Shown here: positions 1 through 64,000 of the stretch, in pieces
How positions within the stretch are numbered: the first letter of the stretch is position 1
How the letters are laid out: every line of letters begins with the position of its first letter
Assembly (NCBI RefSeq): GCF_029625335.1
Contig: NZ_CP121111.1
Span: 744,001 to 808,000 of the forward strand
Length of the DNA stretch: 64,000 nt
DNA from: Flavobacterium nitratireducens
Lineage (GTDB): Bacteria > Bacteroidota > Bacteroidia > Flavobacteriales > Flavobacteriaceae
Direction: 5' to 3'
Program-made: the position numbers and the translations under genes
The notes under the pieces: generated by a model
What the model was told of the DNA's origin: nothing
What the model saw: the letters and a program-made list of their open reading frames with translations, nothing else
Database searches by the model: none

Positions 1-191
1 GCATTTACCTCAGCACTTACATCACCGTCAACAAGATTACAAATGTCAACATAGTGTTTCAAGATGTTATCTTTTCCAGTGATTCCTTCTTTAGCCATCA
101 AAGACGGATTAGTTGTTACCCCATCTAATACCCCTAAAGATTGTGCTTCTTTAATTTGAGCTAAATTAGCCGTATCAATAAAAAATTTCAT
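1..191 (-). CDS. tal: Transaldolase / fructose-6-phosphate aldolase family, partial (3' end outside window)
   Basis: The reverse strand reads [16 protein letters not shown] from an ATG at 191 and stays open to the window edge. This N-terminus, with the DTAN motif followed by a TTNPS loop about 25 residues in, is characteristic of the short (about 215-220 aa) transaldolase/F6P aldolase family, which moves a dihydroxyacetone unit through a Schiff-base lysine in the non-oxidative pentose phosphate pathway in the cytoplasm. Only about 63 residues are visible, so the catalytic lysine and the end are not seen and TalB-like versus Fsa-like activity cannot be decided. Confidence 0.88.
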
Positions 192-283
192 AATTTATAT
201 ATTTAATTGTTTTTAGTTTTTTTATTAAAAAGTGTTTTTTACACACTTAATTTTAATCAACGTTTGCAAATTTACAATTTAAA

Positions 284-493
284 TTACTTAGTCGAATTAT
301 TTCTATTCAATTCTTTCAATTCATCACGAATTTCCTCTAAAACGTTCAATAATTCATTTCGATGCTCTTCAGCATTATTAATTCGATCACTTATCGCCTT
401 TAGTATTCTTCGGATAATCAACCATAAAAGGATAAAAAATACTAAAGGAAAAACAATTCCAATCGTATCAAACCAATTCTCCATAGTTATCAT
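284..493 (-). CDS. Small single-span membrane protein with coiled-coil tail
   Basis: This 69-residue protein has a hydrophobic segment at about residues 11-27 (IGIVFPLVFFILLWLII), then a charged, helical tail rich in E, R, N and L that looks like a short coiled coil. Its ATG overlaps the stop of the upstream SDR gene in an ATGA, so the two are probably translationally coupled. A second in-frame ATG three codons later (MENW) is an alternative start. I do not recognise a family; proteins of this shape are common inner-membrane accessory proteins in flavobacteria. Function unknown. Confidence 0.6.
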   Translation of the reverse strand: MITMENWFDTIGIVFPLVFFILLWLIIRRILKAISDRINNAEEHRNELLNVLEEIRDELKELNRNNSTK

Positions 494-1293
494 AATTTAT
501 AATGATTCATCAATATTTTTTCAAAAACTGCATCTGGTAATAATCGTTTAAGAACGATAGAAAACTTTTGCATAAAAGCGCCTACTTTATAATGAATCTT
601 AGGTCTTAGTGATTCAATAATGTTATAAACTGCCGCTGCCATATCATTAGGATCACTTCCACTATCAACATGTTCATCCATCATTTTTAAAGTAGTACCA
701 TAAGGAACTTCATATGCCGAACCTTTAACCAAAGGAGCGTGAAAACGACCCGACGCAATGTTAGTTGCAAAATCACCTGGAGCCACATTGGTAATATGGA
801 TTCCAAAAGACTTCACTTCCATTCGTAAGGCTTCAGTAATTAATTCTAAAGCGCCTTTGGATGCCGAATAAACACTTCTATACGGCAAGCCCATATAGCC
901 GGCAATTGAAGTCACATTGATAATCAAACCTGATTTTTGCTGACGCATTTGTGGCAACACCGCCTTCATCACTTCAATAGGACCAAAAAAATTAGTTTCG
1001 AAATTGTTTTTGATTTCCGATGTTGGAATTTCTTCCAAAGGGCCTGTAATCCCTACTCCCGCATTATTAATCAACACATCTAATCTTCCCGTTGTAGCAA
1101 TAACCGTATCGACAGCAGAACGAATAGAATTAACATCTCTAACATCCAAAGCTACTAATGGAAATACAGAGTTCAAAACTGCATCGGGATTTCTGCTGGT
1201 TCCATAAACTATAAACCCTTTTTGATGTAAAAATTCACCAATAGATTTTCCTATTCCCGAAGAACCTCCGGTAATCAATACTACTTTACTCAT
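490..1293 (-). CDS. SDR family NAD(P)-dependent oxidoreductase
   Basis: This 267-residue protein is a classical short-chain dehydrogenase. The nucleotide-binding TGGSSGIG motif is at residues 8-15, NNAG at 76-79, the catalytic serine near 129 (NVTSI) and the YSASK catalytic motif at 142-146. SDRs of this type use NAD(P)H to interconvert alcohols and ketones; the substrate cannot be told from sequence. It is the first gene of a two-gene unit with the small membrane protein, which it overlaps by 4 bp. Length is normal for the family and the ATG start fits just before the first beta strand. Confidence 0.9.
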   Translation of the reverse strand: MSKVVLITGGSSGIGKSIGEFLHQKGFIVYGTSRNPDAVLNSVFPLVALDVRDVNSIRSAVDTVIATTGRLDVLINNAGVGITGPLEEIPTSEIKNNFETNFFGPIEVMKAVLPQMRQQKSGLIINVTSIAGYMGLPYRSVYSASKGALELITEALRMEVKSFGIHITNVAPGDFATNIASGRFHAPLVKGSAYEVPYGTTLKMMDEHVDSGSDPNDMAAAVYNIIESLRPKIHYKVGAFMQKFSIVLKRLLPDAVFEKILMNHYKL

Positions 1294-1304
1294 TTTTTTT
1301 TAGT

Positions 1305-1392
1305 TATGGGTTATTAGTTATGAGTTATGGGTTATAGTTCTATTTTGAATTTGAGTCAAAAACTCTTAACTTCTAACCTATAACTTTTAACT
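1305..1392. repeat. Low-complexity GTTAT/ATAAC spacer repeats
   Basis: The intergenic stretch is built from short repeats of GTTAT/GTTAG on its left half and their complement (CTAACC, ATAACT, TTAACT) on its right half, so the two halves could pair. Similar spacers occur at about 15,520-15,605 and 32,450-32,535 in this window. Beyond it, up to the SRP RNA, there is an 8-bp palindromic hairpin (TTAATTC ctgaa-type loop) near 1445-1462 and nothing else I can assign. Confidence 0.6.
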
Positions 1393-1492
1393 TACCGAAA
1401 GGCCAAAAATAAAAAAATCCTCCCGAAGGAAGACTACTTTTGTATTAATTCTGAAGAATTAACCCGAAAAAAAATCAGATTAAATAAAAAAT

Positions 1493-1585
1493 GGCAAGCG
1501 ACCTACATCGCACCGCTCAACCGCTTACCCTTGCTATGTTCCCATCCTGGGGGAGTCTGCAGGAGCTGGTCGTGTAGGACTTGCC
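1493..1585 (-). ncRNA. ffs: Signal recognition particle RNA, bacterial small type (4.5S)
   Basis: On the reverse strand the sequence begins GGCAAGTCC and ends GGTCGCTTGCC, so the ends pair. The interior carries CCAGGATGGGAACATAGCAA-like and GGTGCGATGTAGGTCGC blocks, which correspond to the conserved CAGG/GGAA/AGCA domain IV loop of SRP RNA and the distal GTGCCGGGATGTAGCTGGC strand of E. coli 4.5S RNA. The RNA binds Ffh and targets ribosomes translating membrane proteins to FtsY. A consensus promoter lies immediately upstream with spacing that puts the start at the first base of the stem. The ORFs across this region are shadows. Confidence 0.85.
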
Positions 1586-1589
1586 GGTG

Positions 1590-1619
1590 CAAATATACAA
1601 TCTTTTTATATTTTTGCAA
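1590..1619 (-). promoter_or_regulatory. Consensus Bacteroidota promoter for the SRP RNA
   Basis: Read on the reverse strand, TTG (1619-1617) is followed by exactly 19 bases and TATATTTG (1597-1590), a perfect match to the TTG / TAnnTTTG promoter used by the primary sigma factor in this phylum. Transcription would start about 5-7 bases downstream, at the 5' end of the SRP RNA stem. Confidence 0.85.
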
Positions 1620-1674
1620 GCCCTTTTGATAGCTTAAAATAACATTGTATATTAGAACTTTTAAAAAACAAAGC

Positions 1675-2745
1675 ATGAAAAAATATAACTTACTATCTTT
1701 CATTTTATTAGGAACAATACTTTCTAATTGTGGAGATACAAAAAATAGAGAAAATACGATATTTAATTTTGATTCTTCGACTATTTCAGCACAATACCAA
1801 CCTCAAGAACGTCTTGATTTAAGTATTTTGAATCCAAAAGCGAAAGCGGTTGACAGTATTGTTTACTACATTAATGACACTAAAATAAAAACAGTTAAAG
1901 GACTTGAAAAACTTTCTTTTGAATTAAAAAATCAAAAACTAGGTTATCAAAATATAAAAGCGGTAGTTTATTTTGAAGGTGAAAATGCCGAAACCACTAC
2001 CCGAATAGAAGTTGTATCCAATATAACTCCTAAATTATTACAATTTAACATCGTAAACACCTATCCTCACGATACCAACTCTTTTACAGAAGGTTTTGAA
2101 TTCTATAACGATACTTTATATGAGAGTACAGGATCTGGAACCTCTGGCTCTGGAATTAAATGCACTTCGTATTTAAGAAAATACGACTATAGAACAGGTA
2201 AAATATTCAAACAAATTGATATGGATACTGCCTACTTTGGAGAAGGAATTACTTTCATAAACGGGAAGCTATTTCAATTAACTTGGCAAGATAAAAAAGG
2301 ATTCATTTTCAATGCCAATACCTTACAACTGGAAAAAACTTTTACCTATGAAAAAGAAATTGAAGGTTGGGGAATGACTCATGACGACAAATACATTTAT
2401 CAATCAGATGGGACAGAAAAAATATGGAAAATGAATCCTAATACTCAAAAAATGGTTGACTATATCAATGTGTATTCAGGAAGCTCTAAAATTAAATCGG
2501 TAAATGAATTGGAACTTATCGATGGTAAATTTTATGCTAACATTTGGCAAAAAGATGCGATCGCTGTAATAAATGCAACTAATGGAGCTGTTGAAGGAAT
2601 TTTAGACTTATCCACTTTAAGAAAATTAACAAAAGCCACTCCAGATGATGTTTTAAATGGAATAGCTTATAATCCTAAAACGAAGACTGTTTTTGTTACT
2701 GGTAAAAACTGGGATAAAACATTTGAAATAAAAATTAATGAATAA
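1675..2745 (+). CDS. Glutaminyl-peptide cyclotransferase, lipoprotein
   Basis: This 356-residue protein matches the plant/bacterial-type glutamine cyclotransferase family (a five-bladed propeller), which converts N-terminal glutamine to pyroglutamate. The catalytic body starts near residue 125 with YPHDTNSFTEGFEF and contains the conserved blocks GEGITF, EGWGMTHDDKYIYQSDG, SVNELE and DVLNGIAY. The N-terminus from ATG 1675 is a lipoprotein signal with a lipobox ending in Cys 19 (ILSNC), so it should be anchored to a periplasm- or surface-facing membrane leaflet. An upstream in-frame ATG at 1645 would spoil the signal peptide and is less likely. About 90 residues between signal and propeller are a separate domain, probably beta-rich. 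Confidence 0.85.
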   Translation: MKKYNLLSFILLGTILSNCGDTKNRENTIFNFDSSTISAQYQPQERLDLSILNPKAKAVDSIVYYINDTKIKTVKGLEKLSFELKNQKLGYQNIKAVVYFEGENAETTTRIEVVSNITPKLLQFNIVNTYPHDTNSFTEGFEFYNDTLYESTGSGTSGSGIKCTSYLRKYDYRTGKIFKQIDMDTAYFGEGITFINGKLFQLTWQDKKGFIFNANTLQLEKTFTYEKEIEGWGMTHDDKYIYQSDGTEKIWKMNPNTQKMVDYINVYSGSSKIKSVNELELIDGKFYANIWQKDAIAVINATNGAVEGILDLSTLRKLTKATPDDVLNGIAYNPKTKTVFVTGKNWDKTFEIKINE

Positions 2746-2765
2746 TTTTTTTCAATACAATGCAT

Positions 2766-2797
2766 AAAAAAAGAGGAGCAAAAACTCCTCTTTTTTT
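2766..2797. terminator. Bidirectional rho-independent terminator
   Basis: AAAAAAAGAGGAG, a 6-base loop, and CTCCTCTTTTTTT form a stem with A and T runs on both sides, located between convergent genes (cyclotransferase and the coiled-coil protein), so it can end transcription from both directions. Confidence 0.85.
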
Positions 2798-2813
2798 ATG
2801 TCTCTAAAGTTTA

Positions 2814-3689
2814 TTATTTCAAATTAAAACTTGACTTAGAAACCAATTCTCCTTTGTCAAAAACATTGATAAAATAAGTACCTGGTTGAAAATCTTTCCC
2901 TGGAAGGTTTTCAGATACTTGAACTGTTTTGTTCTCATATTTCACAGTACTTGTAAAACTATAAGTCAAATTCATACTATCAAAGTTTATTGTTTTCTTT
3001 TCACCTAGGACATTATTTTTACTATCAATCACTTGCACATAATAGGTTTTATCTCCTGATTTAGCAATTTCGTTACCCGCAATAGTAAAACTAATTTTAA
3101 GCATATTTGTTCTTCTTGCCTTATCCGTTTCAATTTCTTTACCTGAACTTCTCACTTTATACGCTGAACTTTGAATATTCAAAACAGTTAGCTTAGAACC
3201 TTTTTCAACAACTTTAGACAATTCATCATTTTGACCTACTAAAGCTTCATTGTACTTTTTAGACTCATTCAAAACCACAACGGTACTATCACGTTGTGCT
3301 TTAACTACTGTATTCTCATTTTTCAAACCTTCGTTTTCAGCCATTAAAGCTTTCAATTTGTTTTGTAAAAGATTCATTTTAGTTTTAAAAGCGGATAAAT
3401 CTCCTTTAGATTGTTTTACTTCTGCCATCAAACTAACCACTTTATCTCTTTCTTGAATTAATTCATCAGACATTGAGGTGTTTTCCGCAATAGCTGCATC
3501 ATAAGTAGATTTTAATTCTTCTAAATCTTTTAATACTGACTCTTTTTCACTAACAGTAGTTGTCAAAACTGTTTGTACTTTCTCAGTATCAGAAGACAAT
3601 TTGAATATATAAACCAAACTTCCTACTAATAAGACTGCTAATACTGCTATGACAGCCTTTAGACTTGTACTACTTTGTTTACTTTCCAT
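2814..3689 (-). CDS. Membrane-anchored coiled-coil protein, conserved in Flavobacteriia
   Basis: This 291-residue protein has one membrane segment near the N-terminus (about residues 10-29, LKAVIAVLAVLLVGSLVYIF), a long coiled coil from about 35 to 165, and a C-terminal beta-rich domain of about 120 residues ending GTYFINVFDKGELVSKSSF. Homologues in this group are often labelled chromosome partitioning protein ParA, but there is no Walker A motif here, so that name is not supported. It is probably a periplasmic stalk-plus-head protein anchored in the inner membrane. Function unknown. Confidence 0.7.
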   Translation of the reverse strand: MESKQSSTSLKAVIAVLAVLLVGSLVYIFKLSSDTEKVQTVLTTTVSEKESVLKDLEELKSTYDAAIAENTSMSDELIQERDKVVSLMAEVKQSKGDLSAFKTKMNLLQNKLKALMAENEGLKNENTVVKAQRDSTVVVLNESKKYNEALVGQNDELSKVVEKGSKLTVLNIQSSAYKVRSSGKEIETDKARRTNMLKISFTIAGNEIAKSGDKTYYVQVIDSKNNVLGEKKTINFDSMNLTYSFTSTVKYENKTVQVSENLPGKDFQPGTYFINVFDKGELVSKSSFNLK

Positions 3690-3802
3690 TTTTTTAAACT
3701 TTTTTGAATTTTAATATTAATAGCAAATTTAACAATATAATTTTAACATATAACGTCTGTAAAGAATTTATATTATTTTTGTAGAAAAAATTTTCTACGC
3801 CA

Positions 3803-4845
3803 ATGGACAAATTTCTACCATTCACCATTCACGATCTTGCCAAAGTAACGAACCATCGAAGTGGAGAAATAAAATTTGGAGAGAAAATGCTAACTGTACC
3901 AGCAGGAGTTAATCCTCTCAATTTTTTAAAAAATTCTGAAGCAAAATATGTCCTTTTTGGAATTCCAGAAGACATTGGAATTAGAGCAAATTATGGCAGA
4001 CCCGGTGCGGCATCTGCTTGGAATGAAGCCATTAAAAGTATCGCCAATATTCAACACAATCGCTTTTGTAAAGGGAATCAAATTATTGTCATGGGACAAA
4101 TTAATGTCGCTGAGGAAATGGCAGAAGTTGAAAATTTAGACTTTAACAAAATTGATGACCGTGTAAAACTGAGCCAATTGGTAAAAAAATTGATAAAGAT
4201 GTTTCACACATCATTTTCAATATCGTCAAATTAGGAAAAATCCCAATCATCATTGGCGGTGGACACAATAATTCTTATGGTAATATTAAAGGAACGGCCT
4301 TGGCCAAAGGAAAACCCATCAATGCAGTTAACTTTGATGCCCATTCTGATTTTAGAATTTTAGAAGGACGCCATAGTGGCAACGGTTTTTCTTATGCCTA
4401 TGAAGAAGGATTTTTGAAAAAATATTTCATTTTTGGTTTACACGAAAATTATACTTCTAAAAACGTACTAGATATCATCAAAAAAATCGATGATAGAGTG
4501 CGGTACAATACTTACGATAGTATTAATATTCGAAAGGAAAAAAACTTTTCGCAAGAACTGGCTGTAGCTTTAGAGTTTATAAAAAGTGATTCTTTTGGAA
4601 TCGAAGTCGACCTAGACGCAATACCAAACATAGCGAGTAGCGCCATGACTTTAAGCGGATTTTCAGTTGAAGAATTGCGCCAATTTGTTTCTTTTTTTGC
4701 TAAAAATAAAAATGCGAGTTATTTACACATTTGCGAAGGCGCACCTGACCTAGATGTAGACAAGAACAATCACTTGATAGGAAAATTAATTGGATATTTA
4801 GTGACCGACTTTATCAAGTCAAATTCTATTAAGTATAACGTATAA
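3803..4845 (+). pseudogene. Arginase-family formimidoylglutamase, interrupted by a -1 frameshift in a seven-A run
   Basis: Two overlapping frames together encode one ureohydrolase of about 347 residues. The first part (3803 to about 4189) gives the N-terminus with GIPEDIGIRANYGRPGA. The second, in the -1 frame, gives the metal-binding motifs GGGHNNSYGN, NFDAHSDFR and EVDLDAIPN, equivalent to GGDHS, DAHxD and SxDxDxxDP of arginases. Formimidoylglutamase cleaves N-formimidoyl-glutamate to glutamate and formamide in histidine breakdown. The switch lies at 4183-4189 (GT followed by seven A): an eighth A would restore the reading GTA AAA AAA ATT. The run is also an A AAA AAA slippery heptamer in the zero frame. 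A sequencing or assembly error is most likely, a true mutation or recoding less so. Confidence 0.8.
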
Positions 4846-4913
4846 ACCAAACGTCTTTTTATTTTTATTCCTACTGAAAATAAGCTAAAAACAAGCATCC
4901 CGAATAATAATAC

Positions 4914-4949
4914 TATCTTTGCACCACTTATTCCTGTAACGCTTACAGG
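4914..4949 (+). promoter_or_regulatory. -7 box and leader hairpin of the DEAD-box helicase gene
   Basis: TATCTTTG (4914-4921) fits the TAnnTTTG -7 element, though I see no TTG at the proper upstream distance. In the predicted leader, CCTGTAA (4933-4939), loop CGC and TTACAGG (4943-4949) make a perfect 7-bp hairpin, 18 bases before the ATG. Cold-shock helicase genes often have structured leaders; a regulatory role here is inference. Confidence 0.45.
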
Positions 4950-4967
4950 ATAATTAATACAAAATAT

Positions 4968-6221
4968 ATGTTATTCGAAGAATTATCACTTTCAAAAAGT
5001 ATCCAAAAAGCCGTATTTGAAGAAGGCTATACAAACCCCACTCCTATCCAAGAACAAGCTATTCCTCTTATTTTAGCAGGAAACGACCTTATTGGTTGCG
5101 CACAAACAGGAACAGGAAAGACTGCTGCTTTTGCTATACCTATTATCCATCAACTGCATCGAATTGTTGGTTCTTCTAAAAAACCAAAAAAAATTAGAGC
5201 ATTAGTAGTTACACCAACTCGTGAACTTGCTGTACAAATAGGGCAAAGTTTTGATACTTATGCAAAATACACCAACCTAACACAATTAACTATTTTTGGT
5301 GGTGTTTCTCAAAATCCACAAGTTGATGTGCTTAAAAACGGTGTAGATATCTTAATTGCCACTCCCGGAAGATTATTAGATTTACACAAACAAGGCTTTA
5401 TCGACTTAGACCATCTACACGCTTTGGTACTAGATGAAGCAGACCAGATGCTGGACATGGGATTTGTAAATGATGTTAAGAAAATTGTAAGACTGACACC
5501 TAAAAACCGTCAGACGCTATTGTTTTCTGCTACAATGCCAATCGCGATTAGAGAATTGGCCGAAATGTTTTTAACCAATCCTGAAACGGTTACCGTTTCA
5601 CCAGTTTCATCAACGGCTGAAAAAGTGGAGCAACGCATTTATTTTGTTGAAAAAGGAGAAAAAAGAAACCTTCTTTACAACTTACTACAAAACGACAACC
5701 TGACAGATGTATTGGTTTTTGCAAGAACCAAACATGGTGCCGACAATATTGTAAAAGCTTTACGCAAAAAAAATGTTGCCGCAGAAGCGATTCATGGAGA
5801 CAAATCGCAAAATGCCAGACAACGTGTTTTAGACGCCTTTAAAAATAAAGAAATAGGCGTACTAATCGCTACTGATATTGCTGCTCGAGGAATTGATATC
5901 GATCAACTGCCTTATGTAATCAATTTTGATTTACCTAATATTCCCGAAACCTATGTACACCGAATAGGTAGAACGGGGCGTGCTGGAAATGGGGGTATCG
6001 CTATCTCTTTTTGTAGCAAAGACGAACATGGTTACTGGAAAGATATCCAGCGATTAATCAAAGTAGATGTAAAAACCATCACGGATCATCCTTACCCTTG
6101 GCATTCTGGAAATCCCGGTACTGTAGCAGAAGCCAAACCGAAAAGCAATAATCGAAGTGGAAAATCCAATAAATCGAGAAAATCTGATGCCGCAAAGAAA
6201 AATAAAAAACGTTGGTATTAA
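4968..6221 (+). CDS. DEAD-box ATP-dependent RNA helicase, RhlE-like
   Basis: This 417-residue protein carries all core helicase motifs in order: the Q motif (PTPIQEQAIP, near 22-31), AQTGTGKT (motif I, near 44-51), PTRELA, TPGR, DEAD (near 155), SAT, the VFARTKHGAD block, and HRIGRTGRAG near 330-340. The tail after about residue 375 is basic and rich in K, S, R and N, typical of RNA-binding tails in RhlE proteins. It unwinds short RNA duplexes with ATP in ribosome assembly and RNA decay, often at low temperature. It is a single-gene unit with its own leader and a strong terminator. Confidence 0.92.
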   Translation: MLFEELSLSKSIQKAVFEEGYTNPTPIQEQAIPLILAGNDLIGCAQTGTGKTAAFAIPIIHQLHRIVGSSKKPKKIRALVVTPTRELAVQIGQSFDTYAKYTNLTQLTIFGGVSQNPQVDVLKNGVDILIATPGRLLDLHKQGFIDLDHLHALVLDEADQMLDMGFVNDVKKIVRLTPKNRQTLLFSATMPIAIRELAEMFLTNPETVTVSPVSSTAEKVEQRIYFVEKGEKRNLLYNLLQNDNLTDVLVFARTKHGADNIVKALRKKNVAAEAIHGDKSQNARQRVLDAFKNKEIGVLIATDIAARGIDIDQLPYVINFDLPNIPETYVHRIGRTGRAGNGGIAISFCSKDEHGYWKDIQRLIKVDVKTITDHPYPWHSGNPGTVAEAKPKSNNRSGKSNKSRKSDAAKKNKKRWY

Positions 6222-6230
6222 AACTATAAA

Positions 6231-6263
6231 AACCTATTTGATGATTTTCAAATAGGTTTTTTT
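6231..6263 (+). terminator. Rho-independent terminator after the helicase gene
   Basis: AACCTATTTG and CAAATAGGTT form a 10-bp stem with an 8-base loop, followed by a run of T, 10 bases after the helicase stop codon. It also faces the end of the convergent symporter gene. Confidence 0.9.
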
Positions 6264-6286
6264 ATATTTCCAAGTTTGCAAATACA

Positions 6287-7570
6287 TTAGTTCAAATGTA
6301 CCTGTTCTTCTTTACCCTCTTCCCATTTTCCTACTACCGAGGTAGCTAGAGCATTACCTAACACATTAGTCGCTGTTCTAAACATATCACAAAAATGATC
6401 AATCGGTAATATCAAAGCAATTCCTTCAACTGGAATATCAAACATTCCGCAAGTGGCTGCAACAACCACTAAACTAGCTCTTGGAACACCAGCAATTCCT
6501 TTGCTTGTAAGCATTAAAACTAAAAGCATCGTCATTTGTGTAGCTAAATCCAAATGAACTCCATAAGCCTGCGCAATAAAAATACTAGCAAAAGTCATAT
6601 ACATCATACTTCCGTCAAGATTAAAAGAATACCCTAAAGGTAACATGAAAGATACAATCTTATCTTTTACACCAAATCGTTCTAATTCTTCAGTTAGTTT
6701 AGGAAAAACAGCTTCACTACTTGTAGTCCCAAAAGCAATGATTAAAGGATTTAAAATTCTTTTAAGCAAAACCGACATCCTATTTTTAAGAAAAATATAT
6801 CCTACCAAAATTAATACTGCCCAAATAGAAGATATACCAATCAAAAATGAACCGAAAAATTTAAAATAAGTTATCGCTAATTCTTGAAAATCTCTAACTG
6901 CAAAAACACCTGCAATGGCACCAAAAACACCAATTGGTGCAAACTTCATTACAAAATTGACCATTTTTAAAACAATGTGGGACGTTTTATCCAAAGCCGT
7001 AATTACAGGTTTTACATAATCTCCTAACGAAGCAGCTGCCAAACCGAAGAAAATAGAAAAAATTACAATTTGTAAAATTTCATTGGTTGCCATAGCTTCA
7101 AAAACACTTTTAGGCACAATATGCTCAATGAAATTATCGAAAGAAATGCTCTGAGATTTTGCTGCAAATTCTGCTACCGTATCAGCATTTACTGTAGGCA
7201 GGTTAAGTCCTTCACCTGGTTTTAAAACATTAACAAAAAACATCCCTAATAACAACGAAATAAATGATGCGGTAAAAAACCAAGCTAAAGACTTAATACC
7301 AATTCGTCCAACAGCCTTAACATCACCCAATTTAGCTATTCCTACGACTAAAGTGGTAAACACCAAAGGCGAAATAATCATTTGAACCAAACGAATAAAT
7401 ACAGTAGCTAGCATTTTGATTCGGCTACTAAATGTTTCTGCCACTTCAGTAGCAACTGAATTATGAATAATAACACCCAACACTGCTCCTAAAAGCATCG
7501 CTATTAAAATCTGCCCAGTCAATCCTGAAATAAATGATTTCTTAGTTGTAGTTTCGTCCGTAGTATGCAT
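6287..7570 (-). CDS. Dicarboxylate/amino acid:cation symporter (DAACS family)
   Basis: This 427-residue polytopic membrane protein belongs to the glutamate/aspartate and C4-dicarboxylate sodium or proton symporters. Recognisable blocks are IISPLVFTTLVVGIAKLGD near the N-terminal third, FGTTSSEAVFP (the serine-rich HP1 loop), PLGYSFNLDGSMMYMTFA (the NMDGT-like TM7 motif, here NLDGS), and the HP2 region SKGIAGVPRASLVV followed by DHFCDMFRTATNVLGNALA with the substrate-binding DxxxxxxRTxxNVxG signature. It works in the inner membrane; the exact substrate (glutamate, aspartate, succinate) cannot be read from sequence. It stands alone between two terminators. Confidence 0.9.
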   Translation of the reverse strand: MHTTDETTTKKSFISGLTGQILIAMLLGAVLGVIIHNSVATEVAETFSSRIKMLATVFIRLVQMIISPLVFTTLVVGIAKLGDVKAVGRIGIKSLAWFFTASFISLLLGMFFVNVLKPGEGLNLPTVNADTVAEFAAKSQSISFDNFIEHIVPKSVFEAMATNEILQIVIFSIFFGLAAASLGDYVKPVITALDKTSHIVLKMVNFVMKFAPIGVFGAIAGVFAVRDFQELAITYFKFFGSFLIGISSIWAVLILVGYIFLKNRMSVLLKRILNPLIIAFGTTSSEAVFPKLTEELERFGVKDKIVSFMLPLGYSFNLDGSMMYMTFASIFIAQAYGVHLDLATQMTMLLVLMLTSKGIAGVPRASLVVVAATCGMFDIPVEGIALILPIDHFCDMFRTATNVLGNALATSVVGKWEEGKEEQVHLN

Positions 7571-7605
7571 TTAACTTATTTTAAATTTTAAATAATTTAA
7601 GGTAT

Positions 7606-7640
7606 AAAAAAACTCCTCAAGTAAAACTAGAGGAGCTTTT
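7606..7640 (-). terminator. Terminator downstream of aroC
   Basis: On the reverse strand GAGCTCCTC-type and GAGGAG arms (7630-7635 with 7613-7618) close a short loop and are followed by seven T. It lies between aroC and the symporter gene, ending aroC transcription. Confidence 0.75.
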
Positions 7641-7761
7641 TCTATTTTCTTCAAAGCTGTTGTATTTTTTATTACATCATTATTAGCATTTCGGCTAAAT
7701 TCAAAAGAATTATGTAATTTTTCACCTCTTGGGGGTAAAAATAATAAAAATTAACTAACTT

Positions 7762-8826
7762 TTATTTTGAATAGGTTTTATTTATCAAATAAAAATCCGC
7801 TAAGACAATCGCAGCCATAGCTTCAACAATAGGCACTGCGCGAGGCACCACACAAGGATCATGACGCCCTTTTCCTGTCATCTCTGTTATTTCACCTTTA
7901 TTGTTTAAGGAATCTTGTTTTTGCATAATAGTAGCTACAGGTTTAAAAGCTACTCTGAAGTAGATATCCATACCATTGCTTATACCACCTTGAATACCAC
8001 CAGATAAATTGGTCTTAGTAGTTCCATCAGCATTGTATAAATCGTTATGAGCACTTCCTTTCATTTTTGAACCTTCAAAACCACTACCGAATTCAAAACC
8101 TTTTACCGCGTTGATCGAAAGCATCGCTTTTCCTAATTCGGCATGTAATTTATCAAAAACAGGCTCGCCTAATCCTACTGGCACATTTTGAATTACGCAA
8201 GTAACTACACCTCCTACAGTATCACCTTCTTTACGAATTTGTTTGATATAATCTTCCATTTTAGCAGCCATTGCTTCATCTGGACAACGTACAGGATTAG
8301 ATTCAATTTTTGAAAAATCTAAATCTTGATAAGGCTTATCTAATGACAATGAACCCACAGCAGACACATAGGCATTTATCTTGATGTTTGACAACATTTG
8401 TTTGGCAATAGCACCCGCTACTACTCTACTTGCTGTTTCACGAGCAGAGCTTCTACCGCCTCCTCGATAATCTCTAAAACCATATTTTTGATCATACACA
8501 TAATCGGCATGACTTGGTCTATAATTATCTTTTATATGTGAATAATCGTCTGATTTTTGATTGGTATTTGGAATAATAAAACCGATAGGTGTTCCTGTTG
8601 TTTTTCCTTCAAAAACTCCAGATAAAAACTGTACAGCATCTGGTTCTTTTCTTTGAGTAACGATAGCAGATTGTCCTGGTTTTCTTCTTGACATTTCTAA
8701 TTCAATTGCATCAAAGTCTAATGCAATTCCCGATGGACAACCATCAATTATTCCTCCTAAAGCTTCTCCGTGTGATTCGCCAAAAGTTGTTATTCTAAAT
8801 AGTGTTCCGTAGCTATTTCCTGCCAT
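7762..8826 (-). CDS. aroC: Chorismate synthase
   Basis: This 354-residue protein has the three chorismate synthase signatures: [18 protein letters not shown] near residues 16-33, the [18 protein letters not shown] block near 120-137, and the C-terminal [17 protein letters not shown] block near 320. It removes phosphate from EPSP to give chorismate using reduced FMN, the last common step to aromatic amino acids, menaquinone and folate. Length is normal. It is transcribed alone, and its last codons lie about 120 bases before the terminator. Confidence 0.97.
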
Positions 8827-9004
8827 TATAAATAATTTTGAACAAAAGTACTATTTTAGTTTTAGCTTTAAAAATTAAAGATTTAAAGATTTTTAAAATG
8901 AGGGATAAATTTGCACTATTTGTTTACATAGAAACCTTTTTTATTAACCTTAAGTTTAAGATGAATTTACATTGTCAGCGTTAATTTGCATAACAACAAA
9001 TTAA

Positions 9005-9838
9005 TTGAATCAATTGAAAAAAAGAAAAGTTGAAGTAGTTGTACTTTCCGATGTTCACCTTGGGACTTACGGAAGCCACGCCAAAGAATTAAACAACTAT
9101 TTATCGTCTATAAAACCTGAAATTTTAGTTTTAAATGGCGATATTATTGATATCTGGCAATTTAGAAAATCCTATTTCCCCAAATCTCATTTAAAAGTTA
9201 TTCAAAAAATAATAAGCTTTGCTTCTAAAGGAACCAAAGTATATTATATTACGGGTAACCATGACGAAATGCTTCGAAAGTTTACCGAAATGAATATGGG
9301 AAACTTTATATTAGCCGATAAAATTGTTTTAGAATTAAACGATAAAAAAGCTTGGATTTTCCACGGAGATGTATTTGATGCTTCTGTTAATCACGCTAAA
9401 TGGATTGCTAAATTAGGTGGTTTAGGTTATGATTACTTAATTCTTATGAATCGATTTATTAATTGGTGTCTAAAAAAAATAGGTCAAGAACCCTACTCTT
9501 TTTCTAAAAAAATCAAAGCTAGTGTAAAAAAAGCGGTGAAACATATTTCAGATTTTGAAGAAACCGCTGCCGAATTAGCCATCGAAAACCAATACGATTA
9601 TGTACTATGCGGGCATATTCACGAACCAAAAATCATCAAAAAAGAAAACAAAAACGGTTCAACTACCTATTTAAATTCCGGAGATTGGGTTGAAAATTTA
9701 ACCGCTTTAGAATACAATAGAAAAAAATGGAAATTATTTTATTATCAGGAGTCAGAATTCACAGAAACTAAAAGCAGTCACGAAAAAGATGAACCTACTG
9801 GGGAACAACTCATTGCGTCGATCATTTTTCCTAAATAA
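9005..9838 (+). CDS. UDP-2,3-diacylglucosamine diphosphatase-like metallophosphoesterase (LpxH type)
   Basis: This 277-residue protein is a calcineurin-like phosphoesterase with all dimetal motifs: DVHLGT (near residue 16), NGDIID, GNHDE, HGDVFD and CGHIHEP. This set, and the roughly 270-residue length, fits the Bacteroidota LpxH-like enzymes that hydrolyse UDP-2,3-diacylglucosamine to lipid X in lipid A synthesis. No ATG is present near the start; the frame opens with TTG at 9005, and a second TTG three codons later is equally possible. The C-terminal 25 residues (TETKSSHEKDEPTG) are polar and probably disordered. Confidence 0.82.
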   Translation: MNQLKKRKVEVVVLSDVHLGTYGSHAKELNNYLSSIKPEILVLNGDIIDIWQFRKSYFPKSHLKVIQKIISFASKGTKVYYITGNHDEMLRKFTEMNMGNFILADKIVLELNDKKAWIFHGDVFDASVNHAKWIAKLGGLGYDYLILMNRFINWCLKKIGQEPYSFSKKIKASVKKAVKHISDFEETAAELAIENQYDYVLCGHIHEPKIIKKENKNGSTTYLNSGDWVENLTALEYNRKKWKLFYYQESEFTETKSSHEKDEPTGEQLIASIIFPK

Positions 9839-9955
9839 AATTATGTATTTACTTTCTGACTTAAAAAAACAGGAAATTCTACAAAATAGTATACTTTTAT
9901 AATAAATTTTACGTTAAATATTATTTGTAGATTTACAAGAAACAAAACTTTAATT

Positions 9956-10444
9956 ATGAAAAAAATTATTTTATCAGCTTTTATGCTAATGGGATTAGCA
10001 TTTAGCACTCAAGCACAGGAAATTTCAAAAAACGCTTTAGGTTTACGTTTAGGTGACAATGATGGATTTGGTGGTGAGCTTTCATACCAAAGAGGATTGT
10101 CTGACAACAACCGTTTAGAATTAGATTTGGGATGGAGAAACAGCAACAACGTGGACGCATTCAAATTAACAGGTGTTTACCAATGGGTTTGGAACATTGA
10201 CGGAGGTTTCAACTGGTACGCTGGTGTAGGTGGAGGTGTTGGAAACTGGAGTATTGATGCACCTGGAGTAGATGACAGTAAAACATATGCATTTGTAGCT
10301 GGTGATTTAGGTATTGAGTACAAATTTGATGAAGTGCCAATCCAACTTTCATTAGATATCCGTCCTGAATTGTATTTTTCTGACAACTATTATGGTGACA
10401 ACTTTGGTCCAGACCTTGCTCTAGGAATCAGATTCACATTCTAA
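9956..10444 (+). CDS. Small outer membrane beta-barrel protein
   Basis: This 162-residue protein has a clear signal peptide (MKKIILSAFMLMGLAFSTQAQ, cleavage after about 20) and a mature part of alternating hydrophobic/polar strands with many aromatic residues and glycines, ending in the terminal aromatic signature GIRFTF. That is the look of an 8-strand OmpX/OmpW-like barrel. Function cannot be assigned; such proteins are often abundant porin-like or adhesive outer membrane proteins. The gene is followed by a strong bidirectional terminator shared with the convergent lipoprotein gene. Confidence 0.8.
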   Translation: MKKIILSAFMLMGLAFSTQAQEISKNALGLRLGDNDGFGGELSYQRGLSDNNRLELDLGWRNSNNVDAFKLTGVYQWVWNIDGGFNWYAGVGGGVGNWSIDAPGVDDSKTYAFVAGDLGIEYKFDEVPIQLSLDIRPELYFSDNYYGDNFGPDLALGIRFTF

Positions 10445-10462
10445 TACACAATTACTACGACC

Positions 10463-10493
10463 AAAAATGCCACTAGAAATAGTGGCATTTTTT
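10463..10493. terminator. Bidirectional terminator
   Basis: AAAAATGCCACT and AGTGGCATTTTTT form a 12-bp arm pair around a 6-base loop between convergent genes. It just reaches the stop codon of the lipoprotein gene on the other strand. Confidence 0.9.
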
Positions 10494-10920
10494 ATTGTAC
10501 TGTAATAGGTTTTTTCGAGTTAATTTTGACTACCGTATAAGGATAAGTAATACTTTGTGTAAGCATAGCTCCTGAATCTGGATTAATTTCTTTGACCTTA
10601 ATAACAATATTTTTATCAGTTTCAGTAACACTTTCTACTGTTATTGCATAACCACCAGTAGGTTTTTGCCCCATATTAAGAATTACAAAGTTAGACTGTT
10701 GCAAATCATCCGTACTGATTTTTCCTTTCAACTTTTTATCATTTTGCAACATTTTAATCTCTTTCGACTCTGTTAGAATTTCGTAGAAATTAATATTTCC
10801 CCCACCATCATTTTGCTGTAGTAAAACTTCATAAAGGACTTTTTTCCCATTAGTATTTGTTGTTGATTTACAGGAAAACAGCATCAATACCAAAACCAAT
10901 GACAGAATACTTTTTTTCAT
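10492..10920 (-). CDS. PrcB-like C-terminal domain lipoprotein
   Basis: This 142-residue protein has a lipoprotein signal peptide with lipobox LFSC (Cys 17). The mature part ends with a stretch resembling the protease complex subunit PrcB C-terminal domain: NMGQKPTGGYAITVESV followed by IVIKVKEINPDSGAM and YPYTVVKI, where the PTGGY motif is diagnostic. In oral spirochaetes PrcB partners the dentilisin protease; in Flavobacteriia the role is unknown. It lies 12 bp downstream of bshA and may be cotranscribed with it. Confidence 0.72.
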   Translation of the reverse strand: MKKSILSLVLVLMLFSCKSTTNTNGKKVLYEVLLQQNDGGGNINFYEILTESKEIKMLQNDKKLKGKISTDDLQQSNFVILNMGQKPTGGYAITVESVTETDKNIVIKVKEINPDSGAMLTQSITYPYTVVKINSKKPITVQ

Positions 10921-10932
10921 TTTATTATTAAT

Positions 10933-12102
10933 TTATTCACTTTCCGGATTTGTTAGTTGTTTGTTGCTTTTCTTGGCATATTTCTTAATGGCTTTTTCGT
11001 AAATATCAATATACAATGGCAAAATGAGTTTGATATCAAACTTCTTAGCAACTGATAAGGCATTTTCTTTAAATTGGCACAAAACATCATCTTCTTTCAA
11101 AATTTTCAAAGCGTTTTCAGCCATTTCATCTATATCACCTACATTACTCAAATAACCCGAAACGCCATCAAAATTCACTTCTGGTAAACCACCAGAATTA
11201 CTTGAAATTACAGGAACCCCCCACGCCATTGCTTCCAATGCTGCTAATCCAAAACTTTCGGTTTCTGATGGCAATAAAAACAAATCCGAATTACTTAAAA
11301 TCTTATCGATTTCGTTACTGTTTCCAAAGAAAATTACCTTGTCTAATATTCCTAATTCCTGGCACAAATATTCGGCTTTTTCTTTTTCAGGACCATCACC
11401 TACCATTAATAGTTTAGCAGGTATTTGTTGCTGAATTTTGTGAAATATTCGAATAATATCCGGAATGCGTTTCACCTTTCTAAAATTACTGATATGTGTA
11501 ATAATACGCTCTTCTTTTTTAGCTATCAAAGAACGCTGACATGGTCCTGTAAATTCTCTGCTTTTATCCAATTCGATAAAATTTGGAATCACATGAATAT
11601 CTCTCTTGATTTTAAATAACTTATACGTATCGTCTTTCAAACTTTGAGATACCGAAGTTACCACATCTGATTTATTGATACTAAAACTCACTGCCGGCTT
11701 GTAATGTGGGTGATTTCCAACCAAAGTAATATCAGTACCATGCAAAGTAGTTATCATTGGAATTTCTATTCCCTCGTTCTTTAGCATTTGCTTTGCCATA
11801 TAACCCGCATAAGCATGAGGAATTGCATAATGCACGTGCAAAACTTCAATTTTGTACAATTTAACCATATCAACTAATTTACTTGATAGAGCTAATTCAT
11901 AAGGTTGATAATGAAACAAAGGATATTCTGGAACGTTTACTTCATGATAATACACATTTGGATTCAATAAAGCCAAACGCACTGGCTGACTGTAGGTTAT
12001 AAAATGAACTTCATGTCCTAAACGAGCTAACTCTAAACCTAATTCTGTAGCGACTACACCACTTCCACCAAAGGTTGGATAACAAACAATTGCTATTTTC
12101 AT
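10933..12102 (-). CDS. bshA: N-acetyl-alpha-D-glucosaminyl L-malate synthase BshA
   Basis: This 389-residue GT4 glycosyltransferase starts MKIAIVCYPTFGGSGVVATE, the hallmark N-terminus of BshA, with HVHYAIPHAYAGYMA and TTLHGTDITLVG blocks in the N-terminal Rossmann domain and the EX7E signature ESFGLAALEAMAWGVPVISS near residue 280. It joins UDP-GlcNAc and L-malate, the first step of bacillithiol synthesis, so the organism probably uses bacillithiol as its low-molecular-weight thiol. Length is typical. The polar C-terminal tail is not conserved in the family. Confidence 0.93.
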   Translation of the reverse strand: MKIAIVCYPTFGGSGVVATELGLELARLGHEVHFITYSQPVRLALLNPNVYYHEVNVPEYPLFHYQPYELALSSKLVDMVKLYKIEVLHVHYAIPHAYAGYMAKQMLKNEGIEIPMITTLHGTDITLVGNHPHYKPAVSFSINKSDVVTSVSQSLKDDTYKLFKIKRDIHVIPNFIELDKSREFTGPCQRSLIAKKEERIITHISNFRKVKRIPDIIRIFHKIQQQIPAKLLMVGDGPEKEKAEYLCQELGILDKVIFFGNSNEIDKILSNSDLFLLPSETESFGLAALEAMAWGVPVISSNSGGLPEVNFDGVSGYLSNVGDIDEMAENALKILKEDDVLCQFKENALSVAKKFDIKLILPLYIDIYEKAIKKYAKKSNKQLTNPESE

Positions 12103-12179
12103 CTGTAATTTTTAATACGCCTAAATTAATAAAAATAAGAGTGTCTTTTCTTAAAAGAAAACTAAAACTAGTTTCCTAT

Positions 12180-14137
12180 TTATTTGTCATCAATAGAAGC
12201 ATCAATTGCCTCATAGATAATCGATTGAATATCTTCTCTTATATTTTCTTTCGATAATTTATTCTCTGCCTCGTTAGGAAAAGTACGATTGGATAGAAAA
12301 ACATACACAATTTCCTTTTCAGGATCAGCCCAAGCCATCGTTCCTGTAAAACCAGTATGACCAAAACTAGTCATCGATGCACACCCACAAGTAGGTCCAG
12401 AATCACCTAATTGTGGTTTGTCAAAACCAATTCCTCTTCTATTTCCATGCGAACAATAATAACAGTTGTTAAATTCATCAAATGTTTGTTCTGAAAAAAA
12501 ACGTTTGCCACCATAACTTCCTTTCTGCAAATACAGTTGCATCATTTTAGCAACATCCATACTATTTGAAAATAATCCAGCATGTCCTCCTATTCCTCCT
12601 TGCATGGCTGCTCCTAGATCATGTACATAACCTTGCACAATCTGATGCCTAAAATAAGTATCTACCTCTGTTGGCACAATACGGTTTTTATTGATTTTCT
12701 CTATTGGATTATACATGGAATTATTTAAACCCATTGGCTGAAAGAAATTTTCAGCAGATAAAATATCCAATCGTTTTCCTGTAGCATGTTCCAAATATGC
12801 TTTTAAAATCATAAAAGTAAAATCACTGTATTTGTAAACCCTTTGGGGTAAAAGTTTACTTTCGGCAATTATCTTCATAATGTTATCCTGATAATCGGTA
12901 CGCAAATACAAATTATCGGCAATTTTGATAGAAAAATTGGCATCACCTACTTTTCGATAATAAGCCTCTTTAGGATTTCCTTTTCTATCGATGGTATTCT
13001 TGTAAAATGGATACCAAGCTTGTAAACGGGCATAATGTGATAACAATTCTTTGAATGTAATATCTTTTTTATTAGTGTTCTTAAAAACAGGCAGCAACGA
13101 ATCCAAAGTCGTTTCCATAGTTAACTTTTTTTGATCGTATTGCTGCATCACATTAGGCAAAGTCGCTATAATTTTAGTCAACGAAGCCAAATCGTAAATA
13201 TCCGAATTAGATACTTTTAAATCATTTTGATACGAATGAAAACCAAAAGCCTTTTGATAAATAACTTTTCCTTTTCGAGCGACAAGAATTTGCATCCCCG
13301 GAGTCATTTTTTTATCCATTGCTTTTTGGGCTATCCCTTCAATTTTAGATAAAACCTCCGTTTTCATTCCGACATTTTCAGGAGTAGAAAAGCCTAAAAC
13401 ATCTAATTTTTCAGTTGTTAAACCAAAATTCTCATGAAAATCAGAAGATAAATGAATGAGTAATTTCCCTTGCGAACTAATTGCACCAAATAGTAATTCG
13501 GCAGAAACAATCTGGGCTACGTTAGAATTTTGATAGGAAACTACCACAGCTTCAAGCGAACTTAAATCTTTTAAGGAAGTTAAAATAGAAGGCGAAGCAA
13601 AAACATCTAAAACAACCACATGATTTTGTGCCAACGTTTTAATGATTTTCAGTTCTTCTGCTGAAAATGAAAGGCTATTCGAATTTGTATTAGAAGAATG
13701 ATAACCTATAATAACTGTTGAAAATGGATTCAATTGTTCATTTAAACGCTCTAGATTTTCCTCCTTAATTTCAGTAACCGCTGTATACTGCTGTAAAGTG
13801 GTTAAAAATATATCATTGGGTGCATCGCCCAATTTTACATAAGCAATTTGCTGTTTTTCTAAATTTCGAATAGGCAAAACCAATTTCTCATTCATCAAAA
13901 CAGTGATTGCTTTTTCAAACAAATGGTATTGTTCCGATTCATTTGAAACAGCGTTTAATTGATTGTATAACTGATTTAATTTTGCAAAATAAATCTCAGG
14001 TTGCGTTTCGTTTAGATTTGTTACAACGGGATTTTTACCCAATACAACAGCTTGCTTATTCTTTATTGTTGTACTACATGCTGCTACAAAAAAAATAAGA
14101 CATAAAGAAGTATAATCCTGATGTCTCTATTTTTCAT
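12180..14137 (-). pseudogene. Lipoprotein with GH3 C-terminal-like and beta-lactamase-type serine hydrolase domains; GH3 catalytic domain missing and signal peptide frameshifted
   Basis: The main frame (to 14042) gives about 620 residues: a GH3 C-terminal-like domain (about 60-220, FGAISSQGKLLIHLS) and a class C beta-lactamase/PBP-like domain with SxxK (DLASLTK), a YSD motif and GHTGFTG. Bacteroidota homologues carry a roughly 350-residue GH3 N-terminal beta-N-acetylglucosaminidase domain before this; here the signal peptide is followed almost directly by the linker, so that domain is absent. Upstream, ATG 14137 starts MKNRDIRIILLYVLFF but the frame is lost in an eight-T run (14095-14088); nine T would give a lipobox VAAC. 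A function in peptidoglycan turnover is plausible but the catalytic glycosidase is gone. Confidence 0.75.
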
Positions 14138-14158
14138 AAAAGAATATTTTAATTTGGT

Positions 14159-14641
14159 TTAAAAGAAACGGCTATGCCAGCTGTCTATCGCGGGCACTTC
14201 CCAAGAATCATTATATTCCTGAATAGTATTAATTAAATTATTGAATACAATTGTATTTTGAGTAACCGCTTTATCCTTTACCATTTTCTTGAAATCAATC
14301 AAAGGTTTATGAGCAATATGTTCACCTAGTTTGAAAGTAACATTCATTTTATCTAACAAATCAACACTATACTTTTGCTCTAATTTTTGAATAAACGCAA
14401 CTGATGCATCAATGGAACATCCTGTTGCAGCCTGTACTTCTTGATTGACTGCTATGATAATAAAACGATTGTATTTAATTTGATAAGAAGCTTCTAAACT
14501 GGTTCCGTGTGCCGCCCATCCGTTCAAAAACAATTCTAAATCATTCGTTATTTCTGAAATTTCGGCATCCGAAAACTTTCTATTCGATTGATAAATCCAA
14601 ATTCTGGAATCTTCTGGTAAATTTTCAAATGGTACGTACAT
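14159..14641 (-). CDS. Conserved Bacteroidota protein of unknown function (often mislabelled ABC transporter ATPase)
   Basis: This 160-residue protein begins MYVPFENLPEDSRIWIYQ and contains the conserved block WAAHGTSLEASYQIKYNRF and a central ATGCSIDASVAFI segment. I recall the family from flavobacterial genomes, where database labels call it an ABC transporter ATPase, but there is no Walker A, signature or Walker B motif. It is the last gene of a run that includes the Fe-S oxidoreductase pair. No function can be assigned; the single conserved cysteine in TGCSID may matter. Confidence 0.7.
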   Translation of the reverse strand: MYVPFENLPEDSRIWIYQSNRKFSDAEISEITNDLELFLNGWAAHGTSLEASYQIKYNRFIIIAVNQEVQAATGCSIDASVAFIQKLEQKYSVDLLDKMNVTFKLGEHIAHKPLIDFKKMVKDKAVTQNTIVFNNLINTIQEYNDSWEVPAIDSWHSRFF

Positions 14642-14716
14642 TTTGATTTTGTTTTTAAATTGTTGATTTTAGATTTCAGATGTAATGACTTCAATAATAA
14701 AACTTATAAATTTAGT

Positions 14717-15514
14717 CTATAAATCCTGTGCATTAGCGATTAACTCAGCAATATCCATCACTTTCACTTCTCCTTCTTTTTCTTTTTCTTTATGCTTAAT
14801 TCCATCTGTCATCATGGTATTACAAAATGGACATCCTGTTGCAATAATATCAGGAGTGGTTTCAAGTGCATCTTCTGTTCTTTCAATGTTGATTTCTTTA
14901 TTTCCTTTTTCAGCATCTTTAAACATCTGTGCTCCACCTGCACCGCAGCATAATCCATTCGCTTTAGAACGTTTCATCTCTACCAATTCCACATCTAATT
15001 TTTCGATTAAATCTCGAGGTGCTTCATATATTTTATTCGCTCTTCCTAAATAACAAGGATCGTGAAAAGTAATTTTCTTTCCTTTAAACTGACCTCCTTC
15101 AATACTTAATCTTCCATCATTCAACAACGACTTTAAAAATTCCGTATGATGAACCACTTCGTATTTTCCTCCTAATTCAGGATACTCATTTTTTAAAGTA
15201 TTAAAACAATGCGGGCAAGCAGTAACAATTTTTTTTGCTTCATAAGCATTAAGCACTTCAATATTCATCATTGCCTGCATTTGAAACAAAAATTCATTTC
15301 CGGCTCTTTTTGCCGGATCTCCGGTGCAACTTTCTTCCGTTCCTAAAACAGCAAAAGAGACATTGGCACTATTTAAAATACGCACAAAAGCCTTAGTAAT
15401 TTTCTTGGCTCTATCGTCAAAACTTCCTGCACAACCTACCCAAAATAAAACTTCTGGTTGTTTTCCTTGGGCCAGCATTTCGGCCATTGTAGGTACTATC
15501 AAATTTTCTGACAT
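14717..15514 (-). CDS. (Fe-S)-binding oxidoreductase subunit with two CCG domains (HdrB/LldE-like)
   Basis: This 265-residue protein has two cysteine-rich CCG-type domains: FWVGCAGSFDD with CPHCFNTLKNEYP in the first half, and HDPCYLGRAN, GLCCGAGGAQMF and GCPFCNTMMTDG in the second. Such subunits bind a non-cubane or regular 4Fe-4S cluster and move electrons, as in heterodisulfide reductase HdrB, GlpC and LldE. It directly follows the ferredoxin-like membrane subunit gene, with a low-complexity spacer between, so the two probably form one complex. The electron donor is unknown; in this phylum the pair is near universal and probably linked to quinone reduction. Confidence 0.88.
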   Translation of the reverse strand: MSENLIVPTMAEMLAQGKQPEVLFWVGCAGSFDDRAKKITKAFVRILNSANVSFAVLGTEESCTGDPAKRAGNEFLFQMQAMMNIEVLNAYEAKKIVTACPHCFNTLKNEYPELGGKYEVVHHTEFLKSLLNDGRLSIEGGQFKGKKITFHDPCYLGRANKIYEAPRDLIEKLDVELVEMKRSKANGLCCGAGGAQMFKDAEKGNKEINIERTEDALETTPDIIATGCPFCNTMMTDGIKHKEKEKEGEVKVMDIAELIANAQDL

Positions 15515-15606
15515 TTTTTTTATGTTTATTGTTTGTTGTTAGTAGTTTTTTGTTTATTGTTTGCAGATGTTGACATTCCAACTACAAACTACAAACTACA
15601 AACCAA

Positions 15607-16944
15607 TTATAATTCGTTTTTCCAATTCAATCGGTCTTGCTGATTGTATGGCCATGGCGCTCCATTGTTCTCGACATTAGTCATCATTGAATTTAAAGCA
15701 GCTGGAGCAGCGCTTTGTTCCATTACTAAATAACGACGCATATCCATAATAATTGATAACGGACTGATGCTTACTGGACATTCTTCAACACAAGCATTAC
15801 ATGAAGTACAAGCCCAAAGTTCCTCAGGTGTGATATAATCATTAAGCAAAGACTTATTATCAGGAACAAAAACACCTTTATTAGCATCAATATTTCGACC
15901 TACTTCTTCCATTCTGTCACGAGTATCCATCATAATTTTACGAGGAGATAATTTTTTACCCGTTGTATTTGCTGGACAAACTGAAGAACATCTACCGCAT
16001 TCGGTACATGTATAAGCATTTAATAATTGAACCCAGTTTAAATCTTGTATATCACTTGCTCCAAATTTTGCTGGCAATTCTGCCCCTTCTGCAGGAGCTG
16101 CAAATGGATCAGCATTAGGATCCATCATTAATTTTACCTCTTTAGTTACAGCTTCTAAATTATCAAATTCACCTTGAGGTTTTAAATTAGCAAAGTAGGT
16201 ATTTGGGAAAGCTAAAAGAATATGTAAATGCTTAGAATAATACAGATAGTTTAAAAATGCCATGACCATTAAAAAATGCCCCCACCACCCGATTCTTTCT
16301 AAAATATGCAAAGTACCTTCACTCAAACCTCCAAAAAAAGCAGGACCTAAAAATTGTGAAATAGCAAAATTAAACGAACCTATCCCTTCAAAATGTGAAT
16401 TCCCTAATGAATACAACACTTCGTCAGTACCGTTCATGGTAAAAATGCACAACACTAAAATAATTTCCATAATTAAAATTAAGTTAGCATCTTTTTTTGG
16501 CCATCCTAATAACTCTTCCTTATTTAAGCGTGGTAATTTTAAAAGATTCCTTCTTATTAAAAAAAGGACTGTTGCTATTAAGGCCAGTAATGAAAGAATT
16601 TCTATAAAACTGATTAGAAACGTATAAAATCCTCCCAAACTTATTTTAAAGAAACGATGTGTTCCAAACAAACCATCAACAATAATTTCTAAAAGTTCAA
16701 TTTGGGTAATAACAAAAGCAGCATATAACATAAAATGTAACAAAGCTGGAATGGGTCTGGTAAACATCTTTTTTTGACCTAAAGCCACCAATGTCATGTT
16801 TCTACATCTTGCTGCCGAATTATCAGTACGGTCTACATTTTGCCCTAGCTTGATATTTCTAATGATTTTTTTTACATTTTTAGCAAAATACCCGATACTT
16901 ACAACTAAAACGATTGCAAATACTATATTGTCTAAATAACTCAT
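15607..16944 (-). CDS. Membrane-bound 4Fe-4S ferredoxin oxidoreductase subunit (HdrC/NarI-like)
   Basis: This 445-residue protein has about six membrane helices in the first 260 residues, resembling the cytochrome b-type NarI/DsrM fold, then a soluble domain with two 4Fe-4S motifs: CTECGRCSSVCP and CTSCNACVEECP, about 70 residues apart. It is the likely membrane partner of the CCG-domain protein encoded next to it. Together they would pass electrons between a cytoplasmic donor and the quinone pool. It starts 6 bp after the MlaD-like gene ends, so these genes form one transcription unit. Confidence 0.88.
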   Translation of the reverse strand: MSYLDNIVFAIVLVVSIGYFAKNVKKIIRNIKLGQNVDRTDNSAARCRNMTLVALGQKKMFTRPIPALLHFMLYAAFVITQIELLEIIVDGLFGTHRFFKISLGGFYTFLISFIEILSLLALIATVLFLIRRNLLKLPRLNKEELLGWPKKDANLILIMEIILVLCIFTMNGTDEVLYSLGNSHFEGIGSFNFAISQFLGPAFFGGLSEGTLHILERIGWWGHFLMVMAFLNYLYYSKHLHILLAFPNTYFANLKPQGEFDNLEAVTKEVKLMMDPNADPFAAPAEGAELPAKFGASDIQDLNWVQLLNAYTCTECGRCSSVCPANTTGKKLSPRKIMMDTRDRMEEVGRNIDANKGVFVPDNKSLLNDYITPEELWACTSCNACVEECPVSISPLSIIMDMRRYLVMEQSAAPAALNSMMTNVENNGAPWPYNQQDRLNWKNEL

Positions 16945-16950
16945 CGAATA

Positions 16951-17913
16951 TTATTTTTTAGCTTTCACAATAGAATCATTTGGTCCTGTGTAAGGCTTGT
17001 TTTTCTTACCAAAAAGAGAAACATTGATATAACGAGTAGGATATAAACGTACATCCTGAAGCAGTAATTCTAACTCTTTTGAGGTCTTCGACAAATTGGT
17101 GTAAAAAGCATCGTCTTTAAGCATTTTTCCCATACTTCCATTTCCTGCTTCTAAACCTGCCATGATTCCATTTACTTTAGCCAATGTGGTATTTAAACTT
17201 TTTATGGTTTTGCCTAAATCAGCTTTATTGATGGAATCGGAAATTTTAGAAAAATTACCCGAAAATTTATTAAAGTTAGCAACCATGCCTTTAATCTGTG
17301 TTTTATTATCAGCAATCAATGAATTAACACCCGCAGAAGCTTGATGAAATTGTTCCATTGTTTTACTCAATTCCGCTAGACTTTTCTTGATGTTTTCTTG
17401 TGTGTTTTTATCCAATATAGTGTTCACGCTAGTCAACATATTATCGGCATTCACTAAGAGCTTTTCAATTTTATCTTGAAGCGGAACTAATTTTTTACTT
17501 AAAGATTCTGTCATCCCTAAACGAACATTCCCAACTAACTTGTCGCCTTGTTCTATTGTTGTTTTATCTGAAAAATCAGGCTCAATAGCTATTTGCTTTC
17601 CTCCGATGAATCCTGGCTCATATATTGTTGCCAAACTCTTTTTAGAAATTGGAAAATCAGTTTTAATTTGCATCTCCACCAATAATTTACCCGTATTAGG
17701 ATCAATTGTAATTTGTTCAATCTTACCAATTACCAATCCATTTATGGTGACAGGAGCAGAAAGCGATAAACCTTCAACACTTTCGTATTCAGCATACAAA
17801 GTTGTATAACTATTAAATAGGTCTCTACCCTTTAAAAAACTATAACCCCAAATAAATAATAATATTGCTGAGATTACTAAAATCGCAGTCTTAATTTCTC
17901 TTGTTAATTTCAA
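16951..17913 (-). CDS. MlaD family (MCE domain) lipid transport protein
   Basis: This 320-residue protein has one N-terminal membrane span (TAILVISAILLFIWGYSFL) followed by the MCE domain: YESVEGLSLSAPVTINGLVIGKI, then LVEMQI, and YEPGFIGGKQIAIEP. The C-terminal half is a long helical segment of the type that forms a coiled tube in MlaD/PqiB/LetB proteins. In Gram-negatives this protein sits in the inner membrane with an ABC transporter to move phospholipids to or from the outer membrane. The ATPase and permease genes are not next to it. It follows the amidase gene by about 50 bp, same strand. Confidence 0.9.
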   Translation of the reverse strand: MKLTREIKTAILVISAILLFIWGYSFLKGRDLFNSYTTLYAEYESVEGLSLSAPVTINGLVIGKIEQITIDPNTGKLLVEMQIKTDFPISKKSLATIYEPGFIGGKQIAIEPDFSDKTTIEQGDKLVGNVRLGMTESLSKKLVPLQDKIEKLLVNADNMLTSVNTILDKNTQENIKKSLAELSKTMEQFHQASAGVNSLIADNKTQIKGMVANFNKFSGNFSKISDSINKADLGKTIKSLNTTLAKVNGIMAGLEAGNGSMGKMLKDDAFYTNLSKTSKELELLLQDVRLYPTRYINVSLFGKKNKPYTGPNDSIVKAKK

Positions 17914-17961
17914 AATATATGTATTTAGTGCAAATTTAATATAAATAATTAGAACCCGACG

Positions 17962-19122
17962 TTATTTAATAGCATCTTGAATATCGATTTTAGTTCCATT
18001 TTTATAAGCAATCAAAAAAGCTGAAGTATATCCTTTAGACTTTGCTTCCTCTAAAAGTTTTTTGGAATCCTCATAATCAGCAGTTTCACCATAAGTATAT
18101 TTATAACTCTTACCTAGTGGTTCCATGTTTACATTTTTTAAACCTTTAAAATTTTTAGGATGTAACTCTAATTTACGACTAGAAACAGCTAATTGAACTT
18201 TGAATACCACATCTGAATTTGCTTTATTAGATACCGATACTTTAGTCCCCAAAGAATCAGAATCCGATTTGACACTGTTCGTTTTTGATGTTTCGGTATT
18301 TCGTTCGTGCATTCTTTGAGCTGGTTTTACCTCAGGCTCAGATTCCCCTGTACCAAAATATTCTTTTTTATAGCTCAAAATCGCATTTGCTATAGCTCTA
18401 GCTATTTCGTTCTGCCCTTCTTCAGAATCAAGAATATTTCCTTCGGTGTAATTTGAGATAAAACCCATCTCTATTAAAACCCTTGGCATGTAGGCTTTAT
18501 GCAAAACCATATATGGAGCCTGTTTTACACCACCTCCTCTGATTTTTTTTCCTATTGCAGCAAATTCTTCTTCTATCTTACTCGCTAACGAAATACTATT
18601 ATCCAAATATTCTTCCTGCATCAATGTAAAACCAATCATAGTTTCTGGCGAATTAGGATCAAAACCTTCGTATTTTCGTTTATAATCCTTTTCAAGAGTA
18701 ATTACAGAGTTCTCTCTTTTAGCTGCTTCTAAGTTAGACGCCACCTTAGTCATACCCATCACATAGGTTTCTGTTCCATCGGCAACAGTGTTCCTATTTG
18801 CATTACAGTGAATGGATACAAAAATATTTGCATTGGCTCTATTCGCTATATTAGCTCTTTCCACTAAATCTATAAACACATCGGTTTTACGAGTATAAAT
18901 GACAGCAATTTTCGGATTTTGTTCTAATAGCTTACCTACTTTTAGTGCTACTGCCAAATTGATATTCTTTTCGACATGACCATTATAGGAAGCTCCAAAA
19001 TCATGCGCTCCATGACCTGCATCAAGAGTCACTTTAAAATTCCCGGACTGACTATAATTAGTAAAAGCGAAAAAAAGAAGAATAAAAGACAGTACAACTT
19101 TTGTTTTATTAATTACAAACAT
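17962..19122 (-). CDS. N-acetylmuramoyl-L-alanine amidase (Amidase_3) with C-terminal SPOR-like domain
   Basis: This 386-residue protein has an N-terminal signal peptide (to about residue 24), then the zinc amidase domain with LDAGHGAHDFGA (zinc His), VEKNINLAVALKVG (zinc Glu), SIHCNAN (zinc His) and LIEMGFISN with the catalytic Glu. A linker of about 60 polar residues leads to a C-terminal domain (about 305-386) with the pattern of a SPOR fold. It cleaves the amide between MurNAc and the peptide stem in the periplasm, acting in daughter-cell separation or remodelling. It is divergent from the LptD-like gene, and both are envelope genes. Confidence 0.9.
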   Translation of the reverse strand: MFVINKTKVVLSFILLFFAFTNYSQSGNFKVTLDAGHGAHDFGASYNGHVEKNINLAVALKVGKLLEQNPKIAVIYTRKTDVFIDLVERANIANRANANIFVSIHCNANRNTVADGTETYVMGMTKVASNLEAAKRENSVITLEKDYKRKYEGFDPNSPETMIGFTLMQEEYLDNSISLASKIEEEFAAIGKKIRGGGVKQAPYMVLHKAYMPRVLIEMGFISNYTEGNILDSEEGQNEIARAIANAILSYKKEYFGTGESEPEVKPAQRMHERNTETSKTNSVKSDSDSLGTKVSVSNKANSDVVFKVQLAVSSRKLELHPKNFKGLKNVNMEPLGKSYKYTYGETADYEDSKKLLEEAKSKGYTSAFLIAYKNGTKIDIQDAIK

Positions 19123-19176
19123 AAATTTTAAAGTTAATTTTAATTAAAGACTACGACTATAAATTGATTAATTGAC

Positions 19177-19184
19177 TATTTTTG
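19177..19184 (+). promoter_or_regulatory. Candidate -7 element for the LptD-like gene
   Basis: TATTTTTG matches TAnnTTTG and lies 21-28 bp before the TTG start at 19205. No TTG is present 17-23 bp upstream, so support is partial. If used, the transcript would have a very short leader, which would favour the TTG at 19205 or the later TTG at 19256. Confidence 0.35.
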
Positions 19185-19204
19185 GCGAAAAATAATCTGT
19201 AAGT

Positions 19205-21955
19205 TTGACACTTCAAAAAACAAGCCATAATTTTACAAAAATAGTATTTATCCCTTTGCACACAAACTTATTTCATATCGTTTTATTATCAATTTTCCTA
19301 ACTTTTGGAACAGTTGACATATATTCTCAAGATATTTCAAAGAAAAACAAAAACATTGCTGCAAAACAAGCTGTAAAAGTTGATACAAAAACAAAAGATA
19401 CCCAAGTAACTATAAAAGACACTATAAAAAAGCTAAAAGACAGCACCAAAACTGATAGTATAAAACCGAAAAAAGCATTTTTAGATGGAAAAGTAAAATA
19501 CAAAGCCACTAATTATGCTAAAATAGACCAAAAACGTAAACTAATTACCCTTTACGACAATGCGGAGCTTTACTATCAAGATATTGAATTGAAAGCCGGA
19601 AAAATCATTCTGGATTATGAAAAAAATGAGGTTTATGCTGGTCGAATCAAGGATTCTACTGGAAAATTCACCCAATACCCCAATTTCAAACAAGGAGAAA
19701 ATGTGGTTGAACCCGATTCAATTCGCTTTAACTTTAAAAGCCAAAAAGCATTAATTTGGAATTCCAAAACAGACCAAGGAGAGTTCAATGTAAAAGCAGC
19801 CATCACTAAAAAGGAGAATGATTCGGTTTATTTTTTAAAGGGAGCTCGATTTACGACTTCCACTAACAAAGACAATCCTGAATATTATTTTAGAACATCA
19901 AAGGTAAAATTCATACCAGGCAAAAAAGTAATAACAGGACTTACTAATCTGGTCATCGCAGATGTACCAACTCCAATTGCTTTACCTTTTGCTTTTTTTC
20001 CTATGAGTAAAGAAACAAGCGTTTCGGGATTGATACTACCTAGTTATAATGATTCAAACACCCGTGGTTTCTCTTTACAAAATGGAGGTTACTATTTTGC
20101 TTTAAGCGATAATTACGATTTGACTGTCTTAGGAGATTATTACACTAACGGAAGTTATGGGATGCGATTTGAATCTGCCTATGCTAAAAGATATAAATTT
20201 AGAGGTAATGTCAACGTTCGTTTTGAAAACCTAATCACCAGCGAAAGAGGCTACCCAGATTATTCCAAACAAAATATTTACAATATACAATGGTCACATT
20301 CAAGAGACTCAAAAGCGAATCCAAGTTCTAGCTTTTCAGCTTCTGTAAACCTGGGTAGTAGTAAATATTTCAAACAATCGATCAACCAAACGAACATGGG
20401 TTCTCAATTAAATAACACCCTAAGTTCTTCCATATCTTATTCAAAAACATTTAATTCTATACCACAAGCCCGATTATCATTATCGGCTACACACTCACAA
20501 AACACCCAAACAGAAAGCATCAATATGACACTTCCTACTTTGCAATTTAGCTTAGACAGGATGTATCCCTTTGTTGGAAAAGATGGTGTAAAAAAAGGGT
20601 TTATTAAAAACATCAACTTACAATATAACTTGAACGGAAGAAATTATATCAATACAACAGATTCTTTATTTTTCAAACCACAGATGTTTAAAGATGCGAA
20701 AGTAGGTTTCCAACATAGCATCCCTTTGAGTACAAACTTTAAAATATTTAAATACTTTAGCGCTACAACAACTGCAAACTACGAAGAAATCTGGTATACT
20801 AAAACCATTCGTAAAGAATACAATACAGAACAAAGTACAGTAGTAGACAGGACAGTAAACGGTTTTGATGCCTTTAGAACCTACAACTTATCTGCCAGTT
20901 TAGGAACCACGATTTATGGTACTTTTAATTTTGGTGAAAACAAAAAAATTCAAGCCATAAGACATGTGATTCGACCTTCATTCTCCTACTCCTATACTCC
21001 TAGCTTTGAGAAATATTATGACACCTACTCTTCTGACGCAAGTGGTAGAATGGATAAACAATATACGCGCTTTGAAGGCGGAATTTTTGGTGCTCCAGGT
21101 TTAAGCAATTCAAATATTTTAGGAATAAGTGTAAGCAATACTTTTGAAGCGAAAGTTACCGATAAAGATACCACTAAGACAGAAGCTAAAAAAGTAATGT
21201 TATTAAACAACTTGAACTTTTCTACTAGTTATAATTTAGACGCAGATGGTGTAACTAATTTAGCTTGGTCACCAGTTCGTGTAAGCACAGGAGCTCAATT
21301 TTTTGAAAATAAATTAAATGCCAATTTAGCCGCAACCTTAGATCCATACGCTATTGATAATTCAGGTCAAAGAATTAACAAATACAATATTGAAAACGGG
21401 GGAAGTTTGTTCAGAATGACGAGCGCCAATATTACACTAAATTATTCGTTATCTAGTAGAGACAAAGACAATAAAAAAGATAAACCCAAAGATACCCAAA
21501 CCGAAAGAAATGGTGGTCGAGAAGATGACTTATTTGGAACCAGCACGGATTTAAATGACAATCGAAAGAGTATGTTTGATGGCAGCGAAGAAGAAGGAGA
21601 AGATACGATTTCTGAATTTTTTAAATCAAAAATTCCTTGGGATATGACTTTTGCCTATGCATTTACATACAGCAATAACAACCGTGAAAATAAAATATCT
21701 GGGAACTCCTTAATGATTTCTGCCAATACTGATTTAACACCTAAATGGAAAGTGGGAATTTCTACAGGTTATGATTTTGTTCAAAAAGGAGTTACTTATA
21801 CTCAATTCCGTTTTGAAAGAGATTTATCTAGTTGGAGAATGAGTTTCAACTGGACGCCTTTTGGAACTAATGCTAACTGGAATTTCTTTATTGGAATTAA
21901 ATCAGGAATGTTAAGCGATATCAAATGGGAAAAACGTAATTATCCTAACCGATAA
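19205..21955 (+). CDS. LptD-like LPS-assembly outer membrane protein (OstA-like)
   Basis: This 916-residue protein has a hydrophobic signal region, a lysine/threonine-rich linker, an OstA/LptA-like jellyroll (about 95-240: KYKATNYAKIDQKRKLI, GKIILDYEKNEVYAG), then the LptD-type region with PIALPFAFFPMSKETSVSGLI PSY blocks and a long beta-barrel ending NWNFFIGIKSGML. LptD inserts LPS into the outer leaflet with LptE. No ATG lies near the start: TTG 19205 opens the frame, and a later TTG at 19256 (MHTNLFHIV) gives a cleaner signal peptide ending IYSQ. The barrel carries a low-complexity charged loop (KDKPKDTQTERNGGREDD) near residue 760. Confidence 0.85.
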   Translation: MTLQKTSHNFTKIVFIPLHTNLFHIVLLSIFLTFGTVDIYSQDISKKNKNIAAKQAVKVDTKTKDTQVTIKDTIKKLKDSTKTDSIKPKKAFLDGKVKYKATNYAKIDQKRKLITLYDNAELYYQDIELKAGKIILDYEKNEVYAGRIKDSTGKFTQYPNFKQGENVVEPDSIRFNFKSQKALIWNSKTDQGEFNVKAAITKKENDSVYFLKGARFTTSTNKDNPEYYFRTSKVKFIPGKKVITGLTNLVIADVPTPIALPFAFFPMSKETSVSGLILPSYNDSNTRGFSLQNGGYYFALSDNYDLTVLGDYYTNGSYGMRFESAYAKRYKFRGNVNVRFENLITSERGYPDYSKQNIYNIQWSHSRDSKANPSSSFSASVNLGSSKYFKQSINQTNMGSQLNNTLSSSISYSKTFNSIPQARLSLSATHSQNTQTESINMTLPTLQFSLDRMYPFVGKDGVKKGFIKNINLQYNLNGRNYINTTDSLFFKPQMFKDAKVGFQHSIPLSTNFKIFKYFSATTTANYEEIWYTKTIRKEYNTEQSTVVDRTVNGFDAFRTYNLSASLGTTIYGTFNFGENKKIQAIRHVIRPSFSYSYTPSFEKYYDTYSSDASGRMDKQYTRFEGGIFGAPGLSNSNILGISVSNTFEAKVTDKDTTKTEAKKVMLLNNLNFSTSYNLDADGVTNLAWSPVRVSTGAQFFENKLNANLAATLDPYAIDNSGQRINKYNIENGGSLFRMTSANITLNYSLSSRDKDNKKDKPKDTQTERNGGREDDLFGTSTDLNDNRKSMFDGSEEEGEDTISEFFKSKIPWDMTFAYAFTYSNNNRENKISGNSLMISANTDLTPKWKVGISTGYDFVQKGVTYTQFRFERDLSSWRMSFNWTPFGTNANWNFFIGIKSGMLSDIKWEKRNYPNR

Positions 21956-22009
21956 ATTTTTTAACCCAACAATAATTGAAACTAGATTTAACACTAAGAC
22001 AGTATAAAA

Positions 22010-22390
22010 ATGAAAAAAATAATTTTTACCGAAAAAGCACCAGCACCAATAGGTCCTTACAATCAAGCTGTACTTGTAGGAAACATGCTTTATACTTCAG
22101 GACAAATCGCTATCAATCCTGAAGATGGAACCATCGTAACTTCATCTATTGAAGCCGAAACCAAACAGGTAATGGAAAATATTAAGGCTATTCTTGAAGC
22201 TGCAGGAATGACATTTGAAAACGTAGTTAAATCGACTATTTTTATTATGAACATGAACGATTTTGCTACAATCAATACTATCTATGGTTCTTATTTTAAC
22301 GAAAAAACCGCTCCAGCTCGTGAAACGGTTCAAGTGGCATGTTTGCCAAAAAATGTAAATATTGAAATTTCTGTAATTGCTACAGTCTAG
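22010..22390 (+). CDS. ridA: RidA family enamine/imine deaminase
   Basis: This 126-residue protein is a standard RidA: IGPYNQAVLVGNMLYTSGQIAI near residues 11-32, the ENVVKSTIFIMNMNDF stretch, and the catalytic C-terminal signature PARETVQVACLPKNVNIEI with the substrate-binding arginine. It hydrolyses reactive 2-aminoacrylate and related enamines released by PLP enzymes. Length is exactly typical. It is 54 bp downstream of the LptD-like gene and overlaps the convergent mgsA gene by 11 bp at the 3' ends. Confidence 0.95.
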   Translation: MKKIIFTEKAPAPIGPYNQAVLVGNMLYTSGQIAINPEDGTIVTSSIEAETKQVMENIKAILEAAGMTFENVVKSTIFIMNMNDFATINTIYGSYFNEKTAPARETVQVACLPKNVNIEISVIATV

Positions 22391-22754
22391 AAGCAATTGC
22401 ATCTAATAATAATTGTGCCGTAGCTTCATTTGTTGCCAATGGCACATTATGTACATCACAAACACGAACGAGCATGTTAACATCTGGTTCGTGTGGGTGA
22501 CTCGCTAGAGGATCTTTAAAAAAGAATACCATATTTGTTTTCCCTTCCGCTACCCTAGCTGCAATTTGAGCATCACCTCCTACTGGACCAGAAAGCATTT
22601 TCATTACTTTAAATCCAGCAATTTCGGCTCTTCCTCCTGTTGTACCAGTTGCAATAAGCTGAACATTTTCTTTAGATAAAATCTCTTTGTTCTTATTTAA
22701 AAATTGAACCATGTCAACTTTTTTTCCATCGTGAGAAATAATAGCAATCTCCAT
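22380..22754 (-). CDS. mgsA: Methylglyoxal synthase
   Basis: From ATG 22754 the protein is about 124 residues and begins MEIAIISHDGKK. It has the phosphate-binding TGTTGG motif, SGPVGGDAQIAARVAEG with the catalytic aspartate, and FFKDPLASHPHEPDVNML. It turns dihydroxyacetone phosphate into methylglyoxal, a glycolytic overflow path used when phosphate is short. An upstream ATG at 22778 inside the preceding gene would add eight unconserved residues. Its neighbours (sugar kinase-like, gap, pfkA) make a glycolysis cluster. Confidence 0.95.
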   Translation of the reverse strand: MEIAIISHDGKKVDMVQFLNKNKEILSKENVQLIATGTTGGRAEIAGFKVMKMLSGPVGGDAQIAARVAEGKTNMVFFFKDPLASHPHEPDVNMLVRVCDVHNVPLATNEATAQLLLDAIASRL

Positions 22755-22764
22755 ATTATTTCTA

Positions 22765-23616
22765 TTATTTGTTTGCAATATGATATGAAATTAAACCATC
22801 GATAGGCCTTCTCAATACATTTCCTAATTGTAAATCATATTTATCAAAAGCACATTCTAATTCCTCTTTTAAATAAAAAGCAATAGAACCTACAAAATGC
22901 ACTGGAACTTCTTTACAATTATCAAATTGCATTACATAATTCTTGATAAAAGATTTCATTCCTTTACGAATGATTTTTTGACAAAATTCAGTGTCTTTAT
23001 GTTGAATTAAGAATTTAGCAAAAGTCGCTAAATAAGCATTTGGATTTTCTTCCTTATATAATTTATTTTTAATAAAATCAGGATCAACATTGTATTCTTT
23101 TTCGAATTCAACCGCTAATTCCTTAGGCATTTTATTAAAATAGTATTTTCTAATTAATTCTTTACCATACACATTACCACTAGAATCATCCATAACGATA
23201 TACCCTAATGATTGTACTTTTTGGTGTAAAACAGTACCGTCAAAATAGCTACAATTAGAACCTGTACCTAAAATACACACAATTGCTTTTTCGTCTTTTG
23301 GTGTAGTAGCATATACTGCAGCATAAGTATCTTCTTCTACTACAATTTGCGCATTTATGAAATAATTTTGAAATACTTCTTTCAAAGCAATTTTCATTCT
23401 ATCAGTACCACAACCTGCACCATAAAAATACAAATGAGTGGCTAATTTTTTATTTTGTTGAATATCAAAACGGTCATCAAGACGTTCAATGATTTGATCT
23501 CCTTCTAAAATTTCAGGATTCAATCCTAAGGTTTGGGTTGTAAACAATATTTTCCCGTGATCATCTATCGCAATCCAATCGGCTTTAGTAGAACCACTAT
23601 CAACTATTAATTTCAT
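22765..23616 (-). CDS. BadF/BadG/BcrA/BcrD-type ATPase, N-acetylglucosamine kinase-like
   Basis: This 283-residue protein has the ASKHA fold: VDSGSTKADWIAID (phosphate 1) at residues 4-17, the ILGTGSNCSYFDG (phosphate 2) block near 134, and VHFVGSIAFYLKEEL (adenosine motif) near 240. Short members of this family in Bacteroidota are N-acetylglucosamine kinase-like and phosphorylate amino sugars with ATP. The gene precedes mgsA on the same strand with the mgsA start 10 bp beyond its end. True substrate is not shown by the sequence. Confidence 0.83.
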   Translation of the reverse strand: MKLIVDSGSTKADWIAIDDHGKILFTTQTLGLNPEILEGDQIIERLDDRFDIQQNKKLATHLYFYGAGCGTDRMKIALKEVFQNYFINAQIVVEEDTYAAVYATTPKDEKAIVCILGTGSNCSYFDGTVLHQKVQSLGYIVMDDSSGNVYGKELIRKYYFNKMPKELAVEFEKEYNVDPDFIKNKLYKEENPNAYLATFAKFLIQHKDTEFCQKIIRKGMKSFIKNYVMQFDNCKEVPVHFVGSIAFYLKEELECAFDKYDLQLGNVLRRPIDGLISYHIANK

Positions 23617-23693
23617 TTTTTCAGTTTTTGGATTAATTACATACTATCAATTTAAAAATGTAAAAACTACATTTTAAAGCGACATTAAAAAAG

Positions 23694-23726
23694 AAAATCC
23701 CGTTCGACGCATCGAACGGGATTTTT
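23694..23726 (-). terminator. Strong terminator downstream of gap
   Basis: AATCCCGTTCGA and TCGAACGGGATT make a perfect 12-bp stem with a 4-base loop, with A-rich and T-rich tails on both sides. It ends the gap transcript and separates it from the kinase-like gene. Confidence 0.92.
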
Positions 23727-23741
23727 AACAAATTTAAATTA

Positions 23742-24752
<1,011 letters not shown>

Positions 24753-24823
24753 TTATTTATTTATTGTTTATTATTCGATTGAAAATTTCTCCAAATTGAG
24801 GATTAACTTTTCTTTACTATTTA

Positions 24824-25810
24824 CTAAGTGGTAATAATATCAGAAACACGTAATAACTCACGATCAATTTCTGATTTTCCTTTAATTGCTAATGATAATG
24901 GAGTCAAGTTTACAGTATCATTTTTTAAACCAACCATAAAGTTTGACACTCCTTCTATTAATGACTCTACTGCTTTAACACCTAAACGGCTTGCTAATAC
25001 TCTATCAAAACAAGATGGTGAACCGCCACGTTGCATGTGTCCTAGTACTGATACACGAACATCATATTCTGGTAAATTAGCATCAACATAATCTTTTAAT
25101 TCGAATACATTTTTACCAATCTTATCTCCTTCTGCAATAACTACAATACTTGACGATTTTCCAGAAGCCTTACTTTTTTGAAGTGATTCTAATAAACGAT
25201 CTAAACCTAAATCTTCTTCAGGAATTAAAATTTCTTCAGCACCACCAGCTATTCCAGCGTTCAAAGCAATATGACCAGCATCTCTACCCATTACCTCAAC
25301 AAAGAATAAACGATTGTGTGAACTAGCTGTATCTCTAATTTTATCGATAGCTTCAACAACTGTATTCAAAGCGGTATCATAACCTAAAGTATGACTCGTA
25401 CCATAAATATCATTATCAATAGTACCTGGAATTCCCATTACTGGGAAATTATATTCAGAGTTAAATATTAAAGCTCCAGTAAAAGTTCCGTCACCTCCAA
25501 TAACTACTAATGCTTCAATTCCAGCATTAACTAAATTTTCGTGCGCTTTTTTTCTTCCTTCTGGGGTTCTAAAATCTTTAGAACGAGCCGACTTTAAAAT
25601 TGTTCCTCCTTTATTAATAATATTATTTACACTTCGAGGTCCCATTTCTTCAAAGTCTCCTTCGATCATTCCTTGATAACCTCTGTAAATACCAACACAT
25701 TCTATATTATGGTAAGCACAGGTACGTACAACTGAGCGTATCGCAGCATTCATTCCTGGCGAATCTCCTCCAGAAGTTAGAACACCTATTTTCTTAATTG
25801 TCTTTAGCAT
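24824..25810 (-). CDS. pfkA: ATP-dependent 6-phosphofructokinase
   Basis: This 328-residue protein has all PfkA motifs: TSGGDSPGMNAAIR near residues 12-25, GGDGTFTGA near 104, GIPGTIDNDIYGT near 125, the catalytic MGRDAGHIALNAG block and LGHMQRGGSPSCFDR. The GGDGT followed by T (not K) fits the ATP-dependent rather than the pyrophosphate-dependent type. It phosphorylates fructose 6-phosphate, the committed step of glycolysis. It is upstream of gap in the same direction. Confidence 0.96.
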   Translation of the reverse strand: MLKTIKKIGVLTSGGDSPGMNAAIRSVVRTCAYHNIECVGIYRGYQGMIEGDFEEMGPRSVNNIINKGGTILKSARSKDFRTPEGRKKAHENLVNAGIEALVVIGGDGTFTGALIFNSEYNFPVMGIPGTIDNDIYGTSHTLGYDTALNTVVEAIDKIRDTASSHNRLFFVEVMGRDAGHIALNAGIAGGAEEILIPEEDLGLDRLLESLQKSKASGKSSSIVVIAEGDKIGKNVFELKDYVDANLPEYDVRVSVLGHMQRGGSPSCFDRVLASRLGVKAVESLIEGVSNFMVGLKNDTVNLTPLSLAIKGKSEIDRELLRVSDIITT

Positions 25811-26075
25811 AGTTTTAGTTTTGAAGGGTAAAATTAAGAAACATTACTAACTTTAAAAGCCTATGTTTTATAATTTCAACCATTAATCACAAATTCAAAC
25901 GTTTTCGTTAATAAGTTTCAAATAAAAGAAAAAAAACTTATTTTTTTTGATAGATATCGATTTTTAGATAATTAAAATAATTATAACCTATTTTTGATAT
26001 TTAATTAACATTTTATCAACCCAAAAAACTTCCCATTATTCTCAATACCATTTTTTTAAAAGGAACTAAACTTTT

Positions 26076-29000
26076 TTAATCTTCTTCAGTACTTACCGCT
26101 TCAGAATTATTTTTTTCTTTCCCCTTTTTAGGCGTTTTTTTGTTGTTGAAATTTATATATTCAGGAGTTACATTAGAATCTTGAAAATACTCATTCATAG
26201 TATCTGTCTTTTGTACACGGTACTTTTTAAAGATCTTGTTAAACAATTCTCTAAAAGTATCAAAATCTACTTCATAAGTCAATCCTAATCCCTGAGTATA
26301 CCCTATTCCTTGACCGATATAATTGATATCATTTTCACGATTAAACAATCGCAAATTCATTGTCCCATCTTGATTCACTCTGTACTGCACCTCTACATCA
26401 CCCACAACCGCCGATTCGTTAATCCCTCCAAATGGCACACCTACTTTTCCATTTATAGAAATACGTTCATTAATTTTAGAAGAAATAGTGGCCACCACTC
26501 TACCATCGGTTTCTCTACCAATTCTTCTATCTCTTGATACATAGTTTAAACCAACTTTAAACTTATCACTATCGGTTTTCAAAATATCTCCTAACAAACT
26601 TGAAGCCGTTTCAAATAAGCTTCCCGAAAAATCAGATTGATTTACCCCTTCAGGACTCAAAAAACCTCCTGATGAAAGTAAATACAAAGCTTGTGTTTGT
26701 CGCACATCTTTATCATATAACTTATATTGTATTTCTGATTTCAAGACATTACTAACCGTTGGAAATTCGATATTAAAATCAGGATTTGGACTCGCTAAAT
26801 CTCCTTGAATTCCTATAACCACATCCACGGGCACTTTTCTATTAAATGAAGAGTTTTCTAATAATACAGCAGGATTTGCAATGGTTTTATATACTGCCTG
26901 AAGATTTAACTGCGCACGCATTGGATTTCCTTCCCATGTAATAGAACCTCCTTTTCTTACTGCAAACTTTTTATCAATCAACCCACCATATTTAAAATTA
27001 TAAATTCCTTCATAGGCTTGATAATCGCCCCACATTTGGAATTTACCCAGCGTATTTATCTTGAACAAAAGTGAACCATACCCTTTTCCTCGCATTCCAT
27101 GTCCCGAATTTCGATCTAATATTACTTCCACTTCAGCATCAGGTGTAATATCTAAATCAAATTCCAACTCTAAACCATTGTACTTATTCGTCTTTTCTAC
27201 AATTCCATTCTTAATATTGTATTTTTCTTTTTTTGTTATAAAATGAATAAAGGAATTTTCGCCTACACTTTCGGCATAATTGATTGGAATTTTAACATCT
27301 GAACCTTTTTCTGATTTAGCAGCAATTTTAATGAATAAGGAGTTCACAGGACCACTAATCGTTGCATTACCATTGATAAAAGCAGTTCCGTAATAAGCGG
27401 CATCTTCCGAATCTTTCGTATCTAAAACCAATAGTTTTTTAGAACTGATTCCGAAATCTAATTTCCAATCGGAAAATTTATTATGTTGGATAGTTCCATT
27501 TAAGTAGCCTTTGGTATTGAACTTAGAATCGACAATCGTATTATTTCTAAATAAAAATGTCTCATCGACCAAATCAACTATCGAACGATCATTTAACTGA
27601 TAATCTACATTCAAATAAGGAATAGTCAAACCTGCCTTATCCACAAACAAACGTCCACTTACTTTTGGACTGTTAACATCACCACTAATCACTGAGTTCC
27701 CCGTAACAAATCCTCTAATATTCGAAAGAACATCGCCACCTAGCGAACTAAAAACCCCTAAATTGAATTTATCGAGGGAGAGTTTTAAATCCAAAATCGT
27801 CTTGTTATTTACAATTTCGAAAGAACCATTAGCATTTAGTGATTCTAAATTTTCATTGTTCAAATAGGTATCAATTGTAAATTTCTCTAAAGTTTCATCG
27901 CCTTCAATATCAAACTTAAGCACTCCTAACTCGGTCTTGTTAATATTCAAATTATCGACTACTAAAGAAGCGGTTGGTTTGTAAATTTGATTATTTTGCT
28001 TAAAATGAACGGTACCATTTAGATTACCATTAAAAACAAAATTACTACTCAATGGCGTAACCTTGTACAAATCGACATTATCAAAATTAAGCGCTAAATC
28101 TTTTTTTGAAGGACCACTTAAATCGCCTTTAAGAGTGATGGACTGATTTTCATGTGACAAAATAATATCATCAAAAACAAAATGATGCAACATTTTATCG
28201 AAGACAATTTTATTATCGGGACTATCTTTTTGATTCAAATACCAAAAATTCTCCTTAAACTTCATTTCCGATTTACTGATACCCACCACATTGTTATTAT
28301 CCTTATCAATCGTATGATACAAGTTCAAACTGAAAAAATCTTCGCCTTTATCTCCTCCTTTAAATTCCGAACGGAATAGCAAAGTATCTTTGGTTGTAAT
28401 ATTAATCAAACTAAAATCACGCATTTTATAGTAAGGCGTTTTTATACTATCTAATTCTACATAAGCATTATACAGGGGATTTTTATTATCTACCGATACA
28501 CGGATATTATCAAAGCTGTTTTTAGCATAGGTAATTTTAGGTGAATTAAAATTCATTTTAAATTCCTGGGTATCTGATTTAATCGAACCTTTCAAAACTG
28601 TATTAGTAGCTAAACCAATTTCAGGATATAAAATTTCAATAATTTTATTGTACACCGTAAAATTAAACTTCAAAAACTGACCTTTGTTTACTTTCTCTGG
28701 TTTGAAATTCGTGTACAAACTTCCTAAAGAGTTTCGGGTCAATTTACCCAATTGTTTAAACTGAAAACGTCCTACCACTTCACCTTCTACAATATCAGGA
28801 GAGTTAATTGTAAGGGTTCGAATTCCTGCTTTATCGAAAGCAGAATGAACCGTAAAATCATCAAAAGTATAGGTATCTTTTACATTTTGATAGGATGTTT
28901 TTTTGATGTAAACATTCCCTTGTAAGTTTTCAATAGTGTTCCCTGTAAGCTGCACTTCAACATCACCTTTAAAATTAGAAATCGGTGCATTAACCAACTT

Positions 29001-30515
29001 CAGCTTACTCAAATTAGCTTCAGCCACTTGAATTCGGAAATCATATTTGTTTTCCTTAGCACTCAAATCTAGCAAACCATCAAAATCCATTTTTAAATTA
29101 GGATCTTCAACATTTATTTGCCCTTTGTAGTACGGCAACTTAAAGTTACCATTAAGTGTAATATTATTGTAAGTATAACTATTATAATGCACTTTTCTAA
29201 TATCCCCTTTAATTTGAGTATTCAAATATTTTTTAGTAAATCCCTTTCCATCAACGTTCACATCCATACTAACCAATCCTAAATCGCTACGATTTAAAAA
29301 TGCACCCGCATCAAATTCCTCAAAGACTACATTGCCGTTATAGGTTGCTTTGTCAATAAAATCGATATCAGTCATTGAAAAAACCGATTGTACTCTACCT
29401 ATTTGTGAACGCATATTTAAAGCCGCATCTACAGCAGTAGCCGTAAGCTGAATACTACCTTCCATCCAAAAATCACCTAAGGTTTTTAACTCTAAAGGCA
29501 ATTTCTTTCCTAAAACTTCAGGCATCAATTTAACTAGCTTCACATAACTAGAATTGATTTGACTAAAATCGCCATCCATATAAAAACGCTGATGGGTTTT
29601 GCCAAAAATATTTTTGAATCGAATGTCGCCTTCCATGCGCGATTGATTAGAATCCACCAATCGAAGATGATTTACATACAAGTCATTTAAAGTTCCGCTT
29701 AAATTTGTCTTTTTAAGATAAAAAACCTGATTTTTAGCCAACCCATCATAAAAACACCGCACATCGTTTGTCCCTACTGAGGCAGAATGAATCTTCAAAT
29801 CCCATTTTACCCTATCATTAAATTTGGCAAAATCCTGTATCTTGTAATTCAAAGTCAAATCGGCTTTGATTTTTGAATTGGGCGTTTGTAATTCTAATTT
29901 TTTAAGTTGGATTCTTTTCTTTGTATAACTAAATACAGTACTTAAATCCTCAACAAATAAACCTCTGTCATCTAAAAAAGACAACTTATCAATCAAGATA
30001 TCTACGTCTGGACCGTAGAGTTTAAAATTGGTCAACTCGGCATTGACTCTCGTAAAATCAACATCTTTAGGAATGGTTCTGTTGTAATCATACAATCTAA
30101 AATGAGCATGATTAATAGAAGCCTTATCAGCAATAAAAAGAGTATGCTTACCCGTTGAAGGTTTTCCCGAATCAAAAGACTCTATAAAAACATCCATATT
30201 GGTTTTCTTCTCGTTCTTGTAGGTTTTCATATCAAACAAAACCCCATCTAAACGAATCGTTTTAAAAATCAAATCGCCTTCTAAAACCGCATTTAAGTCT
30301 AATAAATTGGTATTTACAATTTTCGAATAGATTAAAGTATCTTTATGATGATCTAATATCAGGACATTTTGGATTTTAACCCCACCAAAAACAGAAATTT
30401 TTACTTTATCAAGACTAATATTAGTCCCAAAATCCTTATTGATTTCATTCATCAAATATTTACCCACTTGGGTTTGGACAAAAGGCAACGACAAAGCTAT
30501 AGCAAGCACCAACAA
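26076..30515 (-). CDS. tamB: TamB-like translocation/assembly module (AsmA-like, DUF490 C-terminus)
   Basis: At 1479 residues this is a typical Bacteroidota TamB: an N-terminal membrane segment, then more than 1100 residues of repetitive beta strands forming a groove, and a conserved C-terminal region of about 350 residues with QMWGDYQAYEGIYNFKYGGL, AVYKTIANPAVLL, SEIQYKLYDKDVRQTQALYLLSSG and VQYRVNQDGTMNLRLFNRE. TamB-like proteins bridge the periplasm and help supply phospholipids or assemble outer membrane proteins. The frame opens at TTG 30515, but hydrophobic and basic sequence (NNKRNYIKKAIKITSNIILG) continues upstream to about 30585 without any ATG, so the true start is uncertain. The C-terminal tail is lysine-rich. 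Confidence 0.9.
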   Translation of the reverse strand: MLVLAIALSLPFVQTQVGKYLMNEINKDFGTNISLDKVKISVFGGVKIQNVLILDHHKDTLIYSKIVNTNLLDLNAVLEGDLIFKTIRLDGVLFDMKTYKNEKKTNMDVFIESFDSGKPSTGKHTLFIADKASINHAHFRLYDYNRTIPKDVDFTRVNAELTNFKLYGPDVDILIDKLSFLDDRGLFVEDLSTVFSYTKKRIQLKKLELQTPNSKIKADLTLNYKIQDFAKFNDRVKWDLKIHSASVGTNDVRCFYDGLAKNQVFYLKKTNLSGTLNDLYVNHLRLVDSNQSRMEGDIRFKNIFGKTHQRFYMDGDFSQINSSYVKLVKLMPEVLGKKLPLELKTLGDFWMEGSIQLTATAVDAALNMRSQIGRVQSVFSMTDIDFIDKATYNGNVVFEEFDAGAFLNRSDLGLVSMDVNVDGKGFTKKYLNTQIKGDIRKVHYNSYTYNNITLNGNFKLPYYKGQINVEDPNLKMDFDGLLDLSAKENKYDFRIQVAEANLSKLKLVNAPISNFKGDVEVQLTGNTIENLQGNVYIKKTSYQNVKDTYTFDDFTVHSAFDKAGIRTLTINSPDIVEGEVVGRFQFKQLGKLTRNSLGSLYTNFKPEKVNKGQFLKFNFTVYNKIIEILYPEIGLATNTVLKGSIKSDTQEFKMNFNSPKITYAKNSFDNIRVSVDNKNPLYNAYVELDSIKTPYYKMRDFSLINITTKDTLLFRSEFKGGDKGEDFFSLNLYHTIDKDNNNVVGISKSEMKFKENFWYLNQKDSPDNKIVFDKMLHHFVFDDIILSHENQSITLKGDLSGPSKKDLALNFDNVDLYKVTPLSSNFVFNGNLNGTVHFKQNNQIYKPTASLVVDNLNINKTELGVLKFDIEGDETLEKFTIDTYLNNENLESLNANGSFEIVNNKTILDLKLSLDKFNLGVFSSLGGDVLSNIRGFVTGNSVISGDVNSPKVSGRLFVDKAGLTIPYLNVDYQLNDRSIVDLVDETFLFRNNTIVDSKFNTKGYLNGTIQHNKFSDWKLDFGISSKKLLVLDTKDSEDAAYYGTAFINGNATISGPVNSLFIKIAAKSEKGSDVKIPINYAESVGENSFIHFITKKEKYNIKNGIVEKTNKYNGLELEFDLDITPDAEVEVILDRNSGHGMRGKGYGSLLFKINTLGKFQMWGDYQAYEGIYNFKYGGLIDKKFAVRKGGSITWEGNPMRAQLNLQAVYKTIANPAVLLENSSFNRKVPVDVVIGIQGDLASPNPDFNIEFPTVSNVLKSEIQYKLYDKDVRQTQALYLLSSGGFLSPEGVNQSDFSGSLFETASSLLGDILKTDSDKFKVGLNYVSRDRRIGRETDGRVVATISSKINERISINGKVGVPFGGINESAVVGDVEVQYRVNQDGTMNLRLFNRENDINYIGQGIGYTQGLGLTYEVDFDTFRELFNKIFKKYRVQKTDTMNEYFQDSNVTPEYINFNNKKTPKKGKEKNNSEAVSTEED

Positions 30516-30640
30516 AAGAATGATGAGCCCCAGAATTATATTCGAAGTTATTTTAATCGCTTTTTTGATATAGTTTCGTTTATTATTGATTAAATATTAT
30601 TTTGCTCGAGGAAAGAGCGAAACCTTTAATAAAAATTCTT

Positions 30641-30648
30641 TAATTTTG
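30641..30648 (+). promoter_or_regulatory. Candidate -7 element for the tsaD operon
   Basis: TAATTTTG matches TAnnTTTG, 69 bp before the tsaD ATG in the divergent intergenic region. No TTG is seen 17-23 bp upstream, so support is partial. Confidence 0.35.
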
Positions 30649-30716
30649 GCTGCGCCGTAAAATTATAAAAAATAAAATCGGTTTCTAAAAAGATAACCCA
30701 AAATTTGTGCCTTTTT

Positions 30717-31739
30717 ATGCTAAATCCCGAGGTTTATATTCTAGCTATCGAAAGTTCCTGTGACGATACTGCCGCAGCTGTTTTATGTAACGATAAAGTA
30801 TTATCGAATGTTGTAGCTAATCAGCTAATTCATAACCAATATGGAGGTGTAGTTCCTGAACTTGCTTCACGTGCACACCAACAAAATATTGTTCCCGTTA
30901 TAGATGCCGCTTTGAAAAAAGCTAATATTAAAAAAGAACAACTATCAGCTATCGCATTTACCCAAGGCCCAGGACTAATGGGCTCCTTGCTAGTAGGAAG
31001 TTCCTTTGCCAAATCGATGGCACTTGCCTTAGATATTCCTTTAATTGCGGTAAACCACATGCAAGCACATATTTTGGCGCATTTTATTGACGAAGAAGGA
31101 TACGACAAACCCGAATTCCCTTTTATCGCATTGACAATCAGCGGTGGTCATACCCAAATTGTTAGAGTTGATAATTTCTTTGATATGACAATCATTGGCG
31201 AAACTACAGATGACGCTGTTGGTGAAGCATTTGATAAAACGGCTAAAATTCTTGGTTTACCCTACCCTGGTGGCCCACTAGTAGACAAAAATGCCCAATT
31301 AGGTAATCCAAAAGCTTTTTCGTTTACCAAACCAAAAGTTCCCGGATTAGACTTTAGTTTTTCAGGATTAAAAACAGCTATTTTGTATTTTATCCAAAAA
31401 AACAAAGCCGAGAATCCTAATTTTATCGATGAGAATATCAATGATATTTGTGCTTCTATCCAGCACACCATCATTGAAATATTAATGGATAAATTAAAAT
31501 TAGCTGTAAAAGAAACTGGTATCAAACAAATTGCTATTGGTGGAGGTGTTTCGGCTAATTCTGGAATTAGAAAAAACCTCAAAGAAGCGGAACAAAAATA
31601 CGGTTGGAAAACCTTTGTCCCAAAATTTGAATACACAACCGACAATGCAGCAATGATAGGAATTGTAGGTTATCAAAAATACTTATCCCAACATTTTGAA
31701 AGTGCTTCGGTAGTTTCAAAAGCGCGAATCCAATTTTAA
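30717..31739 (+). CDS. tsaD: tRNA N6-adenosine threonylcarbamoyltransferase TsaD
   Basis: The 340-residue protein has AIESSCDDTAAAV near residue 10, the metal-binding NHMQAHILAHF motif near 110-120, SGGHTQIV, GEAFDKTAKILGLPYPGGP and a C-terminal GGGVSANSGIR block followed by TDNAAMIG. With TsaB, TsaE and TsaC product it attaches threonylcarbamoyl to A37 of tRNAs reading ANN codons. I prefer ATG 30717 over the TTG at 30705, because MLNPEVYILAIES is the normal start. It begins a co-directional run with rsmE and others. Confidence 0.95.
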   Translation: MLNPEVYILAIESSCDDTAAAVLCNDKVLSNVVANQLIHNQYGGVVPELASRAHQQNIVPVIDAALKKANIKKEQLSAIAFTQGPGLMGSLLVGSSFAKSMALALDIPLIAVNHMQAHILAHFIDEEGYDKPEFPFIALTISGGHTQIVRVDNFFDMTIIGETTDDAVGEAFDKTAKILGLPYPGGPLVDKNAQLGNPKAFSFTKPKVPGLDFSFSGLKTAILYFIQKNKAENPNFIDENINDICASIQHTIIEILMDKLKLAVKETGIKQIAIGGGVSANSGIRKNLKEAEQKYGWKTFVPKFEYTTDNAAMIGIVGYQKYLSQHFESASVVSKARIQF

Positions 31740-31741
31740 CC

Positions 31742-32449
31742 ATGCAATTATTTTACAATCCAACGATTGACGAACAAACGACTTCTTTTTCATTTGATAA
31801 AGAAGAAAGCAAACACATCATTAAAGTTTTACGAAAAAAAGATGGCGATATTTTATTTGTAACCAATGGATTGGGCTATTTATTTGAATGCGAAATCATT
31901 TTAGCTTCCGATACTAAATGCACCGTTCAAATTAATGTGTTTGAGAAAAAAGAAGCATCAAAATTCCATTTGCATTTAGCTGTTGCACCTACAAAAATGA
32001 ACGACCGTTTTGAATGGTTTTTAGAAAAAGTAACCGAAATTGGTATTCAGGAAATCACACCAATTATCTGTGATCGCTCCGAAAGAAAAGTCATCAATAA
32101 AGAGCGTTTTGACAAAATTGTTTTGTCTGCCTTGAAACAATGTAACGAATTGTTTTTACCGAAGTTGAATGATGCCCTAACTTTCAAGGAATTCATCCGC
32201 AAACAACACAAAGGTTTACAACTCATCGCTCACTGTGAAGAAACCAACAAAAAAACACTCAAATCGGTTTTAAAAGCCAATGAAGACGTTACTTTACTAA
32301 TAGGTCCAGAAGGCGATTTTTCGACCAAAGAAATCAATTTGGCTCTTGAAAACAATTACATTCCGGTATCTTTAGGCAACACCCGATTGAGAACTGAAAC
32401 CGCAGCAGTGGTCGCTTGTCATAGTGTGGTGTTTTTTAATGAGGAGTAA
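31742..32449 (+). CDS. rsmE: 16S rRNA (uracil(1498)-N(3))-methyltransferase RsmE
   Basis: This 235-residue protein has the RsmE layout: an N-terminal PUA-like part (EESKHIIKVLRKKDGD near residues 22-37), APTKMNDRFEWFLEKVTEIG near 82, and the SPOUT knot with LLIGPEGDFSTKEI near 185 and SLGNTRLRTETAAVVA near 210. It methylates U1498 in helix 44 of 16S rRNA. It starts 2 bp after the tsaD stop and is surely cotranscribed with it. Confidence 0.94.
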   Translation: MQLFYNPTIDEQTTSFSFDKEESKHIIKVLRKKDGDILFVTNGLGYLFECEIILASDTKCTVQINVFEKKEASKFHLHLAVAPTKMNDRFEWFLEKVTEIGIQEITPIICDRSERKVINKERFDKIVLSALKQCNELFLPKLNDALTFKEFIRKQHKGLQLIAHCEETNKKTLKSVLKANEDVTLLIGPEGDFSTKEINLALENNYIPVSLGNTRLRTETAAVVACHSVVFFNEE

Positions 32450-32535
32450 GTTAGAAGTCAGAAGTTAGAAGTTAGTGAAGAACCTTAAACCATAAACTTT
32501 AAATCTTGAACTTTAAACCTTAAACAACAAACCAA
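32450..32535. repeat. Low-complexity GTTAGAAG / CTTTAAA spacer repeats
   Basis: The left half repeats GAAGTTAGAAGTTAG and the right half repeats ACCTTAAAC, AACTTTAAA, CTTGAACTTTAAACC. The layout resembles the spacers at 1305-1392 and 15,520-15,605. Their role is unknown. Confidence 0.55.
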
Positions 32536-32548
32536 AAGAAAAAGCAAA

Positions 32549-33187
32549 ATGAAAAAATTGTATCTTGTTTTACTATGTATTTCTTTCACTTCTTTTTCCC
32601 AAGAAATTGCTTTGGTAAAATACAGTGGTGGTGGTGATTGGTATGCTAACCCAACGGCGTTACCTAATTTGATACGTTTTTGCAATAGCAATATCAACAC
32701 GACTATAAATCCCAAACCTAAAACGGTAGAACCAGGAAATCCTGATATTTTCTCTTATCCTTTCCTCCACATGACAGGACACGGCAATGTCGTTTTTAGT
32801 CCTTCGGACGTACAAAATCTTCAAAAATATTTAAAAGGCGGTGGCTTTTTACATATCGATGATAATTATGGTATGGACCAATACATTCGTAAAGAAATCA
32901 AAAAAATATTTCCAGATAAAGCCTTGGTAGAAATCCCTAGTACGAATGCGCTTTTTCAAAAACCATTTCTTTTTGCTAATGGCTTACCTAAAATTCACGA
33001 ACACGAAGGAAAACGTCCGCAGGCTTTTGGCATCTTTATCGACAATCGATTAGTATTACTTTATACTTTCGAATGTGATTTAGGCGATGGTTGGGAAGAT
33101 ACCGAAGTACACAACGACCCAATTTCAGTTCGCGAAAAAGCTTTAAAAATGGGAGCTAATATTATTCATTATATTTTTAACAATTAA
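32549..33187 (+). CDS. DUF4159 domain secreted protein
   Basis: This 212-residue protein has a signal peptide (to about residue 18) and the DUF4159 pattern: LVKYSGGGDWYANPTALPNL, FSYPFLHMTGHGNVVFS, a glycine-rich GGGFLHIDDNYGMD block and YTFECDLGDGWEDTEVH. The fold resembles a glutamine amidotransferase-like Rossmann domain. Members often occur near MoxR/vWA protein clusters in Bacteroidota; here the neighbours are RNA methyltransferases. No enzymatic activity is known. The conserved H, D and W residues argue for a real, constrained function. Confidence 0.85.
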   Translation: MKKLYLVLLCISFTSFSQEIALVKYSGGGDWYANPTALPNLIRFCNSNINTTINPKPKTVEPGNPDIFSYPFLHMTGHGNVVFSPSDVQNLQKYLKGGGFLHIDDNYGMDQYIRKEIKKIFPDKALVEIPSTNALFQKPFLFANGLPKIHEHEGKRPQAFGIFIDNRLVLLYTFECDLGDGWEDTEVHNDPISVREKALKMGANIIHYIFNN

Positions 33188-33192
33188 TAGCT

Positions 33193-33696
33193 GTGCAATT
33201 AACTCACCAAGAAACAACTTTTGAAACTTCTCAATTCCCAATAACCCTAGTTTGCGACCACATTTATTTTCAGCAAAACATTGGTTCGCTTTTTAGAATT
33301 GGAGAAGCTTTTGGTGTAGAAAAGATACTATTTACAGGTAAAGATATCCCACTGAATCCCAGAAAGATAAACAAAACAAGTCGAAGTACTCATTTAAGCG
33401 TTCCTTACCAAGTTTTTGAAGAAAACGAGAGTTTAATACAACACCTTCAAGAACAAAATTATGAGATTATCTCACTCGAAATTGCTTCTAACAGCAAAGC
33501 ACTCAAAGAAGTACATTTACCTCAAAACAAAAAAATTGCACTGCTTATTGGGAGCGAAATAAACGGCATTAGCGAGCCCCTTTTAGCCGTTTCAAATCAA
33601 ATTGTACACATTACTATGTACGGTAAAAACAGCAGTATGAATGTGGTACAAGCAGCAAGTATAGCTTTATATGAAATAACCTCTAAATTAATCTGA
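33193..33696 (+). CDS. TrmH/SpoU family RNA methyltransferase
   Basis: This 167-residue protein is a small SPOUT methyltransferase. The conserved motifs are NIGSLFRIGEAFGVEKILFTG (motif 1) near residue 30, ALLIGSEINGIS (motif 2) near 115 and MYGKNSSMNVVQAASIALYE (motif 3, forms the SAM knot) near 140. It methylates ribose 2'-OH of tRNA or rRNA; the exact target is not clear. The start is GTG 33193, 5 bp after the DUF4159 gene, and there is no better upstream ATG, so it is likely cotranscribed. Confidence 0.88.
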   Translation: MQLTHQETTFETSQFPITLVCDHIYFQQNIGSLFRIGEAFGVEKILFTGKDIPLNPRKINKTSRSTHLSVPYQVFEENESLIQHLQEQNYEIISLEIASNSKALKEVHLPQNKKIALLIGSEINGISEPLLAVSNQIVHITMYGKNSSMNVVQAASIALYEITSKLI

Positions 33697-33730
33697 TATT
33701 TTTTATCTTTAGGGACTAAATCGCACCCAA

Positions 33731-34822
33731 ATGATAACATCAAGAACTATTTCTAGAGGAATTTTAAAAGCAGTAGGCAGTTTAGTACTGCTAAGTCTTG
33801 TTCTCTTTTTTATCTACAAAATTCAAACCGTTATTTTATACATCGCAATTTCACTTGTACTCTGTTTAATTGCTAATCCCTTTGCGCGTTTCTTAAAGAA
33901 AAAATTAAAATTCAGCGACTTAATAGCCTCAATAACAGTGTTATTAGTATTCGTATTAATTTTAATTGGATTTGTTTTATTATTTGTTCCTTTAATCATT
34001 TCTCAGGCATACAACCTATCTTTATTAGATACTAACACACTTCAAAATCAAGTAGGAATTATTGAATCTAACATAGAAACCTACTTTAATTTACATCAAA
34101 TAGATGTCGAAAAAATGGTTAAAGAATCGAACCTTTCCTCTAAAATTGATTTCAACTATTTCACCGATTTTTTAAATACAGTGATCAATACTATTACTAG
34201 TTTTGGAGTTGGAATGGCTTCCGTTTTCTTTATCACTTTCTTTTTACTCAAGGACCAACGCCTTTTTAAAGAAAAAGCCAAAATGATACTTCCAGATCAA
34301 AACGAGGAAAAAATTCTAAATTCAATTGAGAAAATCAACGAGTTATTAGCCCGTTATCTTACCGGTTTATTGATTCAGTTACTTGTTGTTTTTATTTTGT
34401 ATTTTATTGTACTGCTGATTTTTGGAAATGAAAATGCGTTAATCATTGCTTTTTTATGTGCTTTGCTCAACATTATACCCTACATAGGTCCTATAATCGC
34501 GACTGTTTTAGCAGCAATTTTAACTTTAATTAGCAATATTGGAGGCCATTTTGGTTCCGAAATGCTACCTAACACCATTTACATTGTTATCGGATTTCTA
34601 ATCGTTCAGGTAATAGACAACAATGTAAGCCAACCGATAATCTTTTCTAAAAGTGTCAATTCTCATCCCCTAGAAATCTTTTTAGTAACACTGATAAGCG
34701 GAATTACCTTTGGGATTTTTGGAATGGTTGTCGCAATTCCTATTTACACCAGTTTAAAAGTAATTGCAAAAGAGTTTTTTCCAAACAACAAAATTGTTGC
34801 TGTGCTAACCGAAAATATTTAA
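33731..34822 (+). CDS. AI-2E family transporter (PerM-like)
   Basis: This 363-residue membrane protein has about eight predicted helices with a soluble helical stretch at about 95-145 and the conserved AI-2E family C-terminal blocks LNIIPYIGPIIATVLAA and VIDNNVSQPIIFSKSVNSHPLEIF followed by ITFGIFGMVVAIPIY. Family members export various compounds or act as sodium-proton antiporters; the autoinducer-2 role applies to few. It sits between two RNA methyltransferase-type genes, with only 2 bp to the next one. Confidence 0.87.
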   Translation: MITSRTISRGILKAVGSLVLLSLVLFFIYKIQTVILYIAISLVLCLIANPFARFLKKKLKFSDLIASITVLLVFVLILIGFVLLFVPLIISQAYNLSLLDTNTLQNQVGIIESNIETYFNLHQIDVEKMVKESNLSSKIDFNYFTDFLNTVINTITSFGVGMASVFFITFFLLKDQRLFKEKAKMILPDQNEEKILNSIEKINELLARYLTGLLIQLLVVFILYFIVLLIFGNENALIIAFLCALLNIIPYIGPIIATVLAAILTLISNIGGHFGSEMLPNTIYIVIGFLIVQVIDNNVSQPIIFSKSVNSHPLEIFLVTLISGITFGIFGMVVAIPIYTSLKVIAKEFFPNNKIVAVLTENI

Positions 34823-34824
34823 CA

Positions 34825-36006
34825 TTGCAAGATTCTATTTTACAAATCGATATTCAAGATTATATCAACAAGCACATTAATGCTTCGGTTACACAATTGG
34901 CTTTGCAAAAAAATCCATTTCCAGCAGTAGATTGGAAACAGATATTAGGTCAAATTGAGGCAAAAGCCAAAGCAAAACACAAATTGCCTACTTGGTTTAA
35001 CACGACCAATATCCTCTATCCAAGTAAAATTTCGGTGGAGCAAACCTCTTCTGAAGCTACTGCGCAATACAAAAGCCAATTGGTTTCTGGAAAAAGCTTG
35101 ATTGATTTAACCGGTGGTTTTGGAGTAGACGATTATTATTTTGCCCAAAAAATGGAAGCAGTGGCGCACTGCGAAATCAATCCTGAACTTTCAGAATTGG
35201 TACAACACAATTTCAAACAACTTAAGGTATCAAACATTCAATGTTATGCTGGCGACAGTGCCGAAACCTTAAAGAATCTCAATCAAAAATGGGATTGGAT
35301 TTACATCGATCCTTCACGACGTCATGATGCCAAAGGCAAGGTTTTTATGCTCAAAGACTGTTTGCCTAATGTGCCTGAAAATTTGGATTTCTATTTTGAA
35401 AAATCGGATGCTATTTTAATCAAAACAGCACCTTTATTAGATATTTCGGCAGGATTGACCGAATTGAAAAACGTCAAAAACATTCATATCATTGCCTTAG
35501 AAAACGAAGTAAAAGAACTTTTATGGGAATTGCATCGCGACTATGGTGGCGTTATTACCCTAAAAACGGCCAACATTACTAAGGGAAATCTAGACCGCTT
35601 TGACTTTGTCATGCAGCAAGCTACAGACTCCCCTGCTTACAGCTTGCCCTTGCGCTATTTGTACGAACCCAATAGCGCCATTATGAAATCGGGCGGATTT
35701 GACGAAGTTGCCGCAGTCTTCCCCATTCACAAACTACACAAACACTCTCATTTGTATACTTCGGAGGAATTAGTAGATTTTCCTGGGCGTGTTTTTGAAA
35801 TTCAGACTGCATTTCACTACACCAAAAGCGAAATGAAAAATCACATGAGCGGAAAAACTTTTAATATTACCACCCGTAATTTCCCTGAAACGGTAGAAAA
35901 CATTCGCAAAAAATGGAAAATTAAAGAGGGCGGCAATCATTATTCTTTTTTTACAACCGATGCTAATACTAATAAAATTGTATTAATTTGCGCCAAAATA
36001 AAATAA
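34825..36006 (+). CDS. Class I SAM-dependent methyltransferase with THUMP-like C-terminal domain
   Basis: This 393-residue protein has motif I as LIDLTGGFGVDDYYF near residue 92, an acidic turn after the next strand (HCEINPEL), and YIDPSRRHDAKG near 155, which corresponds to motif IV. The C-terminal third matches the THUMP-like domain found in Bacteroidota homologues of unknown RNA target. Start is TTG 34825, two bases after the previous stop, with no alternative ATG before the conserved region. Its location beside other RNA-modifying genes suggests tRNA or rRNA modification, but the substrate is not known. Confidence 0.82.
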   Translation: MQDSILQIDIQDYINKHINASVTQLALQKNPFPAVDWKQILGQIEAKAKAKHKLPTWFNTTNILYPSKISVEQTSSEATAQYKSQLVSGKSLIDLTGGFGVDDYYFAQKMEAVAHCEINPELSELVQHNFKQLKVSNIQCYAGDSAETLKNLNQKWDWIYIDPSRRHDAKGKVFMLKDCLPNVPENLDFYFEKSDAILIKTAPLLDISAGLTELKNVKNIHIIALENEVKELLWELHRDYGGVITLKTANITKGNLDRFDFVMQQATDSPAYSLPLRYLYEPNSAIMKSGGFDEVAAVFPIHKLHKHSHLYTSEELVDFPGRVFEIQTAFHYTKSEMKNHMSGKTFNITTRNFPETVENIRKKWKIKEGGNHYSFFTTDANTNKIVLICAKIK

Positions 36007-36036
36007 CAACTAAAGATTAAAACAAATAAATACCGA

Positions 36037-36606
36037 ATGAAAAAACTACTATTAACTGCCTTATTTCTTATTTCACTCAGTACCCTAGCCCAAACACCAT
36101 GTGACTATTCGATTAATGTAACCGATTCACTAGGCACTTACAAGCGTACAAAAGAATACCTAATGTCCGAAAAAAACTTTGCAGGAACATCCAGTTACAT
36201 CTTTTGCGCCTTGTCTATGACCGATGGTTTACCTACGCTCAGTGTACAATTAATCCAAAAAAGCAAAGGATTCATGAAAGCCAATTGTTTTGACAAAAAT
36301 TCAAGACTCTATTTGCAATTAGACAACGGAAAAGTGATCACTCTTTTTCACATTGATAACGAGTTTTGCGGAAGCATGTTGCGCGACGAAAAAGGCTTTG
36401 ACAACCGTGTCATAGTAGGTACCTTTATGTTTTTAAAAGGCACCATGGAAGACATAAAAAGTTCCAAAGTATCCTTGATGCGTATCAAATACCTCACCGA
36501 CACCGAGGATTACATCATCAAGAAAAATTTAGTTTCAGAGATGGACGGAAAAACCTATCATCCCGAAACCTACTTCATCGAAAACTTACGCTGCATCGAA
36601 AATTAA
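36037..36606 (+). CDS. Secreted protein of unknown function
   Basis: This 189-residue protein has a signal peptide MKKLLLTALFLISLSTLAQ and a mature domain starting TPCDYSINVTDSLGTYKRTKEY with paired cysteines and several beta strands. I do not recognise a characterised family; similar proteins are found next to the THUMP-like methyltransferase in flavobacteria. It begins 31 bp after that gene, and it is the last ordinary chromosomal gene before a repeat-rich region. Confidence 0.65.
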   Translation: MKKLLLTALFLISLSTLAQTPCDYSINVTDSLGTYKRTKEYLMSEKNFAGTSSYIFCALSMTDGLPTLSVQLIQKSKGFMKANCFDKNSRLYLQLDNGKVITLFHIDNEFCGSMLRDEKGFDNRVIVGTFMFLKGTMEDIKSSKVSLMRIKYLTDTEDYIIKKNLVSEMDGKTYHPETYFIENLRCIEN

Positions 36607-36648
36607 TATCCAAATCCGATTTGTCCACACAAGTCGGATTTTTTTATT

Positions 36649-36930
36649 CTGAACTTGTTTCAGAATCCCTGAACTTGTTTCAGAATCCCTGAACTTGTTT
36701 CAGAATCCCTGAACTTGTTTCAGAATCCCTGAACTTGTTTCAGAATCCCTGAACTTGTTTCAGAATCCCTGAACTTGTTTCAGAATCCCTGAACTTGTTT
36801 CAGAATCCCTGAACTTGTTTCAGAATCCCTGAACTTGTTTCAGAATCTCTGAACTTGTTTCAGAATCCCTGAACTTGTTTCAGAATCCCTGAACTTGTTT
36901 CAGAATCCCTGAACTTGTTTCAAAATCTTT
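36649..36930. repeat. 14-copy tandem array of a 20-bp palindromic repeat
   Basis: The unit GAACTTGTTTCAGAATCCCT repeats 14 times, head to tail, starting at 36651; one copy differs by a single base (36841-36850) and the last is degenerate. Each unit includes the near palindrome TTCTGAA-CTTGT-TTCAGAA formed across unit borders. The array has no spacers, so it is a direct minisatellite rather than a CRISPR. It lies directly after the secreted protein gene. Confidence 0.95.
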
Positions 36931-36950
36931 TCTTTTAATTAAGCACAAGC

Positions 36951-37143
36951 TTTTGTCAGTTCGAGCTAGCCTGCACTGAGCATAGACGAAGTGTCGAGAA
37001 CTCAGTAAAAACTAATCCAACTTTTGTCAGTTCGAGCTAGCCTGCACTGAGCATAGACGAAGTGTCGAGAACTAACTAAATTAAATTCAGCTTTTTGTCA
37101 GTTCGAGCTAGCCTGCACTGAGCATAGACGAAGTGTCGAGAAC
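36951..37143. repeat. Three copies of a dispersed 51-bp repeat
   Basis: Copies of TTTTGTCAGTTCGAGCTAGC... ending AGTGTCGAGAAC lie at 36951-37001, 37022-37072 and 37093-37143, separated by about 20 bp of unrelated sequence. Related shorter motifs (GACTTCGCTCAGTGC) also occur inside the IS91-like transposase gene at 45507-45549, so the family is dispersed. Confidence 0.9.
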
Positions 37144-37162
37144 CACAACAATTACATATTTT

Positions 37163-37300
37163 TGGGCGTGCCCTCGCTGCACCACGATTGTGCAAAAAAA
37201 GAGACTCAGTGCAGCAACGAGGTCAGGCTGTCCGTTCCCGCTTCCCGATGAAAAATCGGGAGAGCTCCACTTCCATCCTTCACGCAAGTCGGTGCTTCTT
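37163..37300. repeat. Structured intergenic element upstream of the recombinase gene
   Basis: This noncoding stretch contains three potential hairpins: GGGCGTGCCC (palindrome), CCTCGCTGCAC pairing with GTGCAG(CAA)CGAGG, and CCCGAT-gaaaa-ATCGGG (37244-37260), followed by GAGCTCCACTTCCATCC. An element with the same hairpin plus C-rich 3' flank, TCCCGATAATTATCGGGAGA then CCGCTGCCATTCC, occurs at 44232-44265. I regard both as members of a mobile, structured repeat family seen in this genus. They may act with the nearby recombinase or transposase. Confidence 0.5.
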
Positions 37301-37387
37301 TTAAAATTTATCATTGAAATTACCATTGTCATTACTATTAAAATTGTCATTGAAATTATTATCTTTAAATTTGAAAATCAACACAAT

Positions 37388-38431
37388 ATGAAATGGTCAG
37401 CTAAACCTATTGTCCACAAAGGAGAAAAACGAATTGGCGTATATTTTGAAAAAAACACCGAATTAATTGCTCGAATTAAACAAATTGAAGATGCCCGATG
37501 GAGTCAGCAAAAAACAGTGTGGCACATTCCCGATACCGAAGAAAATAGAATACGATTTAAAATTACACCTCTCTCTCAAACTATTCCATCAGAAGAAGCT
37601 CAAGTACAAATAGAAAAATTCAAACAATGGATGCGTTCCAAACGATATAGCAAAAGTACTATTGTAACCTATTGCGAAGCTTTGAAATCTTTTTTACTGT
37701 TTTACAGAGAAAAGGCCATTGCAGCAATTACAAACGAAGATGTGATTATCTATAATAACGATTATATTTTGAAAAATAATCTATCTGCCTCCTACCAGAA
37801 TCAAATTGTCAATGCAATTAAACTTTATTTTAAAACTATTCAAGATACAAAAATTGAGGTTGATAAAATTCCCCGACCTAAACGCGCCAAAGTTTTACCT
37901 AATGTTTTGAGCAAGGAAGAAATCAAATTGATTTTGAATGCCCATAACAACCTCAAACACAAAATGATGCTTTCGATGATTTACAGTTGCGGTTTGCGCA
38001 GTGGCGAATTATTGGCTTTACAACCCGTTCATATCGATTCTAAAAGAAATATAGTTTTGCTCAAAAATTCAAAGGGCAAAAAAGACAGAATTGCTCCTTT
38101 GAGTCCCAAAATACTCGAAATGTTAAGAGAATATTACACTATTTGTAAACCAACCACTTATTTATTTGAAGGACAAACTAAAGGACAGCCTTATGATTCT
38201 AGGAGCCTTCAACTTATTCTAAAGCAAGCCTTGACCAAAGTTAACATTAAGAAACCTGTTACACTACATTGGCTACGTCATAGTTACGCCACACACCTGC
38301 TAGAAAGCGGTACCGATTTGCGATACATTCAAGAACTTTTGGGACACAACAGTAGCAAAACAACCGAAATTTACACTCATGTAAGTACGAAAAGTATTCA
38401 ACAAATAAAAAGTCCTTTTGATGATTTGTAA
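37388..38431 (+). CDS. XerC/XerD-like tyrosine recombinase with an N-terminal extra domain
   Basis: This 347-residue protein starts at ATG 37388 (an upstream in-frame ATG lies in repeats and is not used). Residues 1-80 resemble a short DNA-binding or arm domain (MKWSAKPIVHKGEKRIGVYF), followed by a SAM-like core-binding domain and a catalytic domain. Catalytic residues seen: YSCGLRSGELLAL (first R), LHWLRHSYATHLLESG (HxxR), LGHNSSKTTEIY (second His and nucleophile Tyr). It is a site-specific integrase acting on double-stranded or hairpin DNA. It lies immediately upstream of the restriction-Kiwa cassette and of the hairpin elements that bracket it, so it may mobilise that cassette. No direct evidence for its target. 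Confidence 0.85.
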   Translation: MKWSAKPIVHKGEKRIGVYFEKNTELIARIKQIEDARWSQQKTVWHIPDTEENRIRFKITPLSQTIPSEEAQVQIEKFKQWMRSKRYSKSTIVTYCEALKSFLLFYREKAIAAITNEDVIIYNNDYILKNNLSASYQNQIVNAIKLYFKTIQDTKIEVDKIPRPKRAKVLPNVLSKEEIKLILNAHNNLKHKMMLSMIYSCGLRSGELLALQPVHIDSKRNIVLLKNSKGKKDRIAPLSPKILEMLREYYTICKPTTYLFEGQTKGQPYDSRSLQLILKQALTKVNIKKPVTLHWLRHSYATHLLESGTDLRYIQELLGHNSSKTTEIYTHVSTKSIQQIKSPFDDL

Positions 38432-38450
38432 TCTTTTTTCATTACTTTTG

Positions 38451-38477
38451 AAAAAAAAAAAAAAAAAAAAAAAAAAA
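38451..38477. repeat. 27-base poly(A) tract
   Basis: A continuous run of 27 A follows the recombinase gene by 20 bp. It could be a scar of a repeat expansion or an assembly artefact; it is far longer than any other A run in the window. Confidence 0.9.
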
Positions 38478-38537
38478 GCGAAACAAACCTTCGCCAATCT
38501 ACCCTATTTTGGGTGTATATACGAAGGTTTGTTTCGC
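38478..38537. repeat. Perfect 16-bp inverted repeat hairpin
   Basis: GCGAAACAAACCTTCG (38478-38493) and CGAAGGTTTGTTTCGC (38522-38537) are exact complements separated by 28 bases. It could be a cruciform or a strong RNA stem downstream of the recombinase. It might serve as the gene's terminator, but it lacks a T run on its 3' side. Confidence 0.9.
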
Positions 38538-38637
38538 ATATATACTAGTTGCCTGCAACCGTAGAGCGACAGTGCTAAATATCAACATTCCGACAAAAAA
38601 GAAACATTTTTTCGGCAAAGCCGTTTGGCTATTCTTC

Positions 38638-38703
38638 GCAAAAATTAAAAGAGGTGCAACCAACCGCACAATGGCAACACTTTCGCACCACATTTAATTT
38701 TGC
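38638..38703. repeat. Cassette-border hairpin E1, left of the restriction-Kiwa operon
   Basis: GCAAAAATTAAAAGAGGTGC (38638-38657) pairs with GCACCACATTTAATTTTGC (38685-38703), leaving a loop with CCAACCGCACAATGGCAA. It is followed by CCCCAACGC. The loop, the ACA/AGA mismatch bubble and the CCAACGC flank are shared with hairpin E2 beyond the operon, while the stem sequences differ. The 397-bp noncoding stretch from 38432 to 38828 contains this, the poly(A) run and the 16-bp hairpin. Confidence 0.75.
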
Positions 38704-38766
38704 CCCAACGCTCCCAAGCCCACCCACCACCCCAATATTTTTTTGACAGGAATTTCAACTAAAAAC

Positions 38767-38797
38767 TTTGGCAATCGGAACATAATGTTTAAATTTG
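38767..38797 (+). promoter_or_regulatory. Consensus promoter of the restriction-Kiwa operon
   Basis: TTTG (38767-38770) is separated by exactly 19 bases from TAAATTTG (38790-38797), a full TTG-N19-TAnnTTTG promoter. Transcription would begin near 38804, about 25 bp before the controller gene. Confidence 0.85.
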
Positions 38798-38810
38798 CCA
38801 AAATTGTCAA
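38768..38810 (+). promoter_or_regulatory. Three TTGNCAA boxes overlapping the -33, -7 and start site
   Basis: TTGGCAA (38768-38774), TTGCCAA (38795-38801) and TTGTCAA (38804-38810) are near-palindromic heptamers overlapping the -33, the -7 and the likely start site. The spacing of the last two is 9 bp. They are plausible operators for the HTH controller protein encoded first in the operon. Confidence 0.6.
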
Positions 38811-38828
38811 GGTAAAAATTTCAAGAAG

Positions 38829-39155
38829 ATGAAAGAAACATTTGGAGCATACATTCACAAACTTAGGTCTGAAAACGGCTTGACTTTGACCAAACTTGCG
38901 GCTGCATTGGACATTGACCAATCTACACTTTCAAAAATTGAAAATGGGAAAAGAAATGTACCCGAAGAAATATTGCCCAAACTTTCAGCCTTTTTTAATC
39001 TTGACTTGAAAAAATTAGAACACGAATATTTAAGTGAGAAAATTGCAGAGCTGATTTATCCACAAGAAGAAACCAAAGAAATATTCAAAGCAGCCGAAGA
39101 AAAGGCAAAATATTTCAGAACAATAAAAACGCAACAAGGTACAATAAAGTTTTAA
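38829..39155 (+). CDS. XRE-family controller protein of the restriction-modification operon
   Basis: This 108-residue protein starts with a helix-turn-helix: IHKLRSENGLTLTKLAAALD IDQSTLSKIENGKRNVPEEIL-type pattern at residues 7-47, then a helical tail. Such small XRE proteins before methyltransferase genes act as C (controller) proteins, delaying endonuclease expression until methylation is complete. The gene starts the operon, 3 bp before the C5 methyltransferase gene. Its own promoter contains three TTGNCAA boxes, consistent with autoregulation. Confidence 0.85.
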   Translation: MKETFGAYIHKLRSENGLTLTKLAAALDIDQSTLSKIENGKRNVPEEILPKLSAFFNLDLKKLEHEYLSEKIAELIYPQEETKEIFKAAEEKAKYFRTIKTQQGTIKF

Positions 39156-39157
39156 CT

Positions 39158-40213
39158 ATGGTAGGAGCATCACTATTTTCAAGTGCAGGCATAGCGGAAA
39201 CTTACTTTGATGAAGTAGGAATAAACATTATTGCTGCTAATGAATTGGTTCAGGAAAGAGCCGATTTGTATCAGGCTTTATATCCAAATTCAAAAATGAT
39301 TGCAGGAAGTATTTTAGACGAAAATGTTTTTAAAACACTCGTAAAAAATACTCCCGAAAAATTAGACTTTCTGATTGCTTCACCTCCTTGCCAAGGAATG
39401 AGTGTTGCAGGAAAAAACAGAAATATTGAGCAAATGCTCAATGACGAGAGAAATTATCTTGTTTTCAAAATCATTGATTTTATCAAGCTAAAATCACCAG
39501 ACTTCGTGCTGATTGAAAATGTTCCGACATTTTTCAAATTGGTTTTGCCTTACAAAAATCAACAATTAAAAGTCGTTGAAATTTTAAATCTTCTTTTTGG
39601 CAAAGAATACAACATTGAAGCAAATGTTTATGATGCAGCTGAATTTGGTGTAGCTCAAAGACGAACAAGAGCAATTATAAAATTGTATCGAAAAGGTAAA
39701 AAATGGGGACAACCAATAAAATCTGAAAAGCAAATAACCGTAGAAGAAAAAATTGGTTTTTTGCCAAGCATTGAAGCAGGACAAAAATCAAATGTGAAAT
39801 GGCACTTTGCCCGAAAACATTCTGATAACCACATTCAATGGATGAAACATACACCAACAGGACAAACAGCATTTGACAATAAAGAATTTTTCCCTGTAAA
39901 ACCAAATGGAGAAAAAATCAAAAGTTACAACACATCGTATAGACGAATTAATTGGGATGAACCTGCACCGACAATTACGATGCGTAACGATGCAATCAGT
40001 TCGCAACTGAATGTACACCCGGGCAGAAAATTGAAAAACGGAACGTATTCTGATGCAAGAGTTTTGACACCTTTAGAATTGATGTTGTTGTCGTCTTTGC
40101 CACAAGATTGGAATATTCCAGACAACACCCCCGAATTGCTTATTAGAAAATGTATTGGCGAATGTATTCCGCCTTTGCTCATTAAAAATATTGTTGCCCA
40201 AATAAACCGATAA
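39158..40213 (+). CDS. DNA (cytosine-5-)-methyltransferase
   Basis: This 351-residue protein is a C5 methyltransferase. It begins with LFSSAGIAETYFDEVG (motif I), IASPPCQGMSVAGK holds the catalytic cysteine at about residue 78 (motif IV), IENVP (motif VI) near 117, AEFGVAQRRTRAI (motif VIII, QRR), and the C-terminal block PAPTITMRND plus RVLTPLELMLLSSLP. It makes m5C at one strand of the target site. Together with the adenine methyltransferase two genes downstream it would protect an asymmetric site. Target recognition lies between residues 180 and 260. The gene ends 1 bp before the endonuclease gene start. Confidence 0.93.
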   Translation: MVGASLFSSAGIAETYFDEVGINIIAANELVQERADLYQALYPNSKMIAGSILDENVFKTLVKNTPEKLDFLIASPPCQGMSVAGKNRNIEQMLNDERNYLVFKIIDFIKLKSPDFVLIENVPTFFKLVLPYKNQQLKVVEILNLLFGKEYNIEANVYDAAEFGVAQRRTRAIIKLYRKGKKWGQPIKSEKQITVEEKIGFLPSIEAGQKSNVKWHFARKHSDNHIQWMKHTPTGQTAFDNKEFFPVKPNGEKIKSYNTSYRRINWDEPAPTITMRNDAISSQLNVHPGRKLKNGTYSDARVLTPLELMLLSSLPQDWNIPDNTPELLIRKCIGECIPPLLIKNIVAQINR

Positions 40214-40214
40214 T

Positions 40215-41663
40215 ATGACTTTAAGAATTGATAGTAAAAAGTGGATTTTATACAGACACACAAGGGATTTTGATAAACTTTGTGTTGTTGCTGAATTTTT
40301 GAAGTCTTACACCAAAACAGGAATTTCAACAGATGAAAAAACACAATTAAATTTAAAATTACGTGAATTGGGATTGTATAATGAACGAAATCCCGAATTA
40401 CCGCTTGATGCGATAAATCACAAAATCAATCAGCTTTCGTATTATATGTTTGGCTACCAAGCCAAGGTTGACGGACAAGACAGATTTTTGTTTAGTCCGC
40501 TTGGCAACTTGTTTTTGAAACACCTTGAAGATAAAGAGAAAACGGCTAAAATATTTCTTACAATGCTTTGGGCTGTTCAATATCAGCACCCACACAGCGG
40601 AACTGATAATGAGTTTCAACTTTATCCGTTTCGTTTGATTTACAAATTACTTTCAGAACCAAAACTTTCAAATAAACTTTACGCTTTTGAAGTAGCATAT
40701 TCGGTTGTTTTTCTGAAAGAAATAAACAATACGTCTTACGAAGAATTGGTAAATGACTTATTGGAATTACGCAAACTTTCAGATGAGCAACTCGCTCAAA
40801 AATTTCAAGAAGACCGACACGCATTAGTGAATTCAGCTTACGAGTGGGATTACTACGTTTCAAGTTTATTTGAAAGCGCAGGTGTTTTAGACAAAAAAGA
40901 TGGAGTTGTGATTACAAAATTACAACATGGCAACACAAACACTTTCCGAAAAATAACACGAAACGAAGTTTCAATTCCAGAAAATTTGAAATCATTAATT
41001 GAACAATTAGAAAACGAATATTCGTTTTTAGAGAAATCTTTATTACTCAACGACCCTGAACGTTTGAAATTAGACGTAATAAAAGAGATATACAGTTTCT
41101 ATCCAAAAACACTTTTGGTTGAAATAGGCGAAGCCGTTGACGATTTCAAATTTGAATTGCTTAATCTCCCAAAATTGATTGAGCAATATGCAAACAATAA
41201 TGACGGAGCGGAAGCATATCTTTTTGAAGATGCTTTGGCAGAAGGCTTCAATATGTTCTACAACGTAGAAGCAAACAAAATTAGCGGAGCAGGAAATACA
41301 GATTTAGAATGTTTATACATTCCAAGAAAAAAGAAATTTACTGTTGAAGCCAAATCAACTAAAAACAAACTTTCAAGCGTAAACGCAGGAAGATTAGCAG
41401 GACACAGAGAAAAAATTGGTGGTGCTTATACAATCGTTGTAACACCAAGATATGTTCCTGCTGTACTTCAAGACATTCGCACAAGTCCAATCGTAATCAT
41501 TCGTGCAAATACTTTTTCGGAATATTTATACAACTGTATTGACAATGATATACGAGAAATTGATTATGAAGATTTTGACAGTATCATCGTCAACAATCTT
41601 GGAAAAGACATCAGTAAAAACATTTCAGATTTAACGATTTCAAGGTTCGCAACCCAAAAATAA
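40215..41663 (+). CDS. Type II restriction endonuclease, PD-(D/E)xK fold, AlwI-like
   Basis: This 482-residue protein has a C-terminal nuclease core: GAGNTDLECLYI then KKFTVEAKST near residues 362-382 gives the D...ExK pattern (D near 365, E and K near 378 and 380). N-terminal blocks (LYRHTRDFDKLC, ELGLYNERNPELP, FLFSPLGNLFLKHL, LYPFRLIYKLL) recall the AlwI-type Type IIS enzymes, which cut outside asymmetric sites and need two methyltransferases. That agrees with the two methylases of different kind here. The assignment to AlwI is from memory of the family. It is coupled to its neighbours by 1-2 bp gaps. Confidence 0.68.
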   Translation: MTLRIDSKKWILYRHTRDFDKLCVVAEFLKSYTKTGISTDEKTQLNLKLRELGLYNERNPELPLDAINHKINQLSYYMFGYQAKVDGQDRFLFSPLGNLFLKHLEDKEKTAKIFLTMLWAVQYQHPHSGTDNEFQLYPFRLIYKLLSEPKLSNKLYAFEVAYSVVFLKEINNTSYEELVNDLLELRKLSDEQLAQKFQEDRHALVNSAYEWDYYVSSLFESAGVLDKKDGVVITKLQHGNTNTFRKITRNEVSIPENLKSLIEQLENEYSFLEKSLLLNDPERLKLDVIKEIYSFYPKTLLVEIGEAVDDFKFELLNLPKLIEQYANNNDGAEAYLFEDALAEGFNMFYNVEANKISGAGNTDLECLYIPRKKKFTVEAKSTKNKLSSVNAGRLAGHREKIGGAYTIVVTPRYVPAVLQDIRTSPIVIIRANTFSEYLYNCIDNDIREIDYEDFDSIIVNNLGKDISKNISDLTISRFATQK

Positions 41664-41671
41664 AACTTGCT

Positions 41672-42433
41672 ATGATTACAATTACAAGAGAAGACAATAT
41701 GAATTTAATGGCAAGGTATCCTGACAATTATTTTGACCTTGCCATAGTTGACCCACCTTATGGGATTTTGAACAAAACCAAACGAGGTGGAGACCATAAA
41801 TTTAATATGGACGAATACAGTCAATGGGATGTAAAGCCTGATGATGAGTATTTTAATGAGCTTTTTCGTGTTTCAAAAAATCAAATCATTTGGGGAGGAA
41901 ATTACTTTGGGCAACTTTGGGCAAGAAGTCCATACAATAAAGGTTTTATTATTTGGGACAAAAAACAACCTGAAACATTAAATAATTTTTCAATGGCTGA
42001 AATGGCTTGGAGTTCACTTGACAAGCCATCAAAAATTTTTGAGTTCAGCGTTAGAAAAAACAGAAACAAAATTCACCCAACACAAAAACCTGTCGAACTT
42101 TACGAATGGCTTTTGAAAATGTATGCCAAACAAGGCGACAAAATTTTAGACACACATTTAGGAAGCGGAACAATTGCTGTTGCTTGTTACAATGCGGGTT
42201 TGAGTTTAACCGCTTGTGAAATCAGTGAAACATATTATTTGAGTGCATTAGAAAAAATCAAAGAAGTTGTTCCTAAAACTGCAATTCATACCAACGATTT
42301 AGAGGCATTTGCATTGACATTTCCCGAACAAAAAACATCAAAAAACGGACTGCATAAATTGTACAAAGAACACGTTGAGCAATTACGACTTTTCAAAGAA
42401 GAAAGAGCAAAGTATAATGCAATGGCAAAATGA
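41672..42433 (+). CDS. DNA adenine-N6 (or cytosine-N4) methyltransferase, beta class
   Basis: This 253-residue protein has motif IV as LAIVDPPYGI at residues 23-32 and motif I later as ILDTHLGSGTIAVACY near 161, the order of beta-class amino-methyltransferases. DPPY fits N6-adenine methylation. RNKIHPTQKPVELYEWLLK (motif X region) is also present. It would protect the strand not modified by the C5 enzyme. Its stop overlaps the ATG of the next gene in an ATGA, showing that the Kiwa-like genes belong to the same operon. Confidence 0.88.
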   Translation: MITITREDNMNLMARYPDNYFDLAIVDPPYGILNKTKRGGDHKFNMDEYSQWDVKPDDEYFNELFRVSKNQIIWGGNYFGQLWARSPYNKGFIIWDKKQPETLNNFSMAEMAWSSLDKPSKIFEFSVRKNRNKIHPTQKPVELYEWLLKMYAKQGDKILDTHLGSGTIAVACYNAGLSLTACEISETYYLSALEKIKEVVPKTAIHTNDLEAFALTFPEQKTSKNGLHKLYKEHVEQLRLFKEERAKYNAMAK

Positions 42434-43020
42434 AAAAAGTAAAGCTAAATAATATTGCGGTTTTGGTGTTGTTCATTACATCATATATTCCTTTGTTTGG
42501 ATTGTTAATTTTACGACAAATCAAGCAAAATATTGAGTATTTGAATTTTGGGTACTTCAACCAAGAAAGTATTTTATTGGCTTTTAGAAAATTCGGATTA
42601 AGTGGTTTTCTTTTTCTTCTTGCCATTTTCGGTTTTATTGGATTGAAATTCTTATTGACAAATTTAGAGAAGAAAAGACCAAATGGAGAACTTGTAAAAA
42701 TAGTTGAAGTCGAAAATAAAAATAGTGAAACCATAAGTTATATTTCTACTTACATCGTTCCGTTTATTTTTCAAGACACGAACAATTTGTTTGATATTTC
42801 TTCGATTTTCATTGTTTTGGTCATCATCTTTTTCATTTATACCAAATCAAATATGATAGTGATAAATCCAATTTTGAGTATTACTCACACACTTTACCAA
42901 ATTGAATACAATAAAAAAGGTAAAACGAAAAAAGGACTTTTGATAACAAAAGAAGAATATTTGGAAAGTGAACAAGAAGTAAAAATTAACTTAATTACGA
43001 AAAATATTTATTATGGATAA
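42430..43020 (+). CDS. kwaA: KwaA-like membrane protein of a Kiwa anti-phage system
   Basis: This 196-residue protein has four hydrophobic segments (about residues 8-28, 54-75, 102-116 and 120-140) and a soluble C-terminal tail with HTLYQIEYNKKGKTKKGLLI. Its size, its four spans, and above all its position directly before a DUF4868 gene match KwaA, the inner membrane sensor of Kiwa. Kiwa detects phage attachment or injection at the membrane, and KwaB then acts against late replication. I rely on the gene pair and on shape rather than on a motif I can quote. It overlaps the upstream methylase gene by 4 bp and the next gene by 8 bp. Confidence 0.6.
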   Translation: MKKVKLNNIAVLVLFITSYIPLFGLLILRQIKQNIEYLNFGYFNQESILLAFRKFGLSGFLFLLAIFGFIGLKFLLTNLEKKRPNGELVKIVEVENKNSETISYISTYIVPFIFQDTNNLFDISSIFIVLVIIFFIYTKSNMIVINPILSITHTLYQIEYNKKGKTKKGLLITKEEYLESEQEVKINLITKNIYYG

Positions 43021-44032
43021 ATCTATATTGGTTGATATAATTGGTCAGGCAAAAGCGGAAAACTTGAAGATGTACTTTGTAACTCGCATTCTCAAAGAGG
43101 GAATGAAAGCCAATTCACGGGTTTTAGAAAAGTTTGATTTTAAAGTTTATCAAATTGAAATTACTGACGAAGTAAGAAAGTATCTTTATGAACTTTCACT
43201 AAAACAGTTTCAGAAAATCCAGAACAACGAAGATTTACACTTCTTTGATTATGATGTTATTGCAGATGAAACAGAGCATTTATTTACTTATCAAATGGAA
43301 AATAAAGTCGGCTCATTTTCAGATGTTGTTTACAATCAATTAAACCAAAGTCCTCAAAAAATTACAGATTTAAACGACATACTTCAAGATGAAACACTTT
43401 GGGCATATTGTATAGAGTTTGAAATTGACAGCAATAAATCTTTCTACACATTTAGAAAAATATCACCTGGAAAAGTAGGTGTTGAAAAGGAAAAAGACGG
43501 AGAAAAGAAAAGTTTAGGCAGCCAAATAAGAACCTATTTTGACACCAATACAAATACGTTGTCGCTATTAAAAAGTGATACTGTTTATTTAGATAAGCAA
43601 ATAGATTGCATCTTTTACGAAGAAACTTTTTACGTTTTGAAAAAGTATTACTTTGAACAACTTGTTGGTTTACAAGAGGAATACAAAAAGAGAGCGGAAG
43701 ACGTTGCGACTTCAATTTCTAAACACGAATGTTTTGGAGATGTAAAACTTCTATCCGACAAAATAGAAACAAAAGTTGCTATTCACAAAAAGCTAATGAA
43801 GTTGGAAAAAATCGGAAATCTAAATTCTCTAACTTCAAAAAATATCAAGAAATTAGAAACATTAGGCAAGAAGAAAAAAGCACCAATAAATTTGAAAGAC
43901 GGCAAAATTCAGTTTGAAACGGAAGAAGATATAGACAATGTAATCAAACTTTTATGCGACTACTTCAAAACAGGAGATTATTCGGGTAAAGCATACGGAA
44001 CGTACGCAGGGAAATTACAGACAGCCGAGTAA
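43013..44032 (+). CDS. kwaB: KwaB-like protein (DUF4868) of a Kiwa anti-phage system
   Basis: This 339-residue protein resembles DUF4868/KwaB: an N-terminal part with EITDEVRKYLYELSL, then FYTFRKISPGKVG, a LLKSDTVYLDKQIDCIFYEETFYVLKKYYFEQ core near 178-213 and a C-terminal CDYFKTGDYSGKAYGTYAGK. In E. coli Kiwa, KwaB binds DNA and blocks phage replication, with RecBCD as a control layer. It is somewhat longer than the 315-residue E. coli protein. It is the last gene of the operon and its ATG lies inside the kwaA end. The cassette-border hairpin E2 starts 10 bp after its stop. Confidence 0.68.
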   Translation: MDKSILVDIIGQAKAENLKMYFVTRILKEGMKANSRVLEKFDFKVYQIEITDEVRKYLYELSLKQFQKIQNNEDLHFFDYDVIADETEHLFTYQMENKVGSFSDVVYNQLNQSPQKITDLNDILQDETLWAYCIEFEIDSNKSFYTFRKISPGKVGVEKEKDGEKKSLGSQIRTYFDTNTNTLSLLKSDTVYLDKQIDCIFYEETFYVLKKYYFEQLVGLQEEYKKRAEDVATSISKHECFGDVKLLSDKIETKVAIHKKLMKLEKIGNLNSLTSKNIKKLETLGKKKKAPINLKDGKIQFETEEDIDNVIKLLCDYFKTGDYSGKAYGTYAGKLQTAE

Positions 44033-44042
44033 CCCAACGCTT

Positions 44043-44106
44043 TTGGTAGCACATTTGCATTTTTCCAACCGCACAAAGCCAAACAAAAATGCAAAAGAGC
44101 TACCAA
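44043..44106. repeat. Cassette-border hairpin E2, right of the restriction-Kiwa operon
   Basis: TTGGTAGCACATTTGCATTTTT (44043-44064) pairs with AAAAATGCAAAAGAGCTACCAA (44085-44106), 20 of 22 positions, with loop CCAACCGCACAAAGCCAAAC. CCAACGC flanks the hairpin on both sides (44034-44040 and 44108-44114) as direct repeats. The loop and the ACA/AGA mismatch match hairpin E1. Confidence 0.8.
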
Positions 44107-44231
44107 GCCAACGCATCACAGAAACCGAAGAACACGACTGAAAAATGAAGCGTGAAAAGAACGGCAGCAGGCAACAGCAAGGGATTCGTTGCGTGCGAAG
44201 CACGAACAATGAAGCCCGTGTTGAACAGCTT

Positions 44232-44265
44232 GTCCCGATAATTATCGGGAGAACCGCTGCCATTC
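44232..44265. repeat. Palindrome CCCGATAATTATCGGG, probable transposon-end hairpin
   Basis: A perfect 16-bp palindrome (44234-44249) lies about 155 bp beyond the 3' end of the IS91-like transposase gene, the place where IS91-type elements carry their origin hairpin. A plus-strand T-rich terminator hairpin (AGAGGA...TCCTCT then T run) is at 44308-44333. A CGTGCgaaGCACG hairpin lies at 44193-44205. The noncoding stretch 44033-44403 holds only these and hairpin E2. Confidence 0.5.
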
Positions 44266-44403
44266 CACAACTATGGAGTTATCGTAAAGTTTTGATAGAG
44301 AATTTCAAGAGGATTTAGTGTCCTCTTTTTTTTGAAGTGGTTTCAAAGATGGTTTTGTCGTGTTTTCCTTCACCTTAGGGCATAAGTTCCCTTACCCATA
44401 AAA

Positions 44404-45564
44404 TCAACTTTCACGGGGAAATGGGTTTTGGCTACCGCCAAGATACCAAGCAGGCGGACCACGCTGGTCAAAAACCACTATTCGGTGCAAATTGCCTGTT
44501 TTGCAACACGGACATTTGGGCAAAAAAGGCTTCTTTTCTGCTTTTTCCAAGACCTTTACTTGGAGTTTCTCCTGCAAAAACTTTAGCTTCCCACGCTTCC
44601 AAGTACTGCTCAAAAAACCATAATGCCGAATCTTGACAAAACGCTTGGGCAAAATATGTAACGCAAAGCGTCTGATAAATTCTTGATGCGTGAGTGTCAT
44701 TTGCTTTTTGACGCCCGCCACTCGGTAATCCTTGTAATCAAAAGTGACATTTTCGCTGTCAATGCTTTTGATTCGGTGGTTGCTGATAGCGATTTTATGA
44801 GTGTATCTACCCAGATATTCCACCACCGATTGTGGACTTCCAAAAGGCTTTTTAGCAAAAACTACCCAAGGTTTTTGCCATAATTCCTGACGGATTTGTT
44901 CATACTTAATGGGTTCTTTCTTTTTGAGTTTCTCACAAAACTTCGCTCGAAACACTTTCGATAAAGCCTTGACTGGGAAAAGAAATTTACCGTCGGCACG
45001 ACTGTTTTTCCACTGTCCGTCGGTATCGATTCCTCCGCCTGGCACAATGCAATGCAGGTGCGGATGCAGACTCAACTGCTGTCCCCAGGTGTGCAAAACG
45101 GCAATCATACCCAGTTGTATTGCTTTGGCTTTGCCAAATTTTTGAAGCGTTTCCCAAGTGGCTTCAAACAAGGTGTCATACACTATTTTGGGTTGGTGAA
45201 TCGCCAAAGAATTAATCGCTTCGGGCAGGGTAAAAACCACGTGGAAGTACGGCACAGGCAAAAGTTCTGTACTTCTGGCCTGAATCCATTCTTCTCGATT
45301 TTTGCCCTGACACTTTGGGCAGTGTCTGTTTCTGCAAGAGTTGTAACTAATGCTCAAATTACCACAACCATCGCAAGCATCGATATGACCGCCCAATTCG
45401 GCCGTTCGGCATTTTCTTATGGCTGATAGCGTGCGTAGTTGCCAAGTATTCAATCCATAATCTTCGATTTTAGAACCAATCTTCCGCAGGACATCGGCTA
45501 CTTCATTTCGACTACGCTCAATGCAGGCTTTTCGACTTCGCTCAGTGCTTACCTCCGGTTGCAT
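44404..45564 (-). CDS. IS91 family rolling-circle transposase
   Basis: This 386-residue protein has a four-cysteine zinc finger (IDACDGCGNLSISYNSC and RHCPKCQGKNREEW), the HUH motif in LSLHPHLHCIVPGGG near residue 165, and the two-tyrosine motif VEYLGRYTHK near 245. It nicks and rejoins one DNA strand to replicate the element into a target. The first 20 residues (STERSRKACIERSRNEV) are encoded by a dispersed chromosomal repeat, which has been inserted at the gene's 5' end; the original protein probably began near EVADVLRKIG. The end may also be altered by the same region's repeats. Confidence 0.88.
   Translation of the reverse strand: MQPEVSTERSRKACIERSRNEVADVLRKIGSKIEDYGLNTWQLRTLSAIRKCRTAELGGHIDACDGCGNLSISYNSCRNRHCPKCQGKNREEWIQARSTELLPVPYFHVVFTLPEAINSLAIHQPKIVYDTLFEATWETLQKFGKAKAIQLGMIAVLHTWGQQLSLHPHLHCIVPGGGIDTDGQWKNSRADGKFLFPVKALSKVFRAKFCEKLKKKEPIKYEQIRQELWQKPWVVFAKKPFGSPQSVVEYLGRYTHKIAISNHRIKSIDSENVTFDYKDYRVAGVKKQMTLTHQEFIRRFALHILPKRFVKIRHYGFLSSTWKRGKLKFLQEKLQVKVLEKAEKKPFLPKCPCCKTGNLHRIVVFDQRGPPAWYLGGSQNPFPRES
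45507..45549. repeat. Dispersed repeat forming the 5' end of the transposase gene
   Basis: Plus strand TTTCGACTACGCTCAATGCAGG and TTTTCGACTTCGCTCAGTGC are two tandem copies of a unit related to the 51-bp repeats at 36951-37143 (ACTGAGCATAGACGAAGTGTCGAGAAC). They are read in frame as STERSRKACIERSR in the transposase. Confidence 0.75.
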
Positions 45565-46497
45565 TGGGCAAAAAGAGTATCAAGGGGACTAAACTTTTGT
45601 TGGCTAGCAAGTTGGGCAATCTGTAAATACTCCAAAGTGGTTTCTATATTCTGATGTCCCAAAAGGTCTTTGAGGGTTATAATATCCATGCCATCTTCGA
45701 GCAAATGCGTGGCATAACTATGCCGAAGGGTGTGCGTGTGAACCTCTTTTTTGACACCAGATGCCTTGGCCACTTGCCTCACTACCCATTGCACGCCTCG
45801 TTGGCTGTAACGACTATCAAAATCGCCTCCAGCTCTTTGGATAGGTTGCCCATTAAAAAGGTAATCTTGTGGTTTTTCGGCTTCGATATATTTTTTGAGT
45901 CCTCGTATTAAATGAACCGATAAAGGAACATAGCGGTCTTTTTTACCCTTTCCTTGCACTACTTTGAGTTGCTTTCTATCAAAATCTAAATCTTGTAATC
46001 GTACAGAACGTGCTTCCATACAACGCAATCCGCAACCATACAACAAGCCAATAAGGATGCGGTGTTTGAGTAATTTAGCACCTTGAAGCATGACCCAAAC
46101 TTCTTCTTTACTCAAAACAAAGGGTAGTTTTTTCTCGTGTTTTATCGAAGGCAAACGCAAGTACTCATAAGGCAAGCCTTCTGATTTTAGAAGAAAGCGA
46201 AGACCATAAACACAATGTTTAAAATAGGTTTGCGAAGGGGTTTTGGACTTTTTCTGCTGGTAAAACAAGTAATCCTGTACTTGTTCAGGATCTAAATCCG
46301 TTGGGATTTTACCAAAATACAAGGAAATAGAAGCCACATGCCGAGAATAATTATTGAAAGTACTTTGGCTTCTGCCCAATACCGAAATCGTACGTTCAAA
46401 GCGATTGATGAGTTCCTCAAAACCCAGAACTTCTCGTTTAGCTTGGTTGAGAATTTTGTTTTCTCTTAATTCTTCAACATTCTTTTTTTGTAGTCAT
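45549..46497 (-). pseudogene. XerC-like tyrosine recombinase of the IS91-like element, start codon displaced by one extra base
   Basis: The main frame (to TTG 46379) gives 276 residues with a SAM-like domain and catalytic residues LLYGCGLRCMEARSV (R), THTLRHSYATHLLEDG (HxxR), LGHQNIETTLEY (H and Tyr). In the same frame coding continues upstream (VEELRENKILNQAKREVLGFEELINRFERTISVLGRSQ) but no start is found; ATG 46497 gives MTTKKNVEEL only if one A is removed from the seven-A run at 46489-46483. Full length would be about 315 residues. It overlaps the transposase start, and the two work together in IS91-like elements of this group. Confidence 0.8.
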
Positions 46498-46552
46498 ATC
46501 TTACAGAATTTAATTATATTCGTAAGGTACAAAATCAAGGTATGTGCTACCG

Positions 46553-46690
46553 AAGGTTTAGTTCAACAGCGGTTTGGCGCAAGCGGGGCTGACGTAATTC
46601 TATTGAAGATTAGTGCTATATTTAAAGAGTGGTATTTCTAATCAACAGTGGTGCTAAAAATCCCCCACTGCGGCAATACCCGAAACGTTA
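46553..46690. repeat. attC-like element E5
   Basis: This 130-bp structured stretch contains GTTCAACAGCGGTTTGGCGCAAG at its left end and CCCACTGCGGCAATACCCG then AAACGTTAGTGGCAACCGC at its right end. CCACT/AGTGG and CGGTTT/AAACG can pair. The right end aligns with elements E3 and E4 at 54.4 and 55.1 kb, which also end in a GTTA-rich core (GTTATAGGC, GTTATAGCC). It immediately precedes a two-gene pair and looks like a gene-cassette border. Confidence 0.55.
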
Positions 46691-46743
46691 GTGGCAACCG
46701 CAGGACGACCACACAAAAAGTGATAAATTAGAAAATAAAAGAA

Positions 46744-47478
46744 ATGACTAAAAAACAGGAACTCTTGAATTTAATTACTAACGAGTTTAATGATTTCAAA
46801 AAACTCAATTATGGACACAATATTGTTCCAAATTCTGTTCCTATTGTTTGGTTTGGGAACGCAGAAGAATATTTAAAATCGGAATTGAAAATCATAACCG
46901 TCTCCCTCAATCCTTCTGACATAGAATTTAAAATAAACAAAACTTCCAAACCCACAACCAATCTTAGATTTCCAGATTACAATGGTTCGATAGAAAGTCT
47001 ATATATAGCTTACAATAATTATTTTCTAAAAAATCCTTACAACTCTTGGTTTAAAGCAAGTTTTGGTGCTGTCTTAACAAGTTTTGACGCTTCCCATTAC
47101 CACAATGCCCTTAATACTGCATTGCACACGGACATTGGCTGTTCATACGCTACAAGTCCAACTTGGACAGGATTAACAAATTCGGACAAAAATGTATTAG
47201 AACATATTGGAGCAAAATCTTGGCATAGTTTGGTAGAAATTTTAGAGCCTGACGTAATTCTGTATTCAGCCTCAAATAATTTTGAGAATAAAATTTCATT
47301 CCCTCAAGTTGGTAATTGGACATCTATAAATGTGAACTCAAAAAGCCCCTTATTAAAAGGAACATTCAAAATTTCTCAAAATAAAAATTCAGCTGTCTTG
47401 TTTCAAGTGCAAGGAAGAAAACCTTTTCTTCAAACAAGCAAGGAAGAAAAACTAAAGTTTAAAGACCACATAAAATGA
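46744..47478 (+). CDS. Uracil-DNA glycosylase-like fold protein, unknown function
   Basis: This 244-residue protein shows the start of a UDG-type fold: NSVPIVWFGNAEEYLKSELKIITVSLNPSD near residues 33-60 (compare GxNPS of single-strand-selective glycosylases), and ALHTDIGCSYATSPTWTGL near 135 resembling the DNA-interaction loop. I recognise the family shape, not a named member. It could remove or bind modified bases. It overlaps the next gene by 4 bp (ATGA), so the two are an operon, and it directly follows an attC-like element, suggesting a defence cassette gene. Confidence 0.5.
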   Translation: MTKKQELLNLITNEFNDFKKLNYGHNIVPNSVPIVWFGNAEEYLKSELKIITVSLNPSDIEFKINKTSKPTTNLRFPDYNGSIESLYIAYNNYFLKNPYNSWFKASFGAVLTSFDASHYHNALNTALHTDIGCSYATSPTWTGLTNSDKNVLEHIGAKSWHSLVEILEPDVILYSASNNFENKISFPQVGNWTSINVNSKSPLLKGTFKISQNKNSAVLFQVQGRKPFLQTSKEEKLKFKDHIK

Positions 47479-47879
47479 AAATTCAACTTAATCACCCTGG
47501 ACATCAAAAGCCTTTTAGGTTAGGACACGGATATTGTCAAATCGGAAATCAAATTATTCGTAAATGGAGTAATGATGTTGTTCATTTTAGAAAGTTTATT
47601 CAAAATAATGGTCATTATGTAATTGATTTAGAAGATTTGCAACCCTCACAAGCCGACTTATTTTTTTGGGGAGAATGGGAAGGGAATTCATACTTTGATG
47701 AATTTCCAAATGCTGATTATCGTATTTTACCAAATGGGCTTCACAAACTATTTCATTCAACTAAAATTAGAGGTTTACAAAATACTGACCCTTACATTTA
47801 CGGAGAGAATTTTAAGTATTGCGTTTGCAAACAATGTGCAAACATCCAACTAAAAAACATAATAAAACTTCATTTTTAA
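47475..47879 (+). CDS. Partner of the glycosylase-like gene; probably truncated at its 3' end
   Basis: This 134-residue protein begins MKIQLNHPGHQKPFRLGHGYC and has conserved-looking blocks DVVHFRKFIQNNGHYV, ADLFFWGEWEGNSYFDEFP and PNGLHKLFHSTKIRG LQNTDPYIYGENFKYCVCKQ. I recall longer homologues (about 200 residues or more) continuing after the CVCKQ block with a serine- or glycine-rich segment, while here it ends in ANIQLKNIIKLHF, so it looks truncated. It shares an operon with the glycosylase-like gene. Function unknown. Confidence 0.4.
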   Translation: MKIQLNHPGHQKPFRLGHGYCQIGNQIIRKWSNDVVHFRKFIQNNGHYVIDLEDLQPSQADLFFWGEWEGNSYFDEFPNADYRILPNGLHKLFHSTKIRGLQNTDPYIYGENFKYCVCKQCANIQLKNIIKLHF

Positions 47880-47920
47880 TGAGAAATACCTTGTTAAAAA
47901 TAAAATAACTAAAAACAAAA

Positions 47921-47946
47921 AAGCCTCTACATTGCTGTAAAGGCTT
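47921..47946 (-). terminator. Terminator hairpin of a former tRNA gene
   Basis: AAGCCTCTACA and TGTAAAGGCTT form a stem with one mismatch; on the reverse strand it is followed by a T-rich run. It lies 4 bp from the tRNA 3' fragment and is probably host sequence downstream of the tRNA gene. Confidence 0.55.
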
Positions 47947-47950
47947 CTTG

Positions 47951-47966
47951 TGATCGCAGAAGGATT
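47951..47966 (-). other. Probable attachment-site remnant: 3' end of a tRNA gene
   Basis: Read on the reverse strand, AATCCTTCTGCGATCA resembles the T-arm 3' strand and acceptor end of a tRNA (AATCC followed by the acceptor stem), without the rest of the gene. It sits exactly at the boundary between the terminator hairpin and the prophage's repressor region. This is what integration into a tRNA 3' end leaves behind, and the complete tRNA would be expected at the other end of the prophage, outside the window. Confidence 0.45.
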
Positions 47967-48006
47967 ACTTCAACAACGCTAAAGGCGCACTATTATTGAT
48001 TTCTTA

Positions 48007-48348
48007 CTATTCTTCGGGGCTTTTTCGTGCCAATTCAGCACGTATTTTCGAAATTTTATATTCAATTAATTCCAACTCTTTTACTATTTCTTCATTATCC
48101 ATTCCGTATGAAGTTGTTGGTTCTTGAACCAAACTATGATTTAATTCCTCGTTTTCAGAAAAAATGTACTGTAGGTTAATTTCTGGAAATTCCTTTACCA
48201 ATTTAATTATAAAATCAGGTGTAAAATTATCTGAACCCTTTAAATAGCGACTCAACATTGGAGCGCTAACCCCCAGTTTTTCAGACACTTCATTTTGCTT
48301 CAAACCCTTTGATTTAAAGAAAGCACGCATTTTTTCGTAATATTCCAT
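48007..48348 (-). CDS. XRE-family phage repressor (CI/Cro-like)
   Basis: This 113-residue protein starts with a helix-turn-helix (FFKSKGLKQNEVSEKLGVSA PMLSRYLKGSD pattern, about residues 9-40) and ends in a coiled-coil-like helix (EEIVKELELIEYKISKIRAELARKS) that may mediate dimerization. It is transcribed away from the early genes and its promoter region contains the palindromic operators described below. The lack of a peptidase domain suggests it is not self-cleaving, so induction would need an antirepressor or another signal. Confidence 0.85.
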   Translation of the reverse strand: MEYYEKMRAFFKSKGLKQNEVSEKLGVSAPMLSRYLKGSDNFTPDFIIKLVKEFPEINLQYIFSENEELNHSLVQEPTTSYGMDNEEIVKELELIEYKISKIRAELARKSPEE

Positions 48349-48365
48349 AGTTTAGAATCGTTATA

Positions 48366-48418
48366 AATTATTACTAATAGTAAATTTTTATACATAAAAA
48401 TTTACTTTGAGTAAATTT
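48366..48418. promoter_or_regulatory. Phage operators O1 and O2 between repressor and early genes
   Basis: O2 (48398-48418) is a perfect palindrome: AAATTTACT, spacer TTG, AGTAAATTT. O1 (48366-48387) has a TTACT-AAT-AGTAA core with one perfect half, AGTAAATTT. The same palindrome recurs three times before the late operon at 56.5 kb. Confidence 0.8.
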
Positions 48419-48424
48419 ATTTAT

Positions 48425-48432
48425 TAGTTTTG
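48425..48432 (+). promoter_or_regulatory. -7 element of the phage early promoter
   Basis: TAGTTTTG matches TAnnTTTG and lies just downstream of operator O2; the first TTG upstream (48407-48409) is inside O2. Repressor bound at O2 would cover the -33 region. Confidence 0.6.
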
Positions 48433-48451
48433 GGGCATAAATAGTAACTCT

Positions 48452-48715
48452 ATGGCAAATATAGGAATAAATAGTAACGAAAAAGATGTGCAAATGCATA
48501 TCGAAATAGCACGAAAAATAATAGATGAGTATCTACCCAGTACATATGTAGAAAAAGTCTTAGAGAAGTTACCTAAAGGACACCGCTATTCAAAGAAGGT
48601 AATTAGAAATGTTCGTGCCAATTTAAACAATCGCTTGGATGTTCTTAATGCGCTAGTCGAAGTAGCCAAAGAAAATCAGGCGCAAATTGAAAAACTTAAA
48701 ATCTTAACCACTTAA
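48452..48715 (+). CDS. Small phage early protein, unknown function
   Basis: This 87-residue protein is alpha-helical with IARKIIDEYLPSTYVEKVLEKLPKGHRYSKKVIRNVR, followed by a heptad-like C-terminal helix (DVLNALVEVAKENQAQIEKLKIL). It may be a DNA-binding or antirepressor-type early protein; there is no clear motif. It is the first gene after the early promoter, 12 bp ahead of the next gene. Confidence 0.65.
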   Translation: MANIGINSNEKDVQMHIEIARKIIDEYLPSTYVEKVLEKLPKGHRYSKKVIRNVRANLNNRLDVLNALVEVAKENQAQIEKLKILTT

Positions 48716-48726
48716 ATCACAATCCC

Positions 48727-49305
48727 ATGACACAATTAACAACAACTTCTAACACTATCTTCCCGGGTATGATGGATTCGGCTACTGAATTTTTTATATC
48801 AAACGATGAAGTAAAAATTATTCAAAATTCCAAAGTATTACCGTTTTGCGAAATTTCATTAGCAACGATGCAAATTATTGAAGAAGCTATCAATAATGAT
48901 AAGGCTGCTAAACTGGAATTATTTGATATGCACCCTACTTCTAAAATGAAACGCATCGAACAATTTGCCAAATGTCGTTTTGGTGGATTGGACTTTCAAG
49001 GCGATATTAAAGATGGTGTACTACAGGACGGAGAATATTGGGAATGTCCGCTACATGGCCAATGCAAAAGTGAAGGAATTCTTTGCAAGTTGCCAACATT
49101 CAATGGAGAAAGATTAGAAAAACAAGAAGTAAAACTACTTCAACTTACAGCTACTAACATGACAAATGAAGTAATTGCGGAGGAATTAGGTATGGCTTTA
49201 GGTACGTTCCACAAACTAAAAAAAATACTATACGATAAACTTGGCATACAAACCAAGCAGGAAGGAGCTCGGATTTCCTTCTTCCTGAACCTCATTCGGA
49301 TTTAA
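48727..49305 (+). CDS. Phage protein with C-terminal LuxR/GerE-type helix-turn-helix
   Basis: This 192-residue protein has a central cysteine cluster (FAKCRFGGLD, YWECPLHGQC, GILCKL) that may bind zinc, and a C-terminal HTH of the LuxR/GerE type: LTATNMTNEVIAEELGMALGTFHKLKKIL YDKLGI at about 137-172. It probably regulates phage genes. The fourth cysteine group plus the HTH is typical of Bacteroidota phage regulators. It is followed by a double hairpin terminator. Confidence 0.7.
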   Translation: MTQLTTTSNTIFPGMMDSATEFFISNDEVKIIQNSKVLPFCEISLATMQIIEEAINNDKAAKLELFDMHPTSKMKRIEQFAKCRFGGLDFQGDIKDGVLQDGEYWECPLHGQCKSEGILCKLPTFNGERLEKQEVKLLQLTATNMTNEVIAEELGMALGTFHKLKKILYDKLGIQTKQEGARISFFLNLIRI

Positions 49306-49330
49306 GACCGAATATACGTTCTTACCAGTT

Positions 49331-49384
49331 TGTGTGTGCGCTTACACACAAAAAAAACCACTCTGTTGTGGAGTGGTTTTTTCT
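49331..49384 (+). terminator. Double hairpin terminator after the HTH gene
   Basis: GTGTGTGCGCTTACACAC (49331-49348) is a first hairpin. AACCACTC (49356-49363) and GAGTGGTT (49371-49378) make a second with a seven-base loop followed by a T run. Confidence 0.8.
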
Positions 49385-49405
49385 TCTAACCTAAAATTCA
49401 AAGCC

Positions 49406-49771
49406 ATGATAGACGATATACAATCAAAAATAGACTTATGCCAGGAACAAATAGAAAATCTGGAAAAATCAGGACATTTTACTGATAAGGAAATTGAAGA
49501 GCAATCGACACCTATTAAATCAAAGTTAGCCCTTTTAAAAACGATAAAGCAGCTCCGTATTTTATCAGATGTTGCAAAAACTGCAGCTAATATAATTAAT
49601 GAATTTCTTGAAGCTGCTGAAAAAGAAGAAATTCCACCTCATACCCGGTTCGGGATGAGTTTAGAATCTTATCAGGAAGGTAAAAAACTACATGAACAAT
49701 TATTTGAACCGCTCTTTATTATTCCGGTAAACAACCCAGAAATACTAACCCCAAAATCACAGGAGGCATAA
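49406..49771 (+). CDS. Phage coiled-coil protein, unknown function
   Basis: From ATG 49406 the protein has 121 residues, MIDDIQSKIDLCQEQIENLE onwards, almost wholly alpha-helical with a heptad pattern and a polar C-terminus (RFGMSLESYQEGKKLHEQLF). The earlier ATG at 49334 reads through the terminator hairpins and is not used. It ends 3 bp before the primase gene and may be its helper or loader. No family recognised. Confidence 0.65.
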   Translation: MIDDIQSKIDLCQEQIENLEKSGHFTDKEIEEQSTPIKSKLALLKTIKQLRILSDVAKTAANIINEFLEAAEKEEIPPHTRFGMSLESYQEGKKLHEQLFEPLFIIPVNNPEILTPKSQEA

Positions 49772-49774
49772 CCT

Positions 49775-52672
49775 ATGAGCTACGTAAAAGACACAGACAT
49801 CTTTGATGCAACCAACGGAGGATTGGAAATTATCAAAGCCTATTATCCAAATGCAGAAGATGTAATTACCAAAAGAACCCGCCAGTTCAAAATAAGAGGT
49901 AATGAAAAAACTGCCTCGGCATCTTTAAAACAATTGCAAAATGGAATTTGGGTAGTGACTGATTTTGGAGGTGATCAAGTGCCTCGAAATGCCATTATGA
50001 TTTGTCAGGTAGAAGAAAACATTTCCTATGGTGAAGCCTGTGCTTTACTGGGCGCAAGATACAATGTGAAAGGGGCAGAAATGCAAGTGTATAAGCCTAT
50101 CATTGAAAAACGTTCTTTAGCTCCAGACGAAACGCCTAAATCCTATTATTTCACTTATAATGAAACTATTTCTAAGGAGGAATTGGCTTTGATTGGTCCA
50201 CGTGTCAATGAACAACATTGTGCTGATTTTAAATTGCGTTCCTGCAAATCATTTGCTTATTGCAAAGAGAATGAAACTATTGTTACTACCGCTACCGAGG
50301 ACTACCCTATTCTTGTTTTTGACTTTGGTACTTGGCAAAAAATCTACCAACCGAATTCTTTCGAGAAACAATACCGTTTTCGCTATGCCGGTGAGAAGCC
50401 TAAAAAACATTGTTTCGGGATGGATTTAATTGAAAAAGAATACAAGCGATTAAAAGATAAAGCCGATGAAGAATACGAATATTCAGTAACTGAAGAAACA
50501 GAAGATGAAGAAAAAGCAGACAAGAAAAAGAAAGATTATAAAGTGGATGCTGCTTTTATTATTAGTGGCGGTTCTGATGGTATTAACTTACGGTCGTTCG
50601 GTAAGTTTCCAATTTGGTTCAACTCTGAAAGTGAGCATTTGGATTGGTCCGAGTATAAGGAATTAAAGAAAATGGTTAAGGACATTTACTATGTGGCCGA
50701 CCTTGACAATACAGGAATCAAACAAGCCATTGAAATGGGTTTAAAGTTTCTGGATATCAAATTGCTTTTCTTACCTGAGAAACTAAAAAAATACACAGAT
50801 AAGCGAGGTAATCCTTGTAAAGACTTCAAGGATTATGTGGAGAAATTTTACAGAGCTGACAACGCAAACACCTTCATCAATGGTTTGGATAAAATCATTG
50901 CTAATGCCTTGCCTTTGCAGTTCTGGACGGAGTGGTTCAAAGCCGGTAAAACAACCTACAACTTATCCAATACACGTTTGTATCAATTCCTTTCACTGAT
51001 GGGCTTTGGGAGGTACGAAAGTAAAGATACTAAGGAAGGTTTTGTTTACATCAAAAAGGAAGGTTCAATTGTTAAGGAATTGAAACCGTATGAGATTGAA
51101 AATTATGTGCATACCTTTTTGGAAGAAAGACAAATGCACCCTGATTTACGTGATTTTATCTACAACTCACCAAAAATGAATGATCGTTCTTTATCAAAAT
51201 TACCTTTGGTAGAAATTGATTTTACCGATGCCGATAAAAACACGCAGTACTTATTTTTCCCTAGAAAGGTTTGGAAAATTACGGCAAATGAAATTCAGGA
51301 ATTCAAGCAAGGAGAAGTCAATAAATACGTTTGGCAGGATAAAATCATAGATTTTGCAGTAAAGAAAGAAGATTCGCAATTCAAAATATCTACTGATACC
51401 GAAGGTAACATGGATATCGAGGTTTTAAAAAAAGACAATCCTTATTTCAATTTCCTGATTAATGCTTCACGCGTGCACTGGCGTAAAGAATTGGAAGAAT
51501 CATTTGAAAACCGCCCACAAGCCGAAGCCGATGCCTATTTCAAAGACAATCAATTCAACATTGCAGGAGAAAAATTAAGTGAGGACGAAATCTACGAACA
51601 AAAACTGCATCTGATTAATAAAATCTATTGCATTGGCTATCTGCTCCATCGTTATAAAGACGAAAGTAAACCATGGTGTGTATTTGCAATGGATAACAAA
51701 ATTTCCGAAACAGGAGAATCTCACGGAGGTTCGGGTAAGTCATTAGGATTAGGAAGTTTGGATAACATCCTCAAAAGAAGATTTTATATCAAAGGGCGTG
51801 ATGCCAATGTTACTAAAAATGATTTCATCTACCATGGTGTAACTGAGGATACCGATTTTATCCTGATTGATGATGCTAATCAGTACTTGGATTTTGCTTT
51901 TTTCTATTCGGAGATTACAGGTTCCTTAAAAGTAAATCCTAAAAATGGTCAGCCTTATGAGATTCCTTTCAAGGATTCTCCAAAATTCCTGATTACGTCC
52001 AACTTCACCATTCGTGATGATGGACCATCTACAGCAAGGCGTTTATTGTTTACCAGTTTCTCTGATTATTATCATGAGAACAAAGACAATGAGTATCGAG
52101 AATCAAGAAACATTTCGAGTGATTTTGGAGGACGCAACCTCTTTACAGGATTTACGGAAGCCGAATGGAATGCTTACTATAATTTTTGTGCGCAATGTAT
52201 CCAGTTCTATTTATCACATCCCGACAAAATAAACCCGCCAATGGACAATGTAACTAAAAGAAGTTTACGTGCCGAAATGGGTGATGCTTTTGAAGGTTGG
52301 GCGGATGCCTTTTTCGCCACAAAAAACATCATAAAAGCAACACTAGACAGTGATGAACAGGAAGATGGGTTTAAATATTTGGACAACTATTTTTCTAAAG
52401 AAGCTGCTTTTGAAGATTTCAGTAAAGCTTCAAGACAGGGGAAATGGTCTTCTAATAAATTTAAAAAAGCCCTAAAAGCCTATTGCCAATTGCATGGGTT
52501 CATATTTAACCCAAAAGATTTACAAAATGCACCGGGTAGAATAGTTCAAAAAATTGACGGAAAAACACAAGAAGCCATATTCATAAGAACCGTAGAACAA
52601 CAGGAAGTTGTTGTAACTGATAATGTAACAGAATACTCTAGCGAAGAGGAAATATTTGGAAAAGAAAAATAA
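49775..52672 (+). CDS. Phage primase-helicase (Toprim-like and P-loop domains)
   Basis: This 965-residue protein has an N-terminal part, a Toprim-like stretch (SGGSDGINLRSFGKFP IWFNS then DIYYVADLDNTGIKQAIEMG, about residues 264-325), and a C-terminal ATPase with Walker A ESHGGSGKSLGLG near 649-661, Walker B DFILIDDA near 693, and TSNFTIRDDGPSTARRLLFT with likely arginine fingers near 740-760. This is the layout of fused primase-SF3/D5-type helicases of mobile elements. It would prime and unwind the phage replication fork. Residues 235-255 are a charged low-complexity linker (TEETEDEEKADKKKKDY). Confidence 0.85.
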   Translation: MSYVKDTDIFDATNGGLEIIKAYYPNAEDVITKRTRQFKIRGNEKTASASLKQLQNGIWVVTDFGGDQVPRNAIMICQVEENISYGEACALLGARYNVKGAEMQVYKPIIEKRSLAPDETPKSYYFTYNETISKEELALIGPRVNEQHCADFKLRSCKSFAYCKENETIVTTATEDYPILVFDFGTWQKIYQPNSFEKQYRFRYAGEKPKKHCFGMDLIEKEYKRLKDKADEEYEYSVTEETEDEEKADKKKKDYKVDAAFIISGGSDGINLRSFGKFPIWFNSESEHLDWSEYKELKKMVKDIYYVADLDNTGIKQAIEMGLKFLDIKLLFLPEKLKKYTDKRGNPCKDFKDYVEKFYRADNANTFINGLDKIIANALPLQFWTEWFKAGKTTYNLSNTRLYQFLSLMGFGRYESKDTKEGFVYIKKEGSIVKELKPYEIENYVHTFLEERQMHPDLRDFIYNSPKMNDRSLSKLPLVEIDFTDADKNTQYLFFPRKVWKITANEIQEFKQGEVNKYVWQDKIIDFAVKKEDSQFKISTDTEGNMDIEVLKKDNPYFNFLINASRVHWRKELEESFENRPQAEADAYFKDNQFNIAGEKLSEDEIYEQKLHLINKIYCIGYLLHRYKDESKPWCVFAMDNKISETGESHGGSGKSLGLGSLDNILKRRFYIKGRDANVTKNDFIYHGVTEDTDFILIDDANQYLDFAFFYSEITGSLKVNPKNGQPYEIPFKDSPKFLITSNFTIRDDGPSTARRLLFTSFSDYYHENKDNEYRESRNISSDFGGRNLFTGFTEAEWNAYYNFCAQCIQFYLSHPDKINPPMDNVTKRSLRAEMGDAFEGWADAFFATKNIIKATLDSDEQEDGFKYLDNYFSKEAAFEDFSKASRQGKWSSNKFKKALKAYCQLHGFIFNPKDLQNAPGRIVQKIDGKTQEAIFIRTVEQQEVVVTDNVTEYSSEEEIFGKEK

Positions 52673-52691
52673 TCAACTAAATAAATAAGCC

Positions 52692-52994
52692 ATGACAACA
52701 AACATCATTGAATTTTGGAAAACAGGAGAAAATCCAATTACCTGTTATGTAAGTAAACCCATGAAGGATATTGTAGAAATACCACTTCATAAACAGCCAT
52801 CTTTTAAGAAAAAGCTTCACAATCTACAGCCGGTAATTATCGAAGATGATAAAGGCGAAAAAGTAGAAATTGAATCGGTTGTAGCTACAGCACCGATTTT
52901 AAAAATATCAAAAGCAAAGCTTTACGATATTTTAAATGGCAGAGGAAAAAACGATACAGGATACATAGTATATAAATCACAAATAAATCAATAA
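52692..52994 (+). CDS. Small phage protein, unknown function
   Basis: This 100-residue protein (IIEFWKTGENPITCYVSKP to NDTGYIVYKSQINQ) has alternating basic and hydrophobic strands, and no recognised domain. It starts 20 bp after the primase gene and ends 1 bp before the DUF3127 gene, so it belongs to the replication operon. Confidence 0.6.
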   Translation: MTTNIIEFWKTGENPITCYVSKPMKDIVEIPLHKQPSFKKKLHNLQPVIIEDDKGEKVEIESVVATAPILKISKAKLYDILNGRGKNDTGYIVYKSQINQ

Positions 52995-52995
52995 A

Positions 52996-53271
52996 ATGGA
53001 AATTACAGGAGAAATCGTAAGAGTATTAGAAACAGAAGTTCGTGGAGAAAATCAGTTTAAAACAAGAGCTGTCCACGTAAAAACAATTGAGGAATATCCT
53101 CAAACAGTAGAGCTTCAGTTCACACAAGGCAATGTAAGCCTTCTAGACAACAGAACAGCAGGAGAAAATGTAAAAATCACTTACAACCTGAAAGGACGTG
53201 AATACATAAAAGAAGGAAAAGCTCTTGTATTCAACACGCTTCAAGCATGGAAAATAGAAAAACTAGCCTGA
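52996..53271 (+). CDS. DUF3127 family protein (OB-fold, single-strand DNA-binding-like)
   Basis: This 91-residue protein begins MEITGEIVRVLETEVRGENQFKTRAVHVKT and continues VELQFTQGNVSLLD, VKITYNLKGRE, a beta pattern like that of DUF3127 proteins, which are common in Bacteroidota phages and predicted to fold like OB-type single-stranded DNA-binding proteins. It follows the primase, consistent with a replication role. Its stop overlaps the next gene's start as TGATG. Confidence 0.75.
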   Translation: MEITGEIVRVLETEVRGENQFKTRAVHVKTIEEYPQTVELQFTQGNVSLLDNRTAGENVKITYNLKGREYIKEGKALVFNTLQAWKIEKLA

Positions 53272-53453
53272 TGTACAGCTGCTACGAAATCAAAATAATT
53301 TTTGCCCGCTGTGTTACTCTCTACGAGGTGGTTCTAGCTTGTGATGCTTTTGAAATGCTTATCAATGACAAAGCTATTACTGCCGAACAGGAACGATTTG
53401 CAAGAAGAGAATCCATAGTGCGAGCAAGGCAAATAAAAAGTGTCAACCGATGA
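53271..53453 (+). CDS. Small phage protein, unknown function
   Basis: From ATG 53271 the protein has 60 residues, MYSCYEIKIIFARCVTLYEV to RARQIKSVNR, with a helical basic C-terminus. The start is fixed by the TGATG overlap with the DUF3127 stop; an ATG 24 bp earlier is out of place. It overlaps the next start by 4 bp (ATGA), so the three genes are coupled. Confidence 0.6.
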   Translation: MYSCYEIKIIFARCVTLYEVVLACDAFEMLINDKAITAEQERFARRESIVRARQIKSVNR

Positions 53454-53941
53454 AACTACTTGAAGTACGTACAGCACTACGAACCGCCTCCAAAACAGAT
53501 TTGTTTGGGGGCGATGTTCACAACATGAGAGCCAAACAATGGGTAAAAGAAAACGTGACAGTCTTTTACTTGGATTGGGAAACCAATCAGCTCTCGGGAC
53601 CTCATTTATTGAGAGAGGAAAACGATTTTTTTCAACTCTATCAACGAATGACTTTTAGCAAAGTGGGTGTAATTATCCCGATGCCAAATGTAGTAAGTAA
53701 TGAGTTCCTGTTTGATATGGTGCTGCGCGAAGCTTCAATAGATGATCTTAAAGACACTCCCCGACACATAAAATTGAATAGAATTTATTATGTCTATGCT
53801 GCTCAAAAACTCACAGGGCCATTTTATACCGATAAAAGCACTACGAGTTTGTTTCTCGAAAATCTAGTTGCCAAAAAACAAATTTTCGTTCCTAACGAAA
53901 GGCAACATTTTAAATTAAAAGAATATCAAAAAACTGCTTAA
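53450..53941 (+). CDS. Phage protein, unknown function
   Basis: This 163-residue protein (MKLLEVRTALRTASKTDLFGGDV onwards) has mixed alpha/beta pattern with IIPMPNVVSNEFLFDMVLREAS and KLNRIYYVYAAQKLTGPFY. No motif points to a function. It is coupled to the preceding small gene by an ATGA overlap. Confidence 0.6.
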   Translation: MKLLEVRTALRTASKTDLFGGDVHNMRAKQWVKENVTVFYLDWETNQLSGPHLLREENDFFQLYQRMTFSKVGVIIPMPNVVSNEFLFDMVLREASIDDLKDTPRHIKLNRIYYVYAAQKLTGPFYTDKSTTSLFLENLVAKKQIFVPNERQHFKLKEYQKTA

Positions 53942-53959
53942 TCACTTAAATCAAGTACC

Positions 53960-54130
53960 ATGACAAAAAAACAAAAATATTACTATCCAGATAGATACAC
54001 TTATATCATGGATAAATACGATATGCTAGCATCTAGAATTGTATGGTTTATTGTAGGCTTCCTATCCGCTTTAATTTTCATAGCATTTATATTCTTCGAG
54101 CAAATTAATAACCTTTTAGATTTTATCTGA
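53960..54130 (+). CDS. 56-residue single-span membrane protein
   Basis: The frame ATG 53960 to TGA 54130 encodes MTKKQKYYYPDRYTYIMDK then IVWFIVGFLSALIFIAFIFF, a single membrane helix near residues 28-47. Its stop overlaps the next gene's start as TGATG. Small phage membrane proteins like this can act in superinfection exclusion or lysis timing; function unknown. Confidence 0.6.
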   Translation: MTKKQKYYYPDRYTYIMDKYDMLASRIVWFIVGFLSALIFIAFIFFEQINNLLDFI

Positions 54131-54387
54131 TGGAAAACGAAATACAAGATTTAATGGAACGTTGTAAAGAAATTTACAGCGAAACCCGAGGGGCTTACTT
54201 TATTATCAATTGTAATGACGAAGGATGGAAACTTCAGATTAACAGCACAGGACTTTTGTTCAAAGGAGAATTAAAGGAAGTTTTGGGAAAATATATTACA
54301 GAAGTTACCTCTGAACGGCAACAAAGACAAAATCCAAAAAACAAACATGATCCTAAAAAAATTTCAGTACTAACGAGTGACGGCTAG
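54130..54387 (+). CDS. Phage protein whose 3' end appears interrupted by a cassette insertion
   Basis: The 85-residue frame (MENEIQDLMERCKEIYSET to KISVLTSDG) runs into attC-like element E3, and its last residues TSDG are encoded by the element. A short in-frame tail without a start, HWPIAEKIKREYQDLIP then KPKKSDYPF, appears at 55701-55781, right after the second cassette gene and before a terminator. I infer that it was originally the C-terminus of this gene. Confidence 0.55.
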   Translation: MENEIQDLMERCKEIYSETRGAYFIINCNDEGWKLQINSTGLLFKGELKEVLGKYITEVTSERQQRQNPKNKHDPKKISVLTSDG

Positions 54388-54505
54388 GCGTCCGTTGCGG
54401 ACTTAGGAAACGAATAGTTTCCGTTACCGAGAAACGCCAAAGGAAAAATAAATATTAATGAACCGCAGATTTAGCAATGGCGCTTAGCCGCGGTTATAGG
54501 CTGGC
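54376..54505. repeat. attC-like structured element E3
   Basis: Nested hairpins: GTCCGttgCGGAC (54390-54402), GGAAACgaataGTTTCC (54406-54422), enclosed by GGCGT/ACGCC arms (54387-54391 and 54434-54438). Then AACCGC (54461-54466) pairs with GCGGTT (54490-54495), followed by core GTTATAGGC. The 3' portion aligns with elements E4 and E5. Confidence 0.65.
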
Positions 54506-54552
54506 GAAATTATATAGGCTTGGGCGGCCTTTGTAAAACCCACTTAATTATC

Positions 54553-54945
54553 ATGGCAAAAGAGAGCAGCAAACAAAAATTAGCAAACTTTATCCAAAGT
54601 TTACAACAATCTGTAAAGGACGCACAATCGCTTTATGACGATGCAGATTTAAAAGACTGGGCGGTTGATCATTCTTTAGATCTTCAAGAAAAAATCAAAG
54701 ATGTCAAGAAGAAATTGAAAGACAAGTTTAGTATTGATTATGATTCTACAGATGCAAAGAAAAAAGTAATCAAAGAAGGTAGTGAAGTGGAAGTTTTAGT
54801 AAATCACATGGACGGAATGTATGGTTCTACCGCAATTATTAAAAGCTATTCATTGCCCGCAAATATTTCTGATATTACTATGAAAGACGGTATGAAAATG
54901 AATAGCCACAAATGGCTAACAAACGATGAAGTGAAATTAAAATAG
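54553..54945 (+). CDS. Cassette gene A, unknown function
   Basis: From ATG 54553 the protein has 130 residues, an acidic/basic helical N-terminal half (KLANFIQSLQQSVKDAQSLY, KIKDVKKKLKDKF) and a short C-terminal beta-like domain (SEVEVLVNHMDGMYGSTAIIKSYSLP). The upstream in-frame ATG at 54520 falls within element E3 and is unlikely to be used. It is unlike its phage neighbours and is probably part of the inserted cassette. Confidence 0.6.
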   Translation: MAKESSKQKLANFIQSLQQSVKDAQSLYDDADLKDWAVDHSLDLQEKIKDVKKKLKDKFSIDYDSTDAKKKVIKEGSEVEVLVNHMDGMYGSTAIIKSYSLPANISDITMKDGMKMNSHKWLTNDEVKLK

Positions 54946-54995
54946 GAAAATCCAAACGCCTGTAAATTTTGGAACAATTTTTAAATTTAAACATT

Positions 54996-55064
54996 ATGGG
55001 AATGAAACCAGGTATGCCAATGCCAAAACCGAAGCCAAAACCGAAGCCTAAACCTAAAAAGTAA
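54996..55064 (+). CDS. 22-residue proline-lysine repeat microprotein
   Basis: ATG 54996 to TAA 55064 encodes MGMKPGMPMPKPKPKPKPKPKK, an almost perfect PK repeat. Short PK-rich proteins of this sort occur in Bacteroidota cassette regions. It might be a short exported or nucleic acid-binding peptide, or may not be translated at all; nothing else is known. Confidence 0.45.
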   Translation: MGMKPGMPMPKPKPKPKPKPKK

Positions 55065-55077
55065 GGCTTAATAGTTT

Positions 55078-55258
55078 GCTACCGATTTCGTGAGTTTTCG
55101 GTAGCATTACTGTTAACGGTTTCGGGCTTTACGCTAGGTGGCGTTTCAAGGCACTCACTTTCAATTTAGCACTAATGATGATAGAAGCACAAATGTTCAA
55201 TATACTACTGCACCGCCATTGAGCCAAACGCATGTTATAGCCAGTGCTTTTTGAAACG
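55078..55258. repeat. attC-like structured element E4
   Basis: The first hairpin GCTACCGA...TCGGTAGC (55078-55105) is followed by GTTAACGGTTTCGGGC. CGTTTCAAGGCACT (55142-55155) is the inverted repeat of AGTGCTTTTTGAAACG (55243-55258), and GCGTTT/AAACGC also pair inside. The core CAAACGCATGTTATAGCC near the right end aligns with E3 and E5. This stretch of about 220 bp between genes holds no other feature. Confidence 0.65.
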
Positions 55259-55286
55259 AATTATTAACTTTTTAAATAAAAATAAA

Positions 55287-55700
55287 ATGTCAAAAACAGT
55301 AAAATTAGATTGGGACGAAGCCAAAGAAATTGCTGATATTCTAACAAACACAGAAAATACTGATGAGGATTATTCAATTACCGAAAATGCACTTGCTGAA
55401 AAATGGGGTATTGATATAGATACTTTTCACGAAATCGCAAATGGTATTTTCCAAATGATTGATTTCGGAATTTCACCACTTACTCAAACTCCATTTGTCG
55501 GAATATCAAAGGGAAATATGTGGCTTGCAAAAAAAGAAGTCAATCAGCAATTTATTCACGCCTTAATTAATTGGACTACAGAAGGCGAGGATATACCCGA
55601 ACAAAGTAAAGGATTTGTTCGCACTATTACTTCTGGTGGTAAGCCTGAATTTGATATTACAATTAGTCGTCCAAAGTCTGATGTCAAAGTGATGTCTTAG
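55287..55700 (+). CDS. Cassette gene B, unknown function
   Basis: From ATG 55287 the protein has 137 residues: helical N-terminus (WDEAKEIADILTNTENTDEDYSIT), then a region FGISPLTQTPFVGISKGNMWLAK and WTTEGEDIPEQSKGF. No family is recognised. The upstream ATG 55251 overlaps element E4. Its TAG stop abuts a stray reading frame that looks like the tail of the interrupted phage gene. Confidence 0.6.
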   Translation: MSKTVKLDWDEAKEIADILTNTENTDEDYSITENALAEKWGIDIDTFHEIANGIFQMIDFGISPLTQTPFVGISKGNMWLAKKEVNQQFIHALINWTTEGEDIPEQSKGFVRTITSGGKPEFDITISRPKSDVKVMS

Positions 55701-55781
55701 CATTGGCCCATTGCCGAAAAAATCAAAAGAGAGTACCAGGATCTAATTCCAAAACCTAAAAAATCAGATTATCCTTTTTAA
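55701..55781 (+). pseudogene. Orphan C-terminal coding fragment of a phage gene
   Basis: CAT TGG CCC ATT onwards encodes HWPIAEKIKREYQDLIPKP KKSDYPF followed by a TAA and a terminator hairpin, but it has no start codon. It is plausibly the 3' end of the gene at 54130 separated by the inserted cassettes. Confidence 0.5.
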
Positions 55782-55806
55782 CCGCTCCAATGAGCGGTTT
55801 TTTTAT
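55779..55806. terminator. Terminator between early phage genes and the convergent gene
   Basis: ACCGCTC-caat-GAGCGGT is a 7-bp hairpin with a T run after it on the plus strand and an A-rich stretch before it. It ends early transcription at this point; a convergent gene ends just beyond. Confidence 0.85.
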
Positions 55807-56093
55807 TCCTTCTTCCATCCTATTCTAGTCATACCTTCGCGAGGATGCGTTATATGAATTTGATAAGGAATTTGTTTGGATAAACGCAGTATAAGCTTGT
55901 GCCGAAAAGGCGATAGATTTTCATAATTCTGTAAAATACAGATCGGTTTATTGTATTTGTTTAGAATTTGCATCGTACAGCAAGTTCGCAGCTCATTTTC
56001 GGGCGTGAAATATTGCACAGATTCAATTGTATCCGGTTCTAATCTACGGAGCAGGATTCTCATAGTTTCTACTTCTTTTTCGGTGAAATGCAT
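55803..56093 (-). CDS. Small phage protein, unknown function
   Basis: This 96-residue protein (MHFTEKEVETMRILLRRLEPDT to HITHPREGMTRIGWKKE) lies on the minus strand, opposite to the phage operons. It has alternating helices and strands with ENELRTCCTMQIL and SPFRHKLILRLSK. No family recognised. Its start faces the regulatory region at 56.1-56.6 kb. Confidence 0.55.
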   Translation of the reverse strand: MHFTEKEVETMRILLRRLEPDTIESVQYFTPENELRTCCTMQILNKYNKPICILQNYENLSPFRHKLILRLSKQIPYQIHITHPREGMTRIGWKKE

Positions 56094-56221
56094 CTACACT
56101 ATATTTTTTATTCTGGAGCAATTTACAACAAAACTATTTTTCTGAAAATCTCGCAATAAATAGGTACTTTCTTATATGTATTTCCCCCTTACCCCCTTTT
56201 TTATATAAGCACATAAAAAAA

Positions 56222-56442
56222 TGTAACTTTGTAACCATTGCCGAAAGGTCGCTAATTTATTAGTATTTTAGGTTACATTTTACTTTTATTAATGTAACAG
56301 TAGTTACAAAAAAAATGTAACTAATAAAGAGGTTACAAAATCACATTTTCTTTTTTCGATTCAGTTACAAAACGACTGTAAATAAAAAATCCTTATTTTA
56401 TAAGGCTTCACAGCTTAAAAAACCACTCGGTTACATTGTTAC
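56222..56442. promoter_or_regulatory. Cluster of ten TGTAAC/GTTACA boxes
   Basis: Within about 220 bp the hexamer TGTAAC or its complement GTTACA occurs ten times (starting 56222, 56230, 56272, 56293, 56303, 56316, 56332, 56364, 56430, 56438) in both orientations. The sequence around is very AT-rich. This looks like an iterated protein-binding array, either a phage replication origin or a regulator's operator cluster. No ORF is present. Confidence 0.65.
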
Positions 56443-56473
56443 AAAAAATTATGGGATTTTTGGAGTTTTTAAA

Positions 56474-56555
56474 AAATTTACTTTTAGTAAATACCTTAAA
56501 TTAAAATTTACTTTTAGTGACTTTTCTTGATAAAAAATTTACTGTGAGTAAATTT
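56474..56555 (+). promoter_or_regulatory. Phage operators O3, O4 and O5 before the late operon
   Basis: O3 (56474-56494), O4 (56504-56524) and O5 (56535-56555) share AAATTTACT-N3-AGTAAATTT; O5 is perfect, O3 and O4 have one degenerate half. Identical or near-identical to O2 at 48398. The first downstream gene starts at 56585, with a weak TATCTTCG -7-like box at 56561-56568. Confidence 0.85.
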
Positions 56556-56584
56556 TTTAGTATCTTCGGGGAAAGTTTTTTAAG

Positions 56585-57079
56585 ATGGGACTACTTGATA
56601 GAGTGAATGTTAATCCAAATATTTGTGGCGTTGAATTGGCTTTTTATGGCCAAGTTACTGCAGCCAATATTCCTGAATGGCAACAATTTTTCAATTCGAT
56701 GATGATTGATACTGATTTTACCAAAACCTACATCGGTTTAGGTTCGGTTTCCTTTGGCGAAGAAAGTGCTGATACTCCCGCAGGTCCTACTTACAAGCAA
56801 AGCATTACGATACGATTTCCTTCTACAGATGGAAATCGTTCAGAGCGAATTGCATTGATGAAAAAAGTAAAGTTCATCAAATTAAAATTATCATCAGGAC
56901 GTGATTTGGTTATTGGGCGTAATGATTATAAACAAAATGCCAGACCAAAGATTAAGATAGAAACTAACATAAAAATTGCCGAAGCAAAGTTTGAAACCGT
57001 TTCCATCTTCCCTTCAGGATTTGTTGCAAGTCCTTTGAATAGTGAAATATATCCATTAATCCCTGTAATCTTAAACTAA
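56585..57079 (+). CDS. Phage structural protein, tail-associated, unknown function
   Basis: This 164-residue protein is beta-rich: MGLLDRVNVNPNICGVELAFYGQVTAANIPEWQQF, then ITIRFPSTDGNRSERIALMKKVKFIKLKLSSGRDLVIGRND and KIAEAKFETVSIFPSGF. Such proteins precede fibre genes in Bacteroidota prophages; I do not have a named family. It begins the late operon and overlaps the next start by 1 bp. No lysis or enzyme motif. Confidence 0.6.
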   Translation: MGLLDRVNVNPNICGVELAFYGQVTAANIPEWQQFFNSMMIDTDFTKTYIGLGSVSFGEESADTPAGPTYKQSITIRFPSTDGNRSERIALMKKVKFIKLKLSSGRDLVIGRNDYKQNARPKIKIETNIKIAEAKFETVSIFPSGFVASPLNSEIYPLIPVILN

Positions 57080-57555
57080 TGAGTTTTCCTATTATCGATT
57101 GGGCTAATAAAGTTAATGATCCTGAGTTAGCGGCATTTCTGCAACAATACGGAACGGTGCATTATCTAAGTGCGGAAGAAATCAACGAATTGCGTGATTT
57201 TGTGAATATGCTTTCGGAAAATAAAATGGATAAAACGAGTTTGATTAATCCATTTTTGAATTTAGTAATTATTGATAAAGGCCATCAAAACGGAATTCCA
57301 AATATTGGAACAGAATTAGAACCAGGCGACGTAGCTCGTGGTTTCTTTGACAAAGACACCTACTGGTATGCAGCCTATTATTTAGGAGGAGATCCTGCTT
57401 TAATTACAAGTTGGCAACCAGTACAATCAGCCGTTTCATCGGCTGACATTCCGGATATACCCAATCCCAATCCTCCAGTTGAACCTCCTCCTGTTGGTAC
57501 ACGAAATTACTCAGACAATTATTCATCCTTACATTATAAAATATTTTCATCATGA
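57079..57555 (+). CDS. Phage structural/fibre-associated protein
   Basis: This 158-residue protein has an alpha-helical N-terminus and a carboxy end with a proline-rich linker (PDIPNPNPPVEPPPVGTRNYSDNY). The middle, GDVARGFFDKDTYWYAAYYLGG, resembles receptor- or chaperone-binding segments of tail proteins. It ends 4 bp into the next gene's start. Confidence 0.55.
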   Translation: MSFPIIDWANKVNDPELAAFLQQYGTVHYLSAEEINELRDFVNMLSENKMDKTSLINPFLNLVIIDKGHQNGIPNIGTELEPGDVARGFFDKDTYWYAAYYLGGDPALITSWQPVQSAVSSADIPDIPNPNPPVEPPPVGTRNYSDNYSSLHYKIFSS

Positions 57556-57947
57556 ATTATATAGAAGAAATAAACGCAATTGAAGAATTAGTAGGACAAA
57601 AACTAGCTGACGAATCAACAATTGAACCGGTAGACGAAAGGGCGTGTTTTGGGGCTATCATTGCTTATTTAAGAAAAATAAGTCCATTGGCTTCAAATAC
57701 TTTCTCTATTGGAGATGTTTTTACGCCTGACATCAGAACCGTAAATCTACCTTATAATGTAGGCACTTCAGATTACCGAGTGGTAGGTACACTGGTATCA
57801 AAATCATCAAATGCTAACCTTGACAAGGATATTGTCTTAACCACAAAAGACAAAACTCCTACGAGCTTTAAAATTATTCTAAAAGAAATCCCTGGTGTTC
57901 TACAAGATATAGACTTCGAATGGGCAATCTACCCAAAAAACACATAA
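57552..57947 (+). CDS. Phage structural protein, unknown function
   Basis: This 131-residue protein has a short helical N-terminus and a beta-sandwich-like remainder (NTFSIGDVFTPDIRTVNLPYNVGTSDYRVV and TPTSFKIILKEIPGVLQDIDFEWAIY). It is probably a baseplate/fibre adaptor. Coupled to its neighbours by small overlaps. Confidence 0.55.
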   Translation: MNYIEEINAIEELVGQKLADESTIEPVDERACFGAIIAYLRKISPLASNTFSIGDVFTPDIRTVNLPYNVGTSDYRVVGTLVSKSSNANLDKDIVLTTKDKTPTSFKIILKEIPGVLQDIDFEWAIYPKNT

Positions 57948-57948
57948 A

Positions 57949-59475
57949 ATGGGAAAAGCAATCATTACCACTATACTCGAAAAATTAAAAATAACGAATC
58001 CTTCTCGCGATGAGAAAGGACGTTATATTTTGATGCAAAACGATGATAAGGAAGTGTGTGCAGTTCCTGTGGAGAGTTTGTTAGCTAGAGTAAACAAACG
58101 TATTGACGGAATAGTATATCCAGATGGATTTACTAAGGTGAGTTCGATTTCAATTGTAGATAACGAAATCAGTATTCCCGCAGGAGATTTCGAGTGGAAG
58201 ATAGATTTGAATCCTTATAAAAATGTGCTGTTTGAGCAAATAATAGCGGAGACCTCAGACCCTACATTTAATCGTATTGATTCATTAGCTGCCACCAACG
58301 AAGGAACCATAGTATATTATCAAGGTCAAGAAGTTGACGAAACCGAAATAGCCCTACCTCCAATTGTTCCGGCAGGTCAATTGCATCTAACTGATATTTA
58401 TGTATTAGGTAGTGCTGTAGCCGAACCAACTACGCCTCCAATTACTGAAATCTTTACCAAAGAAGAAAAAGATAAACTCGCTATCCTTGATCCAACAGCC
58501 GACATCGACAAACCCGTTTCCACAGCACAAGCTGCCGCCGATGCCGATGTTTTGCAAGAAGCCAAAGACTATGCCGATGCAGCCGATACAGCCGCAATAG
58601 CTGCTGCTAATTCACACACAGACACACAGGTTTCCAATTTAGTTAATGGAGAGGTTACTTATTATACGCTTAAGAAATTAGCCGACGAGTTACGCGCCCA
58701 TGCTGCTATCATTGGTGGGACTGCTCCCGATGGAGATTCAGTAGTAAATACCGTTACCGAACTTTTAGCCGTAATGGCAACATTCCCGGAAGGAGTTGAT
58801 TTGGTTACGCTATTGGCTGGAAAAGTAAATGTGAGCGATGTGTACAACGCGCTGGACTGCGTAGTTACCGGCAAAGTTGCAGATGCCCGACAATTAAAAG
58901 TCCTGAATGATGCGCTTACGGCTTTGACTACTACCGTTTCAGGTAAAGAAGATAGCTCCAACAAAGTAACCGACATCGAGGCAAACAAAGCCAATGCCGG
59001 AAAGTTTGGAGATATACCATCTTGGATTACCTGGTTAAAAAACTCTTATCTTGGGAATCTAACAGCTAAAGCAACCGCCTTGGTAGATGAAGATAAGATT
59101 TTAATTGGAGATAGCGAAGATTCCAGTAAAACAAAAACTAGAACTTTTGCGCAATTACTTGTTACACTTGGAACTCGTTTAGCTACTTATTTCCAAACCA
59201 AAGACACTAAATTCTATATAGGAACTTCGGAAAATGTTAAGGATGCTTGGAGTGGTGGTACCGTTTATTTCACGGCAAACTGTACCATTACTGTTCCTTC
59301 AACATTAGGAGCTTCTTTTGAAGAATTTGGTTTTAGAACCATGCCTGGTGTTACGGTAACTTGGGCAATTACTGCTCCATTTACTTGGGAAACAACTCCA
59401 AGCACTACTCCTGAAAAAACTGATGGACTTTTTACCAGATACAATGCAGGAAATACTATAATTATAAGATGGTAG
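57949..59475 (+). CDS. Phage tail fibre-like protein
   Basis: This 508-residue protein has a globular N-terminal part, a long alanine-rich helical stretch (STAQAAADADVLQEAKDYADAADTAAIAAANSHTDT, near residues 187-225) typical of trimeric tail-fibre stalks, and a C-terminal beta domain (GTSENVKDAWSGGTVYFTANCTITVPSTLG) typical of receptor-binding tips. A repeated motif LNDALTALTTTV is seen in the stalk. Such fibres bind the host surface. It is followed 3 bp later by an LRR protein which could be a second adhesin. Confidence 0.75.
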   Translation: MGKAIITTILEKLKITNPSRDEKGRYILMQNDDKEVCAVPVESLLARVNKRIDGIVYPDGFTKVSSISIVDNEISIPAGDFEWKIDLNPYKNVLFEQIIAETSDPTFNRIDSLAATNEGTIVYYQGQEVDETEIALPPIVPAGQLHLTDIYVLGSAVAEPTTPPITEIFTKEEKDKLAILDPTADIDKPVSTAQAAADADVLQEAKDYADAADTAAIAAANSHTDTQVSNLVNGEVTYYTLKKLADELRAHAAIIGGTAPDGDSVVNTVTELLAVMATFPEGVDLVTLLAGKVNVSDVYNALDCVVTGKVADARQLKVLNDALTALTTTVSGKEDSSNKVTDIEANKANAGKFGDIPSWITWLKNSYLGNLTAKATALVDEDKILIGDSEDSSKTKTRTFAQLLVTLGTRLATYFQTKDTKFYIGTSENVKDAWSGGTVYFTANCTITVPSTLGASFEEFGFRTMPGVTVTWAITAPFTWETTPSTTPEKTDGLFTRYNAGNTIIIRW

Positions 59476-59478
59476 GCT

Positions 59479-60840
59479 ATGAATAAGAATAAGAAATTTT
59501 ATTTGGCTAAAACTAAAATTCAACCAAATACTTTTATTGGCGGAGTTTCTGCCTCTATTAACACAGCTGCTTTGGTGGCCTCAAAGCTTGGTATATCTGC
59601 TTCAAGAATTAAAGCTTTTTCGGTAATTGGAAGTGATATTCAATTTGCGGTTACTGGTGGGAGTTATGTTATTCCTAATAGTGCATTTCAATCATCAACA
59701 ATTACCTATTACAATGATGTATCTGGTTTATGTACGTCTGTTGGTTCTTCTGGATTTAGGTACTGCACTTTTCAATATTGCACTTTTCCAGCTGTAACTA
59801 AAATAGGTCAACATGGCTTCGGAAATGTTACTTTTTTATCAGATGTAACTTTTCCTGCTTGGAATGATGTTGGTAGTAATGAACATTGTTTTTTTGGTGC
59901 AAAATTTACAAATTTTTATGCACCTGCAATGGTTAATCTAAATAAAGTAGGGAACTCACAAGTTTTCAACAGTTGTCAGGTTACTGGCGAGATGGTTTTA
60001 GCTAATTTAGCTGTAATAGGTAGTTCAGTATCTACAAATAGCTCTACATTTTCATCAATGACTGGTGGTGGTATTTTGAGAGTTCCTGTATCATTATTGA
60101 CTGTAAATGGTGGGTATCCTGACCCTGATTTAGAAGGAGTTGGAAATAGTGTTGAAGTAGATTATATAGGTTATGTTAGTGATTCTAGTTATAATTTTGA
60201 ATTACGATTCACAACTCCTTCTTATAATAGAAAAACAATTGCTAGTGTATTAAATCTAAATAATGCTGTAGTGCTTAATTTTCAAATTGTTGGGGAATAT
60301 GTGAGGTTTAAATTATATAAATCCACATTTCAATTAAATTCTTCAAATTTTTCTGCAAATACAAATATTAAAGAATTTAATGATATAGATTCGAAATGTA
60401 CAAGATTTGGATATAGAAATTTTAGAACTGCCAGTAATCTCACTAAATTAATTGCTAATGGTGTGACTGAAATTGTAGATGAATGTATATATGGATGTAA
60501 TAATTTAAGTACTTTAAATTTAAACGGATTAAAAACTATTAGTGGTTCATATAATGCAATAACCTCAAATGTTTTAACAAGTGTTAGTTTTCCAGTGTTA
60601 ACAAATGTAACTATAACAGGTTCAGTTATTGGGTGTGCTGTTTTGGCTAATGTATATATCCCGATGCTTACGGTTATGAATACAAATGCGGGCGGAACAT
60701 TTATCACAAACAATAATCAATGCGCTAATGGTGTAGCAATTACCATATCTTCTGGAGCACAAACTTCTAATGGTGGAGGCGTTGATGCAGATTTACAGGC
60801 TTTGATTACAAATAAATCAGCGGTAGTAACTTATGTTTAA
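59479..60840 (+). CDS. Phage-encoded leucine-rich repeat (BspA-like) adhesin with internal duplication
   Basis: This 453-residue protein consists of two related halves. Residues about 10-230 (FSVIGSDIQFAVTGGSYVIPNSAFQSSTITYYNDVSGLCTSVG) and about 240-450 (FQIVGEYVRFKLYKSTFQLNSSNFSANTNIKEFNDIDSKCTRFG) align, and each leads into LRR_5-type repeats (VTKIGQHGFGN, LTKLIANGVTEIVDECIYGCNNLSTLNLNGLKTI). BspA-type LRRs bind host surface proteins. In a phage it probably acts as receptor-binding protein. Its base composition is noticeably more AT-rich than the neighbouring genes, so recent acquisition is possible. Confidence 0.7.
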   Translation: MNKNKKFYLAKTKIQPNTFIGGVSASINTAALVASKLGISASRIKAFSVIGSDIQFAVTGGSYVIPNSAFQSSTITYYNDVSGLCTSVGSSGFRYCTFQYCTFPAVTKIGQHGFGNVTFLSDVTFPAWNDVGSNEHCFFGAKFTNFYAPAMVNLNKVGNSQVFNSCQVTGEMVLANLAVIGSSVSTNSSTFSSMTGGGILRVPVSLLTVNGGYPDPDLEGVGNSVEVDYIGYVSDSSYNFELRFTTPSYNRKTIASVLNLNNAVVLNFQIVGEYVRFKLYKSTFQLNSSNFSANTNIKEFNDIDSKCTRFGYRNFRTASNLTKLIANGVTEIVDECIYGCNNLSTLNLNGLKTISGSYNAITSNVLTSVSFPVLTNVTITGSVIGCAVLANVYIPMLTVMNTNAGGTFITNNNQCANGVAITISSGAQTSNGGGVDADLQALITNKSAVVTYV

Positions 60841-60852
60841 AATCAAATTATT

Positions 60853-61257
60853 ATGATACAATCAACTATAAAAGCTCAATATGGTGAGCTAAGAACCGGA
60901 ATAAAAGAAGCGTTTATTCAAATAGAAATTGCCGAGGCTATAATGAAGCAGGATAAAGTAGTCTATAACATCGAGCATTTTGCAATTATCAACGAAGAAA
61001 CTGGCGCAAAAACTTTAATTGCTAATTCTAATAAAGAATTATCTATTGCAGAGTATAATCAATTTTCAGGAGCGGTTAATGCTTTAATTCAGGATTTTGA
61101 CACTACAGCAATGAATGACTTTGAAAAAGAGCAATTGCGTTTAAAAATAGGGCTTCTAGCCTATATCCAAACGGATTTCCTGAAAGACGAAAATGGAAAT
61201 AGCACAGATAAAGTAGTTTGGAATTTACTTCCTGAAAATTATGTAATTGTAGAATAA
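60853..61257 (+). CDS. Phage protein following the fibre genes, unknown function
   Basis: This 134-residue protein has an alpha-beta pattern (IQIEIAEAIMKQDKVVYNIEHFAIINEETGAKTL) and a glutamate-rich C-terminus. It lies downstream of the fibre genes, where tail-fibre assembly chaperones often occur. Its stop overlaps the next ATG as TAATG. Confidence 0.5.
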   Translation: MIQSTIKAQYGELRTGIKEAFIQIEIAEAIMKQDKVVYNIEHFAIINEETGAKTLIANSNKELSIAEYNQFSGAVNALIQDFDTTAMNDFEKEQLRLKIGLLAYIQTDFLKDENGNSTDKVVWNLLPENYVIVE

Positions 61258-61718
61258 TGCTAGGCTCTAAATCTCCCTTTTTCCTGCAATCACCCGAAGC
61301 TTTGTCAAAGGCAAAAGGCAATTTATATACTTTACTAAGTTTGAAAGGATATTATTTGGATCAGGTGGCAATTTACACCAATGCTTTTGATTATTTCTGT
61401 CAAAATCCTGCTCAATTTGATGGAGCCACAATAGTAAAGGATTTGATAGATGTACCAGGATTAGACCTCGATGCGATGCTGCATGATTACCATTATATTA
61501 ATTATAATGTAGCGGCTAGTTTCACAACTAAATGGAAAGCCGATTGGCTATATGCAAAAGGTCAGGAACGAAAAGGAAAAGGACAATACAGTGCATTTAG
61601 CCGTTTCCTTGGTCTTACCATTATCGGAATTGGTTTTGTGCCTTATGCCCGATGGAAAAGAGGGAAAAACATTAACAAAGAAGATTTTTTAAAAGAATAT
61701 GAAACCCTTATAAACTAA
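61257..61718 (+). CDS. Phage protein with DUF1353-like HDYxY motif
   Basis: This 153-residue protein has FDGATIVKDLIDVPGLDLDAMLHDYHYINYNV near residues 58-88, resembling the DGASIP...HDYLY core of DUF1353, a phage protein family with a possible lipase-like active site, then FSRFLGLTIIGIGFVPYARWKRG. The match is partial. If correct it would be a small structural or membrane-active enzyme. Confidence 0.5.
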   Translation: MLGSKSPFFLQSPEALSKAKGNLYTLLSLKGYYLDQVAIYTNAFDYFCQNPAQFDGATIVKDLIDVPGLDLDAMLHDYHYINYNVAASFTTKWKADWLYAKGQERKGKGQYSAFSRFLGLTIIGIGFVPYARWKRGKNINKEDFLKEYETLIN

Positions 61719-61729
61719 AACTAAGTCCC

Positions 61730-62272
61730 ATGCAACACGTTCCTATCCAGATTAGCCCACATTTAGTTCCTTTCTTTTTTAAAGAAAGTGAAGGAAAAGA
61801 GTATTCGTATTCGAACAGAAAAGTTCGAACGGTATTGTTTTCGACTACTATTTCAACAATTGGAAGGATCATACGGTTATTGATGGTGAAAGCAGGACGT
61901 CCTGTAAATGTTGAGAATTTTAATTTATGTCTTACGGTTTCAGATAATGGGAATTCTAAAAAATATACCGGGCAGTTTTACAAACAGGAAAACGGAACGA
62001 ATTCTTTTTTGATGCTGCCTCCGGAAGCCAATAAGGATATCAATGATTTTCTTGAGGATATGTTCCGAATGTCGTTCATATCATACATGAATGGAGTTGT
62101 CGAAAACAATAATGAAGCGGTGGTAAGAGCTGCGATAGATAAGTTTATCGATAAATATGAATTATTGGAGTTTGGGTTTTGTAATGATACACTACGACAA
62201 TTGTATTACCGCGAAAAAAAAAGGGTAAAATACTGGAACGATTCCAAACCAAACAATCCAACAACATTTTGA
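61730..62272 (+). CDS. Phage protein, unknown function
   Basis: This 180-residue protein (QHVPIQISPHLVPFFFKESEGKEYSYSNRKVRTVLFST) is alpha-beta with several charged helices (INDFLEDMFRMSFISYMNGVVENN). No family recognised. It ends 7 bp before a terminator that separates the structural operon from the lysis genes. Confidence 0.5.
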   Translation: MQHVPIQISPHLVPFFFKESEGKEYSYSNRKVRTVLFSTTISTIGRIIRLLMVKAGRPVNVENFNLCLTVSDNGNSKKYTGQFYKQENGTNSFLMLPPEANKDINDFLEDMFRMSFISYMNGVVENNNEAVVRAAIDKFIDKYELLEFGFCNDTLRQLYYREKKRVKYWNDSKPNNPTTF

Positions 62273-62284
62273 AATTTCAACAAT

Positions 62285-62311
62285 AAGCCTTGCAGATGCA
62301 GGGCTTTTTTT
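62285..62311 (+). terminator. Terminator between structural operon and lysis genes
   Basis: AGCCTTGC and GCAGGGCT form a stem with one G-U pair, followed by a run of T. Confidence 0.8.
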
Positions 62312-62367
62312 ATGTCACAGCAAAAAAGTAAGAGCCAAACTACTTTTACAGTAAACCTACACGCTCT

Positions 62368-62682
62368 ATGAAGATACTTGACTTTTTACGAGAAATCCCG
62401 AAGCTGTTTGACTGGTATTTTAAACTGCCCCAACTCAAACGTATTTCACTCAATTATATCGTTCTCATCGCCTTACTAATTACGCTATCCTACTACAATG
62501 ACAAGCAACATCGAGATAATTATGCTGTGCTTTCTAGCCGAATTGATAGTGTTAATGATTCTCGCGCCAAAGAACAGGAAAAATATACTGCGAAATTGGA
62601 ATATTATACGGATAAGTTTAATCATCTCTTGGAAATGCTTTTGCAAAAAAAAGAACAAGACAAAATAAATCAGAAATTATGA
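62368..62682 (+). CDS. Single-span membrane protein with coiled coil; holin- or i-spanin-like
   Basis: This 104-residue protein has one membrane segment near residues 26-43 (ISLNYIVLIALLITLSYY) and a C-terminal coiled coil rich in E, K and Q. That shape fits i-spanin-type or holin-associated proteins in phage lysis cassettes. It lies directly before a secreted small protein, an amidase and a probable u-spanin. Which lysis role it plays is uncertain. Confidence 0.55.
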   Translation: MKILDFLREIPKLFDWYFKLPQLKRISLNYIVLIALLITLSYYNDKQHRDNYAVLSSRIDSVNDSRAKEQEKYTAKLEYYTDKFNHLLEMLLQKKEQDKINQKL

Positions 62683-62888
62683 AAACACTTTTTTCTACAA
62701 TAGCACTGGTAGCCTTTAGTGCCTTGATGCTTTCGCCTGCCCTGCCTGCTGATTATCCGCCGAAGAAGGTAATTGAACAGCGTAAGGAAATTGTATGCAA
62801 GGAGCGAAAACTGAATAATCTAATTACTGTAATTGAATCCGAACTGGATACAATTTCAGAACATAAAACCAATACTTATGGCAAATAG
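62679..62888 (+). CDS. Small secreted protein in the lysis cassette
   Basis: This 69-residue protein has a signal peptide (TLFSTIALVAFSALMLSPALPA) and a short helical mature part. It overlaps the previous gene by 4 bp and the amidase gene by 11 bp. No lipobox is present, so an o-spanin assignment is not supported; role unknown. Confidence 0.5.
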   Translation: MKTLFSTIALVAFSALMLSPALPADYPPKKVIEQRKEIVCKERKLNNLITVIESELDTISEHKTNTYGK

Positions 62889-63408
62889 AGCTAAGAATAT
62901 CAGATACATTGTGGTGCATTGTCAGGCAGGACACGGAACGCTAAAAAGCATGCAGGATTTTTGGAAAACATCTTTAGGATGGAAATCTCCAGGATATGCC
63001 ACGTGGATAGATTATGATGGTACACGCCATAGGCTTGCGGATTATAATGCGGTTACTAATGGTGTTGCAGGATTTAATAGTCAATGTTTGCATATGAGTT
63101 ATCGTGGTGGTGTGTTACAGGAAAATGTAAAGGTTGCAGCCGATACCAGAACTCAGGCACAAAAGAATGCTATTCTTTTAGAAATCATCGATATGATGCA
63201 CTGGTTGCATGAGAATGGAAACGATTTGCAAAACGTGATGATCTTGGGTCATTATCAGTTTTCGGATGATAAGAACAAAAATGGTGCAATTGAACCTTGG
63301 GAACGTATTAAATCCTGTCCGTCTTTTGATGCGTATGAGGAATATGCTTTCCTGATGGAAAAGGAAAATGTGTTGTATCACAAATTGAAGTTACCTAAAA
63401 ACAGATAA
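62878..63408 (+). CDS. N-acetylmuramoyl-L-alanine amidase (Amidase_2), endolysin
   Basis: From ATG 62878 the protein has 176 residues: IRYIVVHCQAGHGTLKSMQDFW with the zinc-binding His, GWKSPGYATWIDYDG, VAGFNSQCLHMSYRGG with a second His, and ILGHYQFSDDKN...RIKSCPSFDAYEEY with the third ligand region. This is the T7 lysozyme/PGRP-like amidase type, which cleaves the peptidoglycan amide bond, and it acts as phage endolysin. The longer frame from 62833 begins within the upstream gene and is not preferred. Confidence 0.88.
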   Translation: MANRAKNIRYIVVHCQAGHGTLKSMQDFWKTSLGWKSPGYATWIDYDGTRHRLADYNAVTNGVAGFNSQCLHMSYRGGVLQENVKVAADTRTQAQKNAILLEIIDMMHWLHENGNDLQNVMILGHYQFSDDKNKNGAIEPWERIKSCPSFDAYEEYAFLMEKENVLYHKLKLPKNR

Positions 63409-63409
63409 G

Positions 63410-63993
63410 ATGAAAAGAGTATTCTTTGATTATGTGTTCAAACTGTTTTTGGTTTGGCTATTGCTTTCTTGTTTTGGATGTGCTTCAAAAAAAAGAATAG
63501 TTCTAGTGAAATAGAACTACATACCAATACGGAGCTTCAAACAAGTGAAGGTGGTGCTACAATTGGTACCAATACCAATGTAGTAACTGAGATTAAAAAA
63601 AGTGTCAGTTCCAGTGGTTCTACAATTGAAAGAAATTATAAACCTGTTGATCCTACCAAGCCATCGAGCGTGACCACTCCGGATGGGAAAAAATATGTTT
63701 TGGATAATGCCGAAATCAATGAGAAGGAAACGACTCATACAAAAAATGAAAGTTCCTCTGAAAATACAGTGGATACTTCATCCAGTTCGGCTAACTATTG
63801 GGGAAAGGATTCATCCTTTATCAAATTGGAAGATATCCATTCGCAAAGCAATAACACAATGAACAGATCAGGTTTTAATTTTTGGTCTTGGTTATGGGTA
63901 TTAGCCCTTATAATTATTGTGATAATTCTAAACTACTTAAACAATCGCTTTAAGTGGGTTTCTTATGTCACAAGCTTTTTCGTTATTAAGTAA
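63410..63993 (+). pseudogene. Probable unimolecular spanin (u-spanin), interrupted by a -1 frameshift in an eight-A run
   Basis: ATG 63410 starts a lipoprotein signal (MKRVFFDYVFKLFLVWLLLSC FGCAS) with a lipobox and Cys 24; the frame ends at 63514. The -1 frame from the eight-A run (63486-63493) continues for about 165 residues: KKNSSSEIELHTNTELQTS onwards, serine/threonine-rich, ending in a C-terminal membrane segment FWSWLWVLALIIIVIILNYL. A lipid anchor at one end and a membrane span at the other is the u-spanin layout, which links outer and inner membrane and fuses them during lysis. One extra A would join the two frames. Confidence 0.65.
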
Positions 63994-64000
63994 CATCTTC

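Follow-up and report, generated by a model that had tools for sequence, protein, structure and literature searches.

A restriction-modification and Kiwa operon as the probable first gene cassette of an integron-like array in Flavobacterium nitratireducens

Introduction

Integrons (IntI, attI, attC) are the described systems closest to the locus considered here. One report (PMC12444791) describes Kiwa and restriction-modification (RM) cassettes in Xanthomonas integrons; its references include Darracq 2025, Getz 2025 and Kieffer 2025. For the phylum of the present organism, the IntegronFinder 2.0 paper (PMC9024848) reports nothing beyond In0 from earlier work, followed by a single complete integron, in Salinibacter. 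According to PMC7790495, integron integrases owe their move from double-stranded to single-stranded sites to an additional helix, the patch. Kiwa is a pair of neighbouring genes; a portion of PMC12904381 has KwaA sensing infection and KwaB binding incoming DNA.

The DNA analysed is a 64-kb stretch of chromosome (the window), in which a six-gene RM and Kiwa operon very probably stands first among the gene cassettes of an integron-like array on the chromosome. The sequence itself shows an integrase gene followed by an attI-like site, then a cassette whose two ends match, and an attC-like site split by an IS91-family element. The likeness to integrons lies in the integrase gene, the adjoining attI, the array of cassettes with foldable attC, the GTT/AAC core, the matching ends and the defence cassettes. 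The differences are an integrase without the IntI patch and matching ends of about 10 bp, the R boxes of integrons being 7 bp. The cassette itself, with 5.7 kb, six genes and an internal hairpin frame, also differs from known integron cassettes. By analogy, Int1 would capture circular cassettes at attI via folded attC, as IntI does.

Cassette 1 and its recombination sites

Table 1. Features of the locus (positions in the window)
Feature	Position	Strand	Evidence or remark
Int1, tyrosine recombinase (XerA/integron-integrase-like), 347 aa from ATG, without IntI patch	37388-38431	+	
Palindrome separating int from attI, outer stem of 16 bp when folded	38478-38537	.	z -7.7
attI-like core CATATATACTAGTT	38537-38550	+	motif TATAWACWAGTT in 31/35 fetched orthologue loci of the genus
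Cassette 1 5' end (R'-like) GTTGCCTGC	38548-38556	+	exact complement of 44167-44175
Hairpin E1, 5' bracket of operon	38641-38701	+	conserved with L015, L017, L112, L162; z -1.3
Controller (C), HTH_3	38829-39155	+	Pfam HTH_3 8.4e-14; PADLOC Control_protein 1.3e-8
m5C DNA methyltransferase	39158-40213	+	Pfam DNA_methylase 7.7e-56
Type II restriction endonuclease	40215-41663	+	PADLOC REase_II 6.2e-173
Second methylase, N6/N4 DNA methyltransferase	41672-42433	+	Pfam N6_N4_Mtase 1e-17; PADLOC MTase_II 2.7e-92
KwaA, membrane protein of Kiwa	42430-43020	+	PADLOC 7.7e-65; PDB KwaA 7e-5
KwaB of Kiwa	43013-44032	+	PADLOC 9.1e-117; Pfam PF16162 7.2e-20
Hairpin E2, begins 10 nt past KwaB stop	44043-44106	+	z -5.7; nine restriction-type operons
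Cassette 1 3' end (R''-like) GCAGGCAAC	44167-44175	+	exact complement of 38548-38556
IS91-family element in cassette 1's attC	44176-46567	-	Pfam; annotated relatives; shared ends
Y2 transposase	44404-45564	-	inside IS91-family element; Pfam Y2_Tnp 4e-64, Zn_Tnp_IS91 4.7e-32
Tyrosine recombinase Int2	45549-46379	-	inside IS91-family element
Body of cassette 1's attC-like site, to next GTT	46568-46689	+	covariance model R1
Cassette 2 (GTTAGTGGC...)	46687-47879	+	ORFs 46744-47478, 47475-47879

Int1 ends 116 bp before the GTT of the cassette, and its orthologues head arrays as well. By eye, many relatives also show a palindrome at this position between int and attI, with a different sequence. We infer the recombination point to be at GTT 38548. 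The operon lies inside cassette 1, at the first position of the array; its controller starts 281 bp past the attI GTT, and the two ends, 5.6 kb apart, match exactly. Both the 9-mer and its complement occur once in the window and form the sole such pair there, the match being 9 bp vs 10 in most matching cassettes.

The attC-like site was found by covariance model R1, which was built from attC-like sites of other genomes alone, none from the window (46565-46689, 38.5 bits, E 7.1e-6). The score is moderate, the site is split by the IS and, folded alone, its stability equals that of shuffles (z +0.2). A whole-genome R1 scan, in which 150 of 6395 first-look candidates were scored, gave at least five matches at E<0.01, three of them inside the window. 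An attC site first proposed at 44167-44226 was rejected, as R1 finds none there and its hairpin is that of the IS (copies in L015, L158 and L159). Cassette 2 shows no 3' end and is followed by prophage-like genes; its ORFs have no family match.

An integrase without the patch

Int1 matches the NCBIfam models XerA (8.3e-62) and TIGR02249 (3.4e-57), both under cut-off. Its alignment with PDB 2A3V falls into two pieces, with 18 vs 60 residues between them. The two catalytic boxes are 92 residues apart in Int1. Of 55 homologue loci examined, 49 showed both motifs, and in all of these the distance is 91-92; in VchIntIA the spacing is 134, as read by eye from the 2A3V alignment. The patch of about 42 residues is absent from Int1 and from all of these 49 loci. 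Int1 has orthologues in 55 of the 150 genomes of the genus. Canonical IntI over the cut-off was found in 0 of 296 in the order, a weak result, since control genomes were likewise without a match. The patch is held to be necessary for folded attC, and its lack in Int1 was counted against the integron reading.

What would a patch-less integrase mean? Widespread, covarying attC-like arrays beside such an enzyme make the patch requirement for single-stranded sites directly testable. If the reading is true, searches that demand the patch would for the most part have missed cassette capture in a major phylum.

Arrays in relatives

At 20 of the 35 fetched orthologue loci of the genus, the 3' end of the first cassette complements the attI GTT by 9-10 bp, and at 21 by at least 8 bp. 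Swapped pairs, used as a control, match in 121 of 1190 cases at 9 bp or more and in 235 of 1190 at 8 bp or more. Walking onward from the first cassettes gave 106 cassettes in 21 loci. In relatives, as many as 21 cassettes follow one another, and their attC-like hairpins covary. No valid first cassette was found in 14 of the 35 genus loci or in 5 of 20 family loci; in one of these five (L056) a match away from attI was judged spurious. The family comparison used only the 20 oriented loci, as L023-L051 are not all oriented, and its swapped pairs also match (146/840). In eight more distant arrays, the ends match by at least 8 bp in 71 of 94 cassettes vs 66 of 2322 mismatched pairs.

An alignment of 38 attC sites, all from outside the window, retains 86.8% of pairs vs 33-41% in slid controls, and 18 of the 22 pairs vary on both sides; 40 of 500 shuffles attained one of the five covariation measures. 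The cassettes of these arrays have matching ends and finish in attC sites that can fold, the window's own site being IS-split. R1 gave nothing in 15 of 38 further loci, including L016, L017 and L019-L022, all with the same RM block. Short contigs were also considered as circular cassettes and rejected (no terminal repeat in 9 of 9 tested).

The six-gene operon

A tight six-gene operon between E1 and E2 had been proposed from the letters and open reading frames alone, and the ORF coordinates bear it out: the first four genes are set apart by 2, 1 and 8 bp, the second methylase overlaps KwaA by 4 bp (ATGA) and KwaA overlaps KwaB by 8 bp. The endonuclease shares the operon with its methylases, as in type II RM systems that have a controller and two methylases; the controller comes first and the endonuclease is flanked by two methylases of differing chemistry, a layout that we take to be type IIS-like. 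The family of the endonuclease can be named only as 'type II'. The label AlwI-like, given to it by the sequence-only reading, did not find confirmation: Pfam and NCBIfam matches include no AlwI-like model, and PDB gave just two matches, at chance level, to salivary proteins. Searches for the endonuclease in phage and plasmid collections gave 0 matches, and a home on either was rejected. The operon probably has its own promoter, because it carries its own controller and upstream region; its RM and Kiwa genes may be regulated jointly, as the sequence-only reading supposed.

The Kiwa assignment is backed by family models and by the solved KwaA chain 9mrg in a PDB search; KwaB, for its part, has no PDB relative at E<=0.1. 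The PF16162 match of KwaB is above cut-off, and the scores of KwaA and KwaB against NCBIfam NF041622 and NF041623, respectively, are under these equivalog cut-offs. The two genes are adjacent, as in known Kiwa; the difference is that here they come fifth and sixth in an RM operon. The endonuclease would cut phage DNA without the two methylations, and Kiwa would act at the membrane, separately from restriction, with KwaA sensing infection and KwaB binding incoming DNA.

Hairpins E1 and E2

The hairpins around the operon had been called matched. Both are present, but they are related to each other and distinct, not two copies of one hairpin. The stability of E2 is far above chance, and that of E1 alone is not; E1 is conserved in five loci. 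A single pattern locates E2 after nine operons (window included), all restriction-type (types I, II and III, some with Kiwa); a match in G621 (L082/L114) was left out of the gene-content classification. E1-E2 therefore looks like a frame common to restriction operons. Most likely E1 and E2 are hairpins common to restriction cassettes that enable exchange of the operon body; bodies would swap between these common ends by homologous recombination. The exact E1 and E2 patterns occur in one viral contig each. E1 and E2 were also tried as cassette ends or attC sites and rejected, both being inside the matching ends. The cassette-like mobility proposed earlier is supported in outline, but the putative recombining ends lie outside the hairpins (Table 1) and are part of an integron-like array.

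Could the E1-E2 unit itself be a hairpin-bracketed mobile element, the integron being merely one landing place? We regard this as unlikely. In L162, a locus from a different genome of the genus, E1 and E2 enclose the six genes, which come after a tRNA synthetase gene of class II; R1 finds no attC there within 14 kb, and the hairpins frame unrelated RM types. Yet E1 and E2 are not mutual terminal repeats, they lie inside cassette ends both in the window and in L112, and L162 may represent a cassette inserted at a secondary site. The L112 sister cassette (type I RM) has E1, E2, 10-bp ends and attC on either side, and that of L142 (type II RM) has hairpins at both ends and is cassette 3 of 8 walked.

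With the operon taken as a cassette, a wider proposal can be made, though tentatively: that Flavobacteriaceae have a second, patch-less kind of integron, with a XerA-like integrase that captures cassettes via folded attC, and that in it RM operons (type I, II or III, alone or together with Kiwa) replace one another as interchangeable bodies between a fixed E1 and a fixed E2, so that an exchange frame lies inside the cassette. Such a nested frame suggests a route for modular exchange of whole restriction and Kiwa operons.

RM and Kiwa together and apart

The six-gene block recurs in L009-L011 and in L162. L009-L011 are one conjugative element common to three named species, with 95-97% identity along almost the entire stretch; around the six genes, which are without attC sites, lie genes for TraG, TraJ, a relaxase and a coupling protein. 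The RM block occurs without Kiwa in L017, L018 and L022, and with another gene in L016. KwaAB occurs without any of the window's RM genes, the only ones searched for, in L012, L013, L014 and L163, and in L015 the pair comes after a different controller-methylase-endonuclease-methylase set. The sequence-only reading had staked itself on two points, and the Kiwa models did match and the six genes are together in relatives. The block recurs as a unit, but the word 'fused' is too strong, as RM block and KwaAB also occur apart.

Is the locus then an ordinary defence island, in which a conjugative element brought the RM-Kiwa operon and this lodged by chance beside an integrase and an IS? The copies without attC in L009-L011 and L162, and the prophage-like genes and IS adjoining the window's copy, would fit. 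We nevertheless think it very improbable, given the controller 281 bp past the attI GTT, exact ends matched across 5.6 kb, an attC found by an independent model and sister restriction cassettes between intact attC sites.

The IS91-family element

The element that splits the attC-like site has a Y2 transposase with a zinc-binding domain, and its ends are shared among copies. That the Y2 transposase/Int2 pair is no insertion and instead makes up another gene cassette, ending in a separate attC, is very improbable: GTTGAAC at 44220 and GTTCAAC at 46561 do give a 7-bp match, but the terminal hairpin beyond GTTGAAC belongs to the IS, since it is common to copies in other contexts (L015, L158 and the diverged L159), each of which runs into a different attC body. 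A search of viral contigs found no relative of the transposase. Elements with a Y2 transposase and a tyrosine recombinase gene are annotated in plasmid records, and these are the nearest likeness; the copies examined here differ in that, for all six (window, L015, L158, L159, L119 and L120), R1 places an attC-like site at the end where Int2 lies.

Integron-like arrays with a patch-less integrase

The restriction-modification (RM) and Kiwa genes form the first cassette of an array that, like its relatives, looks integron-like in anatomy, the integrase patch being the sole feature that fails membership. The tyrosine recombinase Int1, encoded directly upstream of the cassette, scores as XerA/integron-integrase-like, under both cut-offs. 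Integron integrases are marked by additional sequence between the catalytic boxes, which PMC2426708 used to select them. Integron integrases (IntI) carry this patch, whereas Int1 does not: its alignment with VchIntIA (2A3V) falls into two pieces split around the patch, and the catalytic boxes lie 91-92 residues apart in all 49 loci where both motifs were found (55 loci examined), against 134 residues in VchIntIA, as read from the Int1 alignment. Judged by sequence, Int1 is not an IntI by strict definition. Just upstream of its gene lies a block of tandem and longer repeats (Table).

Int1 relatives are present in 95 of 199 family genomes (E<=1e-60) and 55 of 150 genus genomes (E<=1e-90); regions were fetched for 20 family loci and, out of 57 further matches in the genus, for 35. 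About half of the family loci show repeats of ~120-200 bp every 500-1500 bp downstream of the integrase, and five of the 20 show no self-repeat there. The attI motif was found in 31 of the 35 genus loci.

For Bacteroidetes, the IntegronFinder 2.0 paper mentions only In0 earlier, then one complete integron in Salinibacter (PMC9024848). Among older surveys, PMC2426708 lists the Bacteroidetes/Chlorobi group as having intI genes, and PMC8618304 lists Bacteroidota as having integrons. Neither flavobacterial nor patch-less integrons were the subject of any study among the matches listed, in a search of published, mainly open-access papers.

Cassette ends and attC-like sites

Do the cassettes have matching ends? 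In eight arrays each cassette start (GTT and following bases) was compared with the cassette's own end (bases and AAC): 71 of 94 cassettes matched by at least 8 bp, as did 66 of 2322 mismatched pairs. In 15 of the 20 family loci (control: 146 of 840 swapped pairs, matched at any nearby GTT) the first cassette ends in a 9-10 bp match to the GTT at attI; L052, L054, L062 and L063 have no match, and one in L056 was judged spurious. A 9-10 bp match is present in 20 of the 35 genus loci and one of at least 8 bp in 21, with 121 and 235 of 1190 swapped pairs matching by at least 9 and at least 8 bp; the other 14, several of them near a contig end, gave no match. Cassettes shared between related species may raise the swapped-pair background. 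Walking from cassette to cassette yielded a total of 106 cassettes, 323-4261 bp long, from 21 loci, with a maximum of 21 per locus.

In the window, the 9-mer at the cassette 1 ends and its complement occur once each. Matches of at least 9 bp arose in 15 of 4000 random region pairs, and 27 of 20000 random 9-mers had their complement in a random stretch of 120 nt.

The attC-like sites were aligned from 38 non-redundant sites with verified ends, the window excluded. In the consensus structure 86.8% of cells are paired, against 33-41% in slid controls, a large margin for a structure read from the same alignment and so biased towards beating its slid versions. Of 22 pairs, 18 change on both sides; the covariation score is 0.404, with a maximum of 0.105 in the controls. 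For one of the five measures, further pair types, 40 of 500 shuffles did at least as well. The resulting covariance model, R1, matches 23 of 38 further loci, with none at E<=0.1 in 15. A whole-genome scan gave five matches at E<0.01 (the window site, two in the neighbouring prophage-like region and two elsewhere); it scored 150 of 6395 first-look candidates and may miss weak sites. The two prophage-region sites are ~620 bp apart, and no exact 8-bp complement to the GTT end of the stronger was present within a 1-kb stretch. The two lone sites, far from the array in the window's own genome (G000), are possibly cassettes at secondary sites.

An IS91-family element with its own tyrosine recombinase (Int2) separates the cassette 1 end from the attC body. 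The same ends recur in the L015 and L158 copies and similar ones in L159, and the Int2-side end is common to L119 and L120. Because the ends are common to the copies and a different attC-like body follows each, the element is placed within the attC of cassette 1, right behind AAC, where it probably hampers cassette excision. All six copies examined adjoin an attC-like site, and the element may be an attC-targeting IS. Cassette 2 is incomplete and, by gene content, prophage-like genes come next; a search of the next 76 kb for a 3' end matching its start gave none at 9 bp and only one at 8 bp. Its two overlapping ORFs had no family match in Pfam, NCBIfam or PADLOC.

Features of the array and of comparison loci (window coordinates unless a locus or genome is named)
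Feature	Location	Remark
Tandem 20-bp unit (TGAACTTGTTTCAGAATCCC); a longer repeat in three copies	36650-37140	
Cassette 1, 5' end GTTGCCTGC	38548	at attI core, 116 bp 3' of Int1
Hairpin E1	38641-38701	
Hairpin E2	44043-44106	
Cassette 1, 3' end	44167-44175	complement of 5' 9-mer; 134 bp 3' of KwaB
IS91-family element	44176-46567	
R1 match	46565-46689	38.5 bits; E 7.1e-6 over 124 kb
Cassette 2	from 46687	
Cassette 2 ORFs	46744-47879	244 and 134 aa
attC-like site, prophage-like region	54372-54495	minus; 65.3 bits
attC-like site, prophage-like region	55115-55236	minus; 34.6 bits
Lone attC-like site	G000:C1:1214279-1214403	plus; 71.4 bits
Lone attC-like site	G000:C1:2964757-2964876	minus; 52.4 bits
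Interrupted KwaB frames	L162 8524-9540; L015 5305-6320	intact copies elsewhere
Protein with weak Stk2-like match	L016:3081-3950	290 aa
Controller-plus-m5C-methylase cassettes	L145 3868-6267; L063 4353-6791	
E2 operons, RM plus Kiwa	window, L015	
E2 operons, window-type RM	L017, L018; L016	alone; with another gene
E2 operons, type I	L081; L079/L112	E2 behind 73-residue ORF in L079/L112
E2 operons, type II	L142	
E2 operons, type III	L158	

The operon and its hairpins

All six ORFs of the sequence-only reading were confirmed (gaps of 2, 1 and 8 bp, overlaps of 4 and 8 bp), and family models identify a controller, m5C methylase, type II endonuclease, N6/N4 methylase, KwaA and KwaB. The Kiwa assignment made there was borne out by family models for both genes; KwaA also matches a solved KwaA chain, and a PDB sequence search found no relative of KwaB. 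Since both score under the cut-offs of their NCBI equivalog models, the window's system is classed as a divergent Kiwa. The AlwI-like label of the endonuclease found no support in Pfam, NCBIfam or PDB searches.

Of the hairpins framing the operon, E2 is strong against shuffles (z -5.7) and E1 alone weak (z -1.3). A single pattern matches E2 at nine separate places; the stem GG lies 11-15 nt past a stop codon, and the preceding operon is of restriction type in all nine. Owing to the broken KwaB frame in L015, the distance there was counted from where the KwaB match ends. Pairing in the E2 stem is kept at 96.5%, with changes on both sides in just 3 of 19 pairs; the main signal is therefore sequence conservation. 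E2 is rare, not a general repeat: it occurs in 4 of 296 order genomes, one of which (G621) lies outside the count of nine. Conservation of E1 extends over the window, L015, L017, L112 and L162. The full plan from attC to attC is seen in L112 (attC, GTTACCTGCAAC, E1, type I restriction genes, E2, TGCAGGTAAC, attC). In L142 the restriction cassette (controller, endonuclease, two methylases), third of eight walked, has a hairpin at either end.

A modular link between RM and Kiwa

RM and Kiwa had been proposed to be one unit. The six-gene block does recur, in L009-L011 and in L162, but each part is also met without the other's window genes, and the link is, on gene content, modular. The 20-kb surroundings in L009-L011 are 95-97% identical throughout in three named species and carry TraG, TraJ, relaxase and coupling-protein genes, identified by family in L009 alone; these loci are best described as one conjugative element, and neither E1/E2 nor attC was found around the block. 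In L162 the block lies between E1 and E2, 3' of a gene for a class II tRNA synthetase; no attC was found within 14 kb. In L015 a Kiwa pair (KwaA 89%, KwaB 95% identical in the best piece) follows a different C-M-R-M operon between E1 and E2; its controller is 44% and its methylases 24-26% identical to the window's, and its endonuclease belongs to another PADLOC family. The KwaB frame is interrupted in both L162 and L015. KwaAB unaccompanied by any of the window's RM genes has an attC after the pair in L012 and L013 and before it in L163. On the L013 contig, labelled a Limnohabitans MAG, the KwaAB pair shares 63-71% identity with that of the window and the attC-like site is strong (77.7 bits); perhaps the contig is a mis-binned Bacteroidota one.

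KwaB is rare (2 of 397 family genomes, E<=1e-25), as is the endonuclease, found in the window's own genome alone among 395 order genomes (E<=1e-40); the latter is also present in the same-genus genome G795, and a search of the protein database scored 1130 homologues.

PMC12904381 describes Kiwa as a lattice in the membrane, with KwaA as the sensor of infection and KwaB as a protein that binds injected DNA but does not cleave it. RM would cut incoming DNA that lacks methylation, and a single operon would supply two layers against the same injection event. Xanthomonas integrons are reported to hold defence cassettes including Kiwa and RM (PMC12444791).

In Kiwa's place behind the same RM genes, L016 has a gene whose product weakly matches Stk2 (2.7e-9); it is a further defence candidate. 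More controller-plus-m5C-methylase cassettes adjoin attC-like sites in the integron-like arrays of L145 and L063.
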